This document shows, piece after piece, positions 1 to 54,952 of a stretch of DNA of 54,952 nucleotides. The first letter of the stretch is position 1. The number at the start of each line of letters is the position of its first letter. Source of the stretch: Eubacteriales bacterium (GTDB taxonomy: Bacteria; Bacillota; Clostridia; Oscillospirales; Oscillospiraceae). The stretch covers positions 1 to 54,952 of the forward strand of contig JAUNND010000003.1 of assembly GCA_030531595.1 (NCBI GenBank), in the 5' to 3' direction. The position numbers and the translations under genes are program-made. The notes below the pieces were generated by a model. That model saw nothing but the letters and a program-made list of their open reading frames with translations, was not told the DNA's origin and did no database searches.

Positions 1-57
1 CCCTACAGATGAAAACGTTAACTTACCGCCATTGAGAACCGTCCCCGTTGACTCTCG
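1..57. repeat. Right half of a composite repeat, cut by the window edge
   Basis: The first bases (CCCTACAG) are the outer end of the 75-bp palindrome seen complete at 2482-2557. What follows (ACTTACCGCCATTG, then AACCGTCCC and TGACTC) matches the right flank of the composite copy at 2435-2650 almost base for base. The left half must lie upstream of the window. This suggests that the contig boundary was set by the repeat. Confidence 0.75.
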
Positions 58-66
58 AATTAAGGC

Positions 67-95
67 TTGACAAACGGATGGGAGTGTGTTATACT
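67..95 (+). promoter_or_regulatory. Consensus sigma-A promoter for the replication gene pair
   Basis: A perfect -35 (TTGACA, 67-72) and a near-perfect -10 (TATACT, 90-95) are separated by exactly 17 bp. Transcription should start near 102, inside the first palindromic operator, and read into the gene at 179. Confidence 0.85.
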
Positions 96-97
96 CT

Positions 98-160
98 GTC
101 ACAGAGTGTGACCCAATGCTTTCAAATTATTTTTTTGTAATGGTTGTCACACAATGTGAT
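98..160. promoter_or_regulatory. Pair of 15-bp operator-like palindromes
   Basis: Two related inverted repeats flank the expected transcription start and leader: GTCACAGAGTGTGAC at 98-112 (perfect) and GTCACACAATGTGAT at 146-160 (one arm base off). Their centres are 48 bp apart. This layout fits a dimeric repressor, for example an XRE-type regulator of a mobile element, that blocks or loops the promoter. No regulator gene is visible in the window. Confidence 0.65.
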
Positions 161-178
161 ATATAAAGGAGGAAATGT

Positions 179-946
179 ATGAGGGAAGTCCAATGGGTAA
201 AGCTCTCGACCGATCTGTTTAAGAACCCTAAAATAAATTATCTGCGGCGGCTGCCGGAGGGGGACAGGCTTGCGCTGATCTGGGTGATGCTGCTGACGCT
301 GGCGGGGCGGTGCAACGCGGGAGGGGCGATCTTCCTCACGGAGAATACGCCCTATACGCCGAAAATGCTCGCCGACGAGCTGGGTATCAGGGAAAAAGTC
401 ATACTGTCCGCACTGTCCCATTTTGAACAGCTCGACATGATACGGCAGGACAGCGGCTATATCATTCTCACCGGCTGGGAGGAGCAGCAGAATACGGAGG
501 GTCTGGAAAAGATCAGAGAGCAGAACAGATTACGCAAACAAAAACAGCGTGAAAACCAAAAGCTTCACACGTCACGTGACAGTCACGCAGCAGATATAGA
601 TATAGAGAGAGAAGAAGATAAAGAAAAAGAAATAAAAAAAGAGAGTGAAGAGAAAACGGCGGCGAAAAAAGCGAAGCGCTTTGTTCCGCCCACGCTCGAC
701 GAGGTGAAGGATTATTGCATGACAAGGAAAAGCACGGTCGATCCGGTCCGCTTCTGGGAATACTTCGATACCGGAGGCTGGGTAGACAGCGGAGGAAATC
801 CGGTAAGGAACTGGAAGCAGAAGCTCATAACATGGGAAAACCACACGAAAGAGAAAGGAAACGAAAGTAATGACACCACAGGAGATAATCACGATGGCCA
901 TGCCGAATGGAATATCAATTATACCTTCGACGCAAGAGCACTATAA
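179..946 (+). CDS. Phage-type replisome organizer (DnaD-like)
   Basis: This 255-residue protein resembles the phage replisome organizer N-terminal family found in phages and integrative elements of Bacillota. Residues 1-95 form the winged-helix region (opens MREVQWVKLSTDLFKNPKI, then a hydrophobic WVMLLTLAG segment). A Lys/Glu-rich charged linker lies at about 135-165. A C-terminal module follows (PPTLDEVKDYC, then VDPVRFWEYF and NWKQKLITWE), typical of DnaD-like primosome proteins. It should bind origin DNA and help to recruit the helicase loader encoded by the next gene, which it overlaps by 77 bp. The start is supported by AAAGGAGGAAATGT just upstream. It could be the host's own DnaD equivalent, but the N-terminal family and isolated context favour a mobile-element origin. 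Confidence 0.75.
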   Translation: MREVQWVKLSTDLFKNPKINYLRRLPEGDRLALIWVMLLTLAGRCNAGGAIFLTENTPYTPKMLADELGIREKVILSALSHFEQLDMIRQDSGYIILTGWEEQQNTEGLEKIREQNRLRKQKQRENQKLHTSRDSHAADIDIEREEDKEKEIKKESEEKTAAKKAKRFVPPTLDEVKDYCMTRKSTVDPVRFWEYFDTGGWVDSGGNPVRNWKQKLITWENHTKEKGNESNDTTGDNHDGHAEWNINYTFDARAL

Positions 947-1589
947 CTGCCCCGAATGTCAGGACAGGGGCTATATCATCATAAAAAAATTTCCGCTTAT
1001 AGTCACCGAATGTGACTGTGTTATCCGAAAAGCGAACATGAAGCGGCTTGAGCGTTCGGGGCTTATGGAGCTGGCTGAGAGATGCAGCTTTGACAGCTTC
1101 CGCGCCTCGGAGCCGTGGCAGAAAAAGGCAAAGGACATCGCCCTCGCCTATCTCGCCTCCCCGAAGGGATCATGGTTTTTCATCTGCGGGCGCTCCGGCA
1201 GCGGCAAGACCCACCTGTGCACCGCGATCTGCAAGGAGCTGATCGACAAGGGCCGCGAGGTGTATTACATGAAATGGCGCGAAGAAGCACCGGAGCTGAA
1301 AGCCTGCGTCAAGGACCCCGCCGTATACAGGGAAAAAATGAAGAAGCTTTCGGAAATTCCGGTGCTGTATATAGACGATTTTCTCAAAGGAAGCGTCACC
1401 GAGGCGGATATGAACCTCGCCTACCGGCTCTTAAACGACCGCTACAATACCCGCCGCCGCACGATCATCAGCTCCGAGCGTCCCATCGAGGCGATAGCAA
1501 AGCTCGACGAGGCCGTCGCCGGTCGCATCTTTGAGCTGTCGAGAGACTATTGCTTCATGACCGCGGACGTCAACTACCGGCTCAAATAG
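870..1589 (+). CDS. DnaC/DnaI-like helicase-loader ATPase
   Basis: This is a 239-residue AAA+ ATPase. A Cys-rich N-terminal segment (CPECQDRGY near residue 25, CDC near 48) resembles the zinc-binding N-terminus of clostridial helicase loaders. It is followed by a Walker A motif (GRSGSGKTHL, about residues 107-116), a Walker B motif (VLYIDDF, about 165-171) and a sensor-type SSERP segment. The family loads the replicative DnaB-type helicase onto DNA. The gene starts inside the 3' end of the preceding replisome organizer in another frame, so the two are translationally linked. AAAGGAAACG precedes the ATG at 870. A second in-frame ATG lies at 900 but has a poorer upstream site. Confidence 0.85.
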   Translation: MTPQEIITMAMPNGISIIPSTQEHYNCPECQDRGYIIIKKFPLIVTECDCVIRKANMKRLERSGLMELAERCSFDSFRASEPWQKKAKDIALAYLASPKGSWFFICGRSGSGKTHLCTAICKELIDKGREVYYMKWREEAPELKACVKDPAVYREKMKKLSEIPVLYIDDFLKGSVTEADMNLAYRLLNDRYNTRRRTIISSERPIEAIAKLDEAVAGRIFELSRDYCFMTADVNYRLK

Positions 1590-1602
1590 CGCAGAAAGCG
1601 TA

Positions 1603-1630
1603 GAGTCATCGGGGACGGTAGAGTCATCGG
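1603..1630. repeat. Fragment of the GGGGACGGT repeat with a short direct duplication
   Basis: GAGTCATCGG occurs at 1603-1612 and again at 1621-1630, with GGGGACGGT between. This resembles the terminal arms of the composite repeat at 2435-2650. A run of CCTCAGT/CCTCATT units follows at about 1640-1668. No convincing intrinsic terminator was found between the two convergent genes here. Confidence 0.5.
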
Positions 1631-1666
1631 CTCCTTAATTCCTCATTCCTCAGTCCTCAGTCCTCA

Positions 1667-2413
1667 TTATTTAAGGACTTCGGCGTACACAAAAAGTCTC
1701 CCCTTGCGCGAATTGCCGCCGGTGCCGGTGACTTTGCCCTTGCCTTTGCCGCGCAGGGAGATAACGTCCCCCTCCTTAACGGCAAAATCCGTCTTTTCCG
1801 AGACCTTATAATTGATGCTCACATTGCCGAGGGCGACCTGTTTGGCGGCCTCCGTGCGGGAGATGCTGAACATCCCGCCGACTATCGCGTCAAGGCGCAT
1901 ACTCATGACCGTGAAGTTTAAGTTCCACACCTTCCGCTCCGGCGCTTCGACCTCGGAAAGCGGTATCTCGCGGGCGCGGACAGTAATTCTCCCCGCACTC
2001 TCCACGGAAAGGAGCGCCGATCTCACGGTCTGGACGCAGAATACCGTGGCTTCATTGCCCGCCACGCGTATATCCCCTATCCGCTCTCTGCCTATGCCCT
2101 GCCCTAAGATCGCGCCCATATAATCCCTGTGGGCGGGAGTGCCGAAATACGCCGTCAGCTTCACGGCGGAGATATATTCGTCCGCCTCAAAGCTCTCCGC
2201 CTCAAGGTATTCGGGCAGGAAGAATGCTATCTTCCTCTCGCACGCCCCGTCCCCGCCGAAAAGGTAAAGCTTACAGTCGGCGCGGTTTTTGAAATACTGC
2301 TCTATCTCATAGCTCTCCGCCGGTGTGAGGAAGCTCGTGTGCGTCACGCAGCAGCTTCTTTCGCACCGCGCCAATAAGTCCTCGGCGCGTTTTATCAGTT
2401 CGTTGTTTTCCAT
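1667..2413 (-). CDS. ylmH: YlmH-family S4-domain RNA-binding protein
   Basis: This 248-residue protein has the YlmH layout. An N-terminal region of about 75 residues carries a conserved phenylalanine-rich segment (FFLPEYL). A central domain reads TAYFGTPAHRDYMGAILGQG, and a C-terminal S4 RNA-binding domain (about residues 175-240) contains SMRLDAIVGGMFSISRTEA and VSINYK. In Bacillus subtilis YlmH is a ribosome-associated factor that can act in rescue of stalled 50S-peptidyl-tRNA complexes, like RqcP. Its usual place is the ylm-divIVA cluster. Here it instead lies downstream of the GTPase-NYN fusion, on the same strand, separated by a composite repeat. No strong upstream ribosome binding site is visible, so coupling to the upstream transcript is uncertain. 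Confidence 0.85.
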   Translation of the reverse strand: MENNELIKRAEDLLARCERSCCVTHTSFLTPAESYEIEQYFKNRADCKLYLFGGDGACERKIAFFLPEYLEAESFEADEYISAVKLTAYFGTPAHRDYMGAILGQGIGRERIGDIRVAGNEATVFCVQTVRSALLSVESAGRITVRAREIPLSEVEAPERKVWNLNFTVMSMRLDAIVGGMFSISRTEAAKQVALGNVSINYKVSEKTDFAVKEGDVISLRGKGKGKVTGTGGNSRKGRLFVYAEVLK

Positions 2414-2434
2414 AATAAAACCTATTTATTCGTT

Positions 2435-2650
2435 TGAGTCATTGGGGACGGTTCTTTTTGACTCAATGGACCATGCAGAATGTAGGGCGGGGGCTCGCTC
2501 CCGCCGAAAGGTTGGTAATACGACCGGGGAACGGCGGGACACAAGGCCCCGCCCTACAGAGCGGACGCTAACTTACCGCCATTGCCAACCGTCCCTATGA
2601 CACATTCTGCATTCAGTAATGAGTCAAAAAGAACCGTCCCCATTGACTCA
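2435..2650. mobile_element. Composite inverted-repeat element (about 216 bp), MITE-like
   Basis: Two 31-nt arms in inverted orientation, 2435-2465 and 2620-2650, differ at one position. Each arm begins with TGAGTCA, contains GGGGACGGTTC and ends with TGACTCA. Inside lie a second inverted pair (ATGCAGAATGT near 2473 and ACATTCTGCAT near 2602) and the 75-bp palindrome (2482-2557). The right arm supplies the stop codon of the GTPase-NYN gene. GGGGACGGTTC-type repeats are familiar in Bacillota genomes. Mobilisation by a REP-type tyrosine transposase acting in trans is only a guess. Confidence 0.7.
2482..2557. repeat. 75-bp palindromic repeat, copy A (variant arms)
   Basis: Inverted arms GTAGGGCGGGGGCTCGCTCC and GGACACAAGGCCCCGCCCTAC enclose a variable 25-30 bp centre. 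The right arm belongs to the GACACAAGG subtype shared with the copy at 22952. This copy is 76 bp long because of one extra base. It lies inside the composite element at 2435-2650. Confidence 0.9.
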
Positions 2651-5227
2651 GTTCTTGCTCTCCGTCAGCTTTGCCTGATGAGACTGAAAGTTTGTTTTTT
2701 TCAGTACGCTCTCTATCTGCTCCGAAGTGTACTCAAGCTCGGCGATGAACTCCTTTGAGGATGTGCGCAGGACGCCCGAGCGCAGAGCCGACAGCCGGAT
2801 AAGATTATCCGAGGTGATCACGCGCACATTATAGTTTCTGCCTATCTCGTTTACTATCTTTTCGATATACGCATCCGCCGTCTCGCCGTCGGCGGTATAT
2901 GCCACATAAATATTATGGTACTTCACCCTCGACCCCGGGTTGCCCGGTGTGCGAAAGCCGTCAAACACAACGACAAGCTCGTTTCCCGTAAAGCCCGCGT
3001 AGCTTGAGAGCATATCCGTCAGGTGCGCTCGCGCAAGGTCGAGCCGGTCGGCGGCTATCTCCTTTAGCTCATCCCACGCAAAGATCAGATTGTACCCGTC
3101 GACGATGACATAGCCGCATCGGTTCGGTACGTTTGCGGAGGCCGCGGGCGCTGAATTGACAACGGGCGATGTGTACTGCGGACGGCGTATCGGTCCGAAC
3201 TCCCGCTCCATTATCGCCTCAAGCTCCTTCTGGTCGATGCTGACAAAGCGGCGGCGGCTTATCTCCGGCTGCTTTCTCACCGCGAGACAGCTTTCCAGAT
3301 GCATATAGTCCTTCACCCTGTCCCACGGGACGTTGAAGCCCGCGCCGTGGGCGCAGAAGACGGAGTCGGACGTGTTTTCAAGGTCGGATGCGGGGTCGTA
3401 GCCTATCTCCTCCACTATCTCCTGCTGATCACGGCACGGTCGGTAGCCCGAGGGCAGCAGAGAGAGTCTCCCGCGCCCGTGGGTATACGCGATAAGCTGC
3501 TCCATATACCCGTTCATTCCCGACACCGGCGCAAAGCCCGTGATGCGCGTCATGCCGTTCATGTCTGTCGGGGTCTCTATCTGTCCGTTCATTGAGCGCA
3601 CATCCGAAATGGCTCTGCCGGTCTGCTCGGTGGGAACATCGATAGTAAAGCCGTACCACGGTTCAAGCAGAATACTCTGTGATTGCATGAGTCCCTGTCT
3701 GACGGCGCGGTAGGTCGACTGGCGGAAATCGCCGCCCTCGGTGTGCTTTAAGTGCGCTCTGCCCGAAACGAGCGTAATTTTCATATCGGTTATCGGCGAG
3801 CCGGTCAGCACGCCCAAATGTGTTTTTTCATACAGATGCGTGAGGATGAGCCTCTGCCAGTTTCTGTCAAGCATATCCTCGCTGCACGAGCTTGCGAACA
3901 CAAGCCCGCTCCCCTGTTCCAGCGGTTCAAGCAGCAGATGCACCTCGGCATAGTGGCGCAGCGGCTCAAAATGCCCCACGCCCTCCACGCGCTCGGCTAT
4001 CGTCTCTTTATAGAGAATGTGACCGGTATCGAGCTGTATATCCGTATCGAAGCGCTCTTTTACAAGGCTTCTGAATACCTCCGTCTGCACCTTGCCCATG
4101 AGCTGCACGCAGATGCACTTTCCCCGCTCGTTCCACACGATATGGAGCTGAGGGTCCTCCTCCTGAAGCTGCATGAACTTCGGCAGCAGCACTCTCGCGT
4201 CGGTCTTCGGCGGGAGTATCACCGTGTAGCTGACAACAGGCTCAAGCACCGGCGAGGGCGAGTCCGTCTCCGCGCCGAGACCCTGTCCCGGGTAAGTGTC
4301 GGAAAGCCCCAAAACGGCGCAGACCTGCCCCGAATACACCCGCTCAACGGCTTCAAATTTCGCGCCGGAATACAGCCGTATCGCCGTGACCTTTTCCTCA
4401 AGCTCCTCGCCCTTTGCGCCCTTGTATTTCATCACCTCACGCACACCGAGACTGCCGCCCGTTATCTTCATAAAGCTCATGCGGTTTCCCTGCGTGTCGC
4501 GTGAAATTTTGTATACCTTCGCTCCAAAGCCCTCTTTGGCTTTACACGGCAGGGTATACCTGTCGAGCGCGTCTAAAAGCTCCTCAACGCCCTCGGTCTT
4601 CAGTCCCGAGCCGAAATAGCACGGGAACAGAGCGCGGTCACGGATAAGCGCGGCTATATCCTCATCGCCTATCTCTCCCGTCTCCAGATACTTTTCCATC
4701 GTCGCTTCGCTGCACATGGCGACCTTCTCGCAGGTATCCTCATCAATATGCGTAAGATCGACACAGCCGTCCCCGAAACGGCGGACAAGCTCTGAGCGTA
4801 CTCCGTCGGCGTTGCAGGTATGAAGGTCGGTCTTTGTGACGAAGATAAAGGTCGGCACATCGTAGCGTTCCAGAAGCTTCCATATCGTTTCCGTGTGGGA
4901 CTGTATGCCGTCCGTGCCGCTTATGACAAGCACCGCCGCGTCAAGCACCTGCATCGTGCGCTCCGCCTCGGTCGAAAAGTCCACATGACCGGGCGTGTCC
5001 AGAAGGGTTATGTTCGTGCCGCCGAAGGTAAAGGAAGCCTGCTTTGAAAATATCGTTATCCCGCGAGCCCTTTCCAGCTCGTGAGTATCAAGAAAGCTGT
5101 CCCTGTGATCGACACGTCCTAATTTTTTGATTTTTCCCGACAGAAACAGCATCGCCTCGCTGAGCGTGGTCTTTCCCGCGTCAACATGGGCAAGTATTCC
5201 TATCGCAAGATTTTTTCCGTTATCCAT
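2648..5227 (-). CDS. TetM/EF-G-like ribosomal GTPase fused to a Rae1/YacP-like NYN nuclease
   Basis: This 859-residue protein has two parts. Residues 1-640 follow the TetM/TetO plan: P-loop AHVDAGKTT (13-21), switch I RGIT (55-58), DTPGHVDF (77-84), TKTD in place of the usual NKxD (131-134), domain III with EEDPQLHIVW (about 356-365), then domains IV-V. The tip of domain IV is not the YSPVS loop of true resistance proteins. After a linker with Ala/Pro-rich tail, residues 705-845 form an NYN domain with all the acidic positions of YacP/Rae1: VDGYNLI, VVVFDGF, GETADAYIEKIV and VITSD. Rae1 cuts mRNA in the ribosomal A site, the same site that TetM-type GTPases enter. I infer a single-chain ribosome rescue or quality-control factor. 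TTACAC-18 bp-TATAAT lies upstream (5303-5274), but no clear Shine-Dalgarno site. Confidence 0.88.
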   Translation of the reverse strand: MDNGKNLAIGILAHVDAGKTTLSEAMLFLSGKIKKLGRVDHRDSFLDTHELERARGITIFSKQASFTFGGTNITLLDTPGHVDFSTEAERTMQVLDAAVLVISGTDGIQSHTETIWKLLERYDVPTFIFVTKTDLHTCNADGVRSELVRRFGDGCVDLTHIDEDTCEKVAMCSEATMEKYLETGEIGDEDIAALIRDRALFPCYFGSGLKTEGVEELLDALDRYTLPCKAKEGFGAKVYKISRDTQGNRMSFMKITGGSLGVREVMKYKGAKGEELEEKVTAIRLYSGAKFEAVERVYSGQVCAVLGLSDTYPGQGLGAETDSPSPVLEPVVSYTVILPPKTDARVLLPKFMQLQEEDPQLHIVWNERGKCICVQLMGKVQTEVFRSLVKERFDTDIQLDTGHILYKETIAERVEGVGHFEPLRHYAEVHLLLEPLEQGSGLVFASSCSEDMLDRNWQRLILTHLYEKTHLGVLTGSPITDMKITLVSGRAHLKHTEGGDFRQSTYRAVRQGLMQSQSILLEPWYGFTIDVPTEQTGRAISDVRSMNGQIETPTDMNGMTRITGFAPVSGMNGYMEQLIAYTHGRGRLSLLPSGYRPCRDQQEIVEEIGYDPASDLENTSDSVFCAHGAGFNVPWDRVKDYMHLESCLAVRKQPEISRRRFVSIDQKELEAIMEREFGPIRRPQYTSPVVNSAPAASANVPNRCGYVIVDGYNLIFAWDELKEIAADRLDLARAHLTDMLSSYAGFTGNELVVVFDGFRTPGNPGSRVKYHNIYVAYTADGETADAYIEKIVNEIGRNYNVRVITSDNLIRLSALRSGVLRTSSKEFIAELEYTSEQIESVLKKTNFQSHQAKLTESKN

Positions 5228-5273
5228 GTTTTCATTTTATCAGCTTTGACGCAATTAATCAATAAAATTCGGA

Positions 5274-5303
5274 ATTATACTCAAGGTTAACATAATGTGT
5301 AAT
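5274..5303 (-). promoter_or_regulatory. Probable promoter of the GTPase-NYN gene
   Basis: Read on the minus strand, TTACAC (5303-5298) and TATAAT (5279-5274) are spaced 18 bp apart, about 47 bp upstream of the start codon. The -10 is perfect and the -35 matches four of six positions. Confidence 0.55.
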
Positions 5304-5337
5304 GTTTTTGCAAAAAATATTTTGTTTTTTTGTAATT

Positions 5338-5371
5338 TTGACTTTGCATTTTGTAAAAGATATGTTATAAT
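5338..5371 (+). promoter_or_regulatory. Probable promoter of the two-component system
   Basis: An A+T-rich spacer holds TTGACT (5338-5343) with TATGTT 17 bp later (5361-5366), overlapping a perfect TATAAT at 5366-5371. The leader to the response regulator start is about 80 nt. It is unclear which -10 is used. Confidence 0.5.
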
Positions 5372-5456
5372 CAGCAACAGTATTGTGTTTTGTTATCTCT
5401 GCTGACATACTATATATTGATTATACTATTATCCCCCGCAAGGAGGTCGTTCCGAC

Positions 5457-6146
5457 ATGAAAAAAATTCTTGTTCTTGAAGACGAAGCAAACATCAGAAG
5501 CTTTATTGTCATCAATCTGCGCCGCAGCGGATATGAGCCCATCGAGGCCGAGACCGGCATGATGGCTCTTGAAAAGGTCAGAGTCAATCCCGACATCTGC
5601 CTTGCTCTGCTGGACGTTATGCTGCCCGATATCGACGGCGTCGAGGTCTGCCGCCGCATCCGCGCCTCCGGCTCCAAGATGGGCATCATCATGCTCACCG
5701 CCAAGAGCCAGGAGATGGACAAGGTCACCGGCCTTATGAACGGCGCGGACGACTATGTTACAAAGCCCTTCTCCCCCTCCGAGCTTACCGCCCGTATCGA
5801 CGCTCTGGCACGCCGTCTGGATGTGAGTGAGGACATTCAGGCCGCGTCCGAGCTTTCAAGCGGTCCGTTCCTTCTCAACACCCGCAACCGCACTCTCGAA
5901 AAGGACGGCGAGAGACTCAAGCTCACGCAGATCGAATATCTGCTCATGAAGCTGTTCATGGAAAATCCCGGCAAGGCCATGTCCCGCGAGGATATCCTCA
6001 CCGCCGTCTGGGGCAACGAATTCAGCGGCGAGCTGAAGACCGTCGACGTGAACATCCGCCGTCTGCGCATCAAGATCGAGACAGACCCCACAGAGCCCGA
6101 ATATCTGACGACAGTCTGGGGCTACGGCTATAAATGGGGTTACTGA
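5457..6146 (+). CDS. OmpR/PhoB-family response regulator
   Basis: This 229-residue protein has a receiver domain (1-115) and a winged-helix DNA-binding domain (about 130-228). The acidic pocket (LEDE, 7-10), the phospho-acceptor Asp53 in LLDVMLPD and Lys103 in VTKPF are all present. The C-terminal half carries the OmpR-type signature (LTQIEYLLMKLFMENPG, then VDVNIRRLRIKIE and TVWGYGYKW). AGGAGG lies 8-9 bp before the ATG. It is followed after 24 bp by its histidine kinase. The target genes cannot be told from the sequence. The family most often controls envelope stress, phosphate or antibiotic responses. Confidence 0.93.
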   Translation: MKKILVLEDEANIRSFIVINLRRSGYEPIEAETGMMALEKVRVNPDICLALLDVMLPDIDGVEVCRRIRASGSKMGIIMLTAKSQEMDKVTGLMNGADDYVTKPFSPSELTARIDALARRLDVSEDIQAASELSSGPFLLNTRNRTLEKDGERLKLTQIEYLLMKLFMENPGKAMSREDILTAVWGNEFSGELKTVDVNIRRLRIKIETDPTEPEYLTTVWGYGYKWGY

Positions 6147-6170
6147 TAATCTATACAGGAAGAAGACTAA

Positions 6171-7163
6171 ATGTTTAGAACTCTGAAAAACCAGCTTCTT
6201 ACCTCGACGATCGCCTCGATAGCTCTCACGCTGCTGGGAATATGGCTCATGTATACCGGCAATACGGTATGGGGCTCCGTCACATTGCTCATAGTCTGTA
6301 TATATCTTATACTGCTGAACATCTGGTTCTGGCGCTGCGTCAGCAATCCTATCGACGAGCTTACGAAGTTCGCCGGACGCATCGCCGGCGGCAGCTACGG
6401 CATCCGGATGGAGGACAAGTTCGACAACGAGCTGGGCAACCTCACCCATGAGATAAACGATATGTCAAGCAAGGTCGCGGTGGCGGAAAAATCCAGAACG
6501 GATTTCGTCTCGCAGGTCTCTCATGAGCTGCGCACTCCCCTCACCGCCATCACCGGCTGGGCGGAGACGATCGGCTTTGACCCCGCCGTCAAGGGCGATT
6601 CCCAGCGGGGCATCAATATAATCTCAAAAGAGGCCGAGAGACTTACCGGCATGGTCACAGAGCTTCTGGAGTTCACCCGCATACAGGACGGGCGCTTTAA
6701 TCTCAGAGTGGAGCTGATCGACATCGCAGCCGAGCTGGAGGACGCTCTTTTCACCTACGGTGAGCTTTTGAAGCAGGCCGGTATGGAGCTTAAATATACG
6801 GCTCCTCCCGCCGAGATACCGCTTATCCCCGGCGATCCGGAGAGGCTCAAGCAGGTCTTTATCAACGTGATGGACAACGCGCTCAAGCACGGCGGCGACG
6901 GGAAAAAGCTGGACGTGACGCTCACCTCGGACGCGTCCTTTGTGCATATCGAATTCCGTGACTACGGGCACGGTATCCCCGCCGGTGAGCTTCCCCACGT
7001 CAAGGAGAAATTCTACAAGGGCAGCTCCAAAAACCGCGGCACCGGCATAGGGCTTTCCGTATGCGACGAGATCATCACCCGTCACGACGGCACTCTGGAC
7101 ATCAGAAACGCCGACGGCGGCGGCTGCGTTGTCACAGTGTCCCTGCCCCTGAACGGCAATTAA
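6171..7163 (+). CDS. Membrane sensor histidine kinase
   Basis: This is a 330-residue HPK1-type kinase. Two transmembrane segments (about 8-28 and 32-52) are separated by only a few residues, so there is almost no external sensor loop. A HAMP-like linker (NPIDELTKFAGRIAGG) follows. The HisKA domain has the phospho-acceptor His118 in SHELRTPL. The ATPase domain has N-box NVMDNALKHGG, G1 box DYGHGIP and G2 box GTGIGLSV. The tiny external loop points to intramembrane sensing or to partner-dependent sensing, as in VanS/BceS-like kinases. No transporter sits next to it. It is co-transcribed with the response regulator. Confidence 0.92.
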   Translation: MFRTLKNQLLTSTIASIALTLLGIWLMYTGNTVWGSVTLLIVCIYLILLNIWFWRCVSNPIDELTKFAGRIAGGSYGIRMEDKFDNELGNLTHEINDMSSKVAVAEKSRTDFVSQVSHELRTPLTAITGWAETIGFDPAVKGDSQRGINIISKEAERLTGMVTELLEFTRIQDGRFNLRVELIDIAAELEDALFTYGELLKQAGMELKYTAPPAEIPLIPGDPERLKQVFINVMDNALKHGGDGKKLDVTLTSDASFVHIEFRDYGHGIPAGELPHVKEKFYKGSSKNRGTGIGLSVCDEIITRHDGTLDIRNADGGGCVVTVSLPLNGN

Positions 7164-7186
7164 TTTCAGATTTACAGCGTTGCTCC

Positions 7187-7261
7187 GTAGGGCGGGGGCT
7201 TGCTCCCGCCGTTACCTCGTAAAACAACCAGATTTTCGGCGGGAGCAAGCCCCCGCCCTAC
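7187..7261. repeat. 75-bp palindromic repeat, copy B
   Basis: Canonical arms GTAGGGCGGGGGCTTGCTCC and GGAGCAAGCCCCCGCCCTAC enclose a 25-bp centre. Pairing extends outward through CTCC/GGAG (7183-7265). It fills most of the spacer between the histidine kinase gene and the DUF1385 gene. Confidence 0.92.
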
Positions 7262-7289
7262 GGAGTTTCCAAATTATTGAGGTAACACA

Positions 7290-8237
7290 ATGTCAGAGAA
7301 AAAATGTAATTTCCGCACCTCGATAGGCGGTCAGGCTCTCATTGAGGGCATACTGATGCGCGGTCCGAAAAAACAGGCCATCGTCTGCCGCACGAAGGAC
7401 GGGCTTGTCGAAAAGGTCGAGGAGCTCAAGGCCATAAAATCAAAATATCCCATACTCGGCTGGCCTCTTATAAGGGGCTGCGCCATCTTTATCTCCTCCC
7501 TTGTCAACGGCATGAAGGCGCTCATGTACTCCGCCGACCTTGTGCCCATCGAGGAACAGGGCGAGCCGGACAAGATCGATCAGTGGATAAACGAGCACTT
7601 TTCCGAGGAAAAGGCAAAAAGCCTTATCATCGGCGTTGCGGTCGTGCTGGGAATTGCGCTGTCGCTGTTCCTGTTCGTCTTCCTGCCCACCTTCATCGTC
7701 GGCTTCATCAAGAAGATCACGGAGAGCTATTTTATCCGCAACATCACCGAGGGTATCGTTAGAATTATAATTCTGCTCCTCTATATGAAGCTGTGCTGTC
7801 TGCAAAGCGACGTGAAGCGCCTGTTTGCCTACCACGGCGCGGAGCATAAGACCATCTTCGCCTATGAGCACGGCAAGGAGCTTACCGTTGAAAACGTGCG
7901 CACGGAGTCGCGTTTCCACCCCCGCTGCGGCACGAGCTTTCTGCTCGTCGTCGTTGTCGTGAGCATCCTTGTCAACTCCGTCGTCAAGGTCAGCAATACC
8001 TTTGCGAGAATGGGCTGCCATCTGCTGCTGCTGCCCGTTGTCGTCGGTATAAGCTATGAGATAAACCGCTGGTGCGGTATGCACGACAATAAGCTCTCCG
8101 CCATCCTCTCTGCCCCCGGCAAATGGCTCCAGCACATGACGACCAATGAGCCGGACGACGGTATGATCGAGGTCGCGATCCGCTCCATGCAGCTCGTTAT
8201 CCCCGATGAACAGGGCGAGGACGAATGGGGAAAGTGA
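7290..8237 (+). CDS. DUF1385 membrane protein (YqhQ-like)
   Basis: This 315-residue protein has the family's signatures. The N-terminus has IGGQALIEGILMRGP, and the middle has FAYHGAEHKTIFAYE. A later FHPRCGTSFLLVVVVVSI lies just before further membrane segments. Hydrophobic spans lie at about 60-80, 110-135, 150-170, 210-235 and 240-260. The molecular function is unknown. In many Clostridia it lies directly upstream of prmC and prfA, and here it precedes prmC by 12 bp, although prfA is absent from this position. The conserved His/Glu/Cys residues in the AYHGAEHK and FHPRCGTS motifs suggest a metal site, but that is inference. Confidence 0.85.
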   Translation: MSEKKCNFRTSIGGQALIEGILMRGPKKQAIVCRTKDGLVEKVEELKAIKSKYPILGWPLIRGCAIFISSLVNGMKALMYSADLVPIEEQGEPDKIDQWINEHFSEEKAKSLIIGVAVVLGIALSLFLFVFLPTFIVGFIKKITESYFIRNITEGIVRIIILLLYMKLCCLQSDVKRLFAYHGAEHKTIFAYEHGKELTVENVRTESRFHPRCGTSFLLVVVVVSILVNSVVKVSNTFARMGCHLLLLPVVVGISYEINRWCGMHDNKLSAILSAPGKWLQHMTTNEPDDGMIEVAIRSMQLVIPDEQGEDEWGK

Positions 8238-8249
8238 GAGGTCATAAAG

Positions 8250-9104
8250 ATGAAAACATATAATGATATATACATGAACACCAGAACCGTTCTGCGCCAG
8301 CGCGGGATAGAGGCATTCAATCAGGAGGCGCGTTACATCGTCGCCGCCGCCGCCGGAAAGACCGTCGAGGAGCTTCTCAGAGACATGAAGCTCTACGCGA
8401 GCAATCAGATCGAGGAGCGGGTTCTGGACTATACCGCCCGCAGGCTGCGCGGTGAGCCGGTGGCTTATATTACCGGCACATGGGAGTTTTACGGGCTGCC
8501 CATCATTACAAATTCCAACGTGCTCATTCCCAGAGTCGATACCGAGGTGCTTGTCGAGCAATCCGTCGAGCTGCTCATGGGCAAGAAGATGAACGCCCGT
8601 ATTCTCGATCTGTGCTGCGGAAGCGGCTGCATCACCTGCGCCCTCGCGCATGAGCTGCCCGCGACCCGCCTTATGGCTATCGACATCAGCGCCAACGCCT
8701 TAGAGGTCTGCCGGCAAAATCTCACCGCAAACCGTCTCTCCTCCCGCGTTCTGTGTATGCAGACCGATGTTCTCTCCGCACCTCCTCTCGGAATAGGCGA
8801 GTTCGATATGATAGTCGCCAATCCCCCCTACATAGCCAGCGGCGAGCTCAACAGTCTCGACCCCTCCGTCAAGGATTATGAGCCCATATGGGCGCTGGAC
8901 GGCGGCGAGGACGGATTGAAGTTCTACCGTGCCATCATCAAATACTGGAAGGCTCTTCTCCCCGTCGGCGGATACATGGTATTCGAGGTCGGCGAGGGAC
9001 AGGCAGAGCCGGTAAGAGAAATGCTCAGCTCCGCCGGCTTCGACGAGACCGGCACCAAAAAGGACACTCTGGGTATCGACAGAGTCGTCTACGGTAAAAT
9101 GTAA
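8250..9104 (+). CDS. prmC: Release-factor glutamine N5-methyltransferase
   Basis: This 284-residue SAM-dependent enzyme methylates the Gln of the GGQ motif in peptide-chain release factors RF1/RF2. An N-terminal helical domain (1-75) is followed by the methyltransferase fold with motif I LDLCCGSGCIT (about 119-129) and the substrate-binding NPPY at 191-194 in IVANPPYIASGEL, diagnostic for the PrmC/HemK family. A typical ending (KKDTLGIDRVVYGK) follows. The gene begins 12 bp after the DUF1385 gene and ends 15 bp before recA, which suggests one transcript. Confidence 0.95.
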   Translation: MKTYNDIYMNTRTVLRQRGIEAFNQEARYIVAAAAGKTVEELLRDMKLYASNQIEERVLDYTARRLRGEPVAYITGTWEFYGLPIITNSNVLIPRVDTEVLVEQSVELLMGKKMNARILDLCCGSGCITCALAHELPATRLMAIDISANALEVCRQNLTANRLSSRVLCMQTDVLSAPPLGIGEFDMIVANPPYIASGELNSLDPSVKDYEPIWALDGGEDGLKFYRAIIKYWKALLPVGGYMVFEVGEGQAEPVREMLSSAGFDETGTKKDTLGIDRVVYGKM

Positions 9105-9119
9105 CAGGAGGCACAGACC

Positions 9120-10223
9120 ATGGCCGATAAGAAAAAAACAGCTCCCGCCGCCGCTCCCGCCGCAAGCGACAGGAAAAAGGCGCTGGAGACCGCCATTGCG
9201 AAAATCGAAAAGGACTACGGCAAGGGCACCATCATGCGTTTGGGCGATGATATTTCCATCAACGTCGAGGCTCTTTCCACAGGCTCTCTCTCCCTTGACC
9301 TCGCTCTCGGTATAGGCGGCGTCCCCAAAGGACGTATCGTCGAGATATACGGCCCCGAGGCCTCCGGTAAGACCACCTTGGCGCTTCACGTTGTCGCCTC
9401 CGCGCAGAAGGCAGGCGGCGACGCGGCTTATATCGACGTTGAGCACGCTTTAGAGCCCGCATACGCTCAGGCTCTCGGCGTGGACATCAATTCCCTGCTG
9501 ATCTCCCAGCCCGACACGGGCGAGCAGGCTCTCGACATCGCCGAGTCTCTTGTGCGCTCGGGCGCGGTGGACGTTCTGGTCATCGACTCCGTTGCCGCCC
9601 TTATCCCCCGCGTGGAGCTTGAGGGCGAGGTCGGCGATACCGTGGTCGGCGCTCTGGCAAGACTGATGTCTCAGGCCATGCGCAGACTTGCCGGCGCTAT
9701 CTCCAAAAATAACTGCACCGTCATTTTCATCAACCAGCTCCGTCAGAAGATCGGCGTCATGTACGGCAACCCCGAGACTACCCCCGGCGGTCTGGCGCTC
9801 AAATACTACGCCTCCGTGCGCATCGACGTGCGCCGTATAGAGACTCTCAAGGTCAACGGCGAGATGATCGGCAACCGCACCCGCGCAAAGGTCGTCAAAA
9901 ACAAGGTCGCGCCCCCCTTCCGCGAGGCGGAGTTCGACATCATCTACGGCGAGGGTATCTCCAAGATAAGCGAGATCGTAGACCTTGCCGTGAAGCTTGA
10001 GATAATCGACAAGGCGGGCGCGTGGTTCACCGTCAACGGTATGCGCATTCAGGGCAAGGACGGCGTGAAGGAATACCTCACGAACAACCCCGAGGTCTGC
10101 GATAAGATCGAGGCGGAAGTGCGTGAAAACGCGTGGAAGCTGTCTCCCAGAGGACAGAAGGAAGCAAAGATGATCGCGGCAAAGCCCGTGGACGTCAGCG
10201 CGGCGGACTTCGACGAGGGATAA
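9120..10223 (+). CDS. recA: Recombinase RecA
   Basis: This 367-residue RecA is full length. The Ala/Lys-rich N-terminus precedes the core. Walker [10 protein letters not shown] (78-86), the Walker B region LVIDSVAAL and the DNA-binding L2 loop with [20 protein letters not shown] are all intact. It pairs homologous DNA strands and triggers LexA cleavage. AGGAGG lies 9 bp before the ATG. No SOS box was recognised nearby. Its neighbours are prmC upstream and recX downstream, the latter separated only by a 75-bp palindromic repeat. Confidence 0.98.
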
Positions 10224-10231
10224 TTCAATCT

Positions 10232-10306
10232 GTAGGGCGGGGGCTTGCTCCCGCCGTAACCTGATGCCAACTTCAACTTTTCGGCGGGAGCAAGCCCCCG
10301 CCCTAC
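10232..10306. repeat. 75-bp palindromic repeat, copy C
   Basis: Canonical arms, exactly 75 bp, lodged between recA and recX and ending only 11 bp before the recX start. It may form a hairpin in the recA-recX message and weaken recX expression. No separate recX promoter is visible. Confidence 0.92.
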
Positions 10307-10316
10307 GGAAAAAAAT

Positions 10317-10925
10317 ATGCTGATAAGCAATATTAAGCAGACTGTACCGGGACGGCTGACGGTTGAGTTCGACAGCGGTACAGCTGTCAAAACCACGCTC
10401 GGGGTCGTTACGGAGCTGCGGCTTTATTCGGGAAAAGAGCTGGATAATGAAAGACTGGAGGAATTCCGGCTTCTTTCGCACCGCTCGCTTGCAAGAGAAA
10501 AGGCGCTGGAAATTCTCTCCAAAAGACCGATGAGCCGCATGGAGCTATATAAAAAGCTCCTTGAAAAGGGCGAGGACGAGACAGATGCTGATTACTGCGT
10601 CTCGTGGCTTGCCGACAACGGACTTATAAATGATGAGAGCTATGCCGGTGCCGTTGCCCGCCACTATGCCGCAAAGGGCATGGGCGCGGGGCGCATAAAA
10701 ACAGAGCTTTCAAAGCGCGGTATCTCCCGCGAGCTGTGGGAGGACGCATTGGACGCCGCCCCCGACAACAGCGAAAAGATCGATAAGTTTATTGCATCCC
10801 GCCTGAAAGACCCAAACGACCGCGCTCAGGTCGGCAAGGTCGGTCAGGCGCTTTACCGGCGCGGCTTTTCGTGGGACGAAATACGTCAGGCGCTGGCTCG
10901 GTACAACGCAGAGGTGGAAGAATAA
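10317..10925 (+). CDS. recX: RecX-family regulator of RecA
   Basis: This 202-residue protein matches RecX, which binds the RecA filament and limits its activity. It has the family's arrangement of helical repeats, with motifs such as ALEILSKRPMSRMELYKKL, VSWLADNGLINDESYA and RGFSWDEIRQALARYN. An N-terminal beta-rich extension of about 55 residues is usual in Bacillota RecX. It lies directly downstream of recA, as in many genomes, though separated by a repeat copy. The ATG at 10317 has a poor ribosome binding site, because the repeat occupies the usual position. Confidence 0.88.
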   Translation: MLISNIKQTVPGRLTVEFDSGTAVKTTLGVVTELRLYSGKELDNERLEEFRLLSHRSLAREKALEILSKRPMSRMELYKKLLEKGEDETDADYCVSWLADNGLINDESYAGAVARHYAAKGMGAGRIKTELSKRGISRELWEDALDAAPDNSEKIDKFIASRLKDPNDRAQVGKVGQALYRRGFSWDEIRQALARYNAEVEE

Positions 10926-10929
10926 TCAA

Positions 10930-12258
10930 ATGGAATATACTTACGCGCTTATCTCTCTCGGCTGTGCAAAAAATCTTGTAAACAGCGAGCAGATGATATA
11001 TCTGATGAATGAGGCGGGCTTTGAGCTGGTCTCCGAGCCGGACGGGGCGGACCTTGTCATCGTCAACACCTGCGGCTTCATTGACGCGGCAAAAAGCGAG
11101 GCCATCGACGCCATCCTTGAAATGGCGGAGCTTAAAAACGCGGGCAGACTCGGCGGCATCATCGTCACCGGCTGTCTTCCCGAACGCTACAAGGACGAGA
11201 TAGCCGCAGAGCTTCCCGAGGTCGACTGCTTTCTTGGAGTCGGCAGCTTCGGAGACGTTGTCGCCGCGGCAAACTCCATCCTTGACGGCAGAAAACTGAG
11301 CCTCTTTGCGGACAATTCCGCCGCCATCGACGAGATACCCCGCGTTATCTCCACGGGTCCCGCGTGGGCTTATCTGCGCATCGCCGAGGGCTGCAACAAC
11401 TTCTGCGCCTTCTGCGCCATTCCGTACATCCGCGGCCGCTACCGCTCAAGAGATATGGAGTGCGTCCTTGAGGAAGCACGGGATATGGCAGCGCACGGAA
11501 TAAAGGAAATAATCGTCATCGCGCAGGACATCACCCGCTACGGCACAGACCTCTACGGCAGACGATGTTTAGCCGAGCTTGTGCACAGAATTTCCGAGAT
11601 AGAGGGCGTTGAATGGATACGGCTCCACTACCTCTACCCCGATCAGTTTGACGACGGGCTTATTGACGAGATAGCGTCAAACGATAAAATAGTAAAATAT
11701 CTGGATATTCCTATCCAGCATATAAATAATAAGATACTCAAAGCCATGAACCGCCACGGCACCGGCGAGGATATCCGCGCTCTGTTCAGAAAGCTGCGGG
11801 AGAAGATCCCCGACGTGGTGCTCAGAACGAGCCTTATCGCGGGTCTCCCCGGCGAGGGCGAGGCGGAGTTTGAGGAGCTGTGCGAGTTCCTTAAAGAGGC
11901 AAGAATTCAGCGCGTCGGCGTATTCCCCTTCTCCCCGGAGGAAGGCACACCGGCGGCAACGATGGAACACGTCGACTTCGAAACGGCACAGCGCCGCGCC
12001 GACCTCATAATGGAGCTGCAAGCCCCCATCATGGATGCGTTCTGCGAAAGCTTCCTCGGCAAGACCGTCAAAGTTCTGTATGAATACTACGACGGGGAAA
12101 ACGGCTGGCACGTCGGCCGATGTTACGCCGACTCCCCCGACATCGACGGTCAGGTGCTCTTCTCGGGTGACTGCTCCGAGGGCGACATGGTCGATGTACT
12201 CATAACCTCCACCGAGGACGGCTTGCTTTTCGGTGAACTAAAGAAAGGAAATGATTGA
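10930..12258 (+). CDS. rimO: Ribosomal protein S12 methylthiotransferase
   Basis: This 442-residue radical-SAM enzyme adds a methylthio group to an Asp of ribosomal protein S12. The N-terminal MTTase domain has Cys12 in SLGCAKNLVNSE, NTCGFI and TGCLPER, the three ligands of the auxiliary [4Fe-4S] cluster. The radical-SAM motif CNNFCAFC begins near residue 155. A TRAM domain occupies the last 65 residues. The SLGCAKN motif distinguishes RimO from MiaB. It starts 4 bp after recX and is followed with no gap by the DUF2442 gene. Confidence 0.95.
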   Translation: MEYTYALISLGCAKNLVNSEQMIYLMNEAGFELVSEPDGADLVIVNTCGFIDAAKSEAIDAILEMAELKNAGRLGGIIVTGCLPERYKDEIAAELPEVDCFLGVGSFGDVVAAANSILDGRKLSLFADNSAAIDEIPRVISTGPAWAYLRIAEGCNNFCAFCAIPYIRGRYRSRDMECVLEEARDMAAHGIKEIIVIAQDITRYGTDLYGRRCLAELVHRISEIEGVEWIRLHYLYPDQFDDGLIDEIASNDKIVKYLDIPIQHINNKILKAMNRHGTGEDIRALFRKLREKIPDVVLRTSLIAGLPGEGEAEFEELCEFLKEARIQRVGVFPFSPEEGTPAATMEHVDFETAQRRADLIMELQAPIMDAFCESFLGKTVKVLYEYYDGENGWHVGRCYADSPDIDGQVLFSGDCSEGDMVDVLITSTEDGLLFGELKKGND

Positions 12259-12606
12259 ATGCCGAATACGGTTGCGTATTATCTTTCCAAAGGCTTTGAC
12301 AGACAAGCCGCAATATACTTTGCGGGCGGCAGAAAACATATCACGGCTGTTTTGCCCAATGACGATTTTACTTTAACGCTCAGCTTTGACAACGGCGAAA
12401 AACGGCTTTACGATGCTCGACCGCTTCTCAGCAAAGGGACTGTCTTTGAGCCTTTATCGGATATTGAGGTTTTCAGGAGGGTCTATCTTGACGAACAGCA
12501 CTGTATCGCATGGGATATTGACCCGACCGTAGACAGCCGCGAGGTCTGGAGCAACAAGCTTGATCTGTGTCCCGATAGCTGCTATCTTGACAGTACACCG
12601 ATCTGA
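12259..12606 (+). CDS. DUF2442 domain protein
   Basis: This is a 115-residue protein of unknown function with a DUF2442 fold: LTLSFDNGEKRLYDARPLL, then a middle FEPLSDIEVFRRVYLDEQH and a final CIAWDIDPTVDS with the family's typical D-P-x-V-D turn. A short N-terminal extension (MPNTVAYYLSKGFDRQAAIYFAGG) is shared by many clostridial members. It starts directly after the rimO stop with AAAGGAAATG overlapping the rimO end, so translation is probably coupled. Members often sit beside DUF4160 toxin-like genes. None is seen here. Confidence 0.75.
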   Translation: MPNTVAYYLSKGFDRQAAIYFAGGRKHITAVLPNDDFTLTLSFDNGEKRLYDARPLLSKGTVFEPLSDIEVFRRVYLDEQHCIAWDIDPTVDSREVWSNKLDLCPDSCYLDSTPI

Positions 12607-12684
12607 CAGCTCACATTTAAATTATCAAAAAATCAGCATAGTTTTCGTTTTTATCATTGTATTCAAATCATAGGAGATTTTTTA

Positions 12685-14136
12685 ATGAAGCTTTATAATT
12701 CAGCCACCAGAATTAAGGAAGATTTTGTTCCCAACCATCCCGACATCGTCAAGATGTACACCTGCGGCCCCACGGTCTACCACTTCGCGCATATCGGCAA
12801 TCTGCGTTCCTACATCATGGAGGACGTTCTGGAAAAATATCTGCGCTATGTCGGCTACAACGTCAAGCGCGTCATGAACATCACCGACGTCGGACACCTC
12901 ACCAGTGACGCCGACGAGGGCGAGGACAAGATGCTCAAGGGCGCAAAGCGCGAGCACAAGACCGTCATGGAGATCGCAAAATTCTATACCGACGCTTTCT
13001 TCTCCGACTGCGCAAAGCTGCACATCAAGACCCCCGACGTCGTGGAGCCTGCCACCAACTGCATCGACGAGTACATCAAAATAATCACAAAGCTCATGGA
13101 CACCGGCTACGCCTATTTTGCGGGCGGCAACGTGTATTTTGACACCTCAAAGCTTGAAAGATATTACATTTTCAACGACTTCAACGCGGAGGATCTCGAC
13201 GTCGGCGTGCGCGAAGGTGTCGAGGAGGACAACAATAAACGCAACAAGAACGATTTTGTGCTGTGGTTCACAAAGTCCAAGTTTGAGGATCAGGCTCTCA
13301 AATGGGACTCCCCGTGGGGCGTGGGCTATCCCGGGTGGCACATTGAGTGCTCCGGCATCTCAATGAAGCATTTAGGAGAAGACCTCGACATCCACTGCGG
13401 CGGCATCGACAACGCTTTCCCCCACCACACTAATGAAATTGCCCAGTCTGAGAGCTATCTCGGGCACAAATGGTGCAATTATTGGATGCACGTCCTCCAC
13501 CTGAACACCAATACCGGCAAAATGTCCAAGTCCAAGGGCGAGTTTCTCACGGTCTCTCTGCTGGAGGAAAAGGGCTACGATCCCCTCGCCTACCGTCTCT
13601 TCTGCCTCCAGAGCCACTACCGCAAATCCCTTGTTTTCTCGTGGGAAAACCTCGACAACGCACAGGGCACATATAACAAGCTCATCAACAAGATCGCCGC
13701 TTTGAAGGTCGGTGACGGCGAGATCGATGAAGAAGCCTGCAAGGCCATGGACGAGAAGTTCCGTTTTGCGCTCGACAACGATCTGAACACCTCGCTGGCT
13801 GTCACAGCACTCTACGACGTGCTCAAGTTCAAAACCAACGACGCGACCAAGCTCCATATGATCGATAAGTTTGATTACGTCCTCTCTCTCGGTCTTACCG
13901 AAAGAGCCGCAAAGAAGCGCGAGGAGCTGAAAAAGCAGGCCGCCGCCGTTGTCGGCTTTACGATCATTTCCGAGTCCGGCGAGACCGACGCGGAGGTCGA
14001 GGCAAAAATTCAGGCGCGTCAGGACGCAAAGAAGGCAAAGAATTACGCCGAGGCCGACAGACTCAGAGAAGAGCTCAAATCCGCCGGTATTGAGGTAACG
14101 GACATCCCCAACGGCGCAAAGTGGAAACGTTTATAA
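12685..14136 (+). CDS. cysS: Cysteinyl-tRNA synthetase
   Basis: This 483-residue class I synthetase charges tRNA-Cys. The zinc ligand Cys27 and the HIGH-type motif (residues 36-39, HIGN) occur in CGPTVYHFAHIGNL. A WHIECSGIS segment follows, then HCGGIDNAFPHHTNE and the KMSKS loop (about 279-283, GKMSKSKGEF). The DALR-type anticodon-binding end (ALDNDLNTSLAV, then NYAEADRLREELKSAGIEV) is complete. TAGGAGA precedes the ATG. A strong terminator follows at 14139-14173. It probably ends the long prmC-to-cysS gene string, with a possible extra promoter in the 78-bp A+T-rich spacer before it. Confidence 0.97.
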   Translation: MKLYNSATRIKEDFVPNHPDIVKMYTCGPTVYHFAHIGNLRSYIMEDVLEKYLRYVGYNVKRVMNITDVGHLTSDADEGEDKMLKGAKREHKTVMEIAKFYTDAFFSDCAKLHIKTPDVVEPATNCIDEYIKIITKLMDTGYAYFAGGNVYFDTSKLERYYIFNDFNAEDLDVGVREGVEEDNNKRNKNDFVLWFTKSKFEDQALKWDSPWGVGYPGWHIECSGISMKHLGEDLDIHCGGIDNAFPHHTNEIAQSESYLGHKWCNYWMHVLHLNTNTGKMSKSKGEFLTVSLLEEKGYDPLAYRLFCLQSHYRKSLVFSWENLDNAQGTYNKLINKIAALKVGDGEIDEEACKAMDEKFRFALDNDLNTSLAVTALYDVLKFKTNDATKLHMIDKFDYVLSLGLTERAAKKREELKKQAAAVVGFTIISESGETDAEVEAKIQARQDAKKAKNYAEADRLREELKSAGIEVTDIPNGAKWKRL

Positions 14137-14138
14137 TA

Positions 14139-14180
14139 AATACGATCCGGCTGCAGATCAGCCGGATCGTATTATTATAT
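14139..14180 (+). terminator. Intrinsic terminator of cysS
   Basis: A perfect 15-bp stem (AATACGATCCGGCTG, 14139-14153, and its complement, 14159-14173) with a 5-nt loop is followed by ATTATTATAT. The tail is not a pure T-run, but the hairpin is very stable and lies directly after the stop codon. Confidence 0.85.
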
Positions 14181-14213
14181 TGACAGACGCGCATCCTTGT
14201 AATACAATGTATT
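14180..14213 (+). promoter_or_regulatory. Toxin-antitoxin promoter with embedded operator
   Basis: TTGACA (14180-14185), 17 bp, TACAAT (14203-14208). The -10 lies inside a perfect palindrome AATACA-A-TGTATT (14201-14213), where a ribbon-helix-helix antitoxin could bind to repress its own operon. Confidence 0.75.
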
Positions 14214-14232
14214 AAAAGGACGGTGATCGAAA

Positions 14233-14454
14233 ATGACAATGTCAGTAAGACTGAGCGAGGAAGACAGCAATTTATTCAAAAGGTACGCGGCGATGAACGG
14301 CATCAGCGTGTCGGAGCTTATACGCCAGTCGGTCATGGAAAGAATAGAAGACGAATACGACCTGAAATTATACGAAAAAGCTCTGGCGGAATATGAGAAA
14401 AACCCAATAACCTATACCCTTGACGAAGTTGAAAGGGAGCTCGGATTGCGGTGA
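14233..14454 (+). CDS. RelB/DUF6290-type antitoxin
   Basis: This 73-residue protein begins with a ribbon-helix-helix DNA-binding domain (TMSVRLSEEDSNLFKRYAAM, then SVSELIRQSVMERIEDEYD) and ends with an acidic tail (YTLDEVERELGLR) of the kind that wraps and blocks a RelE-like toxin. It should repress its own promoter, whose -10 lies in a small palindrome. The stop overlaps the toxin start (GTGA, 14451-14454), which keeps the two products in step. Confidence 0.85.
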   Translation: MTMSVRLSEEDSNLFKRYAAMNGISVSELIRQSVMERIEDEYDLKLYEKALAEYEKNPITYTLDEVERELGLR

Positions 14455-14717
14455 AATATCATGTTGAATTAACGGAGACTGCTAAAAAGCAGTTGAAGAA
14501 AATGGACAGAGCAACTGCCTCGTTTATCACCGCATGGATGAGAAAAAATCTTGAGGGCTGTATAAATCCGAGAGTGCGCGGCAAGGGGCTTACAGCCAAT
14601 CGCAGCGGTCAATGGCGGTACAGGGTGGGCGATTACCGCATCATCGCAAAAATAGAGGACGAGAGAGTGCTTATCCTTGTTCTTGAGGTCGGTCACAGAA
14701 GCGAGATTTACTCGTGA
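14451..14717 (+). CDS. RelE/ParE-type toxin
   Basis: This 88-residue protein has the RelE/ParE fold: YHVELTETAKKQLKKMDR at the start, GKGLTANRSGQWRYRVGDYR in the middle and LILVLEVGHRSEIYS at the end. The basic residues and the terminal H-R-x-x-x-Y pattern are those of ribosome-dependent mRNA interferases of the RelE type. The start is GTG at 14451 and overlaps the antitoxin stop by 4 bp. It seems intact. Confidence 0.88.
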   Translation: MKYHVELTETAKKQLKKMDRATASFITAWMRKNLEGCINPRVRGKGLTANRSGQWRYRVGDYRIIAKIEDERVLILVLEVGHRSEIYS

Positions 14718-14750
14718 AAAAACGAAGTCAGAAGGAGCTTTCAAAAAAAG

Positions 14751-14780
14751 TTGACATTTTTATGATGCCTGCGGTATAAT
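14751..14780 (+). promoter_or_regulatory. Consensus promoter of a small RNA
   Basis: A perfect TTGACA (14751-14756) and a perfect TATAAT (14775-14780) are 18 bp apart, the strongest promoter match in the window. No ribosome binding site plus open frame of note follows. The transcript would run to the terminator at 14908-14941. Confidence 0.85.
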
Positions 14781-14786
14781 ACAGAC

Positions 14787-14941
14787 AGGAAAGATGCTGC
14801 CGATAGACGGTCAGCCTCTCAAAGCGTACGAAGTAATCGCCGACCTTTTGGACTGGGAGCGGCGGTTACTTCTTTGCATTTTGCAAGAGAGATTTTTCGT
14901 CTTTCTCATACGTCCCGTCAGCAGACGGGGCGTATTTTTTT
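14787..14941 (+). ncRNA. Predicted small RNA (about 155 nt), convergent with the fchA-like gene
   Basis: A consensus promoter and a strong terminator bracket this stretch. An internal helix pairs AAGTAATCGCCG (about 14825-14836) with CGGCGGTTACTT (about 14861-14872), one G-U pair. The 3' third is antisense to the last 25 codons of the fchA-like gene. The segment with GCCGATAGACGGTCAGCC and the GGCGGTTACTTCTTT helix resembles, from memory, the antitoxin-RNA region found beside Fst/TxpA-like holin-type toxin genes in Bacillota. No toxin reading frame remains opposite it. It could be an orphan antitoxin RNA or an antisense regulator. Confidence 0.65.
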
Positions 14942-15480
14942 ACCATTTCCTTAACCTCCGCGTTCAGCTTTTTTGCTGTTTCGCGGTCTTTCATAAGGCA
15001 TGTGTTCGCGTACACGTTCAGCGAGGCGGACAGCAATGCCGCCTTGCACAGCACCGCGCCGCAGCCGACGTCTGATATGGCGAGAGCATCCGCCAGCTCC
15101 GACAGCTTCCCCATAAGCTCTATGGCGCGGCAGCTCAGCTTTGCGATCTCCATCGGCGCTTCGGCGGCTTTTACAAGGCATTTTTCCGTTATTTCCGCTC
15201 TGTCGGGTGCGTCCTTCGGCATGGAATACGCCCTGCTCAGCGGCTCAAAGCCTTTTGCGTCCTCATCAATCAGCTCAAGAAGCCTTTTTTGAATATCCGC
15301 CGCCTCTTCCGTAACCGCTTTTAACGCCTCACTGTCTCCGTGTTTTTTTGTAATACAGCCGACCATCACGCCCAGTCCCGCGCCCAGCGCACCGACGAGC
15401 GCACTCACCGACCCGCCGCCCGGAACGGGTGAAACAGATGCGAGCAGCTCATTAAACCGCGTTACCGATAAATCCTTCAT
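14866..15480 (-). CDS. fchA: Cyclodeaminase/cyclohydrolase family protein (FchA-like)
   Basis: This 204-residue protein belongs to the formiminotransferase-cyclodeaminase C-terminal family (methenyl-THF cyclohydrolase or formimino-THF cyclodeaminase). Signs are SVSPVPGGGSVSALVGALGA near residues 12-31, a long helical body, and the tail NVYANTCLMKDRETAKKLNAEV. It would act in one-carbon folate metabolism. The start is set at the ATG at 15480 (MKDLSVTRFNELL). An upstream frame extension lacks family similarity and runs through a repeat. The last 25 codons overlap the convergent small RNA and its terminator. Confidence 0.85.
   Translation of the reverse strand: MKDLSVTRFNELLASVSPVPGGGSVSALVGALGAGLGVMVGCITKKHGDSEALKAVTEEAADIQKRLLELIDEDAKGFEPLSRAYSMPKDAPDRAEITEKCLVKAAEAPMEIAKLSCRAIELMGKLSELADALAISDVGCGAVLCKAALLSASLNVYANTCLMKDRETAKKLNAEVKEMVKKYAPSADGTYEKDEKSLLQNAKK
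14908..14941 (+). terminator. Intrinsic terminator of the small RNA
   Basis: A 12-bp stem (14908-14919 with 14924-14935, one G-U pair), AGCA loop and seven T residues. The same DNA encodes the Lys-Lys-Tyr-Ala-Pro part of the fchA-like protein on the other strand. Confidence 0.88.
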
Positions 15481-15562
15481 GTCAGAAACCACCGCCTTCC
15501 GGTTACTATTATGACTATACCTTTCTACTCTCCAAAAAACAAATAAATTTGCAGAAAAGGAC

Positions 15563-15602
15563 GGATTGCCACAACCGGTGTGCGCACCGGTTTCGCAATG
15601 AC
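15563..15602. repeat. GGATTGCCAC-hairpin-CGCAATGAC repeat
   Basis: A hairpin (AACCGGTG, TGCG loop, CACCGGTT at 15573-15592) is flanked by GGATTGCCAC and CGCAATGAC. This outer pair with variable hairpin is a widespread short repeat in Bacillota. It sits in the spacer between the divergent fchA-like and glucan synthase genes. Confidence 0.6.
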
Positions 15603-15713
15603 CGGGTAGTCTGAATATAAGTATATCACCGCTGTCAATGCGCCGTTTTTGCATAATATTCTTTCCTTTGGGAAAAATCACAGAGTATATGACGCTTAAC
15701 GGGGGAGAATAAA

Positions 15714-18700
15714 ATGGAAAATAACGGCTCCGCAATGTATATCGACAGCGAAAGGCTTTTTGACTACGCCGCTAACACGGCAAGGCTGATGAAGCCCACG
15801 GGAGAAGCGACCGGACGTTCGGCAGCCGCCGCTCTGCGCGGTGCTTATCACGCAATACGCCGCTGTCACGACGAGATCAACCGCCGTTATGCCTCGCTTC
15901 CCTCGCCGCCGTCCGGCTGTGAGTGGATCATGGACAATTTCTATATGATCTCCCGCGAGTACAATTCCGTATACCCGCGCATTTTTGAGGCAAAGCATCT
16001 GCGAAGCTGTGACGGCGGCACCGTTGTGCACGAGCTTGCCGGAGCTCTCGTACTGTGCAGCGGAGGCGAGGTGACGCAGGAGCGGTTTTCCGTATTCATG
16101 GAGGGCTTTCAGTCCGTGACAGTGCTCAGACGCGCAGAGCTTGAGCTTGTTATACCTCTTCTCTCCTGCGCCGTCATTGAGGAGATACGCCGTTTATGCG
16201 AAAAAATGCGCTCCTCCGCCGACATTGACGGCTTTTCCGGAGATTTCTCCCGTCTGTTCGCTACACTGCGTCTGTTCTCGGTCATCGACTGCGAAAAGCT
16301 TATATCCTCCGCCGATATCACCGACCGGATACTCCGAAAAGACCCCACCGGCGAATACGCCCTGATGGACTCCGGCACACGCGACGACTATCTGAGGCGT
16401 GTTGAAAAGCTCGCCCGCTCGTGCGGCACTGAGGAGCATATCTTCGCCCGACGCATGATCGAGCGTGCCTCGGAGGAAAACCGACACGTCGGACATCTGC
16501 TGTTTACCGAAAAGCCGCGGCGCGGCAGCGGCTATATCTGCCTCAACATTCTGCTCACGCTGTTTCTGTCGCTCCTGTGCGGTTTTTCGTTTGGAAGCCT
16601 CACGGGAGCGGCGCTGATGATCCTTCCCGTGTCCGAGCTTGTCAAAAGCGCGGTCGACTTCGTTCTGTGCAGGATAGTCCCTCCGAAAAGGCTTTTCCGC
16701 ATGGACACGGAAAACGGCATACCCGACGGGGGGCGCACGATCTGCGTCATTTCAACGCTTGTCACCGACGGTGTCGACACATCCCGTCTCGAACAGCTCT
16801 ACCACGAGTGCAAGGGCGAGGGGAAGGCTCTCTCCTTCGGTCTTCTGGCAGACCTCCCGACCGCGAAAAGCGAGAATACGGAAAAAGACGCCCTCATTCT
16901 CGCCTCTCTTCGCCGTTCCGTCACCGCGCTCAATCTGAAATACGGCAGCCGCTTCTATCTTTTCACGAGACGCCGCAGCTTTGACGGGGAGGAATACTCT
17001 CCGAAGGAGCGAAAGCGCGGCGCTATAACGGAGCTTGCAAAGCTCCTCTGCGAGCATGAGAACGAGCTGACCGTCATCGGCGATAAGGACGCTCTGGCGG
17101 GTACAAAATACATTCTCACTCTCGACAGCGACACTCTCGTCTATCCCGGCAGCATCGGTCAGCTCGTCGGCGCAATACTCCACCCGCTCAACCGCCCCGT
17201 GACCGACACGAAAAAGCACGTCGTCACCTCGGGTCACGCCATCATCCATCCGCGTATCGATACCGAGCTTAAAAGCGCCTGCGCGACCGATTTCGCGCTG
17301 ATTTTCGCGGGAAGCGGCGGCTGTGATCCCTACGGCAGTCTCGCAGGCGAGCTGTATATGGACGCTTTCTCCTGCGGCGGCTTTGCCGGAAAGGGGCTTA
17401 TCGACGCGAGAGCCTTCCTCGACTGCACCGAGCGTTTCCCGAAAGGGCGTATACTCAGCCACGACGCGCCGGAGGGCGCCGTTCTGCGCGGCGCGTACAT
17501 GGGGGACGCGGAGTTTTCCGACAGCTTTCCGTCCGACCCTCTGGCGTGGTTTGCACGCTCCCACCGCTGGATCAGAGGGGATTGGCAAAATCTGCCGTTC
17601 ATTTTCATGCGCGGTATCTCCGATATGGACCGGTGGCGGCTTTTTGACAATCTCCGGCGCAGTCTGTTCGCCCCCTTCACGCTTCTCGCCGTGCTGACGG
17701 GCTTTTTCTCCGATAAATACGGCATAAAGCTTGCGGCGTGGGCGGCTCTGGCGGCTCTGGTGAGCCGTCTTCTGCTGTCTCTGGCGGAGGGCACGCTGCG
17801 CCGTCGTCAGTCCTCACGGCTGCGCCGCCACACAAGACTTCTCAGCGGTATAGGCGGCGCGGTATTGCAGACCTTTCTGCGCCTCTGGCTGCTGCCATAC
17901 GAGGCGTGGGTGTCTCTAAGCGCCGCACTCACCGCGCTGTGGCGGATGACCGTATCGCACAGAAAGCTGCTCCAATGGAAAACGGCGGCTCAGAGCGCCG
18001 GTGAGAGCGGTCTTGCCGCCAATATCCGCGCGATGTGGTTTCCCGTCGTACTCGGCGTGATACTGATGGCGTTCTGCGAGGCGGTCATCGGCAAATCGGC
18101 GGGGCTTATGTGGCTCGTCTCCCCTGCCGCCGCGGCCGCACTGGCGCTCCCCTCGGCAAACGCCGTTGAGCTTTCCGACAGCGACTGCGCCTACCTCAAG
18201 GAGGCCGCCAAAAGAAGCTACGGGTATTTCGCTTCCTTTTTCTCTCCCGATGACAGCTTCCTGCCGCCCGACAACTTTCAGGAGCAGCCGCCCGTGGGAC
18301 TTGCCCACCGCACCTCGCCCACCAATATCTCCCTCGCGCTCACCTCTGCCGTATCGGGCTTTGATATGGGCTTTCTGAGCGCGGCGGACATGACGGAAAC
18401 GGTCGAGCGGACCGTTGAAACGCTCGAACGGATGCCGAAGCACCGCGGACATCTTTTCAACTGGTACGATACGCGCACTCTCGCTCCGCTGACTCCCGCC
18501 TATATCTCCACCGTCGACAGCGGCAATCTGTACGCGGGGCTGGTCGTGGCAAAGGCGGCGATGCTCGCCTGCGATGAAATAACGCTTGCCATGCGCATCG
18601 ACGCGCTGATGGAGAAAACGGACTTTTCCTTCCTTTACGACAGCACAAGAGGTCTCTTTCACATCTGCTACGACGCCGAAAAGGAGCGCGGCGCGGGCGG

Positions 18701-21700
18701 CTGGTACGATCTGATGGCGAGCGAGGCGATGCTCACGAGCTACATCGCCATCGCAAAGGGCGACATACCCGTAAAGCACTGGCGCAGACTCAGCCGCGCA
18801 CAGCTCCAGAAGGACGGCTACCGGGGGCTTGCAAGCTGGACGGGCACGATGTTTGAGTATCTGATGCCCGCGCTGTTCCTGCCGATCTGTCGGGGCAGTC
18901 TGCTGTACGAAAGCGCAAAATTCTGCGTCTATGTGCAGAAGCGCCGTGTCCGCCCGGGTCTTCCCTGGGGCATTTCCGAAAGCGCCTTCTTCTCTCTCGA
19001 CAGCGCCATGAATTACCGCTACAAGGCGCACGGCTGCGGTGCGCTGGCACTCAAGCGCGGGCAGGACAGCGAAACGGTCGTCTCGCCGTACAGCTCGTTT
19101 CTCGCCCTCGCCGTCGATCCGGAGGGCAGTATCAGAAACCTCCGCCGACTCGAAGGTCTCGGCGCGTCGGGGCGCTTCGGCTTTATAGAGGCGCTCGATC
19201 TCACGCCCTCACGCTGCCGCAGCGAAAGGGGCGAGGCCGTGCGCTGCACCATGGCGCACCACGCCGGCATGAGCATCACCGCCGCCGCCAACGCCGTATG
19301 TCGGGGGAGTATCCGACGGCGCTTCATGAGCGATCCGGCGATGGGCGCATTTGCGCTGCTGCTGCAGGAGCGGCTGCCGGACAACGGCAATGTCATTCGG
19401 CGCGACTGCTCCGAGATACCCGAGCGTCCGGAGAGAAACGAGTCCGCCCTGTGGACGCTCAGAGGCGGTCCGGCGGATCGCGGCAGCCACGGCTGTGTTC
19501 TCTCCGACGGCGCGTATAATATTATGTCTACCGATATATGTAAATCTAAGGCGAGCTGCGGTACCGTGACCGTCTATGACAGCGCCCTTGACGGCTGCGG
19601 CGTCAGACTCGAAGTGACGGCGGACGGGAGAACGGGGACCGTCATTCCCGCCTCAGAGTGCGATATGTGGGAGCTGAGCGAGGACGAGGTCAGAATAAAG
19701 GGAAGCGTCAACGGCGTTAAATACGAATATTCCCTCTCCTGTGCCGCCGGAGAGTGCGGCGAGAAGCGCACGCTCGTGCTGTCGTGTGATGAAAGCAAAA
19801 GCGTGAAGGTCAGCATCCGGTTTACTCCCATTCTGGCGGTATATAAAGATTATGTAAACCATTCAAGCTTCTGTAAGCTCGGCATTTCGGCAGAAATAAG
19901 CGAGGGTATGCTCACCTTGCACCGTCTCAGACGCGGCGGCTGTCCCGATCTGTGGCTTAGTCTCGGCTGTGACAGAAAGTGCGGCTATCGGGCGGAAAAG
20001 GGCGGGACGTCAGGTTTTCTCTCCGACCCTGCGGTATGCGCGGAGTGTTTGCTCGATCTGCGTGCCGGTGAAAAAACGGCGGTTTCCTTTGCGCTGTGTC
20101 TGAGCATGGATCCCGTACAGGCTGCGGAGGGCGTCGGGCGTATCCTCCATTCGCCGATAAACGATAAGGGGCGAATGGTCGGCGCGGCGGCGGCTCACAT
20201 GAAGCTGAGTCCGGCGGAGATCGGCTATGCGATGGAGCTGTCGGAAAAGCTCCGTAAAAACGAGCTGCATGAAGCCGCTCCCGCCAAGGCTCTGTGGAGG
20301 TACGGCATTTCGGGCGAGCTGCCGCTTATCTCCTGCGACGGCAACTCATTAGAGCTTGAAAAGACGGTTAAAAGCTTCTGTCTTCTGAAAAGCTGCGGCG
20401 TTGAGAGCGAAATGGCGGTATTCTCCGATGAAATGGGCGAATACAGACAGCCGGTCTTTCAGAAGCTGACGAAAATACTCTCGTCAATGAGCCTTGAAAG
20501 CCTCATGAACAGTCCGGGCGGCGTGCACATCGTGCCGATGAGCGCATCGCGGGACGCGGTCAGCCGCAGCGCGTTTGCCGTCGGCGTCAGGCGCGAGGAG
20601 AGAAAGGCGCTTATCCTCCCCGCTCTCTCGCGGGAGAGACAGCCGGACACGGTACCCGATCACAGCTTTACCGAAGGCGGTTTTGTTTATTATGTAAATA
20701 ATAATATGTCTACTAAACCGTGGCAGAATATCCTCACTAACGGTCGTTTCGGCTACATCGCCTCCGACAGCGGAAGCGGGTATATGTGGCTCGACAACGC
20801 ACGGGAGATGCGTCTTAACGATCCGCCCGTCAGCGTAAGCTCCGTACACGGAAGCGAGCTTTTGTGGGTGGAAAAGGGGGCGCAGTCCGTCAGCCTCTTT
20901 GCAGCAAATGACGGCAGAGAGTGCGCCGTAACCTGCTCCCCGGGTGTGAACCGCTGGGAGAAGACGGTCGACGGGCACAGCGTTTCGCTGACCGCCTTTA
21001 TCGCCGAGGACGTAAACTGCCGCGTCTTTATCCTTGAGGGCTGCAAGGGGCTCAGGGTGAAATGGGTCATCGCGCCCGTGCTCGGCGCAGCGGACGGAAA
21101 ATGCATCCGCACGGAAAATGACGCGCTCTGCATCACCGTCACGAACCCCGAATGTCGCTTCGGTGACGTTTCGATGTTCCTTGCCGCCTCTCAGCCGTTC
21201 CGGACCGTGGAGGAATACGCCGGTAATAATATTATGTTAACCTTTATCGCGGACGAGACCGCCGTATTGCTCTGCGGCTGTGACGAAAAGGAAAAAATAC
21301 TCGCCCTGCGCGAAAGGGAGAAAGCTCTTTCGGCGCTGGACGGGGCTGTGGGGGCATGGAAAAAGCGGCTCGGCAATATCTCCCTGCACACCGGATACAG
21401 GGCATTCGACAGCTATATGAACACATGGTGCGCCTGCCAGATCATCGCCTGCCGTCTCATGGGCAGAGCAAGCCTCTATCAGAGCGGCGGCGCGATCGGC
21501 TTCCGCGATCAGCTTCAGGACGCTTCGAATATCATCCTGCTCGACGCCTCCTACGCGAAAAAGCAGATAACAGACTGCTGCGCTCATCAGTATGAGCAGG
21601 GGGACGTGATGCACTGGTGGCACTCCTACCCGAACGGGGACAGGGGCGTGCGCACACATTGCAGCGACGATATGCTCTGGCTGTGCCGTGCGCTGTGCGA

Positions 21701-22760
21701 ATACTGCGAAAAGACGGGCGATTACGGGATATGCGATATTGAGGTCGGATATCTCAGTTCTCCCCCCTTAAGCGATAAGGAGAAGGACAGATATGAGGAC
21801 GCTGTAAAGGGAAAGAGCGCGAGCGTTCTCGATCATGCCGTTTCGGCGCTCGAATGCTGCATGAAACGCGGCTGCGGCGAGCATTCTCTGCCCTTTTTCG
21901 GAAGCGGAGACTGGAACGACGCGCTCGACGAGGTGAAGGGCGAGAGCGTATGGCTCGGCTTTTTTGCGTCCTCCTGCGCATACGATATGGCAAAGCTTTT
22001 AGAGCGTCTGGGCAGAAACGCGGACAGATACCTGCGCTATGCCGCAAAAATGCGTACCGCCGCCGAGGGCGCGTGGACGGGAAGGTGGTATATGCGCGGG
22101 TATTTTCCGGACGGCACACCGCTCGGCGGCGAGGAACGGATCGATCTTCTGCCCCAGAGCTGGGCGGTGCTGTGCAGCGGCAAGGAGCCCACACCGAGGG
22201 ACGAGAGGGCCGTGGACGCGGCATTTCACAGGCTCGTCGACCGCAAAAACGGCATTGTGAAGCTCTTTGCCCCTCCCTATTCCGAAGGAGAGCGGCGTGC
22301 GGGCTATATCGTCAGCTACGGCGAGGGCTTCCGCGAAAACGGCGGGCAGTACACTCACGGCGCGATATGGCTTGCCATGGCGTGCTTCAGGCTCGGCAAA
22401 AACGCGGAGGGTTGGGAAATTCTGAAGCTCCTTCTGCCCGAGGGGCACGATATGACGCGCTACGGCGCGGAGCCCTTTGTGCTCTCCGCCGACGTATACT
22501 CCGCCGCAGGGCACGAGGGCGAGGCCGGTTGGACATGGTATACAGGCTCCGCCGGCTGGTATTTCCGCGCCGTGTATGAGACGATGCTCGGTCTGACGCT
22601 TAAAGACGGCAAGCTCACGGTAAAACCGAAGCTTCCTCCCGATTTTCCGAAATGCGAAGTTCACTGGACATCCCGGAGCGGCAGGACCTATAAAATAGAG
22701 ATTGACCGCGAGGCCATCACGGTCAACGGTGAGAGGTACGGCGGCGAAGAGCCGGAATAA
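15714..22760 (+). CDS. Cyclic beta-1,2-glucan synthase-like giant enzyme (GT84-GH94)
   Basis: This 2348-residue membrane protein has the Cgs/NdvB plan. Transmembrane spans lie at about 275-310. A GT84-type glycosyltransferase region has LDSDT near 470, SHDAPEG, and RWIRGDWQ near 618. More membrane spans follow at about 648-690, 712-745 and 773-820. A GH144-like region (about 830-1220) contains HRTSPTNISLALTS, GHLFNWYDTRT and HHAGMS (near 1182). A C-terminal GH94 phosphorylase-like domain has FRDQLQDA (near 1930), DVMHWWHSYPNGDRGVRTH and the GDWND motif (2065-2069). The family polymerises UDP-glucose into beta-1,2-glucan, cyclises it and trims chain length. It is about 500 residues shorter than the Brucella enzyme. 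GGGGGAG precedes the ATG. It stands alone, with no modifying genes beside it. Confidence 0.85.
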   Translation: MENNGSAMYIDSERLFDYAANTARLMKPTGEATGRSAAAALRGAYHAIRRCHDEINRRYASLPSPPSGCEWIMDNFYMISREYNSVYPRIFEAKHLRSCDGGTVVHELAGALVLCSGGEVTQERFSVFMEGFQSVTVLRRAELELVIPLLSCAVIEEIRRLCEKMRSSADIDGFSGDFSRLFATLRLFSVIDCEKLISSADITDRILRKDPTGEYALMDSGTRDDYLRRVEKLARSCGTEEHIFARRMIERASEENRHVGHLLFTEKPRRGSGYICLNILLTLFLSLLCGFSFGSLTGAALMILPVSELVKSAVDFVLCRIVPPKRLFRMDTENGIPDGGRTICVISTLVTDGVDTSRLEQLYHECKGEGKALSFGLLADLPTAKSENTEKDALILASLRRSVTALNLKYGSRFYLFTRRRSFDGEEYSPKERKRGAITELAKLLCEHENELTVIGDKDALAGTKYILTLDSDTLVYPGSIGQLVGAILHPLNRPVTDTKKHVVTSGHAIIHPRIDTELKSACATDFALIFAGSGGCDPYGSLAGELYMDAFSCGGFAGKGLIDARAFLDCTERFPKGRILSHDAPEGAVLRGAYMGDAEFSDSFPSDPLAWFARSHRWIRGDWQNLPFIFMRGISDMDRWRLFDNLRRSLFAPFTLLAVLTGFFSDKYGIKLAAWAALAALVSRLLLSLAEGTLRRRQSSRLRRHTRLLSGIGGAVLQTFLRLWLLPYEAWVSLSAALTALWRMTVSHRKLLQWKTAAQSAGESGLAANIRAMWFPVVLGVILMAFCEAVIGKSAGLMWLVSPAAAAALALPSANAVELSDSDCAYLKEAAKRSYGYFASFFSPDDSFLPPDNFQEQPPVGLAHRTSPTNISLALTSAVSGFDMGFLSAADMTETVERTVETLERMPKHRGHLFNWYDTRTLAPLTPAYISTVDSGNLYAGLVVAKAAMLACDEITLAMRIDALMEKTDFSFLYDSTRGLFHICYDAEKERGAGGWYDLMASEAMLTSYIAIAKGDIPVKHWRRLSRAQLQKDGYRGLASWTGTMFEYLMPALFLPICRGSLLYESAKFCVYVQKRRVRPGLPWGISESAFFSLDSAMNYRYKAHGCGALALKRGQDSETVVSPYSSFLALAVDPEGSIRNLRRLEGLGASGRFGFIEALDLTPSRCRSERGEAVRCTMAHHAGMSITAAANAVCRGSIRRRFMSDPAMGAFALLLQERLPDNGNVIRRDCSEIPERPERNESALWTLRGGPADRGSHGCVLSDGAYNIMSTDICKSKASCGTVTVYDSALDGCGVRLEVTADGRTGTVIPASECDMWELSEDEVRIKGSVNGVKYEYSLSCAAGECGEKRTLVLSCDESKSVKVSIRFTPILAVYKDYVNHSSFCKLGISAEISEGMLTLHRLRRGGCPDLWLSLGCDRKCGYRAEKGGTSGFLSDPAVCAECLLDLRAGEKTAVSFALCLSMDPVQAAEGVGRILHSPINDKGRMVGAAAAHMKLSPAEIGYAMELSEKLRKNELHEAAPAKALWRYGISGELPLISCDGNSLELEKTVKSFCLLKSCGVESEMAVFSDEMGEYRQPVFQKLTKILSSMSLESLMNSPGGVHIVPMSASRDAVSRSAFAVGVRREERKALILPALSRERQPDTVPDHSFTEGGFVYYVNNNMSTKPWQNILTNGRFGYIASDSGSGYMWLDNAREMRLNDPPVSVSSVHGSELLWVEKGAQSVSLFAANDGRECAVTCSPGVNRWEKTVDGHSVSLTAFIAEDVNCRVFILEGCKGLRVKWVIAPVLGAADGKCIRTENDALCITVTNPECRFGDVSMFLAASQPFRTVEEYAGNNIMLTFIADETAVLLCGCDEKEKILALREREKALSALDGAVGAWKKRLGNISLHTGYRAFDSYMNTWCACQIIACRLMGRASLYQSGGAIGFRDQLQDASNIILLDASYAKKQITDCCAHQYEQGDVMHWWHSYPNGDRGVRTHCSDDMLWLCRALCEYCEKTGDYGICDIEVGYLSSPPLSDKEKDRYEDAVKGKSASVLDHAVSALECCMKRGCGEHSLPFFGSGDWNDALDEVKGESVWLGFFASSCAYDMAKLLERLGRNADRYLRYAAKMRTAAEGAWTGRWYMRGYFPDGTPLGGEERIDLLPQSWAVLCSGKEPTPRDERAVDAAFHRLVDRKNGIVKLFAPPYSEGERRAGYIVSYGEGFRENGGQYTHGAIWLAMACFRLGKNAEGWEILKLLLPEGHDMTRYGAEPFVLSADVYSAAGHEGEAGWTWYTGSAGWYFRAVYETMLGLTLKDGKLTVKPKLPPDFPKCEVHWTSRSGRTYKIEIDREAITVNGERYGGEEPE

Positions 22761-22896
22761 ATCTGTGCATCAACAGCAGAAAGTGGAATTTCAGAAAAGT
22801 GGAAAGTGGAATTATTGGAGATGCAAATTATTTTGTTGAAAATCAATATCCGTTTTTACCGCAAAACCGGAAACGCAAAAAATTTGGTCATTGAAG

Positions 22897-22916
22897 TGTA
22901 CCCCATGTTGTGGACA
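22897..22916. mobile_element. Possible IS3-family terminal-repeat remnant
   Basis: TGTACCCCATGTTGTGGACA resembles the TGWACCCC...GACA ends of IS3/IS150-type elements. No transposase frame or opposite end is present within the spacer, so at most a solo end remains. Confidence 0.3.
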
Positions 22917-22951
22917 ACTATGATTAGCAGTGTATATGAAACGTTCAAACT

Positions 22952-23028
22952 GTAGGGCGGGGGTTTATCTCCCGCCGAAAAGTTGAAGCTTCCGTTACGT
23001 TACGGCGGGACACGAGGCCCCGCCCTAC
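22952..23028. repeat. 75-bp palindromic repeat, copy D (variant arms)
   Basis: The left arm has GGGGGTTTATCTCCCGCC and the right arm GGCGGGACACGAGGCCCC, the same right-arm subtype as copy A. Length 77 bp. It abuts the next inverted-repeat element with 4 bp between them. Confidence 0.88.
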
Positions 23029-23032
23029 AGTT

Positions 23033-23199
23033 TTAAGGCAACACCGCACAATACGTCTGCGGCAGCTGACGGATAAAATGTGCCCTGATTTTGTCATTTT
23101 TTCTTGAAATACACAAAGTATTCCTGCAAAAAAATGCCTTCATCAGAACCCATTTTCTCTCGCCATCTGCTCTTGCCGCATTATGCGGTATTGCCTTAA
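23033..23199. mobile_element. 167-bp MITE-like element with TTAAGGCAA ends
   Basis: It begins TTAAGGCAACACCGCACAAT and ends ATTATGCGGTATTGCCTTAA, imperfect terminal inverted repeats of about 20 bp. The interior is A+T-rich without a long open frame. A related perfect palindrome built from the same ends occurs at 26715-26749. I recall similar repeats in Faecalibacterium-type genomes, which needs checking. Confidence 0.65.
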
Positions 23200-23227
23200 A
23201 AAAAGCAGTATCTTTTTCGGTAAAATA

Positions 23228-23236
23228 TGCTATAAT
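23228..23236 (+). promoter_or_regulatory. Extended -10 promoter of yfmF
   Basis: TGC-TATAAT is a perfect -10 with an extended TGN motif. No good -35 exists 17 bp upstream, as expected for this promoter type. It begins 29 bp after the MITE-like element. Confidence 0.65.
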
Positions 23237-23266
23237 AGGGAAAAAGTTTATGTGCGGAGGTAAACC

Positions 23267-24571
23267 GTGGAGATTTACAGAACAGAGATAACCGACGGCG
23301 TTTCGCTGACCTATTTGCGCTCCTACAAGTTCAAGACCGCGTGCATGAGCGTGTCGCTGCTCACGCAGCTTTCCAGAGAGACAGCCGCGATGAACGCGCT
23401 CATTCCGTTCGTTCTTCGTCGGGGCACCATGCGCTATCCCGACATGGACGCCATTTCCGCAAAGCTCGACGAGCTGTACGGCACCGCCATCGAGCCGATA
23501 GTCCGCCGCTTCGGAGAGATACAGACCGTCGGCTTTTACGCCAGCTTCCCCGAGGGGGATTTTCTGCCGGGCTATAAGAGCGTTCTGAACGAGACGGCGG
23601 AGCTCATGGGGCAGCTTCTTCTCGCCCCCAACACGAAGGGCGGTCTGCTGCTTCCGGAATATGTGGACAGTGAGCGGGAAAAAATGCTCGACGCGATACG
23701 TTCCGTTGTAAACGACAAGCGCTCCTATGCCGTGAAGCGCTGTCTTGAGGAGATGTGCTGCTACGAGGACTTTGCAGTGGGCCGTTACGGCGGTGAGGAC
23801 GAGTGCGATAATATCCGCTACAAGACGCTCACCAGACAATACCGTGAAATACTCAAAACAAGCCCCATCGAAATATTCTACTGCGGGCGCGACCACCGTG
23901 AGGACGTCGTGCAGGCATTGAAGGACGCCTTTTTCTCTCTCCCTCGCGGGGAGATCAATTACGACATCGGCACCGATGTGCGCATGAACGCCGTGGAGGA
24001 TACGCCGCGCTACGCGGAGGATCGGATGAACGTGACGCAGGGCAAGCTCGTTATGGGCTTTCGTCTCGGGCAGAGCATGGAGGAGCCGGATTTTGCCGCG
24101 CTCAACGTGTTCAACTGCGTTTTCGGCTCCGGCAGCAGCTCAAAGCTGTTCATGAACGTGCGCGAAAAGCTGTCGCTGTGCTATTACGCAAGCTCCGCGC
24201 TGAACACACACAAGGGTCTTTTGATAGTATCCTCCGGCATCGACTTTGACAAATTCGATCAGACAAGGGATGAGATCTTCAAGCAGCTTGAAGAGGTTAA
24301 AAACGGCAATTTCACCGAGGACGAATTTGCCTCGGCAAAGGCAGGGGTCGTCTCGGAGCTTCGCTCGTACATGGATGTGCCCTCGGCATTGGAGAGCTTT
24401 TATCTCGCCCAGACGCTGCGCGGGCTTGACTACGGTCCGATGGAGATGGCGGAGATGGCAGACGAGGTCACGAGAGAGCAGGTACAGGCGATCGCCGGAT
24501 GTGTTGAGTGCGATATGATCTACTTTTTGAGGAACGGGGAGGATGAAGACGATGTCGACAGTGAAGACTGA
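23267..24571 (+). CDS. yfmF: M16-family protein YfmF (inactive protease partner)
   Basis: This 434-residue protein has the two-lobed M16 peptidase fold but lacks the zinc-binding HxxEH motif (the matching stretch is MNALIPFVLRRGTMRYPDMD). It is therefore the non-catalytic half of a YfmF/YfmH pair. The C-terminal lobe keeps VFGSGSSSKLFMNVREKLSLCYYA and the acidic tail. The Bacillus pair (also written ymfF/ymfH) is linked to maturation of the 5-aminopentanol modification of elongation factor P. It starts at a GTG (23267) with GGAGG 6 bp upstream, and its end overlaps yfmH by 29 bp. Confidence 0.88.
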   Translation: MEIYRTEITDGVSLTYLRSYKFKTACMSVSLLTQLSRETAAMNALIPFVLRRGTMRYPDMDAISAKLDELYGTAIEPIVRRFGEIQTVGFYASFPEGDFLPGYKSVLNETAELMGQLLLAPNTKGGLLLPEYVDSEREKMLDAIRSVVNDKRSYAVKRCLEEMCCYEDFAVGRYGGEDECDNIRYKTLTRQYREILKTSPIEIFYCGRDHREDVVQALKDAFFSLPRGEINYDIGTDVRMNAVEDTPRYAEDRMNVTQGKLVMGFRLGQSMEEPDFAALNVFNCVFGSGSSSKLFMNVREKLSLCYYASSALNTHKGLLIVSSGIDFDKFDQTRDEIFKQLEEVKNGNFTEDEFASAKAGVVSELRSYMDVPSALESFYLAQTLRGLDYGPMEMAEMADEVTREQVQAIAGCVECDMIYFLRNGEDEDDVDSED

Positions 24572-25838
24572 GTACAAAAAAATAGATGAGTGCATATATT
24601 CGTCCGTTCTGCTCAACGGTCTGAAGGTGACCGTCATCCCGAAAAAGGATTTCAACAGCTTCTATGCCGTTCTCGCCGTCGATTACGGCGGCGCCAAGCG
24701 CAAATTCAAACTCGACGGCAAAACCGTCACCACTCCCGCGGGCGTGGCACACTATCTGGAACACAAGATGTTCGATATGCCCGACGGCGACAACGCCCTG
24801 ACAACTCTCACAAACAACGGCGCGGATCCCAACGCCTTCACCTCCGGCGATATGACGGCGTATTACTTCCAGTGCACCGAGAAATTTGAGGAAAACCTGC
24901 GGCTGCTGCTCCGCTTCGTCACAACGCCCTATTTCACCGAGGAGACGGTGGACAAGGAACGGGGCATCATCGCCCAGGAAATTCTGATGGGCGAGGATAA
25001 CCCCGGCATCGCGATTTATTATAATCTGCTCCGGCTTCTCTACGACCACCATCCCGTGCGCGACAGGGTCGCCGGTACGGTGAAGAGTATCGAAAAGATC
25101 ACGGCTCAAACGCTCTATGACTGCCACCGCGCCTTCTACCGCCCCGCCAACATGGCGCTGTGTGTCGAGGGAAACGTGGACGTCGACGAGATCGTCAGGA
25201 TCGCCGAGGAGGAGGTCCACGGCGAGCGCGGAAGCGCACCGGAGGCAAACTACGGCAAGGACGAGGGCGTTCTGCCGGTCAAGACATATAAAAAAGCCGT
25301 TATGCCCGTCTCCGCGCCACAGTTTCTCATAGGCTCCAAGTTCATCCCCGAGCCGTCCGGCATTCCCCTTCTTCGGCAGGATCTTGTCTCGTCCCTCGCC
25401 ATGCGGCTGCTGGTCGGGCAGTCCTCCCCCTTCTATACAAGGCTCTACAAGAGCGGGCTTCTCAACCGCGATTTCGACTATGAGGTGGATTTCACCGCGC
25501 AGACCGGCACGGTCATCATCGGCGGCGAGAGCTGTGATCCGGAAAAGGTTCTGGAGGAATACAAGGCGGAGCTTGAGCGCGTTTCAAGAGAGGGCTTTGA
25601 CGAAAAGAGCTTTGAGCTTGCCAAACGTGCCTCTCTGGGGGCAAGACTGCGCGGGCTGGAGGACTTTGAAAACGTCTGCATCGCCGTTGTCAGCGGTGCG
25701 TTCGACGGATATAAGGCGCTTGACTCCATGGAGCTGAGCACGCAGATAACCAAAGAGGAGTGCGAGGCCTTTGTGCGCGAAAACCTCACGGCAGACCGCC
25801 TTGCCATATCCGTTATAGACAGCGGAGACAAAAAGTGA
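24543..25838 (+). CDS. yfmH: M16-family zinc protease YfmH
   Basis: This 431-residue M16 peptidase has an intact zinc site: HYLEH (about residues 71-75) in GVAHYLEHKMFDMPDGD, and a downstream Glu in VDKERGIIAQEI. It is the catalytic partner of YfmF. The M16 fold encloses short peptides in a chamber formed by the two subunits. The start lies inside yfmF and the stop TGA shares a base with the lgt start (TGATG). So yfmF-yfmH-lgt form one translationally coupled operon. Confidence 0.9.
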   Translation: MKTMSTVKTEYKKIDECIYSSVLLNGLKVTVIPKKDFNSFYAVLAVDYGGAKRKFKLDGKTVTTPAGVAHYLEHKMFDMPDGDNALTTLTNNGADPNAFTSGDMTAYYFQCTEKFEENLRLLLRFVTTPYFTEETVDKERGIIAQEILMGEDNPGIAIYYNLLRLLYDHHPVRDRVAGTVKSIEKITAQTLYDCHRAFYRPANMALCVEGNVDVDEIVRIAEEEVHGERGSAPEANYGKDEGVLPVKTYKKAVMPVSAPQFLIGSKFIPEPSGIPLLRQDLVSSLAMRLLVGQSSPFYTRLYKSGLLNRDFDYEVDFTAQTGTVIIGGESCDPEKVLEEYKAELERVSREGFDEKSFELAKRASLGARLRGLEDFENVCIAVVSGAFDGYKALDSMELSTQITKEECEAFVRENLTADRLAISVIDSGDKK

Positions 25839-26704
25839 TGGGCACGGAAATATTTCAGACTATCCGGCGCGACAGTGTTATCAGCTTTCCGTTTCTGGGG
25901 CTGGAGCTTGACCCGCCGTCATACTTTACTCTATTCGGAAAAAATATCTATTTTTACGGCGTGATCATCGCCGTCGGCTTTCTGCTCGCCATTTTATACT
26001 GCGCGAAAAACTCGAAGCACTTCGGCATTGAAGAGGACGACGTCTACGATGTGATCATATGGCTCATCCCCCTGTCGATCATCGGCGCGAGAGCCTATTT
26101 TGTCCTTTTCCGACTCGACGAATACCTTGCGGAGCCTTCAAAGATATTCGCCATCCGCGAGGGCGGGCTTGCCATCTACGGCGGCGTGATCGTCGGGGTG
26201 CTGACGGCGATCCTTGTATGCCGGCATAAAAAAATACCCTTCGCGGCCATGCTCGATCTGCTCATTTACGGGCTGCTCATCGGGCAGATCATCGGCCGCT
26301 GGGGTAATTTCATGAACCGCGAGGCTTTCGGCGCACAGACGGAGATCTTCTGCCGCATGGGGCTTACATCGCCGGGCGGCGAAACGATCTACGTCCATCC
26401 CACTTTTCTCTACGAAAGCCTGTGGAATGTTATGGGCTTTGTTATCCTGACCGTATTTCGCAGAAAGGGTCTGCGGAGATATGACGGTCAGTGTACGCTG
26501 CTGTACTTTTTCATCTACGGTCTCGGCAGAGCGTGGATAGAGGGTCTTCGCACGGACAGCCTTTATATAGGTCATACCGATATACGCGTATCTCAGGCGC
26601 TTTCGATCGTTATGGTGCTCGTCTCGGGCATACTTCTTTTCGTACAGTCCAAGCGTGAACACAAGCCGATGTTCTGCGACAGGCGCAGCTCAGACGCTTC
26701 TTAA
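25838..26704 (+). CDS. lgt: Prolipoprotein diacylglyceryl transferase
   Basis: This 288-residue integral membrane enzyme transfers diacylglycerol from phosphatidylglycerol to the lipobox Cys of preprolipoproteins. The signature GRWGNFMNREAFG, the upstream REGGLAIYGG and the HPTFLYES motif are present, with seven hydrophobic spans. The ATG at 25838 overlaps the yfmH stop (TGATG) and gives the usual Lgt length. A longer frame starting at 25760 reads back into yfmH and is rejected. The 3' end overlaps the convergent HAD gene by 15 bp. Confidence 0.95.
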   Translation: MGTEIFQTIRRDSVISFPFLGLELDPPSYFTLFGKNIYFYGVIIAVGFLLAILYCAKNSKHFGIEEDDVYDVIIWLIPLSIIGARAYFVLFRLDEYLAEPSKIFAIREGGLAIYGGVIVGVLTAILVCRHKKIPFAAMLDLLIYGLLIGQIIGRWGNFMNREAFGAQTEIFCRMGLTSPGGETIYVHPTFLYESLWNVMGFVILTVFRRKGLRRYDGQCTLLYFFIYGLGRAWIEGLRTDSLYIGHTDIRVSQALSIVMVLVSGILLFVQSKREHKPMFCDRRSSDAS

Positions 26705-27388
26705 CGCCGCCGGGTTAAGGCAATACCGCATAATGCGGTATTGCCTTAAAGCTTTTTCCAGTTCTTCAACGCTGTCGGCAATTATTTCGGCGCCGGCGGC
26801 TTTGAGCTGCTGTGTGCTTCGAAAGCCCCATGAAACCGCGATGCAGTCCATGCCGGCGTTTTTCGCCGTCAGCAGATCGACCTCGGTGTCGCCTATGTAG
26901 ACGCATTTTTCGGCACTCACTCCGAGCTTATCTGCCGCGGCAAGCACCATGTCGGGTGCGGGTTTGCGCCGAACGCCCTTACTCTCCCCCACCGCGTAGT
27001 CCAGAAGCCCGTCAAAAAATTCCTTCACAAGCGGCTGCACGGCGGAGTCGGGCTTGTTGGAGATGACCGCCTGCTTCATACCGAGTGCCTTCATGCGCTC
27101 CATGAGCGGAATTATTCCCTCATAGGGCGCTGTTTTTATGCGGCAGTGCGCATCGTAATACGGCTTGTAAAAGGCGAGTACCCTTTCGGCCGTATCCGAG
27201 CCCTCCGCCTCGCCCGAGGCGAGAGAGATAAGCCGCTTCGCGCCGTTGCCGAGGTACTGCGCCGTCTGCTCCTGCGTTATCGGCGGATAGCCGAAGCGCG
27301 TAAGAGCGCAGTTTACGCTGTCGCACAGATCGCCCAGCGTGTCGAGCACCGTGCCGTCCATATCGTAAAGTATAGCTTCGTATTTCAT
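26690..27388 (-). CDS. HAD-family phosphatase, phosphoglycolate phosphatase-like
   Basis: This 232-residue HAD hydrolase has motif I YDMDGTVLDTL (8-18), motif II VISNKPD, a Lys in RKPAPDM and motif III YIGDTEVDLLTAKNAG. The cap is the small helical type of the Gph/PGMB group. The natural end is probably the helix SVEELEKAL. The last 20 or so codons (RQYRIMRYCL and beyond) come from a palindromic repeat inserted at the 3' end (26715-26749), and they run 15 bp into lgt. The substrate cannot be assigned from sequence alone. Confidence 0.9.
   Translation of the reverse strand: MKYEAILYDMDGTVLDTLGDLCDSVNCALTRFGYPPITQEQTAQYLGNGAKRLISLASGEAEGSDTAERVLAFYKPYYDAHCRIKTAPYEGIIPLMERMKALGMKQAVISNKPDSAVQPLVKEFFDGLLDYAVGESKGVRRKPAPDMVLAAADKLGVSAEKCVYIGDTEVDLLTAKNAGMDCIAVSWGFRSTQQLKAAGAEIIADSVEELEKALRQYRIMRYCLNPAALRSV
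26715..26749. repeat. Perfect 35-bp palindrome with MITE-like ends
   Basis: The arms TTAAGGCAATACCGCAT and their exact complement surround a single A (17+1+17). It looks like the two ends of the 23033-23199 element with the interior deleted. It lies inside the 3' end of the HAD gene and may act as the terminator hairpin for lgt. Confidence 0.85.
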
Positions 27389-27403
27389 GGCTGTTTTTTT
27401 CCT

Positions 27404-28213
27404 TTAATCAAACGTCAAATTCCAGACACATTCCGGCGGAAGGGGTCTATCGGAGGCTATATAGCTCTCGCCTGTCTCAGAGGGCAGATAAAGCACGCAT
27501 TTTTTTGCGCCCATCGCCGCGCCGACCGATGCGGCGGCTTTAAGACAGTCGTCGCGGCTCGGACACAGCGCCTCTCTGACAAGCGCGGTAGCTCCGTCAA
27601 GGTATGCCGCGCAGATCCCGCTCTCGGTCATGTAAAACCCGCCGCCGTATTCGCCGAGAAGCCGCTTTTCAAACTCCAGCGCGTAATTTGAGAGGTGAAC
27701 GTGCGTTCTGTCCGAGAGAAGCTTTTCTCGCCACATCATATACTCGCTTGACGAAAGGGGCATCGTCATTTCGACCGGCTGACATTCAAGCTCCGCCCGT
27801 TCCCTGTGAAGCGTGCATTTAAGTCCTATCAGTCTTTCATACCACTCATAGAGGGAGCTTTCAGCAGGTAAGGTGGTCACGATCACCGCCTCGCGCTTTT
27901 TTGAAAGCTCATACACGGCTTTTACAAGAGCACCGCCTATACCGTGACCGCGATATTTTTCGTAAACGCCCACGCCGTAGATATAGCCGATAACGCACCT
28001 TTTGCCGTTTTCGGCAAGCTCCTGTCCGTTGAGGGTATACGCCGCACCGACGATCCTGCCGCCGGTCTCCGCCACAACGCCGCTGCCCATATCCGGCAGG
28101 GCCTCAAAAAAGCGGTCGCAGAAGCCCGCCGTATCTCCGAAAACGTCGATCCAGAGCTTTTTCAGCGCGGGGATATCCTCTTTTACGTATTCACGAATTA
28201 CCGTTTCACTCAT
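27404..28213 (-). CDS. GNAT-family acetyltransferase
   Basis: This 269-residue protein has an N-terminal GNAT domain (1-140) with the acetyl-CoA loop YEKYRGHGIGGALVKAVYE, and a C-terminal half of about 120 residues that resembles a second, degenerate GNAT or Eis/SCP-like lobe. The acceptor is unknown. I chose the ATG at 28213 (MSETVIREYV), which has GGAG upstream and overlaps the DUF2156 stop by 8 bp. The frame can be opened at 28231 but without a better site. It is co-transcribed with the upstream DUF2156 gene. Confidence 0.8.
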   Translation of the reverse strand: MSETVIREYVKEDIPALKKLWIDVFGDTAGFCDRFFEALPDMGSGVVAETGGRIVGAAYTLNGQELAENGKRCVIGYIYGVGVYEKYRGHGIGGALVKAVYELSKKREAVIVTTLPAESSLYEWYERLIGLKCTLHRERAELECQPVEMTMPLSSSEYMMWREKLLSDRTHVHLSNYALEFEKRLLGEYGGGFYMTESGICAAYLDGATALVREALCPSRDDCLKAAASVGAAMGAKKCVLYLPSETGESYIASDRPLPPECVWNLTFD

Positions 28214-29105
28214 TTTTCCGCTCCGCGTCATATTTTGTCAGCAGATATTCGGGGGCATAGCTCATTTTCGAATAGCGCATGGAGTCGATATTCATATCCT
28301 CCTCGCGGTTGATATACAGGACATCGGGGTATTTTGCCATCACGAGCCGCGTCATTTCGCGGCAGACCATCGGGTAAACGCCGTCGCTGTCGGTCATCGC
28401 CTTTTCGAAATGCACCACAAAGGTCCTGCTTCCCGTCCGCTCTCCCACCGAGAAGCCGACGAGCCGTCCGTCGGCAAACAGTGCGCCGCCGTCGAGCTTC
28501 AAAGCCTCATACGCCGCAAAGCCTCTTGTGATCGCGTCATACTCCGCCTCCACGCTCGCTTCCAGTCTTTCGGCGTTGTCCGTGCTCCAATCGGTCAGCA
28601 TATCCATACACGCCGGTATAAGCTCCCGCGTCAGAGGGACAAATTCCCAGTCGTGCTCCGACATGAAGCGGTTGCAGTGGTTGCGCTTGCCGTGCAGAGC
28701 TTTGCCGGAATATGAGGCAAGGCTTTCGGCGAGATAGATATAGTCGCTGAAAAAGCGGTTTTCGCGGAATGTAAAGCAGTCGGGGTATTCCTTTTCAAGC
28801 TCGGCTTTCTGCTTGTCCGTAAGCCCCAACATACAGAATTTTTCTCCGAAGTCTGATGCATATTCTCTCAGAGCCTCGACCGCCGGTCTGAGCTCACCCG
28901 TACCCACGGGAAAGGAATAGCACGGTACGCTGCCGCAGTTTCTTATGAGGAGCCTGTTTTCAAAGCGGGCCACGAGCTGGGGGTATTTTTTTACCCACAT
29001 ATACATATTGCCGAAATTATAGTCGGCGCTTTCGCTGTCTTCGCTGAGAAGTATTTCATCCACCCACGGTTTATCGCTCAGGGCAAGCTTTTTAAATTCG
29101 ATCAT
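28206..29105 (-). CDS. DUF2156 protein (aminoacyl-transferase-like fold)
   Basis: This 299-residue protein matches the DUF2156 family related to the C-terminal domain of phosphatidylglycerol lysyltransferase MprF and to FemX-type tandem GNAT enzymes. Landmarks are ADYNFGNMYMWVKKY near residue 28, KALHGKRNHCNRFMSEH near 135 and VYPMVCREMTRLVMAKYP, YINREEDMNIDSMRYSKMSY near the end. Members lack membrane spans, as here. The substrate is unknown. It overlaps both neighbours (14 bp with the uracil-DNA glycosylase, 8 bp with the GNAT gene). Confidence 0.85.
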   Translation of the reverse strand: MIEFKKLALSDKPWVDEILLSEDSESADYNFGNMYMWVKKYPQLVARFENRLLIRNCGSVPCYSFPVGTGELRPAVEALREYASDFGEKFCMLGLTDKQKAELEKEYPDCFTFRENRFFSDYIYLAESLASYSGKALHGKRNHCNRFMSEHDWEFVPLTRELIPACMDMLTDWSTDNAERLEASVEAEYDAITRGFAAYEALKLDGGALFADGRLVGFSVGERTGSRTFVVHFEKAMTDSDGVYPMVCREMTRLVMAKYPDVLYINREEDMNIDSMRYSKMSYAPEYLLTKYDAERKNE

Positions 29106-29676
29106 TATTATATGTGCCGGTACAGACGGCCTTTATCTCCTTTCTGAGAACGCGCAGATCCGAAAACGCTTCGGGTCGCTTGGAAACATCGCGCAGCAGC
29201 GCGGAGGGGTGGTAGGTCGCCATGATGCGCCTCCCTCCGACGTCGAACCACTGTCCGTGCTCGCGGGTTATGCGGAAGCTTTCATCAATAAGAGCCATCG
29301 CCGAAATACGCCCCAGACAGACAATCAGCTTCGGGGAGACAAGCTCAAGCTGTCTGTCCAGCCAGCGGCGGCAGGCGGACTGTTCCTCCTGCTTCGGGTC
29401 GCGGTTGTTCGGCGGGCGGCATTTTACGATGTTGGCGATATAGACCCTGCTCCTGTCAAGGTCTATCATTTCAAGCATACTGTCAAGGAGCTTTCCGGCA
29501 GGACCGACAAAGGGTAAGCCCTGTAAGTCCTCCTGCTCGCCCGGTCCCTCGCCGATGAGCATTATTTCGGCGTTTGGGTTCCCGTCTCCGAAAACGAGGC
29601 TATGTCTGGTCGAGCAGAGCGAACAGCCCGCGCAGCCCATACATTCTTTTTTCAGTTCTTCCCATTTTTCGTCCAT
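29092..29676 (-). CDS. Family-4 type uracil-DNA glycosylase (Fe-S)
   Basis: This 194-residue enzyme removes uracil from DNA. It has an N-terminal Cys cluster (CMGCAGCSLCSTR, 14-26), the active-site segment GEGPGEQEDLQGLPFVGPAG, further Cys at CRPPNNRDP and CLGR, and the late motif TYHPSALLR. The Cys pattern identifies the [4Fe-4S] UDG family common in Clostridia and thermophiles. The last codons overlap the DUF2156 start by 14 bp, and it heads a four-gene minus-strand string (UDG, DUF2156, GNAT, HAD). Confidence 0.92.
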   Translation of the reverse strand: MDEKWEELKKECMGCAGCSLCSTRHSLVFGDGNPNAEIMLIGEGPGEQEDLQGLPFVGPAGKLLDSMLEMIDLDRSRVYIANIVKCRPPNNRDPKQEEQSACRRWLDRQLELVSPKLIVCLGRISAMALIDESFRITREHGQWFDVGGRRIMATYHPSALLRDVSKRPEAFSDLRVLRKEIKAVCTGTYNNDRI

Positions 29677-29741
29677 GTATTTTCTCCATTTAAGGTCATA
29701 TTGCCGAATATATACGAATAAAGTTAACTGACGGCATAACT

Positions 29742-29816
29742 GTAGGGCGGGGGCTTGCTCCCGCCGAAAAGTCGGAGTTTTCGGTAGGTTACGGCGGGAG
29801 CAAGCCCCCGCCCTAC
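29742..29816. repeat. 75-bp palindromic repeat, copy E
   Basis: Canonical arms, extended outward as AACTGTAGGG and CCCTACAGTT. Located between the divergent UDG and murC genes, 41 bp upstream of the murC -35. Confidence 0.92.
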
Positions 29817-29856
29817 AGTTGTCGGTTAATTATAATGTCGACATTTTACAAAAATC

Positions 29857-29885
29857 TTGTATTATGTCAAGTGCGGTGTTATAAT
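29857..29885 (+). promoter_or_regulatory. Promoter of murC
   Basis: TTGTAT (29857-29862), 17 bp, perfect TATAAT (29880-29885). The leader is only about 15 nt before the ATG at 29907. Confidence 0.75.
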
Positions 29886-29906
29886 GTTCTGGTTAAAAGG
29901 TGAATT

Positions 29907-31346
29907 ATGGCTTATGACGGTTCTATTTTAACATCTTACGATAACAATATCAACAACTCATTGGAGAACAATATGCTGGATTTTGAAAACTATATGTCCC
30001 CCGGGCGGAAGGGACATCTGATCGGTATAGGCGGGGTATCCATGTCGTCTCTGGCGGAGGTGCTCGTGGGTATGGGTCTGACCGTCACCGGCTCGGATAT
30101 GAACGAGAACAATCCGAATGTCAAGGCTCTGCGTGAGAAAAATATTCCCGTGTTCATCGGCCACAGCGCCGACAACATTGCCGACGATGTGGACTTCATC
30201 ATCCGCACCGCCGCCGTACATGACGACAACCCCGAGATAGAGTACGCCCGCTGGAACAACATTCCGATCTTTGAGCGCACGCAGGCATGGGGCGCGATCT
30301 CAAGAGATTACAGCAACGCCCTGTGCATCTCCGGCACCCACGGCAAGACTACGACCACATCCATGTGCACCCATATCCTCATGGCAGCCGAGAAGGACCC
30401 CACCGTCATGATCGGCGGAACTCTGCCTCTGCTGAAGGCGGGACACCACATCGGGCACGGCAACACCATCATCATGGAAGCCTGCGAGTACTATAACTCT
30501 TTCCTCTCCTTCTATCCCACCGTCGCCGTCATCCTCAACATCGAGGCCGACCATCTGGACTTTTTCAAAGACCTTGAGGACGTTGAACGCTCCTTCCGCG
30601 CCTTTGCCGAGCGCACTCCCGAGGGCGGCATCATAGTTGCAAACAACGACGACGAAAACACCATGAAGACCATCCGCGGCATCGACCGTCAGGTGATCAC
30701 CTTCGGTCTGACAAGCGACGCGGACATTTACGCGGAGAATATCAAATTCAACGGCGCGTCCTCCTCCTTTGACATCATATACAAGGGGAAGCTCTTCACG
30801 GACGTCACGCTTCATGTGCCCGGTCTGCACAATGTCAAGAACGCTCTCGCCGCCACAGCCGCCTGCATCAGCATCGGCATACGTCCCAGCTCCGTCAAAT
30901 ACGGTCTTTCCGGCTTCAACGGCGCGGGCAGACGCTTTGAGTTCAAGGGCAAATACAACGGCGCAGACATCTATGACGACTACGCCCACCACCCCGGAGA
31001 GCTCAAGGCACTTCTTGACGCTGTGGAAATGCTCAACTACAAGCGCTCCGTCGTCGTATTCCAGCCGCACACCTTCTCCCGCACGGCGGCGCTGTTCGAT
31101 GATTTCGTTGAGCAGCTCAAGCGCCCCGACGTTCTCATTCTGGCAGAGATATTCGCCGCCCGCGAGCAGAATACGATCGGCATATCCTCCGCCGCCCTCG
31201 CGCAGCAGGTGAGCCGCGCAAGCTTTATCCCGTCCTTCAACGGCATCGAGAACGTCCTCAGAGCGATCGCCCGCCCGGGTGATATCATTCTGACAGTCGG
31301 CGCGGGTGACGTCTACAAGATCGGAGAGGACATCACGGAAGAGTAA
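29907..31346 (+). CDS. murC: UDP-N-acetylmuramate-L-alanine ligase
   Basis: This 479-residue cytoplasmic Mur ligase adds L-Ala to UDP-MurNAc. It shows HLIGIGGVSMSSLAEVL, the ATP loop GTHGKTTTT (about 143-151), a Mg-binding EACEYYNSF with ILNIEADHLDFF, and the C-terminal YDDYAHHPGE. A 30-residue N-terminal extension (Asn/Ser-rich) precedes the usual start. The alternative ATG at 29973 has GGAG upstream and would give the usual length, so translation might begin at either site. It is followed closely by a membrane acyltransferase gene. Confidence 0.96.
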   Translation: MAYDGSILTSYDNNINNSLENNMLDFENYMSPGRKGHLIGIGGVSMSSLAEVLVGMGLTVTGSDMNENNPNVKALREKNIPVFIGHSADNIADDVDFIIRTAAVHDDNPEIEYARWNNIPIFERTQAWGAISRDYSNALCISGTHGKTTTTSMCTHILMAAEKDPTVMIGGTLPLLKAGHHIGHGNTIIMEACEYYNSFLSFYPTVAVILNIEADHLDFFKDLEDVERSFRAFAERTPEGGIIVANNDDENTMKTIRGIDRQVITFGLTSDADIYAENIKFNGASSSFDIIYKGKLFTDVTLHVPGLHNVKNALAATAACISIGIRPSSVKYGLSGFNGAGRRFEFKGKYNGADIYDDYAHHPGELKALLDAVEMLNYKRSVVVFQPHTFSRTAALFDDFVEQLKRPDVLILAEIFAAREQNTIGISSAALAQQVSRASFIPSFNGIENVLRAIARPGDIILTVGAGDVYKIGEDITEE

Positions 31347-31369
31347 GAGCTTCGCATTTTGGTGATACT

Positions 31370-32398
31370 ATGAATAAACGACGATATGATATCGACCTGT
31401 GCCGGTTGATCGCCTGCATCATGGTCATCGGGATGCACGCCCCTATTGTTTGTCCGACTCTTTCCGGCGGCGCTTCGGCAATCAGGACATGGTTTTCCTA
31501 TTTTACCCGCGCAGGCGTACCGCTTTTCTATATGCTGACGGGTGCGCTGTATTTAGGCAGAGAAAAAGCCGACCTGCGCAAGACCGTGCGGAAGGCTCTC
31601 ACGTTCTATCTGCTGTTTGTGATATGGTCGGCACTGTATCTCATCAGGGAGCAGTACTTTTTCCGTACCTATCACAGCTTCAATGAATTTTACTGTGCGC
31701 TCTTCGCCGGACACTATCACCTCTGGTTTCTGACCTCCATCGGCTCTGCGTACCTTTTCCTGCCGCTGCTCCACGGCGCAATAAACGGGAAGAAGGTCAG
31801 TCTCCGATACATTGTCGGTCTGTTTGTACTGTTCGCCATCGTGAAATTCAACGCTCAGATGTTCATCCCCGAACGCTGGCTCGGACCGTTCACGATGCTC
31901 TCAGACGATATCGTGCCGATCCTGGTATTCATGCCCCTCGGCTATCTGCTCTCAAAGCGGCATTTCGGGGCTTCTCATGTCGCTTTGCTGGCAATTGCCG
32001 ATATTGCCGCCGTGATCGCGGCGATATTCCTCACCGACAGATATTCGGACGCTCTGCCCAATCTTATGGGCGGTACGATGCTTCCGCAGTCGCTTATGAA
32101 CCTTGTGACCGTCACCTTCGTCTTTGCGCTGTGCTCCTTTATCTCCGACAGGAAGCCGCAGGGCAGCGCCTTTATCCGCTCCCTCGCCTCTTTGAGCTTC
32201 GGCGTTTATCTTATCCACCCGCTCATTTTAGACGAGATCGGCAGGCTGGAAGCGGTCGGCTTTCTTCACCCGCTCTTTTTATCGGAGCTTCCGTTTCTCC
32301 GCTTCCCGTTTATTCTGACGGTCACTGCCGTTTTGTCCTTCCTTCTCTCCTGTGTCATCGGCAGAATACCCGTTGTAAAAAAACTTATACTCAAATAA
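31370..32398 (+). CDS. Acyltransferase-3 family membrane protein
   Basis: This 342-residue protein has about ten hydrophobic spans and the family start RRYDIDLCRLIACIMVIGMHA, in which the Arg and the His in the first helix are the usual catalytic residues. YFTRAGVPLFYMLTGALYLG and the late LASLSFGVYLIHPLIL are typical of WecH/OatA-like O-acyltransferases. It probably acetylates a cell-envelope sugar or glycan. It starts 23 bp after murC with GGTGAT upstream. Two hairpin arms at 32401-32433 end the transcript. Confidence 0.85.
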   Translation: MNKRRYDIDLCRLIACIMVIGMHAPIVCPTLSGGASAIRTWFSYFTRAGVPLFYMLTGALYLGREKADLRKTVRKALTFYLLFVIWSALYLIREQYFFRTYHSFNEFYCALFAGHYHLWFLTSIGSAYLFLPLLHGAINGKKVSLRYIVGLFVLFAIVKFNAQMFIPERWLGPFTMLSDDIVPILVFMPLGYLLSKRHFGASHVALLAIADIAAVIAAIFLTDRYSDALPNLMGGTMLPQSLMNLVTVTFVFALCSFISDRKPQGSAFIRSLASLSFGVYLIHPLILDEIGRLEAVGFLHPLFLSELPFLRFPFILTVTAVLSFLLSCVIGRIPVVKKLILK

Positions 32399-32400
32399 GA

Positions 32401-32433
32401 AACACCTCAGAGCTTTTTTGACTCTGAGGTGTT
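32401..32433. terminator. Bidirectional terminator between convergent genes
   Basis: A 12-bp perfect stem (AACACCTCAGAG, 32401-32412, with 32422-32433), 9-nt loop, and A/T-rich flanks on both sides. It serves the acyltransferase gene and the convergent secreted-protein gene. Confidence 0.85.
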
Positions 32434-32439
32434 GATTTA

Positions 32440-34326
32440 TTATCCTTCCAGATCACCGAGATACATACCCGGCATGATCGCAGGTTCCTCCCAAACAGGA
32501 GCGGGATCCGGAACGGCATTGGAGTAGAACTGGATGTAGGTCACTTCAAGCGTGCCGTCCTGCCAGTGGTTATAGTTTACGCTGGCGGTAGTCGCACCGG
32601 CAACAAAGTAACCGTTGACGACCGCGCCGGGGGCGAACACGTATCTCTGACCGTCGATATTGACGGAGGCGCCGTCATAGCCGTACACCGTGCCGTAGGT
32701 GCTCTTGGGAACGTAGGACGGGACATTATCGAACCTGATCTGTGTGGCCTCTCTTCTGCCGTCGCGGTAGAGGTTATAGCGCAGATCGGCGCCGATGCCG
32801 TAGGAATAGCTGCCCTCGATCACGGTAGATGCGGTGATGGTGTAGTTTACGCCGTCAACATTGATGCTGCCTCCGGTATAGCCGTATGCCGTACCGTAGC
32901 CGGAGCACATCTCATATTCGCTTGCGCCGATAAAGGCGATCTGGGTCGCCTTGCGTGTACCGTCTTTATAGAGATCGAAATCCACGCTTGCCTGACAGCC
33001 GTAGTAGTAGGTGCCGCGTACAGCCGTGGCGTTGCTCACGGAATAGCTCACGCCGTCAACATTGATGCTGCCATTGCCGTAGCCATATACCGTGCCGTAG
33101 GCGGACATGGACTGATATTCGCTCTTGCCGCCGTTGGAGAAGTTGATCACCATGGCCACGTAATCGCTGCCGCCGTAATAGCGGTAACGGATGGTCGCAT
33201 AGTCGCTGGTCTGCGCCACACCGTAGATAACGCAGTTGGGGTCTCTGCGGAAGCATATTCCGCCGACGGTGATATAATCGCCGGCACTGGCCGTGATATA
33301 GCCGGACTTGGTGCCCTCGGTGTACTGAGCGGTGGGAGTGGGCGTGGGGGGAACGCCTACCTTGGTGACGTTTACGTTCAGAGCGACGGGATTGTCATAG
33401 AGATCGCCCGTATAGCTCACGGTGACTTCCTGATTTTCAGCGATGGAGCTTGCCTTGCCTTCGACCTTGGTATCGGAGTTTACAAGGAAGAGGAAGACGT
33501 TGTTGTCATCGGTGCGGACAAAGAGGCTGTTATTGTCAAGATATCTGAATACGAGACCGCTGAACTGCTGACCGTCTTTTTTGTCGGTCGCGCCGAGCTT
33601 CTCGATCTTAACGGCATACGATTCTCCGTCCAGATCGCCGTAATAGAGGAGCTGTATCATATCGCCGGCGGAAACGCTATTCTTTGCCATGCCGGAGCAG
33701 TCGAGAACGGCGGAGCTTCCGTCGGGCAGATTGACTGCGAGCGCCTTTTTGGAGGTGCTGGCTACTATCGCCTCAACGCTCTCGGTATCCTGAAGGCACA
33801 GGAACATCTCGTCCATAAGTTCAACTATGGGCATTCTCTTGATCTTGCCGCGGCAGCCGTCCTCGGCATACAGGCTGTATCGGCAGCCGGTGATCTCGGA
33901 GACCCAGTTTGCAACGCCCTGCCCGGACGTCTCGTCATAGCGAAGAGCGTAGGAGCCGCCGGAGACGTTTTCATCGTTCATATTCACCGTGACGGTCTTG
34001 TCAAGCTCTTCATAGACGCCGGAAATATCGCCGGTGTCTGCGCCCTCAGCTTCGGGGTCATCGGGGTTGAGCGCGGCGCGGTAAATGTAATCATAGCCGT
34101 CGTACTCAAAGCTGATCTGCGCGATCACGGGTTCGGAATCGATCCACAGATATTCCGCATCCTCGGCGTCCTCGGGAACGTCGTTGAGCTTGATATCGCC
34201 GATCTCCTCTGTCAGCTCCTTATAGCTCTCCACGACGGTCACGGGGTTATTCTCCGCCATGGCAAAGGAACTGAGCGTAAGGAGCAGGCACAGTGTCAGC
34301 AAAAATGCTGTGAGCTTACGTTTCAT
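32440..34326 (-). CDS. Secreted protein with tandem GYGTVYGY-type repeats
   Basis: This 628-residue protein is not recognised as a named family. It opens with a signal peptide (KRKLTAFLLTLCLLLTLSS, cleavage near AMA-EN). Residues 25-320 form acidic, beta-rich domains. The part around EAIVASTSKKALAVNLPDGS resembles small OB/SH3-like barrels. A PPTPTPT linker lies near 330, then one degenerate repeat and three clear repeats of about 66 residues begin near 409, 475 and 541. Each starts YGT(V/A)YGY, goes on (S/V)NVDG-like, then YKDGTRKATQI-like. There is no sorting signal or lipobox. A promoter (TTGCAA-17-TATAAT, 34396-34368) and GGAGG precede it. I infer an extracellular or wall-associated structural role. 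Confidence 0.8.
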   Translation of the reverse strand: MKRKLTAFLLTLCLLLTLSSFAMAENNPVTVVESYKELTEEIGDIKLNDVPEDAEDAEYLWIDSEPVIAQISFEYDGYDYIYRAALNPDDPEAEGADTGDISGVYEELDKTVTVNMNDENVSGGSYALRYDETSGQGVANWVSEITGCRYSLYAEDGCRGKIKRMPIVELMDEMFLCLQDTESVEAIVASTSKKALAVNLPDGSSAVLDCSGMAKNSVSAGDMIQLLYYGDLDGESYAVKIEKLGATDKKDGQQFSGLVFRYLDNNSLFVRTDDNNVFLFLVNSDTKVEGKASSIAENQEVTVSYTGDLYDNPVALNVNVTKVGVPPTPTPTAQYTEGTKSGYITASAGDYITVGGICFRRDPNCVIYGVAQTSDYATIRYRYYGGSDYVAMVINFSNGGKSEYQSMSAYGTVYGYGNGSINVDGVSYSVSNATAVRGTYYYGCQASVDFDLYKDGTRKATQIAFIGASEYEMCSGYGTAYGYTGGSINVDGVNYTITASTVIEGSYSYGIGADLRYNLYRDGRREATQIRFDNVPSYVPKSTYGTVYGYDGASVNIDGQRYVFAPGAVVNGYFVAGATTASVNYNHWQDGTLEVTYIQFYSNAVPDPAPVWEEPAIMPGMYLGDLEG

Positions 34327-34367
34327 TTTGTTTCCTCCGTTTTTTGTATTATGTAAATCTGTTTTGT

Positions 34368-34396
34368 ATTATAACGTAATCAAAACTATATTGCAA
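34368..34396 (-). promoter_or_regulatory. Promoter of the secreted repeat protein
   Basis: On the minus strand TTGCAA (34396-34391), 17 bp, perfect TATAAT (34373-34368), about 40 bp before the start codon. Confidence 0.75.
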
Positions 34397-34411
34397 TAGC
34401 AAAATTAATTT

Positions 34412-34448
34412 CCCCGTCTGTAAAAGCATCCGGCTTTCACAGACGGGG
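34412..34448 (-). terminator. Terminator hairpin downstream of guaB
   Basis: Arms CCCCGTCTGT and ACAGACGGGG (34412-34421, 34439-34448) continue with GCTTT/AAAGC after one mismatch. The stem is strong, but only AAATTAATTTT follows on the minus strand, so read-through is possible. Confidence 0.65.
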
Positions 34449-34456
34449 GGAATGTA

Positions 34457-35959
<1,503 letters not shown>

Positions 35960-35964
35960 TTATT

Positions 35965-35992
35965 ATTATAGCACCTGTTCACACTTTGTCAA
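35965..35992 (-). promoter_or_regulatory. Promoter of guaB
   Basis: On the minus strand TTGACA (35992-35987), 16 bp, TATAAT (35970-35965): both hexamers are perfect. The leader is about 25 nt, too short for a riboswitch. Confidence 0.85.
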
Positions 35993-36036
35993 CACTTTTT
36001 TCAGAGACAAGCACGGGAAAAATCCTCAATTTCACA

Positions 36037-37791
36037 TTACATTTTTTCGGGTGCGGAGACGCCGATGACGGAGAGCGAAATGGCGATGACGCGCCTTACG
36101 CAGTCGGCGAGCATGAGGCGGGCTTTGAGTACCTCCTCCTCCGCGCCTCTTATATGGCAGACGGTATAGAAGCGGTGGAAGCGGGCGGCAAGCTCGGTGA
36201 CGTATTTGTTGATGCGGCTGGGGTCGAGGTCGTGGGCGGCAAGGGTTATCTCCTCCGGCAGCGCGGCGAGCTGCTTTATAAGCTCCTTCTCGCTGTCGTC
36301 GGTGAGAAGTGAAAAATCACATTCGGTCGGAACGCCGTGTCCCTCTTCCCTCAGAGCGGAAATGAGGCTGCATATTCTGGCGTGGGCGTACTGGACATAG
36401 TACACGGGGTTTTCGCTGTCCTGACGCTTTGCAAGCTCTAAATCAAAAACCACAGGGGATTCGGGGCGGGTATTGAAGAAGTAACGCGCAGCGTCCACGG
36501 GGATTTCGTCCAGCAGGTCTGTCAGTGAGATGGCCTTGCCGGTACGCTTGGACATTCTGACCTCCGCGCCGTTGCTCATGAGCTTTACGAGCTGCATGAG
36601 AACGATGTCGAGCCGGTGCTCTCCGTCGAGTCCCAGTGCGTCAAGCGCACCCTTGAGTCTGGCGACGTGACCGTGGTGATCCGCGCCCCAGACGTTGATA
36701 GCCCAGTCAAAGCCGCGCTTTTCAAGCTTGTTGCGGTGATACGCTATGTCTGCGGCAAAGTAGGTGTAAAAGCCGTTGGCGCGGCGCAGAACGTCGTCCT
36801 TTAAATCAAGCTTGTCTATATCCTTCTGCGTTTTTCCCGCTTTCAGAAGATTTTCGGTGAGTATCTCGGCGGTTCTGAGCCACAGTGCGCCGTCCTTTTC
36901 GTAGGTATAGCCGCGCTTTGTCAGCTCGTTTACGGTGTCGACAACATAACCGCTGTCGTGGAGCGTGGACTCAAAGAACCACTCGTCGTACTCTATCCCG
37001 TAGCGGCGCAGGTCGGACTGCATTTTGGGGATGTTGCGCTCAAGCCCGAAGCGTGCCATGACAGCATGGCGCTCGGCAACGTCCTTTTCACCGAAGTTAT
37101 CGCCGTACTGCTCGCGGAATGCCTTTGCAAGCTCCTTGATATCCTCGCCGTGGTAGCCGTCCTCGGGGAACTTTCCGTATTCCTCGTCGCTTAAGTCGAT
37201 CTTGCCCTCCAAAAGCTGCTGATAGCGTGCGTCAATGGAGGTGGCGAACTTCTCGATCTGGTTTCCGGCGTCGTTCACATAAAACTCGCGCCACACCTCA
37301 TAGCCGGCTCTGTCCAGAACGCTTGCGAGTGCGTCGCCCAGAACGCCGCCGCGGGCGTTGCCCATGTGCATGGGGCCGGTGGGGTTGGCGGAGACAAACT
37401 CGACCATAGCCTTTTTGCCCCTGCCGATGTCGACTCTGCCGTAGTCCTCGCCCTCTCCGGCGACGTTTTTCAGCACATCGCCATACCAGCTCTCACCGAG
37501 ACGGAAGTTTATGAAGCCGGGGCCTGCCGCCTCCACGGAGGCAAACCATGTGCCGCTTAAATCCATGTTGGCGATCAGAGTCTCCGCGATCTTTCGCGGC
37601 GCCATGTGCAGGGCGCGTGCGCCGGTCATGGCGTGGTTTGCGGCATAGTCGCCGTTTGAGGCGTCCTTGGGTATCTCGACCGTGCCGGTGAGAGCGGCGC
37701 CCTCGGGGAACTGTCCCGCCGCGGCGGCTTTGTTATAAGCCTTAAGAATAATGCTGTTTATGCTGTCCTTAGCCTGCTGTATAAGATTCAT
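36037..37791 (-). CDS. argS: Arginyl-tRNA synthetase
   Basis: This 584-residue class I synthetase charges tRNA-Arg. It has an N-terminal additional domain (1-110), the HIGH-type motif in NPTGPMHMGNARGGVLGD, an insertion with WGADHHGHVARLKGA, an active-site loop VRMSKRTGKAISL in place of KMSKS, and the DALR-type anticodon-binding end (YVQYAHARICSLIS to the C-terminus). It starts 4 bp after the DUF1934 gene, the same pairing as ywiB-argS in Bacillus. No T-box precedes it. Confidence 0.97.
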   Translation of the reverse strand: MNLIQQAKDSINSIILKAYNKAAAAGQFPEGAALTGTVEIPKDASNGDYAANHAMTGARALHMAPRKIAETLIANMDLSGTWFASVEAAGPGFINFRLGESWYGDVLKNVAGEGEDYGRVDIGRGKKAMVEFVSANPTGPMHMGNARGGVLGDALASVLDRAGYEVWREFYVNDAGNQIEKFATSIDARYQQLLEGKIDLSDEEYGKFPEDGYHGEDIKELAKAFREQYGDNFGEKDVAERHAVMARFGLERNIPKMQSDLRRYGIEYDEWFFESTLHDSGYVVDTVNELTKRGYTYEKDGALWLRTAEILTENLLKAGKTQKDIDKLDLKDDVLRRANGFYTYFAADIAYHRNKLEKRGFDWAINVWGADHHGHVARLKGALDALGLDGEHRLDIVLMQLVKLMSNGAEVRMSKRTGKAISLTDLLDEIPVDAARYFFNTRPESPVVFDLELAKRQDSENPVYYVQYAHARICSLISALREEGHGVPTECDFSLLTDDSEKELIKQLAALPEEITLAAHDLDPSRINKYVTELAARFHRFYTVCHIRGAEEEVLKARLMLADCVRRVIAISLSVIGVSAPEKM

Positions 37792-37795
37792 ACCC

Positions 37796-38224
37796 TTACA
37801 TTCCTCTCTGTTCTCTCACACTGAGTTCGATTTTGTTTCTCTCCACAAGAACGTGCTCCATATCCACGATATAATCCACCTCGAGCTTTCCCCCGCGGTC
37901 GTTGAAGCTCTGGTTTATGCGCCGCGTTTTCACGCCAAGCATCGCCATTCCGAAGGGCGTATCATACGGGAAGGTGTTCTTCTCGCCCTCCCTGAAGACC
38001 ATGCGGCTCGTAACGCTGCCGTCGCGGTCGACGACAACATGGTCGGGCATGATGATAACGCTCGTGCGGGTGCCCTCAAGTCCGGTCACATCGCTCTCTA
38101 TGTACGAAAAGCACGCGGTGTCACCGTCGCGGAAGTATATTCCGTCGGTGGTGAAATCCAGTATCTGCTGTTCATCCTCGTCCAGTCCGTGTATGCTGTG
38201 CATCGAGATCACAACGTCCTTCAT
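37796..38224 (-). CDS. DUF1934 protein (YwiB-like beta-barrel)
   Basis: This 142-residue protein matches the DUF1934/YwiB family of small calycin-like beta-barrels: DEDEQQILDFTTDGIYFRDG, then CFSYIESDVTGLEGTRTSV and a late KLEVDYIVDMEHV. The function is unknown. In many Bacillota it lies immediately upstream of argS, and here it overlaps murI by 4 bp (ATGA) and precedes argS by 4 bp, so all three are coupled. Confidence 0.88.
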   Translation of the reverse strand: MKDVVISMHSIHGLDEDEQQILDFTTDGIYFRDGDTACFSYIESDVTGLEGTRTSVIIMPDHVVVDRDGSVTSRMVFREGEKNTFPYDTPFGMAMLGVKTRRINQSFNDRGGKLEVDYIVDMEHVLVERNKIELSVREQRGM

Positions 38225-39033
38225 ATCTCTCTGACCTCCATGGGATCTGTCTGTTTCGTTGCGTCCGCGATATCCTCTTTGAGAAGACGGGACGCAAGCG
38301 CGGCAAACTGCGCTTTATCGCCGCTGGTCATGTATTGAACGCTCCCGTTCCCGCCGGTCATAGAGCGCGAGACAAGGTAGTCCCTCACCTTTTCGGCGGC
38401 ACACTGAGAGGCGCTGATGAGCTTTGCGCTTTTGCCGAGGTATTCTTCTATCGCGTCGGATAAATATCCGAAATGCGTGCAGCCTAAAAGCAGGGCCGAA
38501 ACCCCCTTCTCCTTCATCGGCGCAAGATATCCCTCCACCGTTTTCCGGACAAGCGCGTCACCGAGCTCCGTATGGCCGCTCTCAATGAGCTTTACGAAAT
38601 CCTGACAGGCGATATCGACGATCTCGCGGTCGGGGCACAGCGCCGCGAGCTTTTTTTTGAAAACGCCGCTTTGTATGCTTCTCTCGGTGGCGATGACGCC
38701 GAGGGGGGCATCCCCCTCCGTCATGGCTGTCTTCTCAACGGCGGCGTCCACCACGTTGAAGGTCTTCACGCGAAACGCCGAGAGGACGTCGCTCGCGGTG
38801 CTGGAAACGGTGCCGCAGGCGGCGATGATCGCCTTTACGCCGTGCGCCTCCAGAAGCTCCATATCCTGCCACGCCATACAGCGAAGCTGAGGCACGGTCT
38901 TTGTTCCGTAAGGCATACGGGCCGTATCGCCGAAATATATTATATTTTCCTCCGGAAGCAGCTCTCTCAGCGCGGAAAGCGCCGTAAGGCCGCCCAAGCC
39001 GGAGTCAAAAATACCGACCGGTCTTAAATCCAT
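38221..39033 (-). CDS. murI: Glutamate racemase
   Basis: This 270-residue enzyme makes D-glutamate for peptidoglycan. It has the two catalytic cysteines: one in IIAACGTVSST, where the usual ACNT is ACGT, and the other in LLGCTHFGYL. The N-terminus is GIFDSGLGGLTALSAL. The frame opens at a TTG (39045), but the ATG at 39033 is preceded by TTGGAGAATTCA, with GGAG at good spacing, and is taken as the start. The Asn-to-Gly change next to the first catalytic Cys is unusual for the family. Confidence 0.9.
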   Translation of the reverse strand: MDLRPVGIFDSGLGGLTALSALRELLPEENIIYFGDTARMPYGTKTVPQLRCMAWQDMELLEAHGVKAIIAACGTVSSTASDVLSAFRVKTFNVVDAAVEKTAMTEGDAPLGVIATERSIQSGVFKKKLAALCPDREIVDIACQDFVKLIESGHTELGDALVRKTVEGYLAPMKEKGVSALLLGCTHFGYLSDAIEEYLGKSAKLISASQCAAEKVRDYLVSRSMTGGNGSVQYMTSGDKAQFAALASRLLKEDIADATKQTDPMEVREI

Positions 39034-39074
39034 TGAATTCTCCAATCAAACACATACAAGTGTGCAACAGATAT

Positions 39075-39103
39075 ATTATATATCAATCATATGCCTAATA
39101 CAA
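39075..39103 (-). promoter_or_regulatory. Promoter of murI-DUF1934-argS
   Basis: On the minus strand TTGTAT (39103-39098), 17 bp, TATAAT (39080-39075). Confidence 0.75.
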
Positions 39104-39149
39104 GGAAAAATTGTTTGCCTTATGTGTGGAATTTTTCTGACAACAGTGA

Positions 39150-39155
39150 TATAAT
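39150..39155 (+). promoter_or_regulatory. -10 element for the gene at 39183
   Basis: TATAAT at 39150-39155 lies 27 bp before the start codon. A -35 is poor (TGGAAT at 39127-39132, 17-bp spacing). GGGAGGTG follows as the ribosome binding site. Confidence 0.5.
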
Positions 39156-39182
39156 AGCGTAAAAGGACAGGGAGGTGTATAC

Positions 39183-39593
39183 ATGAATATAGAGCTGTCT
39201 GACAAGGAGTTTCGGAGACTGCTGGATATGGTATATATCGGCAACTGGATATTGAATTCTTCCCGGGGCGAGGATCGGTTTGAGGACTACGATCTTTTGC
39301 AGGAAAAGCTTTTTGCAATGTGTCCCTCAAACGGTATGCGCTCTCTCGTGGAGCTGTGGCAGGGGCACGTCTTTCCCTCCAAGGCATATGAGAACGGCGG
39401 GATACACGAGGCCATCGCCGACTATGAGGACTCGGTCTTCTATAACATTCTGGCGGAAGAGCTCGCCCGTCGCGATCTGGGGCTTGAGGACTCCGACCCC
39501 GAAAGCTTCGACGAGCTGACCGAACGCATGGAATCGTATCTGGACGAATTCGAGAAAAACGGTCTGGACACGGTGAATGTGGATATTGACTGA
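39183..39593 (+). CDS. Conserved-looking acidic protein of unknown function
   Basis: This 136-residue protein is not recognised. It is strongly acidic and helical, with an N-terminal hydrophobic-aromatic patch (RRLLDMVYIGNWILNS). Then come YDLLQEKLFAMCPSNGM and a C-terminal region rich in Asp/Glu (ESFDELTERMESYLDEFEKN). It has no signal peptide or membrane segment, so it should be cytoplasmic. GGGAGGTG with good spacing, a -10 element and consistent codon use support it as a real gene. It is transcribed away from murI, and a composite repeat begins 2 bp after its stop. Confidence 0.75.
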   Translation: MNIELSDKEFRRLLDMVYIGNWILNSSRGEDRFEDYDLLQEKLFAMCPSNGMRSLVELWQGHVFPSKAYENGGIHEAIADYEDSVFYNILAEELARRDLGLEDSDPESFDELTERMESYLDEFEKNGLDTVNVDID

Positions 39594-39595
39594 TT

Positions 39596-39797
39596 ACACA
39601 CAGGGGACGGTTAATACGAAAACCCGGCACCAACACCGTAGGGCGGGGGCTTGCTCCCGCCGTTTCCCGGTCGCGTGACCAACGTGCGGCGGGAGACAAG
39701 CCCCCGCCCTACAGATAGCGTTTTCGTCTCCCCAGTGTGCGCCTTCGGGCATGGGCGTTCTCTGTGTGGCAAACACACAGAGAACCGTCCCCTGTGT
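39596..39797. mobile_element. Composite inverted-repeat element carrying a 75-bp palindrome
   Basis: The ends are inverted copies of ACACAGGGGACGGTT (left 39598-39612, right 39783-39797). Inside are the 75-bp palindrome (39638-39712) and a hairpin TCTCTGTGTG/CACACAGAGA (39759-39783). This is the same architecture as 2435-2650 but with ACACAGG in place of TGAGTCAATG at the tips. Confidence 0.7.
39638..39712. repeat. 75-bp palindromic repeat, copy F
   Basis: Canonical left arm. The right arm has GGGAGACAAGCCCCCGCCC, with one changed position. Exactly 75 bp. Nested in the composite element 39596-39797. Confidence 0.92.
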
Positions 39798-39820
39798 GAT
39801 ATAACTATCAGAGGTGCAAA

Positions 39821-40324
39821 ATGAACGACGAGCTTACAAGACAGGACATCAAAAAAATGAAAGAGGAGCTGGATTACCGCAGGCTGGAGCTTATGCCCTC
39901 CCTCATTGAGGAGGTAAAGCGCACACGCGCCTTCGGTGATCTGAGCGAGAATTTTGAGTACAAGGCGGCAAAGCAGGCGCAGAACAAAAACCGCAGCCGC
40001 ATAAGATACCTTGAAGGCATGATAAAAACAGCCCGTGTCATCGACGACCGCTCCGGTGACGATGAAGTGGGGCTGTTTGATAAGGTGGAGATATATATGC
40101 CGGAGGACGACGAGTACGAGACTATTCAGGTCGTCACCACCGTCAGATGTGACCCGAGAAAGGGACTTATCAGCAAGGAGTCCCCCTTCGGACAGAGCGT
40201 TTTAGGCAGAAAGGTCGGCGATACAATCACGGTAAAGGTGAGCGAGGATTACAGCTACGAGGCCGTAATAAAATCCATTACGAAAATGAACGACGACGGC
40301 TCCGCCCCGCTGATGGGTTTTTAG
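39821..40324 (+). CDS. greA: GreA-type transcription elongation factor
   Basis: This 167-residue protein has the GreA/GreB layout: an N-terminal antiparallel coiled coil (1-75; LTRQDIKKMKEELDYRRLELM) whose tip carries the acidic pair in RAFGDLSENFEYKAAKQAQ, and a C-terminal FKBP-like domain (SPFGQSVLGRKVGDTITV). It rescues backtracked RNA polymerase by stimulating transcript cleavage. It is slightly longer than E. coli GreA and may be a second copy, since greA normally lies beside lysS. AGAGGTG precedes the ATG. Confidence 0.9.
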   Translation: MNDELTRQDIKKMKEELDYRRLELMPSLIEEVKRTRAFGDLSENFEYKAAKQAQNKNRSRIRYLEGMIKTARVIDDRSGDDEVGLFDKVEIYMPEDDEYETIQVVTTVRCDPRKGLISKESPFGQSVLGRKVGDTITVKVSEDYSYEAVIKSITKMNDDGSAPLMGF

Positions 40325-40337
40325 CTGTCAGCCATCG

Positions 40338-40367
40338 GCTTTTAGCTGATAGCTGGCAGCTAAAAGC
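40338..40367. terminator. Hairpin between convergent greA and ABC-transporter genes
   Basis: GCTTTTAGCT (40338-40347) pairs perfectly with AGCTAAAAGC (40358-40367). It lies between the two stop codons, but T-runs are weak on both sides. AGCTGTCAGC and AGCTGGCAGC beside it are partial duplicates. Confidence 0.5.
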
Positions 40368-41152
40368 TATATAAGAAGCATTCTGTCGTTGTCGAGCTGT
40401 TTGCCGGACTTTGCACGGAAGCGGTCGAGGAAGTCCTGCACGGTCATGTGATCGCGCTCCTCGCCCTGTACGTCCATGATGATATTGCCGCTGTCGAGCA
40501 TGAGCGTTCTGTTGCCGAGCTCTAAAGCCGACTGCATATTGTGCGTTATCATCATGCAGGTGAGATTATTCTCCGCGACGATGTTTTTTGTCAGCTCCAG
40601 TACCTTTTCCGCCGTTCCCGGGTCAAGTGCGGCGGTATGCTCGTCAAGCAGAAGGAGCTGGGGCGGAACTATCGTCGCCATCATCAGCGTCAGAGCCTGC
40701 CGCTGTCCGCCGGAGAGAAGTCCGACCGGCTGGGTCATTTTATTTTCCAGACCCATATTCAACGCCGCTAATTTTTCGCGGAAAAACTCCCTGTCGGCTT
40801 TTGTGATGTGTGAAAACCAGCCGCCGCGTTTTGCCGCCATGCTCAGATTTTCCTCAATGGTCATGCCAGGCGAGGTGCCGCGCATGGGGTCCTGAAAAAG
40901 TCTGCCGATGACGAGGGCGCGTTTGTGCTCGGGCATGAAGGTAATGTCCGTGCCGTTTAAAGTGATAGTGCCGCTGTCGGTATAAAAGCTGCCGCCGATG
41001 GCATTGAAGAGCGTTGATTTTCCCGCGCCGTTGGCTCCGATGATCGTGACGAAATCCCCGTCCTTCAGCGCGAGGGAGAGACCGCGCAGAGCCGTGTATT
41101 CATTGACCGTGCCGGGATTGAAGGTCTTGTAGATGCTGTCTATTTTAAGCAT
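40367..41152 (-). CDS. trpZ: ABC transporter ATPase of a TrpXYZ-like tryptophan system
   Basis: This 261-residue ATPase has Walker A GANGAGKST (about 39-47), signature LLSGGQRQALTLMMA, Walker B LLLLDEHTAALDPG and an H-loop ITHN. It belongs to the ATPase group paired with ABC_sub_bind/permease systems of the TrpXYZ type. It shares the boundary base of the permease gene (stop/start at 41152). The T-box in front of the operon points to tryptophan, or a close precursor, as substrate. Confidence 0.85.
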   Translation of the reverse strand: MLKIDSIYKTFNPGTVNEYTALRGLSLALKDGDFVTIIGANGAGKSTLFNAIGGSFYTDSGTITLNGTDITFMPEHKRALVIGRLFQDPMRGTSPGMTIEENLSMAAKRGGWFSHITKADREFFREKLAALNMGLENKMTQPVGLLSGGQRQALTLMMATIVPPQLLLLDEHTAALDPGTAEKVLELTKNIVAENNLTCMMITHNMQSALELGNRTLMLDSGNIIMDVQGEERDHMTVQDFLDRFRAKSGKQLDNDRMLLI

Positions 41153-42081
41153 TATCCCTTTGCCCCCTTTCCGTGAGCCATTCTGCGCTTTATCTGCGGC
41201 ATCCGCTCCTTGAGATACGGAAGGGATATTGCGAGAATGACGATGATCGAGGATACGAGCTTGAGCATATACGACGGCATATCAAACCTCAGTGCGGCGG
41301 CGTACACAAGGCGGAAGATAACAGCGCCTAAAACAACGCCTATTGCGCGTTTGAGTATGCTCCCCTTCCCCATTACCGTGCCGCCTATGAGAAGCGAGGC
41401 AAGCGCGATAGTGACCATACCGGTTCCGATATTGATGTCCAGAGCCTTCTGAGACTGAGCCAGCAGACAGCCGGAGAGAGCGGTGAAGGCATTGGCAACA
41501 CACAGACCCACAGTCGTTGTGAACACGGGATTGATGGAGGACGAGCGCACCATGTCGGGATTGTTGCCCGTTGCGCGAATGGCGAGACCGAGGCGCGTGC
41601 GCAGAAACAGCGTCAGAAACGCAACGACCAGAATGACCGCGATAAGCGCGACAAGAAGCTTGTACTGCTTTGCCAGGAACGTCCCTTCAAGCGCGGACTT
41701 CATATAGGTAAAAACGGTCTCCGTCTTGTTCATGTTGAGAAGCGAGGCTCCGCCCATGACGGCGATATTCACCGAGTAAAGTCCCGTGTTGACGATGATA
41801 CCGGCAAGCAGACTGTTTATGCCCGCTCTTGTCTGCAAAAACGCGGTGACATAGCCGGAGGCAACGCCCGCCGCCATTGCCGCCGGAAGCGACAGAAACG
41901 GATGGCCCGATATTGCAACGACCGCACCGACCGCCGCGCCGAGGGTAAAGCAGCCGTCGGTAGACAGGTCGCATACGTTCAGCATCGAATAGCTGAGGTA
42001 GAGCGCGAGCACCGTGAGCGAGCAGATAAGCCCCAGCTCAAACGCCGTCTGCGCAAGCCCTAAAAGGGATGAAATGTCCAT
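41152..42081 (-). CDS. trpY: ABC transporter permease of a TrpXYZ-like tryptophan system
   Basis: This 309-residue membrane protein has about eight hydrophobic spans and resembles the branched-chain-type BPD permease group: LSYSMLNVCDLSTDGCFTLGAAVGA near the start, AGINSLLAGIIVNTGLYSVN, RATGNNPDMVRSSSINP and SLLIGGTVMGKGSILKRAIG. It is followed without a gap by its ATPase and preceded by the substrate-binding lipoprotein gene 12 bp upstream. Confidence 0.87.
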   Translation of the reverse strand: MDISSLLGLAQTAFELGLICSLTVLALYLSYSMLNVCDLSTDGCFTLGAAVGAVVAISGHPFLSLPAAMAAGVASGYVTAFLQTRAGINSLLAGIIVNTGLYSVNIAVMGGASLLNMNKTETVFTYMKSALEGTFLAKQYKLLVALIAVILVVAFLTLFLRTRLGLAIRATGNNPDMVRSSSINPVFTTTVGLCVANAFTALSGCLLAQSQKALDINIGTGMVTIALASLLIGGTVMGKGSILKRAIGVVLGAVIFRLVYAAALRFDMPSYMLKLVSSIIVILAISLPYLKERMPQIKRRMAHGKGAKG

Positions 42082-42093
42082 GGAAACTACTCC

Positions 42094-43122
42094 TTAAAAG
42101 CTCTCGGCGGTGGTGATGGAATTTACCTTGGTGCAGAAGGGTTCAAAGGTCTTCGAGATCTCATCAAAGCTCACGCCGAGCTTTTCGCATATCTCGGTGT
42201 TTACGGTGGCGGTGCCGTTGTCAAAGGTACGAACGGCGGTCTCGGCGGGCTTTGCGCCGTTCATGAGGATTTCAACGACCATGTTTGCGGTCTCAACGCC
42301 TAAGTTTGCATAGTCAACGCCGTAGCCTAAAAACGCGCCGTTGAGGGCGAAGGAGTCCGCGCCGGTAAAGTGGGGGATTTTCGCATCGGCAAGAGTCTCA
42401 TATATTGCAAGCTCGGCTGTCATAACGGTGTTGTCGGTGGGAGTGAACACAGCCTCAACGCCGTCGGCGACCATCGCCTGTGCCGCAAGAAGGACCTCGT
42501 CATTGGTGGCGCCGGTGTGCTCGACTATCTCAATGCCCTTATCTTCAAGATACTTTCTTGCCGCCGCAATGGGAGTGGCGGAGGAATCCTGCCCGACATC
42601 GTAGAGCAGTCCTACCTTTTTGATGTCGGCATTGTACGCAAAAATGAGGTTCATAATAGCGTCTGTATCGAGATAGTCGCTCGTGCCGGTGACGTTTGCT
42701 CCCGGGGCTTCAAGGGACTCTACAAGACCGGTCGCCACGGGGTCGGAAACGGCGGCGAACACGACGGGAATGCCGTTGTCCTCGGTCAGCGCCTGCATAC
42801 GCATTGCAACGGGTGTGGCGACGCCTATCATTATGTCAACCTTTTCCGCGATGAAGTTGGAGATTATCTGCTCCATGACGGAGGCGTCCGCGTTGCAGTT
42901 GTCAAGAGACACCTTTATCTCAACGCCCTTTTCCTTTGAAACGGCGTCGAGCGTATTCGTGATATTCTCGATTATCTGGTTGAGGGAAGCATCGTCCACA
43001 TAGTTGCAGATGCCGACCTTATAGGTCGTGACGTCCGGCTGTGCAGTCTGCGCCGTGCTGCCGCATCCGGCAAGGCACACGATACATACAAGCGCGAGAA
43101 CAAGTGCGGTAAATCTTTTCAT
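42094..43122 (-). CDS. trpX: ABC transporter substrate-binding lipoprotein, TrpX-like
   Basis: This 342-residue protein starts with a lipoprotein signal peptide (FTALVLALVCIVCLAGCGS, lipobox LAGC), so it needs Lgt (encoded at 25838). The rest matches the ABC_sub_bind family: VGICNYVDDASLNQIIENI, VKVSLDNCNADASVMEQI-like core, VFAAVSDPVATGLV, then PTDNTVMTAE and the late GYGVDYANLGVETANMVVEI. The family includes predicted tryptophan-binding TrpX. The gene is controlled by the upstream T-box. Confidence 0.88.
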   Translation of the reverse strand: MKRFTALVLALVCIVCLAGCGSTAQTAQPDVTTYKVGICNYVDDASLNQIIENITNTLDAVSKEKGVEIKVSLDNCNADASVMEQIISNFIAEKVDIMIGVATPVAMRMQALTEDNGIPVVFAAVSDPVATGLVESLEAPGANVTGTSDYLDTDAIMNLIFAYNADIKKVGLLYDVGQDSSATPIAAARKYLEDKGIEIVEHTGATNDEVLLAAQAMVADGVEAVFTPTDNTVMTAELAIYETLADAKIPHFTGADSFALNGAFLGYGVDYANLGVETANMVVEILMNGAKPAETAVRTFDNGTATVNTEICEKLGVSFDEISKTFEPFCTKVNSITTAESF

Positions 43123-43154
43123 TTCGTTTTCCTCCTTATTAATATAAATAGACG

Positions 43155-43177
43155 ATTGTAAAACGAAGTTTTACAAT
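43155..43177. promoter_or_regulatory. Short hairpin between T-box terminator and trpX
   Basis: ATTGTAAAAC and GTTTTACAAT (10-bp stem, 3-nt loop) lie between the T-box terminator T-run and the AAGGAGG site of trpX. It may stabilise the processed message. Confidence 0.5.
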
Positions 43178-43182
43178 TGACT

Positions 43183-43470
43183 AAAAAAAACAGCCCCTTA
43201 TCCCAACTATGGGACAAGAGCCGTACTCCTGCGATACCACCCAGATTGATATACTTTTTCGGTATATCCGCTCGCTTATGCGTTCCGTCAAACGCACCCC
43301 GATTGATAACGGGAGGGTTCCCGTCGGACGCTACTCGGAAATACGCTTTCCTTTCACTCCGCCCTCGGCAGTCCATTCACTTCGCATCGGCGACCGCGAT
43401 CACACCGCCCGCGGCTCTCTTGACACCGACTCGTGCAAAGCTACTACTCTGCTTCAAAGGTTTGACTTTA
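43183..43470 (-). promoter_or_regulatory. T-box riboswitch, probable UGG (Trp) specifier
   Basis: On the minus strand the leader shows stem I with AGTAGTAG, AGAGAGCCG and the specifier loop GTGAATGGACTGCC near 43385-43370. In the usual GAA-codon-A setting, this puts UGG in the decoding position. The T-box sequence CTGGGTGGTATCGC (43244-43231) follows. Then comes a terminator hairpin (43222-43191) with an eight-T run (43190-43183). Uncharged tRNA-Trp would stabilise the antiterminator and turn on the transporter operon. Confidence 0.88.
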
Positions 43471-43478
43471 TATTAGTG

Positions 43479-43507
43479 ATTGTAGCCCAACAAACAGCTT
43501 TTGTCAA
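43479..43507 (-). promoter_or_regulatory. Promoter of the T-box/trpXYZ operon
   Basis: On the minus strand TTGACA (43507-43502), 17 bp, TACAAT (43484-43479). The -35 lies inside the palindrome at 43504-43525. Confidence 0.85.
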
Positions 43508-43525
43508 CAGAAATCTTTCTGTTGA
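43504..43525. promoter_or_regulatory. 22-bp palindrome bridging two divergent -35 elements
   Basis: Perfect arms TCAACAGAAA and TTTCTGTTGA around TC. The left arm covers most of the trpX-operon -35 and the right arm covers most of the YgjV-gene -35. One dimeric regulator here could control both promoters. Confidence 0.6.
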
Positions 43526-43550
43526 ATTACATTTCTGACTGTGGTACAAT
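43522..43550 (+). promoter_or_regulatory. Promoter of the YgjV-family gene
   Basis: TTGAAT (43522-43527), 17 bp, TACAAT (43545-43550). The leader before the ATG at 43573 would be only about 16 nt. Confidence 0.75.
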
Positions 43551-43572
43551 TTGCAGCAAATATATAAAAGGG

Positions 43573-44091
43573 ATGATCACTATCAACACCGTTCTGATCG
43601 GCAATATTCTTTCGTTTATCGCCGCTGTTCTGTTTGTTCTGATGGGGCTTGCAAAGACGCGCAAAAAAATGCTCACACTGCAGCTCGCTCAGGTTCTGTT
43701 TCTCGGCTTTTCAAACATCGTTCTGCACGCATTTACGGGCGCGGTGATGAATTTTGTCGCACTCGTGCGAAATATCCTGTGTCTGAAATTCAGATATACG
43801 CTCCTTATGAAGATCGTCATTTCGGCTGTGCTTGTCGGGCTCGGTCTGTATGCCAACAACCGCGGGCTGCTCGGCGTGCTGCCGATCATCGGCACGGTGC
43901 TCGTCACCTGCTGCCTTGACTTCACGAACGTGCCCCGTCTGAAGCTTGCGTATATCATATCCTGTCTGCTGTGGGCCTTCTATGACTTTGCCGTATCCAA
44001 CTATTCATCCTGTCTGATGGACATTTTCGGGATCACATCAAACATCATAGGGATCATCACCGTCAAACGCGCCGAGGGAAAGGCGCAGTGA
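43573..44091 (+). CDS. YgjV-family inner membrane protein
   Basis: This 172-residue protein has about five hydrophobic spans and matches the small YgjV membrane family: LIGNILSFIAAVLFVLMGL, NIVLHAFTGAVMNFVALVRN, RGLLGVLPIIGTVL and CLLWAFYDFAVSNYSSCLMD. The function is not established. The frame is open back to 43501 (TTG), but that stretch contains the promoter -35, so the ATG at 43573 is chosen. It is divergent from the T-box operon and may share its operator. Confidence 0.82.
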   Translation: MITINTVLIGNILSFIAAVLFVLMGLAKTRKKMLTLQLAQVLFLGFSNIVLHAFTGAVMNFVALVRNILCLKFRYTLLMKIVISAVLVGLGLYANNRGLLGVLPIIGTVLVTCCLDFTNVPRLKLAYIISCLLWAFYDFAVSNYSSCLMDIFGITSNIIGIITVKRAEGKAQ

Positions 44092-44131
44092 GTCCGGCGC
44101 CGCCGTATTAATCTTTTTTCGGAGGAAACCA

Positions 44132-44701
44132 ATGACACTTTTTGAACTGTTCCTTATCGCCGTGGGTCTTTCCATGGACGCTTTCGCCGTCTCGGTGTGC
44201 AAGGGGCTTTCCACCGTCAGGGTGAAGCCGAAGCATTATCTCTGCGTGGGGCTGTGGTTCGGCGGCTTTCAGGCGCTGATGCCCACGGTCGGGTATCTTT
44301 TAGGCTCGACCTTTGAAGCGTATATAAACAACTTCGACCACTGGGTCGCCTTCGCGCTTCTGGCCGTTATCGGCGGGAACATGATCAAGGAATCGCGGGA
44401 AAAGGACGCGGAAGAATGTGACGACTCCTTTGCCGTAAAGACCATGCTCGTCATGGCGGTCGCCACAAGCATCGACGCGCTGGCTGTCGGCATCACCTTC
44501 GCGCTGCTGCCCGACGTCAGTATCCTCGCCGCCGTGGGCTTTATCGGCGCAACTACCTTCGTGCTCTCCGCTCTCGGTCTGAAGGTCGGCAATATCTTCG
44601 GTCTGAAATACAAGAGCAAGGCAGAGCTTGCCGGCGGTATCATCCTTATTCTGATAGGTCTGAAAATCCTGCTCGAACACCTCGGCGTGATCGGTTTCTG
44701 A
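44132..44701 (+). CDS. mntP: Manganese efflux pump
   Basis: This 189-residue membrane protein has six spans and the two conserved Asp motifs of MntP: GLSMDAFAVSVCKG (about 13-26) and ATSIDALAVGITFAL (about 110-124). It exports Mn(II). GGAGG lies 8 bp before the ATG. The 40-bp gap from the YgjV gene is too small for the Mn riboswitch that often precedes mntP. It ends at a terminator now split by a repeat insertion. Confidence 0.93.
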   Translation: MTLFELFLIAVGLSMDAFAVSVCKGLSTVRVKPKHYLCVGLWFGGFQALMPTVGYLLGSTFEAYINNFDHWVAFALLAVIGGNMIKESREKDAEECDDSFAVKTMLVMAVATSIDALAVGITFALLPDVSILAAVGFIGATTFVLSALGLKVGNIFGLKYKSKAELAGGIILILIGLKILLEHLGVIGF

Positions 44702-44728
44702 TTTGAAAAGCGCCTCCGCTTTAGCGGG

Positions 44729-44862
44729 CAATGTCATTTAGTTAAAGATTTTTCACTGTAGGGCGGGGGCTTGCTCCCGCCGAAAAGTCAGGGTTTCCGC
44801 AGTGTTACGGCGGGAGCAAGCCCCCGCCCTACGGTCACAGTTTTCTTAACTTAATGACATTG
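44729..44862. mobile_element. 134-bp MITE with terminal inverted repeats and 11-bp target duplication
   Basis: The ends are CAATGTCATTTAGTTAA (44729-44745) and the complement of CAATGTCATTAAGTTAA (44846-44862), 16 of 17 matching. Flanking direct repeats GCTTTAGCGGG (44718-44728 and 44863-44873) look like a target-site duplication. The 75-bp palindrome is the core. There is no coding capacity, so any movement needs a transposase supplied from elsewhere. Confidence 0.75.
44758..44832. repeat. 75-bp palindromic repeat, copy G
   Basis: Canonical arms, exactly 75 bp, at the centre of the 134-bp element 44729-44862. Confidence 0.93.
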
Positions 44863-44882
44863 GCTTTAGCGGGGGCGCTCTT

Positions 44883-45116
44883 TTATCGGGCTATCGGGAT
44901 AAGGATGTTTCGACCGACCTGTATTAAATCGGGATCGGTTATGTTGTTCAGGCGTTTCAAAACATCCACATTGGTGTTATACCTGTAAGCCAGTCTGGAA
45001 AGAGTATCGTTCTTCCCGATTATATGTGAGAAATACGAGACGCCGCCCAGCGTAACGATCGGATCGTTTTGTGCGCCGCCGGTCACAGCTTCAAGCTCGG
45101 AATCGTCAAGTATCAC
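44883..45116 (-). CDS. Double-glycine-leader peptide with LysM domain (1)
   Basis: This 77-residue protein starts at a GTG (45116) with GGAGGAAGAACT upstream. Residues 1-14 (DDSELEAVTGG core) form a double-glycine leader of the kind cut and exported by peptidase-containing ABC transporters. After GG-A, residues 28-76 form one LysM domain (FSHIIGKNDTLSRLAYRYNT, then VLKRLNNITDPDLIQVGRNI and LIPI). LysM binds N-acetylglucosamine in peptidoglycan or chitin. The predicted mature product is a secreted 62-residue glycan-binding miniprotein. It is last of three tandem leader-bearing genes. Confidence 0.85.
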   Translation of the reverse strand: MILDDSELEAVTGGAQNDPIVTLGGVSYFSHIIGKNDTLSRLAYRYNTNVDVLKRLNNITDPDLIQVGRNILIPIAR

Positions 45117-45137
45117 AGTTCTTCCTCCTGCGAGCGA

Positions 45138-45374
45138 TCACATCCAGCCGCTCTTTTTGGTATTCACGGGAACACGGAGCTTCCAGCCCACCTTGATAAC
45201 ATCGGGATTGGTGATGCGGTCTTTGTTGAGAGCCATGAGAGTGGCTACCGTGGTTCCGAAACGCATGGCAATAGCGGAAAGGCTGTCGCCGGGAACAACT
45301 TCATACGTGAATGTGCTTACTGTATCATTTCCACCGGAGATCTGCTCCAGTTCTTTTTCATTGAGTTGATCCAT
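45138..45374 (-). CDS. Double-glycine-leader peptide with LysM domain (2)
   Basis: This 78-residue protein has leader MDQLNEKELEQISGG (1-15), then a short NDTVS spacer and one LysM domain (FTYEVVPGDSLSAIAMRFGT, then LMALNKDRITNPDVIKVGWK and LRVPV), ending in a basic KKSGWM tail. AAAGGAGAAAAAATC precedes the ATG at 45374, identical to the site before the next gene upstream. The frame is open to 45593, but that part overlaps another gene of the set and lacks a leader. No exporter gene lies nearby. Confidence 0.87.
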   Translation of the reverse strand: MDQLNEKELEQISGGNDTVSTFTYEVVPGDSLSAIAMRFGTTVATLMALNKDRITNPDVIKVGWKLRVPVNTKKSGWM

Positions 45375-45399
45375 GATTTTTTCTCCTTTCAGGCTGTGA

Positions 45400-45639
45400 T
45401 CACATCTGGAGATAGCATCTGTCCGTCCAGCCCACAGCCGTGTTGTTGCGCCAGAGACGGTATTTGCAATTGGTGCCCGGAGTAGCGACATATTCGGCAG
45501 TGATGCCGGACTGCCAGCAAATCGCATTGTAGGGGCCATCGGTGCGCAGGGCATTTCCCCAATAGGGTCCGGTAACCACGCAGGGATTACCAACGCCGCC
45601 GGTTACGCCTTCAAGTTCTTTTTCAGTAAGTTCTGCCAT
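45400..45639 (-). CDS. Double-glycine-leader peptide, Cys/aromatic-rich core
   Basis: This 79-residue precursor has leader MAELTEKELEGVTGG (1-15), closely like its two neighbours. The core of 64 residues is not LysM. It is rich in Gly, Trp, Tyr and Asn, with four Cys (NPCVVTGPYWGN, NAICWQSG, TNCKYRLW, DRCYLQ) that could form two disulfides. Its family is not recognised. It could be a bacteriocin, a signalling peptide or a small secreted carbohydrate-binding protein. It is first in the three-gene operon and shares the AAAGGAGAAAAAATC start region with the middle gene. Confidence 0.8.
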   Translation of the reverse strand: MAELTEKELEGVTGGVGNPCVVTGPYWGNALRTDGPYNAICWQSGITAEYVATPGTNCKYRLWRNNTAVGWTDRCYLQM

Positions 45640-45673
45640 GATTTTTTCTCCTTTTATTATTTAATTTTTTTAT

Positions 45674-45691
45674 TTGTAATTTTGATTACAA
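45674..45691. promoter_or_regulatory. 18-bp palindrome upstream of the leader-peptide operon
   Basis: Perfect arms TTGTAAT and ATTACAA around TTTG, 35 bp upstream of the first leader-peptide gene. A weak -35 (TTGCTT, minus strand, 45715-45710) lies near. It could be an operator or part of the promoter. Confidence 0.45.
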
Positions 45692-45741
45692 CCCTTAGTA
45701 CGTTCTGCAAAGCAAAATGTTACAGTGGTTTTGAAAATTTC

Positions 45742-45900
45742 TTAAAACTCCGGGACTCTCTCCATGCGGACGAGATTGTTGCTGAATAATTTATTAAATT
45801 ATTCAAAGTCCGGAACTATCTTCATGCGGACGAGATTGTTGCTGAATTATTTATTAAATTATTCAAAGTCCAGAACTCTTTCCATACGAACAAGTGTGAG
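45742..45900. repeat. Tandem triplication (60-bp period) of the G1P dehydrogenase 3' end
   Basis: Three direct copies in exact 60-bp register. The copy at 45859-45900 is the coding tail (LVRMERVLDFE-stop on the minus strand). Two further copies lie beyond the stop. Read in the matching frame they encode LVRMKIVPDFE-stop and LVRMERVPEF-stop. They are separated by AATAATTTAATAAAT-like linkers. Confidence 0.9.
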
Positions 45901-47097
45901 GCGGTTGCGGATGGCGGCGGAGATATGGAGCATTTCATCGCTGAGGGCGGGGTCGATGCCGATATGCTCGGGCAGGTACTTTGCGCCGCACTCGGAATAG
46001 AGCTTTTCCAGCTCTTCGACCGGAGGAATGGTGGCGATTATCTCTTTGATCTCGTCCCAGTGGTCAACGATAGCCTGAGAGTCAAACGTGCCGAGAACGT
46101 CGTTTGCGTTCTCCTTCATAATGCCGTCAAACAGCCTGTCGCCGAACTTTTCGCGTACCCACTCGGCGGTCAGCGGCTCAAACTTCTTTGCCTTGGGAGT
46201 GAGCTTTGCGAGGCGGTGATATTCCTTGGCGCAGGCAAAGGTACCTACACCGACACACTCGCCGTGGATGCCCTCGGCGCCCTCAAAGCGCGGCGGGTGC
46301 ATCTCCACAAGGTGAGCCATGAGGTGCTCCGCGCCGGAGGCTGCGCGGGAGTGGCTGAGTATCTGCATGGTAAGTCCGCTCTCCATCTGAGCCATCGTCA
46401 TCGCCTCGTGGTCTGCCTCGCCGGTGGCGGCGTATTTGTCGGCGGCGCCGCGCATCAGCTCAAGCGCGTGCTGTGCAAGGTCGGCGACAACGGGGCAGTA
46501 GTATTCGCCCATGACGAGAGTGGAGATCTTCCAGTCCACAAGGGAGATGTACTTTGCCAGAATGTCGTTTATGCCGCTGGCGATAAGGCGTTTGGGAGCG
46601 CCCTTGATGATGTCAAGGTCGGCAACGACAAGGACGGGAGCGCACATGGGGGTGGACTTCTTCTGTCCGTTGATGATGGCGGAGCAGATGTTGGCGGTAA
46701 AGCCGTCGGAGGACGCCAGCGTCGGGATGGCGACAAAGGGGATGCCGAGCTTGTAGGCGGGATAGCGTCCGAAGTCCATGATGGTGCCCGCGCCGAACGC
46801 GACGATAACGTCCACATCCTCAAGCTGCTCCATCATCGCCTCGATCTGGGTGTCCTCGGCTCGAAGTCCCTGAGACTCAAGAACGATCTCCTGATCCGCC
46901 TTGACGTGCTTGCCCTCGGTGAGCTTGTAGATGATCGTATCATATACGACAGCTCTCTTGCCGGTCAGTCCCAGCTCCTGCATATACTCCTCAAAGTGGT
47001 CGAGCGCACCATAGTCAACGACGACCTTGCGCGTTTCCAGAGTATGCTCTCTGCCGCATACGCATTTGCCTATGTACTTTTCGCAATCCATGATCAT
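45859..47097 (-). CDS. araM: sn-Glycerol-1-phosphate dehydrogenase
   Basis: This 412-residue enzyme of the iron/zinc alcohol dehydrogenase superfamily matches bacterial AraM/EgsA: FGAGTIMDFGRYPAYKLGIPF for NAD(P) binding, PTLASSDGFTANICSAII, and metal ligands Asp in INDILAKY, His in HLMAHLVEMH and His in GIHGECVGVG. It reduces dihydroxyacetone phosphate to glycerol-1-phosphate, the archaeal-type stereoisomer. AGAGG lies 9 bp before the first ATG (47097). The last 40 bp were tandemly copied downstream. Confidence 0.9.
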   Translation of the reverse strand: MIMDCEKYIGKCVCGREHTLETRKVVVDYGALDHFEEYMQELGLTGKRAVVYDTIIYKLTEGKHVKADQEIVLESQGLRAEDTQIEAMMEQLEDVDVIVAFGAGTIMDFGRYPAYKLGIPFVAIPTLASSDGFTANICSAIINGQKKSTPMCAPVLVVADLDIIKGAPKRLIASGINDILAKYISLVDWKISTLVMGEYYCPVVADLAQHALELMRGAADKYAATGEADHEAMTMAQMESGLTMQILSHSRAASGAEHLMAHLVEMHPPRFEGAEGIHGECVGVGTFACAKEYHRLAKLTPKAKKFEPLTAEWVREKFGDRLFDGIMKENANDVLGTFDSQAIVDHWDEIKEIIATIPPVEELEKLYSECGAKYLPEHIGIDPALSDEMLHISAAIRNRLTLVRMERVLDFE

Positions 47098-47129
47098 GAT
47101 AAATTACCTCTTTTATTATATGTTTTTCC

Positions 47130-47204
47130 GTAGGGCGCTGGCTGTCTCCCGCCGTAACATCGCGGGAAATCCAACTTCTCGGCGGGAGCAAGCCAGCGCC
47201 CTAC
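47130..47204. repeat. 75-bp palindromic repeat, copy H, with compensatory changes
   Basis: The left arm has GGGCGCTGGCTGTCTCCCGC and the right arm has GCGGGAGCAAGCCAGCGCCC. Compared with the canonical GGGGGC/GCCCCC segment, both arms changed together (GCTGGC/GCCAGC), so base pairing is kept. Exactly 75 bp. Confidence 0.92.
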
Positions 47205-47211
47205 AATTTGC

Positions 47212-48381
47212 TCAGGTTCTCATTTCTGTCAGTTTAAGCAATGTCTGCTCAAATCCGTACCGCTCTGCAAGCTCTTTTGCGCGTTTTAGGCGCTTCTCTC
47301 CCCTTCTCCCTGTCCGGACGGCGCGGAGCATGATATTCTTGGGCGAGTGGTCAAAGTCGATAAACTCGATCATGTCCACCTTGTAGCCCATATCCGTGAG
47401 AATATCGGCGCGGAGCGTATCCGTCAGAAGGGCGCACATACGCTCCTTTATTATGCCGTATTCCAGAAAAATGTCAAGCTCTCCGCCCTTTTTTATGCTT
47501 AAATTTACTTCATGCTGACAGCAGGGCACGGAGAAGATGTAGTCCGCTTTTTTGTTCAGAGCATAAAAGAGCGCGTAGTCGGTGGCGGTATCGCAGGCGT
47601 GGAGCGTGACGATCATATCTATATTCTTATCATACAGCGTGTCGCGTGTCACATCCGCCACGGCAAAGTGAAGCCCCGAATAGCCGTACTTTGCGGCGAT
47701 GGCGTTGCAGCGCTCCACAACGTCCTCCTTGAGGTCGTAGCCGATGATCTCCGCGTCAATGCCCCGCTTTACCGTGAGATAATAATACAGGATAAAGGTC
47801 AGATACGATTTGCCGCAGCCGAAATCAAGGATCGTGAGCTTTCTGCGATCATCCTTTGCAAGCTCCTGATCGACAAGCTCGATAAAGCGGTTTATCTGCT
47901 TGTACTTATCGTATTTTGAGCGGACGATATGAAAGTCCGCGCTGAAAACGCCTAAATCCACCAGGGCGGGAATATTCTCGCCCTCGGCAAGAATGTAATT
48001 TTTCTCGCGGTTATGACCGGCTGTGCCTGTCGGCTTCGGCACGGACGCGCTCACGCTGCGCTTATATGTGCCGTTGGTTTTAAGACAGTACTGCGCGGTC
48101 TCGGTATCGGTGACGATAAGCGCCTGACGGTAGCGCCCGTCAAGCTCTGAGGCGAACAGCTTTACAAGCGATGCCGCGTCCAGATTTTCATGAAAGACCT
48201 TAGTGCCGCGAAAGCGCTCCGTCTGGTATGCCCTGCCGTTTTTGGACGCTATCGGGCGAACGGTTATCTTCGTGTCGGAAAGCGTGTCTATCGGCTGACT
48301 GAGCACCGCTTTTTCAAGCGCGGGAAGCGCACTTTCAAGGTCGGACACAAGGCGTGAAACGGTTTTTTCCATCCTTTTCAC
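47212..48381 (-). CDS. SAM-dependent methyltransferase (Methyltransf_32-like)
   Basis: This 389-residue protein has an N-terminal region of about 190 residues that may bind a substrate, then a Rossmann methyltransferase with motif I LDFGCGKSYLTF and motif II EIIGYDLKEDVVERC. LHACDTATDYAL and VPCCQHE follow, features of the Methyltransf_32 group of putative RNA or small-molecule methylases. The Cys-Cys-x-His may bind metal. The substrate is unknown. It is adjacent to rsmI (2 bp), which suggests a link to rRNA modification, but that is inference. Confidence 0.8.
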   Translation of the reverse strand: MKRMEKTVSRLVSDLESALPALEKAVLSQPIDTLSDTKITVRPIASKNGRAYQTERFRGTKVFHENLDAASLVKLFASELDGRYRQALIVTDTETAQYCLKTNGTYKRSVSASVPKPTGTAGHNREKNYILAEGENIPALVDLGVFSADFHIVRSKYDKYKQINRFIELVDQELAKDDRRKLTILDFGCGKSYLTFILYYYLTVKRGIDAEIIGYDLKEDVVERCNAIAAKYGYSGLHFAVADVTRDTLYDKNIDMIVTLHACDTATDYALFYALNKKADYIFSVPCCQHEVNLSIKKGGELDIFLEYGIIKERMCALLTDTLRADILTDMGYKVDMIEFIDFDHSPKNIMLRAVRTGRRGEKRLKRAKELAERYGFEQTLLKLTEMRT

Positions 48382-48383
48382 CC

Positions 48384-49268
48384 TTATTCACCGAACATAC
48401 GTTTCAGATTGAGCGCGGCGGCCTTCAGCTCGTTCTTGCTGTATGAGTTGTTTTCGTCCGCCATCACCGCCGCGACCGCCTCCTTCGGGGAGATACCGCC
48501 GCCGAGCATCGCGTCGACAAGCATCGCCTCGGCGGAAACCGTATGCTCGACCTTGTTGAAGATATAGTCCCCGTCGATCTCAACGACCGTGACATATTCG
48601 CCCTTTTCGTAATTGCCCTTGGCCAAAAGCGCGTCCCGGACCTCTGCGGGAGTTCCTCTGAACGTCATCTCGTGCAGCTTTGTCATATCGTTGCAAAGGC
48701 ACATACGGCACTTTACATCGTTGTCGATGAAGTAATCCACCAGATCCATGATGCGCTTGGGCGACTCGTAAAGCACGAAGGTTCTCGTGTCTCCGCGGCG
48801 CATTTTTTCGATCATACGCTTTCTGTCTGCGTTTTCTCTCGGGAAAAAGCCGTAGAACATAAAGCTCGTCAGATCAAAGCCGCAGACCGACAGCGCATTC
48901 ACGGCGGCGCAGCAGCCCGGGATACCCACGACGCGGATACCCGCTTCGATGGCAGCCTTTATAAGCTCGTTGCCCGGGTCTGAAATGCAGGGAGTGCCCG
49001 CGTCGGTTATGACCGCGACCGACCTGCCCGAGAGCATTTCGTTTATGTAATACTTCGCCTTGCCGTGCTCGTTAAATTTGTGATTGGCAGACAGCTTGTT
49101 GCGAATTTCCAGTTTGTTTAGCAGCACCATTGACCTTCTTGTGTCCTCGGCTGCAATTATGTCAACCTCCGAGAGAATTTTCTTCCCTCTCGGAGACATA
49201 TCCTGCGAGTTGCCGATGGGTGTTGCGACTATATAAAGCGTGCCGACGCTCGTTTCTTCCATTTTCAT
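48384..49268 (-). CDS. rsmI: 16S rRNA (cytidine-1402 2'-O) methyltransferase
   Basis: This 294-residue tetrapyrrole-methylase-fold enzyme 2'-O-methylates C1402 of 16S rRNA near the P site. It shows GTLYIVATPIGNSQDMSPRG, AAEDTRRSMVLLNKL, VITDAGTPCISDPG and YGFFPRE with the tail domain. AAGGAACGGT precedes the ATG at 49268. The frame is open to 49325, but the added residues are not conserved in type. It is followed after 2 bp by the methyltransferase gene above. Confidence 0.95.
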   Translation of the reverse strand: MKMEETSVGTLYIVATPIGNSQDMSPRGKKILSEVDIIAAEDTRRSMVLLNKLEIRNKLSANHKFNEHGKAKYYINEMLSGRSVAVITDAGTPCISDPGNELIKAAIEAGIRVVGIPGCCAAVNALSVCGFDLTSFMFYGFFPRENADRKRMIEKMRRGDTRTFVLYESPKRIMDLVDYFIDNDVKCRMCLCNDMTKLHEMTFRGTPAEVRDALLAKGNYEKGEYVTVVEIDGDYIFNKVEHTVSAEAMLVDAMLGGGISPKEAVAAVMADENNSYSKNELKAAALNLKRMFGE

Positions 49269-49390
49269 ACCGTTCCTTGCTTTATTCTTGGTATACATAA
49301 TATAATATTTTTTCGGATAATGCAACAGGAAAAACGCTGTGTAAAGCCCTGATACTATTGACTGATTAAAACAGGCATTTTTAGTACAAA

Positions 49391-49415
49391 AACAGGCTGC
49401 CCGGGGCAGCCTGTT
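49391..49415 (-). terminator. Intrinsic terminator of hpf
   Basis: An 11-bp perfect stem (AACAGGCTGCC and complement) with a 3-nt loop, followed on the minus strand by GTTTTTG. It lies 14 bp after the hpf stop. Confidence 0.85.
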
Positions 49416-49429
49416 ATTCTTTATCTTTT

Positions 49430-49978
49430 TCAGTCCTCGGTTCCGTCGTCACAGATGAGGCCGTAGCCGCCCTGCTTACGCTTGTAAACAACGGAAATGG
49501 CATCCTCCGCGTCCATGTTCTTGAACACAAAGAACTCATGACCCAGCAGATTCATCTGCAAAATGGCTTCCTCAGCCGACATGGGCTTGATGGAGAAGCG
49601 CTTGTTGCGGACGATCCTGAATTCCTCTGCCTCGTCCTCCTCGGCAGGAACGAACGCAGGTACTGCCTCACGCTCCAGAGAACCCTCACGAAGCTTCTTC
49701 GCAAGACGGGTCTTGTTTCTGCGGATCTGGCGCTCGATGGCGGCTACGCCGGAATCCACGGAGGCATACATATCGTTCGTAAGTTCGCTTGCCCTGTAAT
49801 ACAGGCCGTTGTTATGGATGGTGATCTCAGCGAGGAAACGCCCGCGCTCGATGCTGAACGTCACATAGGCGTCCGCCTCTGTTTTAAAAAATCTGTCCAG
49901 CTTGCTGATCTTTTTGATCGAATAGGCCCTCAGCTCCTCGGAGGAATCCATCTTTTTTTCGGTAAAAGTGAACTTCAT
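49430..49978 (-). CDS. hpf: Long-form ribosome hibernation promoting factor
   Basis: This 182-residue protein has the HPF/RaiA N-terminal domain (1-100; KFTFTEKKMDSSEELRAYSIKKISKLDRFF, given here only as a region) and the C-terminal dimerisation domain (FSIKPMSAEEAILQMNLLGH, then FFVFKN and VYKRKQGGYGLI). It makes inactive 100S ribosome dimers. The start at 49978 has AAAGGAG 8 bp upstream. The longer frame to 49996 is not needed. A promoter (TTACAA-17-TATAGT, 50068-50040) and a leader hairpin (50012-50032) precede it. Confidence 0.95.
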   Translation of the reverse strand: MKFTFTEKKMDSSEELRAYSIKKISKLDRFFKTEADAYVTFSIERGRFLAEITIHNNGLYYRASELTNDMYASVDSGVAAIERQIRRNKTRLAKKLREGSLEREAVPAFVPAEEDEAEEFRIVRNKRFSIKPMSAEEAILQMNLLGHEFFVFKNMDAEDAISVVYKRKQGGYGLICDDGTED

Positions 49979-50011
49979 ACTGCCAACTCCTTTCAAATTA
50001 CGGTTGTCCGG

Positions 50012-50068
50012 TCGAAGGATATCTCCCTTCGATACCTGTACTATACCACAATGTGCATAAAATTGTAA
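50012..50068 (-). promoter_or_regulatory. hpf promoter and leader hairpin
   Basis: On the minus strand TTACAA (50068-50063), 17 bp, TATAGT (50045-50040). The leader then folds as TCGAAGG/CCTTCGA (50032-50012), ending about 33 nt before the start codon. Confidence 0.7.
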
Positions 50069-50148
50069 GACCTTTTTGTGAATATTGCAATAATCGGCAG
50101 AACGTACAGATATGTATATAAAAGTTTGTTAATTCATACGAAAAATAA

Positions 50149-50940
50149 CTATATCGTTGTAATGATCTTTCTGGGGCATATCTCGGCGCAGTGACCGCAG
50201 CTCGTACACTTTGCGGGGTCGATACGCGCCAGATTGTCCGTAACGGTGATCGCGCCCGCCTCGCACTCGCGCTCGCATTTTTTGCACCCTATGCACCCGA
50301 CCCTGCATACCTTCATCACAAGAGCGCCCTTGTCGGTATTTGAGCAGGCGGGATATACCCTCTGCGTATCGGGAAGGAGCTTTATAAGGCTCTTGGGGCA
50401 CGCCTCCGCACACGCACCGCACCCGACGCATTTTGAGACATCGACCTTCGCCGCGCCGTTTTCAACGTGCATCGCGCCGAATTTGCAGGCTCTTTCGCAG
50501 TTGCCGAGCCCTATGCAGGCAAAGGTGCACATTTTACTGCTCTTGCCGCCGAATAGCATCGCCGCACGGCAGTCAACGGGACCGGAGTAATTGAAGCGCT
50601 CTCCTGTGTTCTCCGTGCAGCCGGAGCAGGCAACGAAAGCGGCTTTTTTCTCCGATGTACCGGCGGAAACACCCATGATCTCCGCTATTTTTTCGGCAGC
50701 CTCCGCACCGCCCGCAACGCATCTGTTGACCGGCGCTTCGCCCTTTGCGACAGCGGCGGCATAGCCGTCACAGCCCGGAAAGCCGCAGCCGCCGCAGTTT
50801 GCGCCCGCGAGACAGGAGCGCACCTGCTCCTGCTTCGGGTCGACCTCAACGTGGAATATTTTAGATGCAAACGACAGCAGTGCGCCGAATACGCCGCCCA
50901 ATACAGCCAGAACAAGAACGGAAAACAGGATCGTTTTCAT
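50149..50940 (-). CDS. rnfB: Rnf complex subunit B (ferredoxin-type)
   Basis: This 263-residue subunit has one N-terminal membrane helix (2-24), a 4Fe-4S domain with NCGGCGFPGCDGYA (about 49-62) and then four ferredoxin-type Cys groups (CTFACIGLGNCERAC, CVGCGACAEACP, CRVGCIGCKKCEREC, CTSCGHCAEICP). It accepts electrons from reduced ferredoxin and passes them into the membrane part of Rnf, a ferredoxin:NAD oxidoreductase that pumps Na+ or H+. It is the last gene of the rnfCDEAB operon. Confidence 0.96.
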   Translation of the reverse strand: MKTILFSVLVLAVLGGVFGALLSFASKIFHVEVDPKQEQVRSCLAGANCGGCGFPGCDGYAAAVAKGEAPVNRCVAGGAEAAEKIAEIMGVSAGTSEKKAAFVACSGCTENTGERFNYSGPVDCRAAMLFGGKSSKMCTFACIGLGNCERACKFGAMHVENGAAKVDVSKCVGCGACAEACPKSLIKLLPDTQRVYPACSNTDKGALVMKVCRVGCIGCKKCERECEAGAITVTDNLARIDPAKCTSCGHCAEICPRKIITTI

Positions 50941-50955
50941 TTTCTAACCTCCCGC

Positions 50956-51540
50956 TCAGAATATCTTCATGCCGGAAAAGCCCATGAACGCCAGCGCCAG
51001 CAGAGCCGCCGACACAAGACAGATCGGGAAGCCCTCAAAGCACTTGGGATACTCGGCAAACTCGACCTTCTCGCGCACGCTGGCAAACAGCACGATGGCG
51101 AGCAGGAAGCCGACGCCGCCGGTCACGCCGTAGACAACGGACTCGATAAAATTATAATTGTTCTGCACGTTCAGCAGCACGACGCCGAGAACGGCGCAGT
51201 TTGTGGTGATAAGAGGAAGATAGATGCCCAGCGCGGAATAGAGCGTCGGGACCATCTTCTTGAGAAACATTTCAACGAACTGGACGAGCGCGGCGATGAT
51301 AAGGATGAACGCGAGCGTTTCCAGAAACGCAAGACCCATGGGGACGAGTATGTATGTATCGACCACCCAGCATATCGCGGAGGCCAGACCCATGACAAAG
51401 ATGACGGCAAGCCCCATGCCGGCCGCGGTGTCGACCTTATTTGAACAGCCGAGGAAGGGACAGCAGCCTAAAAACTGCGAGAAGATGAAGTTGTTTATCA
51501 AAATAGCGCCCAGAGAGATGGAAACTATGTTCATCATCAT
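50956..51540 (-). CDS. rnfA: Rnf complex subunit A
   Basis: This 194-residue membrane subunit has six spans. NNFIFSQFLGCCPFLGCSNK (about 16-35) and LPLITTNCAVLGVVLLN (about 108-124) carry the Cys residues that with RnfE hold a membrane [2Fe-2S] cluster. The start ATG overlaps the rnfE stop (51537-51540). rnfB follows after 15 bp. Confidence 0.95.
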   Translation of the reverse strand: MMMNIVSISLGAILINNFIFSQFLGCCPFLGCSNKVDTAAGMGLAVIFVMGLASAICWVVDTYILVPMGLAFLETLAFILIIAALVQFVEMFLKKMVPTLYSALGIYLPLITTNCAVLGVVLLNVQNNYNFIESVVYGVTGGVGFLLAIVLFASVREKVEFAEYPKCFEGFPICLVSAALLALAFMGFSGMKIF

Positions 51541-52232
51541 TCGTCTTCCGCCTCCTTTGCTTCAGCTGCTTTAAGCTCCGCTTTTTTCTTCGCTTTCGCG
51601 GTGAAATACTGCATCACGGCGATCAGGACGCCGAGGGTGAGGAAGCCGCCGAAGGGGCGGTTCAGAATACCCGCGCCGTAGTCGGGGTCAAATATCTGTA
51701 TTCCCGTGCCGGTGCCGTCGAGCGTGAAACGGAAACCGCCCGACAGCTCTATGAGACCGCCGCCGAAACGCCCGCTGCCGAAAAATTCACGGATGACGCA
51801 CATGACGATCAGTACCATCGTGTACCCGAGTCCCTGTGCGATACCGTCGATAAACGACGCGCCGACGGTGTTTTTCTGGCAGAACGCCTCGGCTCTGCCG
51901 ATGATGATGCAGTTGACGACGATCAGCGGGATGAATACGCCCAGTGCCTCGCTCAGCGCCGGAATGAACGCCTGTAAAAGCAGGTCAACGATGGTGACAA
52001 AGCCAGCGATGACGACGACGAATATGGCAAGGCGTATCTCGTCGGGGATGATTTTGCGTATGGCGGAAATGACCACGTTGCAGCAGGTCAGAATGACCGT
52101 GACGGAAAGCCCCATGCCGACGCCGTTGAACAGCGACGTGGTTATCGCCATCGTGGCGCACATTCCGATAAGCTGAACGAGGACGGGGTTATTGGTGATG
52201 AGTCCCTCTTTGAATTGCTTCCTGATGTTCAT
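51537..52232 (-). CDS. rnfE: Rnf complex subunit E
   Basis: This 231-residue membrane subunit is homologous to RnfA: NNPVLVQLIGMCATMAITTS and VFIPLIVVNCIIIGRAEAF carry the matching Cys positions. A charged Lys/Ala/Glu tail follows the last helix. The start overlaps the rnfD stop by 4 bp (ATGA). In most known operons rnfG lies between rnfD and rnfE. Here the two genes overlap directly. Confidence 0.94.
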   Translation of the reverse strand: MNIRKQFKEGLITNNPVLVQLIGMCATMAITTSLFNGVGMGLSVTVILTCCNVVISAIRKIIPDEIRLAIFVVVIAGFVTIVDLLLQAFIPALSEALGVFIPLIVVNCIIIGRAEAFCQKNTVGASFIDGIAQGLGYTMVLIVMCVIREFFGSGRFGGGLIELSGGFRFTLDGTGTGIQIFDPDYGAGILNRPFGGFLTLGVLIAVMQYFTAKAKKKAELKAAEAKEAEDE

Positions 52233-53248
52233 TTCTTCCCCTCCCTTGCCGCTTTTTCAGCCTTGATGTCTTCTGCCGTCACGCCGAACTGACGGCGGTG
52301 GAACGCCTTGTCGATCGCCCAGGAGCACAGGTTCATAATAAGTATGGCGTAGGAAATGCCCTCGGGATAGCCGCCGAAATAGCGTATAAGCACGGTCAGT
52401 GCGCCGATGCCGAAGCCGTAGAGCACTCTCCCCTTTCGGGTGACGGGGCTGGTCGCGTAATCGGTCGCCATAAATACCGCGCCGAAAAGCAGTCCGCCGG
52501 TGAGGAGGTTGTATACCATCCAGTCGAAATTACCGTAGCCGTCTTTGCCGAAGATAAGCGTCAGCACGGCGACGGTGCCCACGGTCGAAACGGGAATACG
52601 CCAGTCGATGATCTTAAAGACAAGGAGGATCGCAGCGCCGATCAGTATCGCAAGCGTGCTCAGCTCACCGATGCAGCCCGGGCGGTTGCCGAGGAACAAA
52701 TTCAGCCTGCTGAAATATTCAGGCAGAGCCTTGCCGCCGTAGAGATAGGACAGAGGCGTTGCCATCGTCACGGTATCCACGGCTCCCGCAAGGGTCTTCG
52801 GAGTTGTCCACACGCCCATGAGCATAGCGTAGGACGCAAGTAAAAAGGCGCGTCCCGCAAGGGCGGGGTTTAAGAAGTTCTTGCCGATACCGCCGTAGAG
52901 CTGCTTTACAACGACGATGGCAAAGAGGTCTCCGATAACGGGCACCCAGAGGGGAATGCCGGCCGGCATGACCATCGCCAGCAGCAGACCGGTCACGGCG
53001 GCGGACAGATCGTCCACGGTACGAGATTTTTTCATCAGCGCCCTGTATGCCCACTCAAAGAACACGGCGGACGCGGTCGAAACAGCCGCCACGGCGAGAG
53101 GATACGCCCCGTACCGGATAACCGAGACAACGAGAGCCGGAAGAAGGGCGACGATCACGGTGAGCATGATGCGCTTTGTATCAAGCTCCGTTCTGACCTG
53201 CGGCTGATAAGCCACATCCAGTATCAGCCGTTCGTTTTTTTCGTTCAT
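52229..53248 (-). CDS. rnfD: Rnf complex subunit D
   Basis: This 339-residue membrane subunit has about nine spans and the FMN-attachment region DTVTMATPLSYLYGG, in which the Thr of ATPL is the expected flavinylation site. YGGIGKNFLNPALAGRAFLL and a late FMATDYATSPVTRKGRVLYG are family hallmarks. Covalent flavin would need a flavin transferase (ApbE), which is not in this window. The start overlaps the rnfC stop by 4 bp. Confidence 0.94.
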   Translation of the reverse strand: MNEKNERLILDVAYQPQVRTELDTKRIMLTVIVALLPALVVSVIRYGAYPLAVAAVSTASAVFFEWAYRALMKKSRTVDDLSAAVTGLLLAMVMPAGIPLWVPVIGDLFAIVVVKQLYGGIGKNFLNPALAGRAFLLASYAMLMGVWTTPKTLAGAVDTVTMATPLSYLYGGKALPEYFSRLNLFLGNRPGCIGELSTLAILIGAAILLVFKIIDWRIPVSTVGTVAVLTLIFGKDGYGNFDWMVYNLLTGGLLFGAVFMATDYATSPVTRKGRVLYGFGIGALTVLIRYFGGYPEGISYAILIMNLCSWAIDKAFHRRQFGVTAEDIKAEKAAREGKK

Positions 53249-54573
53249 TTTGCCGCCGCCTCCTTTTCACGCACTACCTGCTCCTGCAGCATCACCTTGG
53301 CGGTCTTGAACGCGTGGGTCAGCGGCAGCCGTCCCGGGCAGTTGTAGGCACAGCTCCCGCACTCAAAGCAGTCTGTCACATGGAATTTCTTCAGCATATC
53401 GAGATCGCCCTTTTTGTAGTACATATACATGAACATCGGCTCCAGCCTCATCGGGCAGACCGAAATGCACTTGCCGCAGTGGATGCAGGTGGGCTCCTTT
53501 ACGTTCCTGTCCTCTTTTTCCGTGAAGAAGAGAACGCCGGAGGTGCCCTTGACGGTCGGGGCGTTTATATCGGTGGCGCAGATGCCCATCATGGGGCCGC
53601 CGAGAACGATCTTGCGCGGAGTCTTTGCAAAGCCGCCGCACTGCTCGGCAAGATAAGCGAAGGGAGTACCGACGCGGGTGAGAGCGTTCACGGTCTGCTT
53701 CATGGCGCTGCCGGCGACGGTGACGATACGGTCGATTACGGGTCTTCCCTCATAGCACGCCTGATATACGGCGTAGCAGGTGCGTGTGCTGACGACGTTG
53801 CAGCCCACACCCGAGGGCAGTCCGCCGGGCTTTACCTCTCTGCCGGTTACTGCCTTGACCTGCATCTTCTCGCCGCCCTGCGGGTATTTCACCTTTTCGC
53901 TCACGATCTCCACGCCGTACTTTTCGGGATAGTGCGCCTTGAGCACGCTGATCGCGTCCTGCTTGTTGACCTCGATGCCGTAATAGGCTTTGTCGACGCC
54001 GGAGGCGATGCGCACAAGCTCTATACCCTTCAAAAGCTCCTCGGGGAAGAGCTTCATGGTCAGATGGTCGCCGTTTAAGTAGGGCTCGCATTCCGCGCCG
54101 TTGATGATGAGCCTGTCGACCTTGCCGATGCCGCCGCGAATTTTGAAGGCGGTCGGGAACATCGCCCCGCCCATACCGACGATGCCGCACTCACGGATGC
54201 GCTCAAGAATGGCGTCGGGGTCTTTAAGCTGCTCTTCGGTAAGGGGTTCAAGCGCGTCGCATTTTGTGTCCAGCCCGTCATTTTCGATCACAACGGACAT
54301 GGAGGTACCGCCCATGGGATAGGGTCTCGGCTCGATCGCCACGACCCTGCCGGAGACAGAGGCATGAACGGGCGCGGAGACGGGCGCGGGATTATCGCCG
54401 ATCTTCTGCCCCATCGTCACATAAGCGCCCACTTCGACGATCGGTATACACGGTGCGCCGATATGCTGGGCAAGCGGAATGACGACCTGCGGCGGCGGGG
54501 CGATAACGCTCACCGGCACTTCGGGCGCCTTCATATAGTTCGGGTGCACACCGCCCTTGAAAGTATGAGCCAT
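53245..54573 (-). CDS. rnfC: Rnf complex subunit C
   Basis: This 442-residue peripheral subunit binds NADH and FMN and two [4Fe-4S] clusters. It starts with HTFKGGVHPNYMKAP and has the NADH-dehydrogenase-like core GIVGMGGAMFPTAFKIR, INGAECEPYLNGDH, then SLBB-like fold and the Cys groups CIHCGKCISVCP and CFECGSCAYNCP near 370-420. It is first in the operon with AGAGGTGAAGTAAT upstream. Promoter hexamers upstream are weak (TAGACA and TAAAAT near 54640-54615). Confidence 0.95.
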   Translation of the reverse strand: MAHTFKGGVHPNYMKAPEVPVSVIAPPPQVVIPLAQHIGAPCIPIVEVGAYVTMGQKIGDNPAPVSAPVHASVSGRVVAIEPRPYPMGGTSMSVVIENDGLDTKCDALEPLTEEQLKDPDAILERIRECGIVGMGGAMFPTAFKIRGGIGKVDRLIINGAECEPYLNGDHLTMKLFPEELLKGIELVRIASGVDKAYYGIEVNKQDAISVLKAHYPEKYGVEIVSEKVKYPQGGEKMQVKAVTGREVKPGGLPSGVGCNVVSTRTCYAVYQACYEGRPVIDRIVTVAGSAMKQTVNALTRVGTPFAYLAEQCGGFAKTPRKIVLGGPMMGICATDINAPTVKGTSGVLFFTEKEDRNVKEPTCIHCGKCISVCPMRLEPMFMYMYYKKGDLDMLKKFHVTDCFECGSCAYNCPGRLPLTHAFKTAKVMLQEQVVREKEAAAK

Positions 54574-54753
54574 ATTACTTCACCTCTGTAAACGGAATTT
54601 GAAAATTTTATTTATTTTATCATGTTGCTTATGTTTTTGTCTATATGACAATAAGCATTTTTATTGAAAGTGAACAAATTAACAAATTGATATTATACGG
54701 TGTTATTTATATACATACCCGAAAGGCACCCGAACTTAAACAAGAGGCATATG

Positions 54754-54797
54754 ATAACTTGAAAGTTATTGACAGTTTAATAACCGTAAAGTATATT
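54754..54797 (+). promoter_or_regulatory. Promoter with adjoining palindrome, target outside the window
   Basis: TTGACA (54769-54774), 17 bp, TATATT (54792-54797). The palindrome ATAACTT-GA-AAGTTAT (54754-54769) touches the -35, a common place for an activator or repressor. Confidence 0.6.
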
Positions 54798-54857
54798 ACT
54801 GTATAAGCGATTTTAAAAGTCAGACACACAATATTAGCATTATGTAAACTTAACGCT

Positions 54858-54952
54858 GTAGGGCGGGGGGGTGGTGCCCCCCCCCCGTTGTGACACCACC
54901 CCGCCAAACCGCGCGGAACCCCCCCCCCCCCCCGGTGGGGTTGTTTTTATTA
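54858..54952. repeat. Damaged copy of the 75-bp palindrome with homopolymer runs
   Basis: It begins GTAGGGCGGGG as the other copies do, then passes into long C runs and a GGTGGTGCCCC/CACCACCCCGCC segment unlike any other copy. The homopolymers suggest sequencing or assembly error at a contig end. Confidence 0.65.

What the first reader, a model, noticed from the sequence alone, without database searches (positions are those of the whole stretch)
44883..45639. Double-glycine secretion leaders on LysM miniproteins
Three tandem small genes encode near-identical leaders (ELEAVTGG, ELEQISGG, ELEGVTGG). Two leaders are followed by a single LysM domain rather than a bacteriocin core, and the third by a four-Cys aromatic-rich core. 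Double-glycine leaders direct cleavage and export by peptidase-containing ABC transporters. This implies that a bacteriocin export route delivers small peptidoglycan- or chitin-binding proteins. They may mask or bind own or rival cell walls, or act as signals. I do not know this combination as an established system.
Basis: partly seen in the sequence, partly recalled or inferred. Interest (0 to 1): 0.85.

Follow-up and report, generated by a model that had tools for sequence, protein, structure and literature searches.

The report
Export-tagged mini cell-wall-binding proteins
A gut bacterium carries tiny genes that join an export-and-cut tag, usually seen on bacterial peptide antibiotics, to small modules expected to stick to cell walls, and related bacteria often keep such genes near the matching export pump.

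Summary
Three tandem minus-strand genes (44883-45639) encode double-glycine (GG) leaders. Two cores are single LysM domains (59.9 and 49.2 bits); the third is an orphan four-Cys core.

The 92%-complete genome shows one C39 match, in an NHLM-type exporter (TIGR03796, 931 bits, cut-off 853), on another contig. Two more GG-LysM genes lie on a third contig.

Relatives make the link. In 61 genus genomes, matches to the LysM protein occur in 25 of 36 exporter-positive and 0 of 25 exporter-negative genomes. Of 41 exporters, 24 have LysM or CW_7 within 12 kb; 17, including this genome's, have neither. GG leaders in relatives also carry CW_7 repeats, SH3 and PepSY domains and Pfam-less cores.

Best reading: a known exporter kind has taken on small peptidoglycan-binding modules. 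Cleavage, export and wall binding are inferred, not shown; purpose (wall shielding, antagonism, signalling) is open. Nine searches of open-licence papers listed no paper describing GG-leader LysM proteins. An SH3 fold for the third core stayed unproven (weak profile score, failed model).

The parts
45400..45639 (-). gene 1: GG-leader protein, 79 aa; leader 45595-45639 (MAELTEKELEGVTGG), 64-aa core with four Cys
   Evidence: translation; no Pfam hit for the core; weak SH3-like order of motifs; structure model failed (pLDDT 38)
45138..45374 (-). gene 2: GG-leader LysM protein, 78 aa; leader 45330-45374; LysM 45168-45305
   Evidence: 59.9 bits; TIGR01847 19.0 over cut-off 15.7
44883..45116 (-). 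gene 3: GG-leader LysM protein, 77 aa, GTG start; leader 45075-45116; LysM 44895-45026
   Evidence: (49.2 bits)
45611..45654 (-). ribosome-binding site (by eye) and leader start of gene 1; similar 44 nt at 45346-45389 before gene 2 (86%)
   Evidence: the repeat finder family D5
45346..45389 (-). ribosome-binding site (by eye) and leader start of gene 2, second copy of the 44-nt repeat
   Evidence: the repeat finder family D5

Best explanation
These are secreted mini wall-binding proteins carried by an NHLM-type peptidase/ABC exporter. The GG leader docks on the C39 domain, is cut after GG, and a core of 63-64 residues leaves the cell, folds outside and binds peptidoglycan, first of all the producer's own wall. 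Related bacteria carry a repertoire of such cargo (LysM, CW_7, SH3, others) on similar leaders. Most likely purpose: an adjustable coat of non-catalytic wall binders that changes access of hydrolases (own autolysins, lysozyme, phage endolysins) to the wall. Shown: leaders, LysM domains, one exporter, co-occurrence and neighbourhood in relatives. Inferred: cleavage, export, binding (about 0.7). The shielding purpose is a guess (about 0.35).
For: One C39 match in the genome, in an ABC protein over the TIGR03796 cut-off with a second ABC and a short HlyD-like gene beside it; C28, H102 and D118, which I recall as the C39 triad positions, are invariant in 14 relatives. Hydrophobic -4/-7/-12 leader residues fit PCAT recognition (PMC7018657, passages). 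Genus: matches to gene 2's protein in 25/36 exporter-positive and 0/25 exporter-negative genomes (p 7e-9), CW_7 in 27/36 and 1/25 (p 1.3e-8); all 25 genomes hold at least one ORF with GG leader and LysM core. 28 of 73 LysM matches lie within 12 kb of an exporter, roughly 0.8 expected; 24 of 41 exporters have LysM or CW_7 within 12 kb. Exporter-first set of 80 loci: 140 GG ORFs in 51 loci, reversed control 1; of 133 scanned, 11 LysM, 4 CW_7, 3 SH3_3. CW_7 binds a peptidoglycan fragment (PMC5705596, abstract).
Against: In this genome exporter and cargo are on different contigs (C88 against C56 and C91), so the pairing rests on relatives and on there being one C39 match; the assembly is 92% complete and may lack another exporter. 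17 of 41 genus exporters have no LysM or CW_7 within 12 kb and 4 of 36 exporter-positive genomes have neither anywhere. The Fisher tests ignore shared ancestry. In the exporter-first set most cargo is other than wall binders: 18 LysM, CW_7 or SH3_3 matches among 133, and 6 of the 11 LysM come from two loci that appear to be genus genomes. One LysM is usually a weak binder (recalled). The third core has no proven domain.
Confidence: 0.7

Rival explanations
1. Bacteriocin-like antagonists: the cores bind rivals' walls and disturb growth or division, as non-enzymatic wall-targeting toxins.
For: Leader and exporter kinds are those of bacteriocins; several GG cargo variants per genome in relatives could be an arms-race repertoire. 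A comparative study infers a toxin role for terminal peptidoglycan-binding OmpA domains, though it sets LysM apart as an adhesion domain (PMC3482391, passages).
Against: By reading, the long ORFs on either side do not look like an immunity protein (no search was run for one). GG-leader proteins secreted by Treponema denticola showed no bactericidal activity in the tests made (PMC11879956, abstract).
Confidence: 0.2
2. Signals or regulators: exported cores report on or tune wall state, for example by competing with autolysin LysM or SH3 domains, under regulator genes that lie near some exporters.
For: A protein with a response-regulator domain lies in one exporter locus (L035); similar starts, and STAS- or ATPase-like starts, were seen by reading in others.
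Against: By reading, no such gene lies next to the three genes of this window; no receptor is known.
Confidence: 0.2
3. RiPP precursors whose cores are chemically modified before export.
For: Related exporters move lanthipeptide-type precursors elsewhere (LahT, PMC6363468, passages).
Against: No LanC-like domain match in the genome (other modifying enzymes were not sought); cores 2 and 3 match the LysM model over its full length.
Confidence: 0.05
4. The GG motif is a chance feature and the proteins stay in the cytosol.
For: Exporter is unlinked in this assembly.
Against: Similar leaders on unrelated cores, 0 hits in the reversed control, co-occurrence with the exporter in the genus.
Confidence: 0.04

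Closest known systems
NHLM/NHLP export cassette (TIGR03794/03796/03797; Haft 2010, PMC2887384, passages read)
   Same: C39-bearing ABC subunit over the curated cut-off, second ABC subunit, HlyD-like gene; precursors with conserved leaders and variable cores
   Different: the three proteins here have short GG leaders without an NHLP or Nif11 leader match, and two have LysM cores; the HlyD-like gene is short and matches only positions 1-47 of 421
MAM of Faecalibacterium prausnitzii with its PCAT (PMC8836110, passages read)
   Same: protein of a gut member of Clostridia with conserved Gly at 20 and 21, its gene near a C39 ABC transporter in some strains and elsewhere in others
   Different: MAM core is not a LysM, CW_7 or SH3 domain as far as I recall; studied as an anti-inflammatory molecule
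Treponema denticola clustered bacteriocin-type signal domain proteins (PMC11879956, abstract and passages)
   Same: three such genes upstream of a bacteriocin ABC transporter, proteins detected in culture supernatant, no bactericidal activity found
   Different: LysM and SH3 occur 0 times in its main text; a spirochaete
LahT exporter (PMC6363468, passages)
   Same: substrate-tolerant C39 protease domain from Lachnospiraceae; nine precursors with rather conserved leaders and diverse cores
   Different: Nif11-type leaders and a lanthipeptide cluster
LysM proteins of Clostridia generally
   Same: PF01476 domain
   Different: in 391 class genomes at E <= 1e-13 only the window genome's own four matches extend over the leader; the others start inside the profile and lie mostly in longer ORFs

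Membership tests
NHLM exporter | C39/permease/ATPase subunit (TIGR03796) over cut-off 853.3 | tested here: met
   931.2 bits
NHLM exporter | second ABC subunit (TIGR03797) over cut-off 709.4 | tested here: inconclusive
   701.3 bits, just under
NHLM exporter | HlyD-like subunit (TIGR03794) over cut-off 156.2 | tested here: not met
   34.4 bits, positions 1-47 of 421 only
NHLP/Nif11 leader precursors | NHLP or Nif11-type leader domain | tested here: not met
   none among the NCBIfam hits up to E 1 for the three proteins
GG-leader (PCAT substrate) proteins | leader ending in GG with hydrophobic -4, -7, -12 | tested here: met
   sequence; positions from PMC7018657 passages
GG-leader (PCAT substrate) proteins | cleavage after GG and export | not testable with these tools
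   needs the bench
LysM proteins | PF01476 over cut-off 20.9 | tested here: met
   genes 2 and 3: 59.9 and 49.2 bits
SH3 domain (gene 1 core) | PF08239 or related over cut-off | tested here: not met
   no SH3 hit for this protein; the other 6 of 7 aligned GG proteins match SH3_3 at E up to 1; 92 of 5000 shuffles score as high against a profile of those six; model pLDDT 38
Class II bacteriocin | PF10439 over cut-off 27.1 | tested here: not met
   gene 2 only 13.2 bits, residues 2-21; genes 1 and 3 not listed
Lanthipeptide | LanC-like enzyme in the genome | tested here: not met
   0 matches of PF05147

The most novel reading that the evidence does not exclude
A dedicated secretion system for a mix-and-match set of non-catalytic peptidoglycan-binding modules (LysM, CW_7, SH3), a wall-masking kit that bacteria deploy against hydrolases such as lysozyme, phage endolysins or rivals' lysins, built by putting a bacteriocin leader on wall-binding domains.
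Probability: 0.3. Interest if true: 0.82.

Novelty: new variant of a known kind. Interest (0 to 1): 0.62.

Why it matters
GG-leader exporters are usually read as bacteriocin or pheromone pumps. Here many species of one genus of gut Clostridia appear to use one for stand-alone wall-binding domains, which would widen the known cargo of these pumps and give a Sec-independent way to decorate the wall. It offers short, testable substrates for C39 specificity work and a concrete question: what does a cell gain by secreting binding modules without an enzyme?

Tried and rejected
SH3 fold for gene 1: motif order (ALRT...GW...YL) looks SH3-like; hhalign against five GG-SH3 cores gave E 0.0048 but probability 7.4 (one of the five rows, L127, had been cut short at its C end by my coordinates); a profile of six full cores gave 3.9 bits with 92 of 5000 shuffles at or above; AlphaFold2 gave pLDDT 38. 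Left as unproven. No relative of gene 1 at E 0.001 in the other 101 of 102 genus genomes (one weak match over residues 1-42 at E 0.0017 in G060), none confirmed in IMG/VR, none in phage records at E 0.1; one chance-level PDB row at E 0.58. Gene 2's protein has no match in plasmid records at E 1e-8.

DNA identity of leaders against cores by global alignment was uninformative, the shuffled null was about as high; the 44-nt repeat is used instead. Promoter and terminator scan: 2 promoter-like and 1 terminator-like site against 1.6 and 1.5 in shuffles; no promoter-like site on the coding strand. A structure job for the Pfam-less 140-aa cargo (A6) was never accepted.

Literature: nine searches of open-licence PMC papers listed no paper joining GG leaders and LysM cargo; four listings showed 20 of 34, 29, 37 and 54 papers. 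The two papers that hold both 'double-glycine' and 'LysM domain', and PMC9159523, PMC10100652 and PMC5817068, were checked by passages, which do not join them. Subscription papers were not searched.

Full report
Observation. The three genes lie on the minus strand at 45639-45400, 45374-45138 and 45116-44883. Their leaders are MAELTEKELEGVTGG, MDQLNEKELEQISGG and VILDDSELEAVTGG. Cores 2 and 3 are single LysM domains (59.9 and 49.2 bits, cut-off 20.9). Core 1 has four Cys and four Trp and no Pfam match over its core. A 44-nt stretch covering the leader start and the bases before it is 86% identical between genes 1 and 2, which suggests that the leaders share ancestry while the cores do not. The leader matrix found these three ORFs and no others in the window, and none in reversed sequence; it was trained on leaders of LysM relatives from the same loci, so only the reversed control is independent.

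Exporter. The genome (2.32 Mb, 121 contigs, 92% complete) has one C39 match. It lies in a 726-aa ABC protein on contig C88 that passes TIGR03796 (931.2 against 853.3). Beside it are a second ABC protein (TIGR03797 701.3, cut-off 709.4, just under), a 174-aa HlyD-like protein that matches only positions 1-47 of 421 of TIGR03794, and a 157-aa protein with a signal-peptide-like start (by eye) and a weak LysM match (22.6 bits for the protein, cut-off 20.9, no single stretch passing). C28, H102 and D118 are among the columns invariant in 14 relatives; that these are the C39 triad is recalled. The window's genes are on contig C56 and two more GG-LysM genes are on C91; exporter and cargo are therefore unlinked in this assembly. 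Of six LysM domains found in the genome, four are in GG miniproteins and two in one 419-aa frame.

Relatives in the genus. Matches to gene 2's protein at E 1e-5 or better occur in 25 of 61 genomes. TIGR03796 is over its cut-off in 36 of 61. All 25 are among the 36; none of the 25 exporter-negative genomes has a match (Fisher p 7e-9). A check with a core-only LysM profile shows that each of the 25 has at least one ORF with GG leader and LysM core among the fetched loci (75 of 104 ORFs; the profile was built from rows of the same set, and Pfam counts the same number). CW_7 (Cpl-7 repeat) occurs in 28 of 61, 27 of them exporter-positive (p 1.3e-8); the exception is G009, 65% complete. LysM or CW_7 is found in 32 of 36 exporter-positive and 1 of 25 exporter-negative genomes. 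These tests ignore shared ancestry, the CW_7 matches were not all checked for leaders, and many genomes are incomplete.

Neighbourhood. 28 of 73 LysM matches, in 15 of 25 genomes, lie within 12 kb of an exporter; roughly 0.8 would be expected. Of 41 exporters over the cut-off, 15 have LysM, 19 CW_7 and 24 either within 12 kb; 17 have neither, among them the window genome's own (one frame-split exporter row was left out). An HlyD-like ORF was found beside the C39 ABC gene in 15 loci, the own one included. Ten neighbouring proteins of four loci were scanned with Pfam: one DUF218, one response-regulator domain, two weak solute-binding matches just under the cut-off, two M16 peptidases, four without a match.

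Cargo range. 42 sequences (the window, L002 and 40 stretches of genus genomes) held 104 GG ORFs in 41 of them: by Pfam at E 0.01, 75 LysM, 14 CW_7, 1 PepSY. The stretches were picked by matches to gene 2's protein (one by gene 1's), so the LysM share is inflated. The exporter-first set is less biased: the best 80 of at least 533 loci, exporters 64-73% identical, 140 GG ORFs in 51 of 80 loci, 1 in reversed sequence. Seven of the 140 were dropped (all with score under 12; three of them ABC fragments), leaving 133: 11 LysM, 4 CW_7, 3 SH3_3 and a number of zinc-ribbon or Cys-rich cores. L126 and L134 of that set appear to be contigs of two genus genomes (equal contig lengths) and by my reading hold 6 of the 11 LysM, so the sets overlap. 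One SH3 carrier, L127, is Sarcina sp. DSM 11001, a named isolate record. A Pfam-less cargo of about 140 aa recurs.

Breadth. With a 21-row GG-LysM profile, matches that extend over the leader (from position 3 or lower) occur only in five genomes, all of this genus, among 250 of the family at E 1e-9, and only in the window genome among 391 of the class at E 1e-13. One further GG-LysM gene was read in another genus of the family, G216. The strict thresholds may hide diverged members.

Mechanism. PCAT substrates dock by hydrophobic residues at -4, -7, -12 and -15 (PMC7018657, passages); the first three positions fit in all three leaders. LahT shows that such a C39 domain tolerates varied cores (PMC6363468, passages). 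CW_7 binds a GlcNAc-MurNAc-dipeptide (PMC5705596, abstract); that LysM binds GlcNAc-containing chains is recalled. So the LysM cores should leave the cell and bind peptidoglycan. None of this is shown at the bench. Why a cell would do it is open: shielding from hydrolases is my first choice because these domains are the targeting modules of hydrolases, but antagonism and signalling remain.

Known kind. The exporter kind and the idea of conserved leaders with variable cores are known (PMC2887384, passages). MAM of Faecalibacterium (PMC8836110, passages) and the Treponema proteins (PMC11879956, abstract and passages) are precedents for GG proteins that are not proven bacteriocins. A combination of GG leader with LysM, CW_7 or SH3 cargo was not found in nine searches of open-licence papers (four listings were cut at 20), nor in passages of five papers that held related words. 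I file it as a new variant of a known kind.

Noticed in passing
window 44755-44835, 47128-47205; also near 7197-7251, 10242-10296, 29752-29806: A dispersed palindromic element of about 78 nt (arms like GTAGGGCGGGGGCTTGCTCCCGCCG) recurs; a 14-nt motif of it has 12 matches in the window with up to 2 mismatches, 0.7 expected. REP- or MITE-like by look.
   Followed up: partly
window 45736-45855: Tandem 60-nt direct repeat, two copies 87% identical, in the gap upstream of gene 1.
   Followed up: no
L126 1166-2075, L119 4041-4964, L035 17663-18085, L074 7852-8289: A GG-leader protein of about 140 aa with a Pfam-less core (beta-rich by look) recurs near these exporters; fold unknown.
   Followed up: partly
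L146 5600-9484: Twelve tandem GG-leader genes with Cys- and Gly-rich repeat cores at one exporter, perhaps RiPP precursors.
   Followed up: no
L072 9323-9703, L151 17658-18041: LysM proteins with two GG-leader-like motifs in a row before the LysM.
   Followed up: no
window 50149-52232: Genes that look like rnfB, rnfA and rnfE in a row, from reading the translations only.
   Followed up: no
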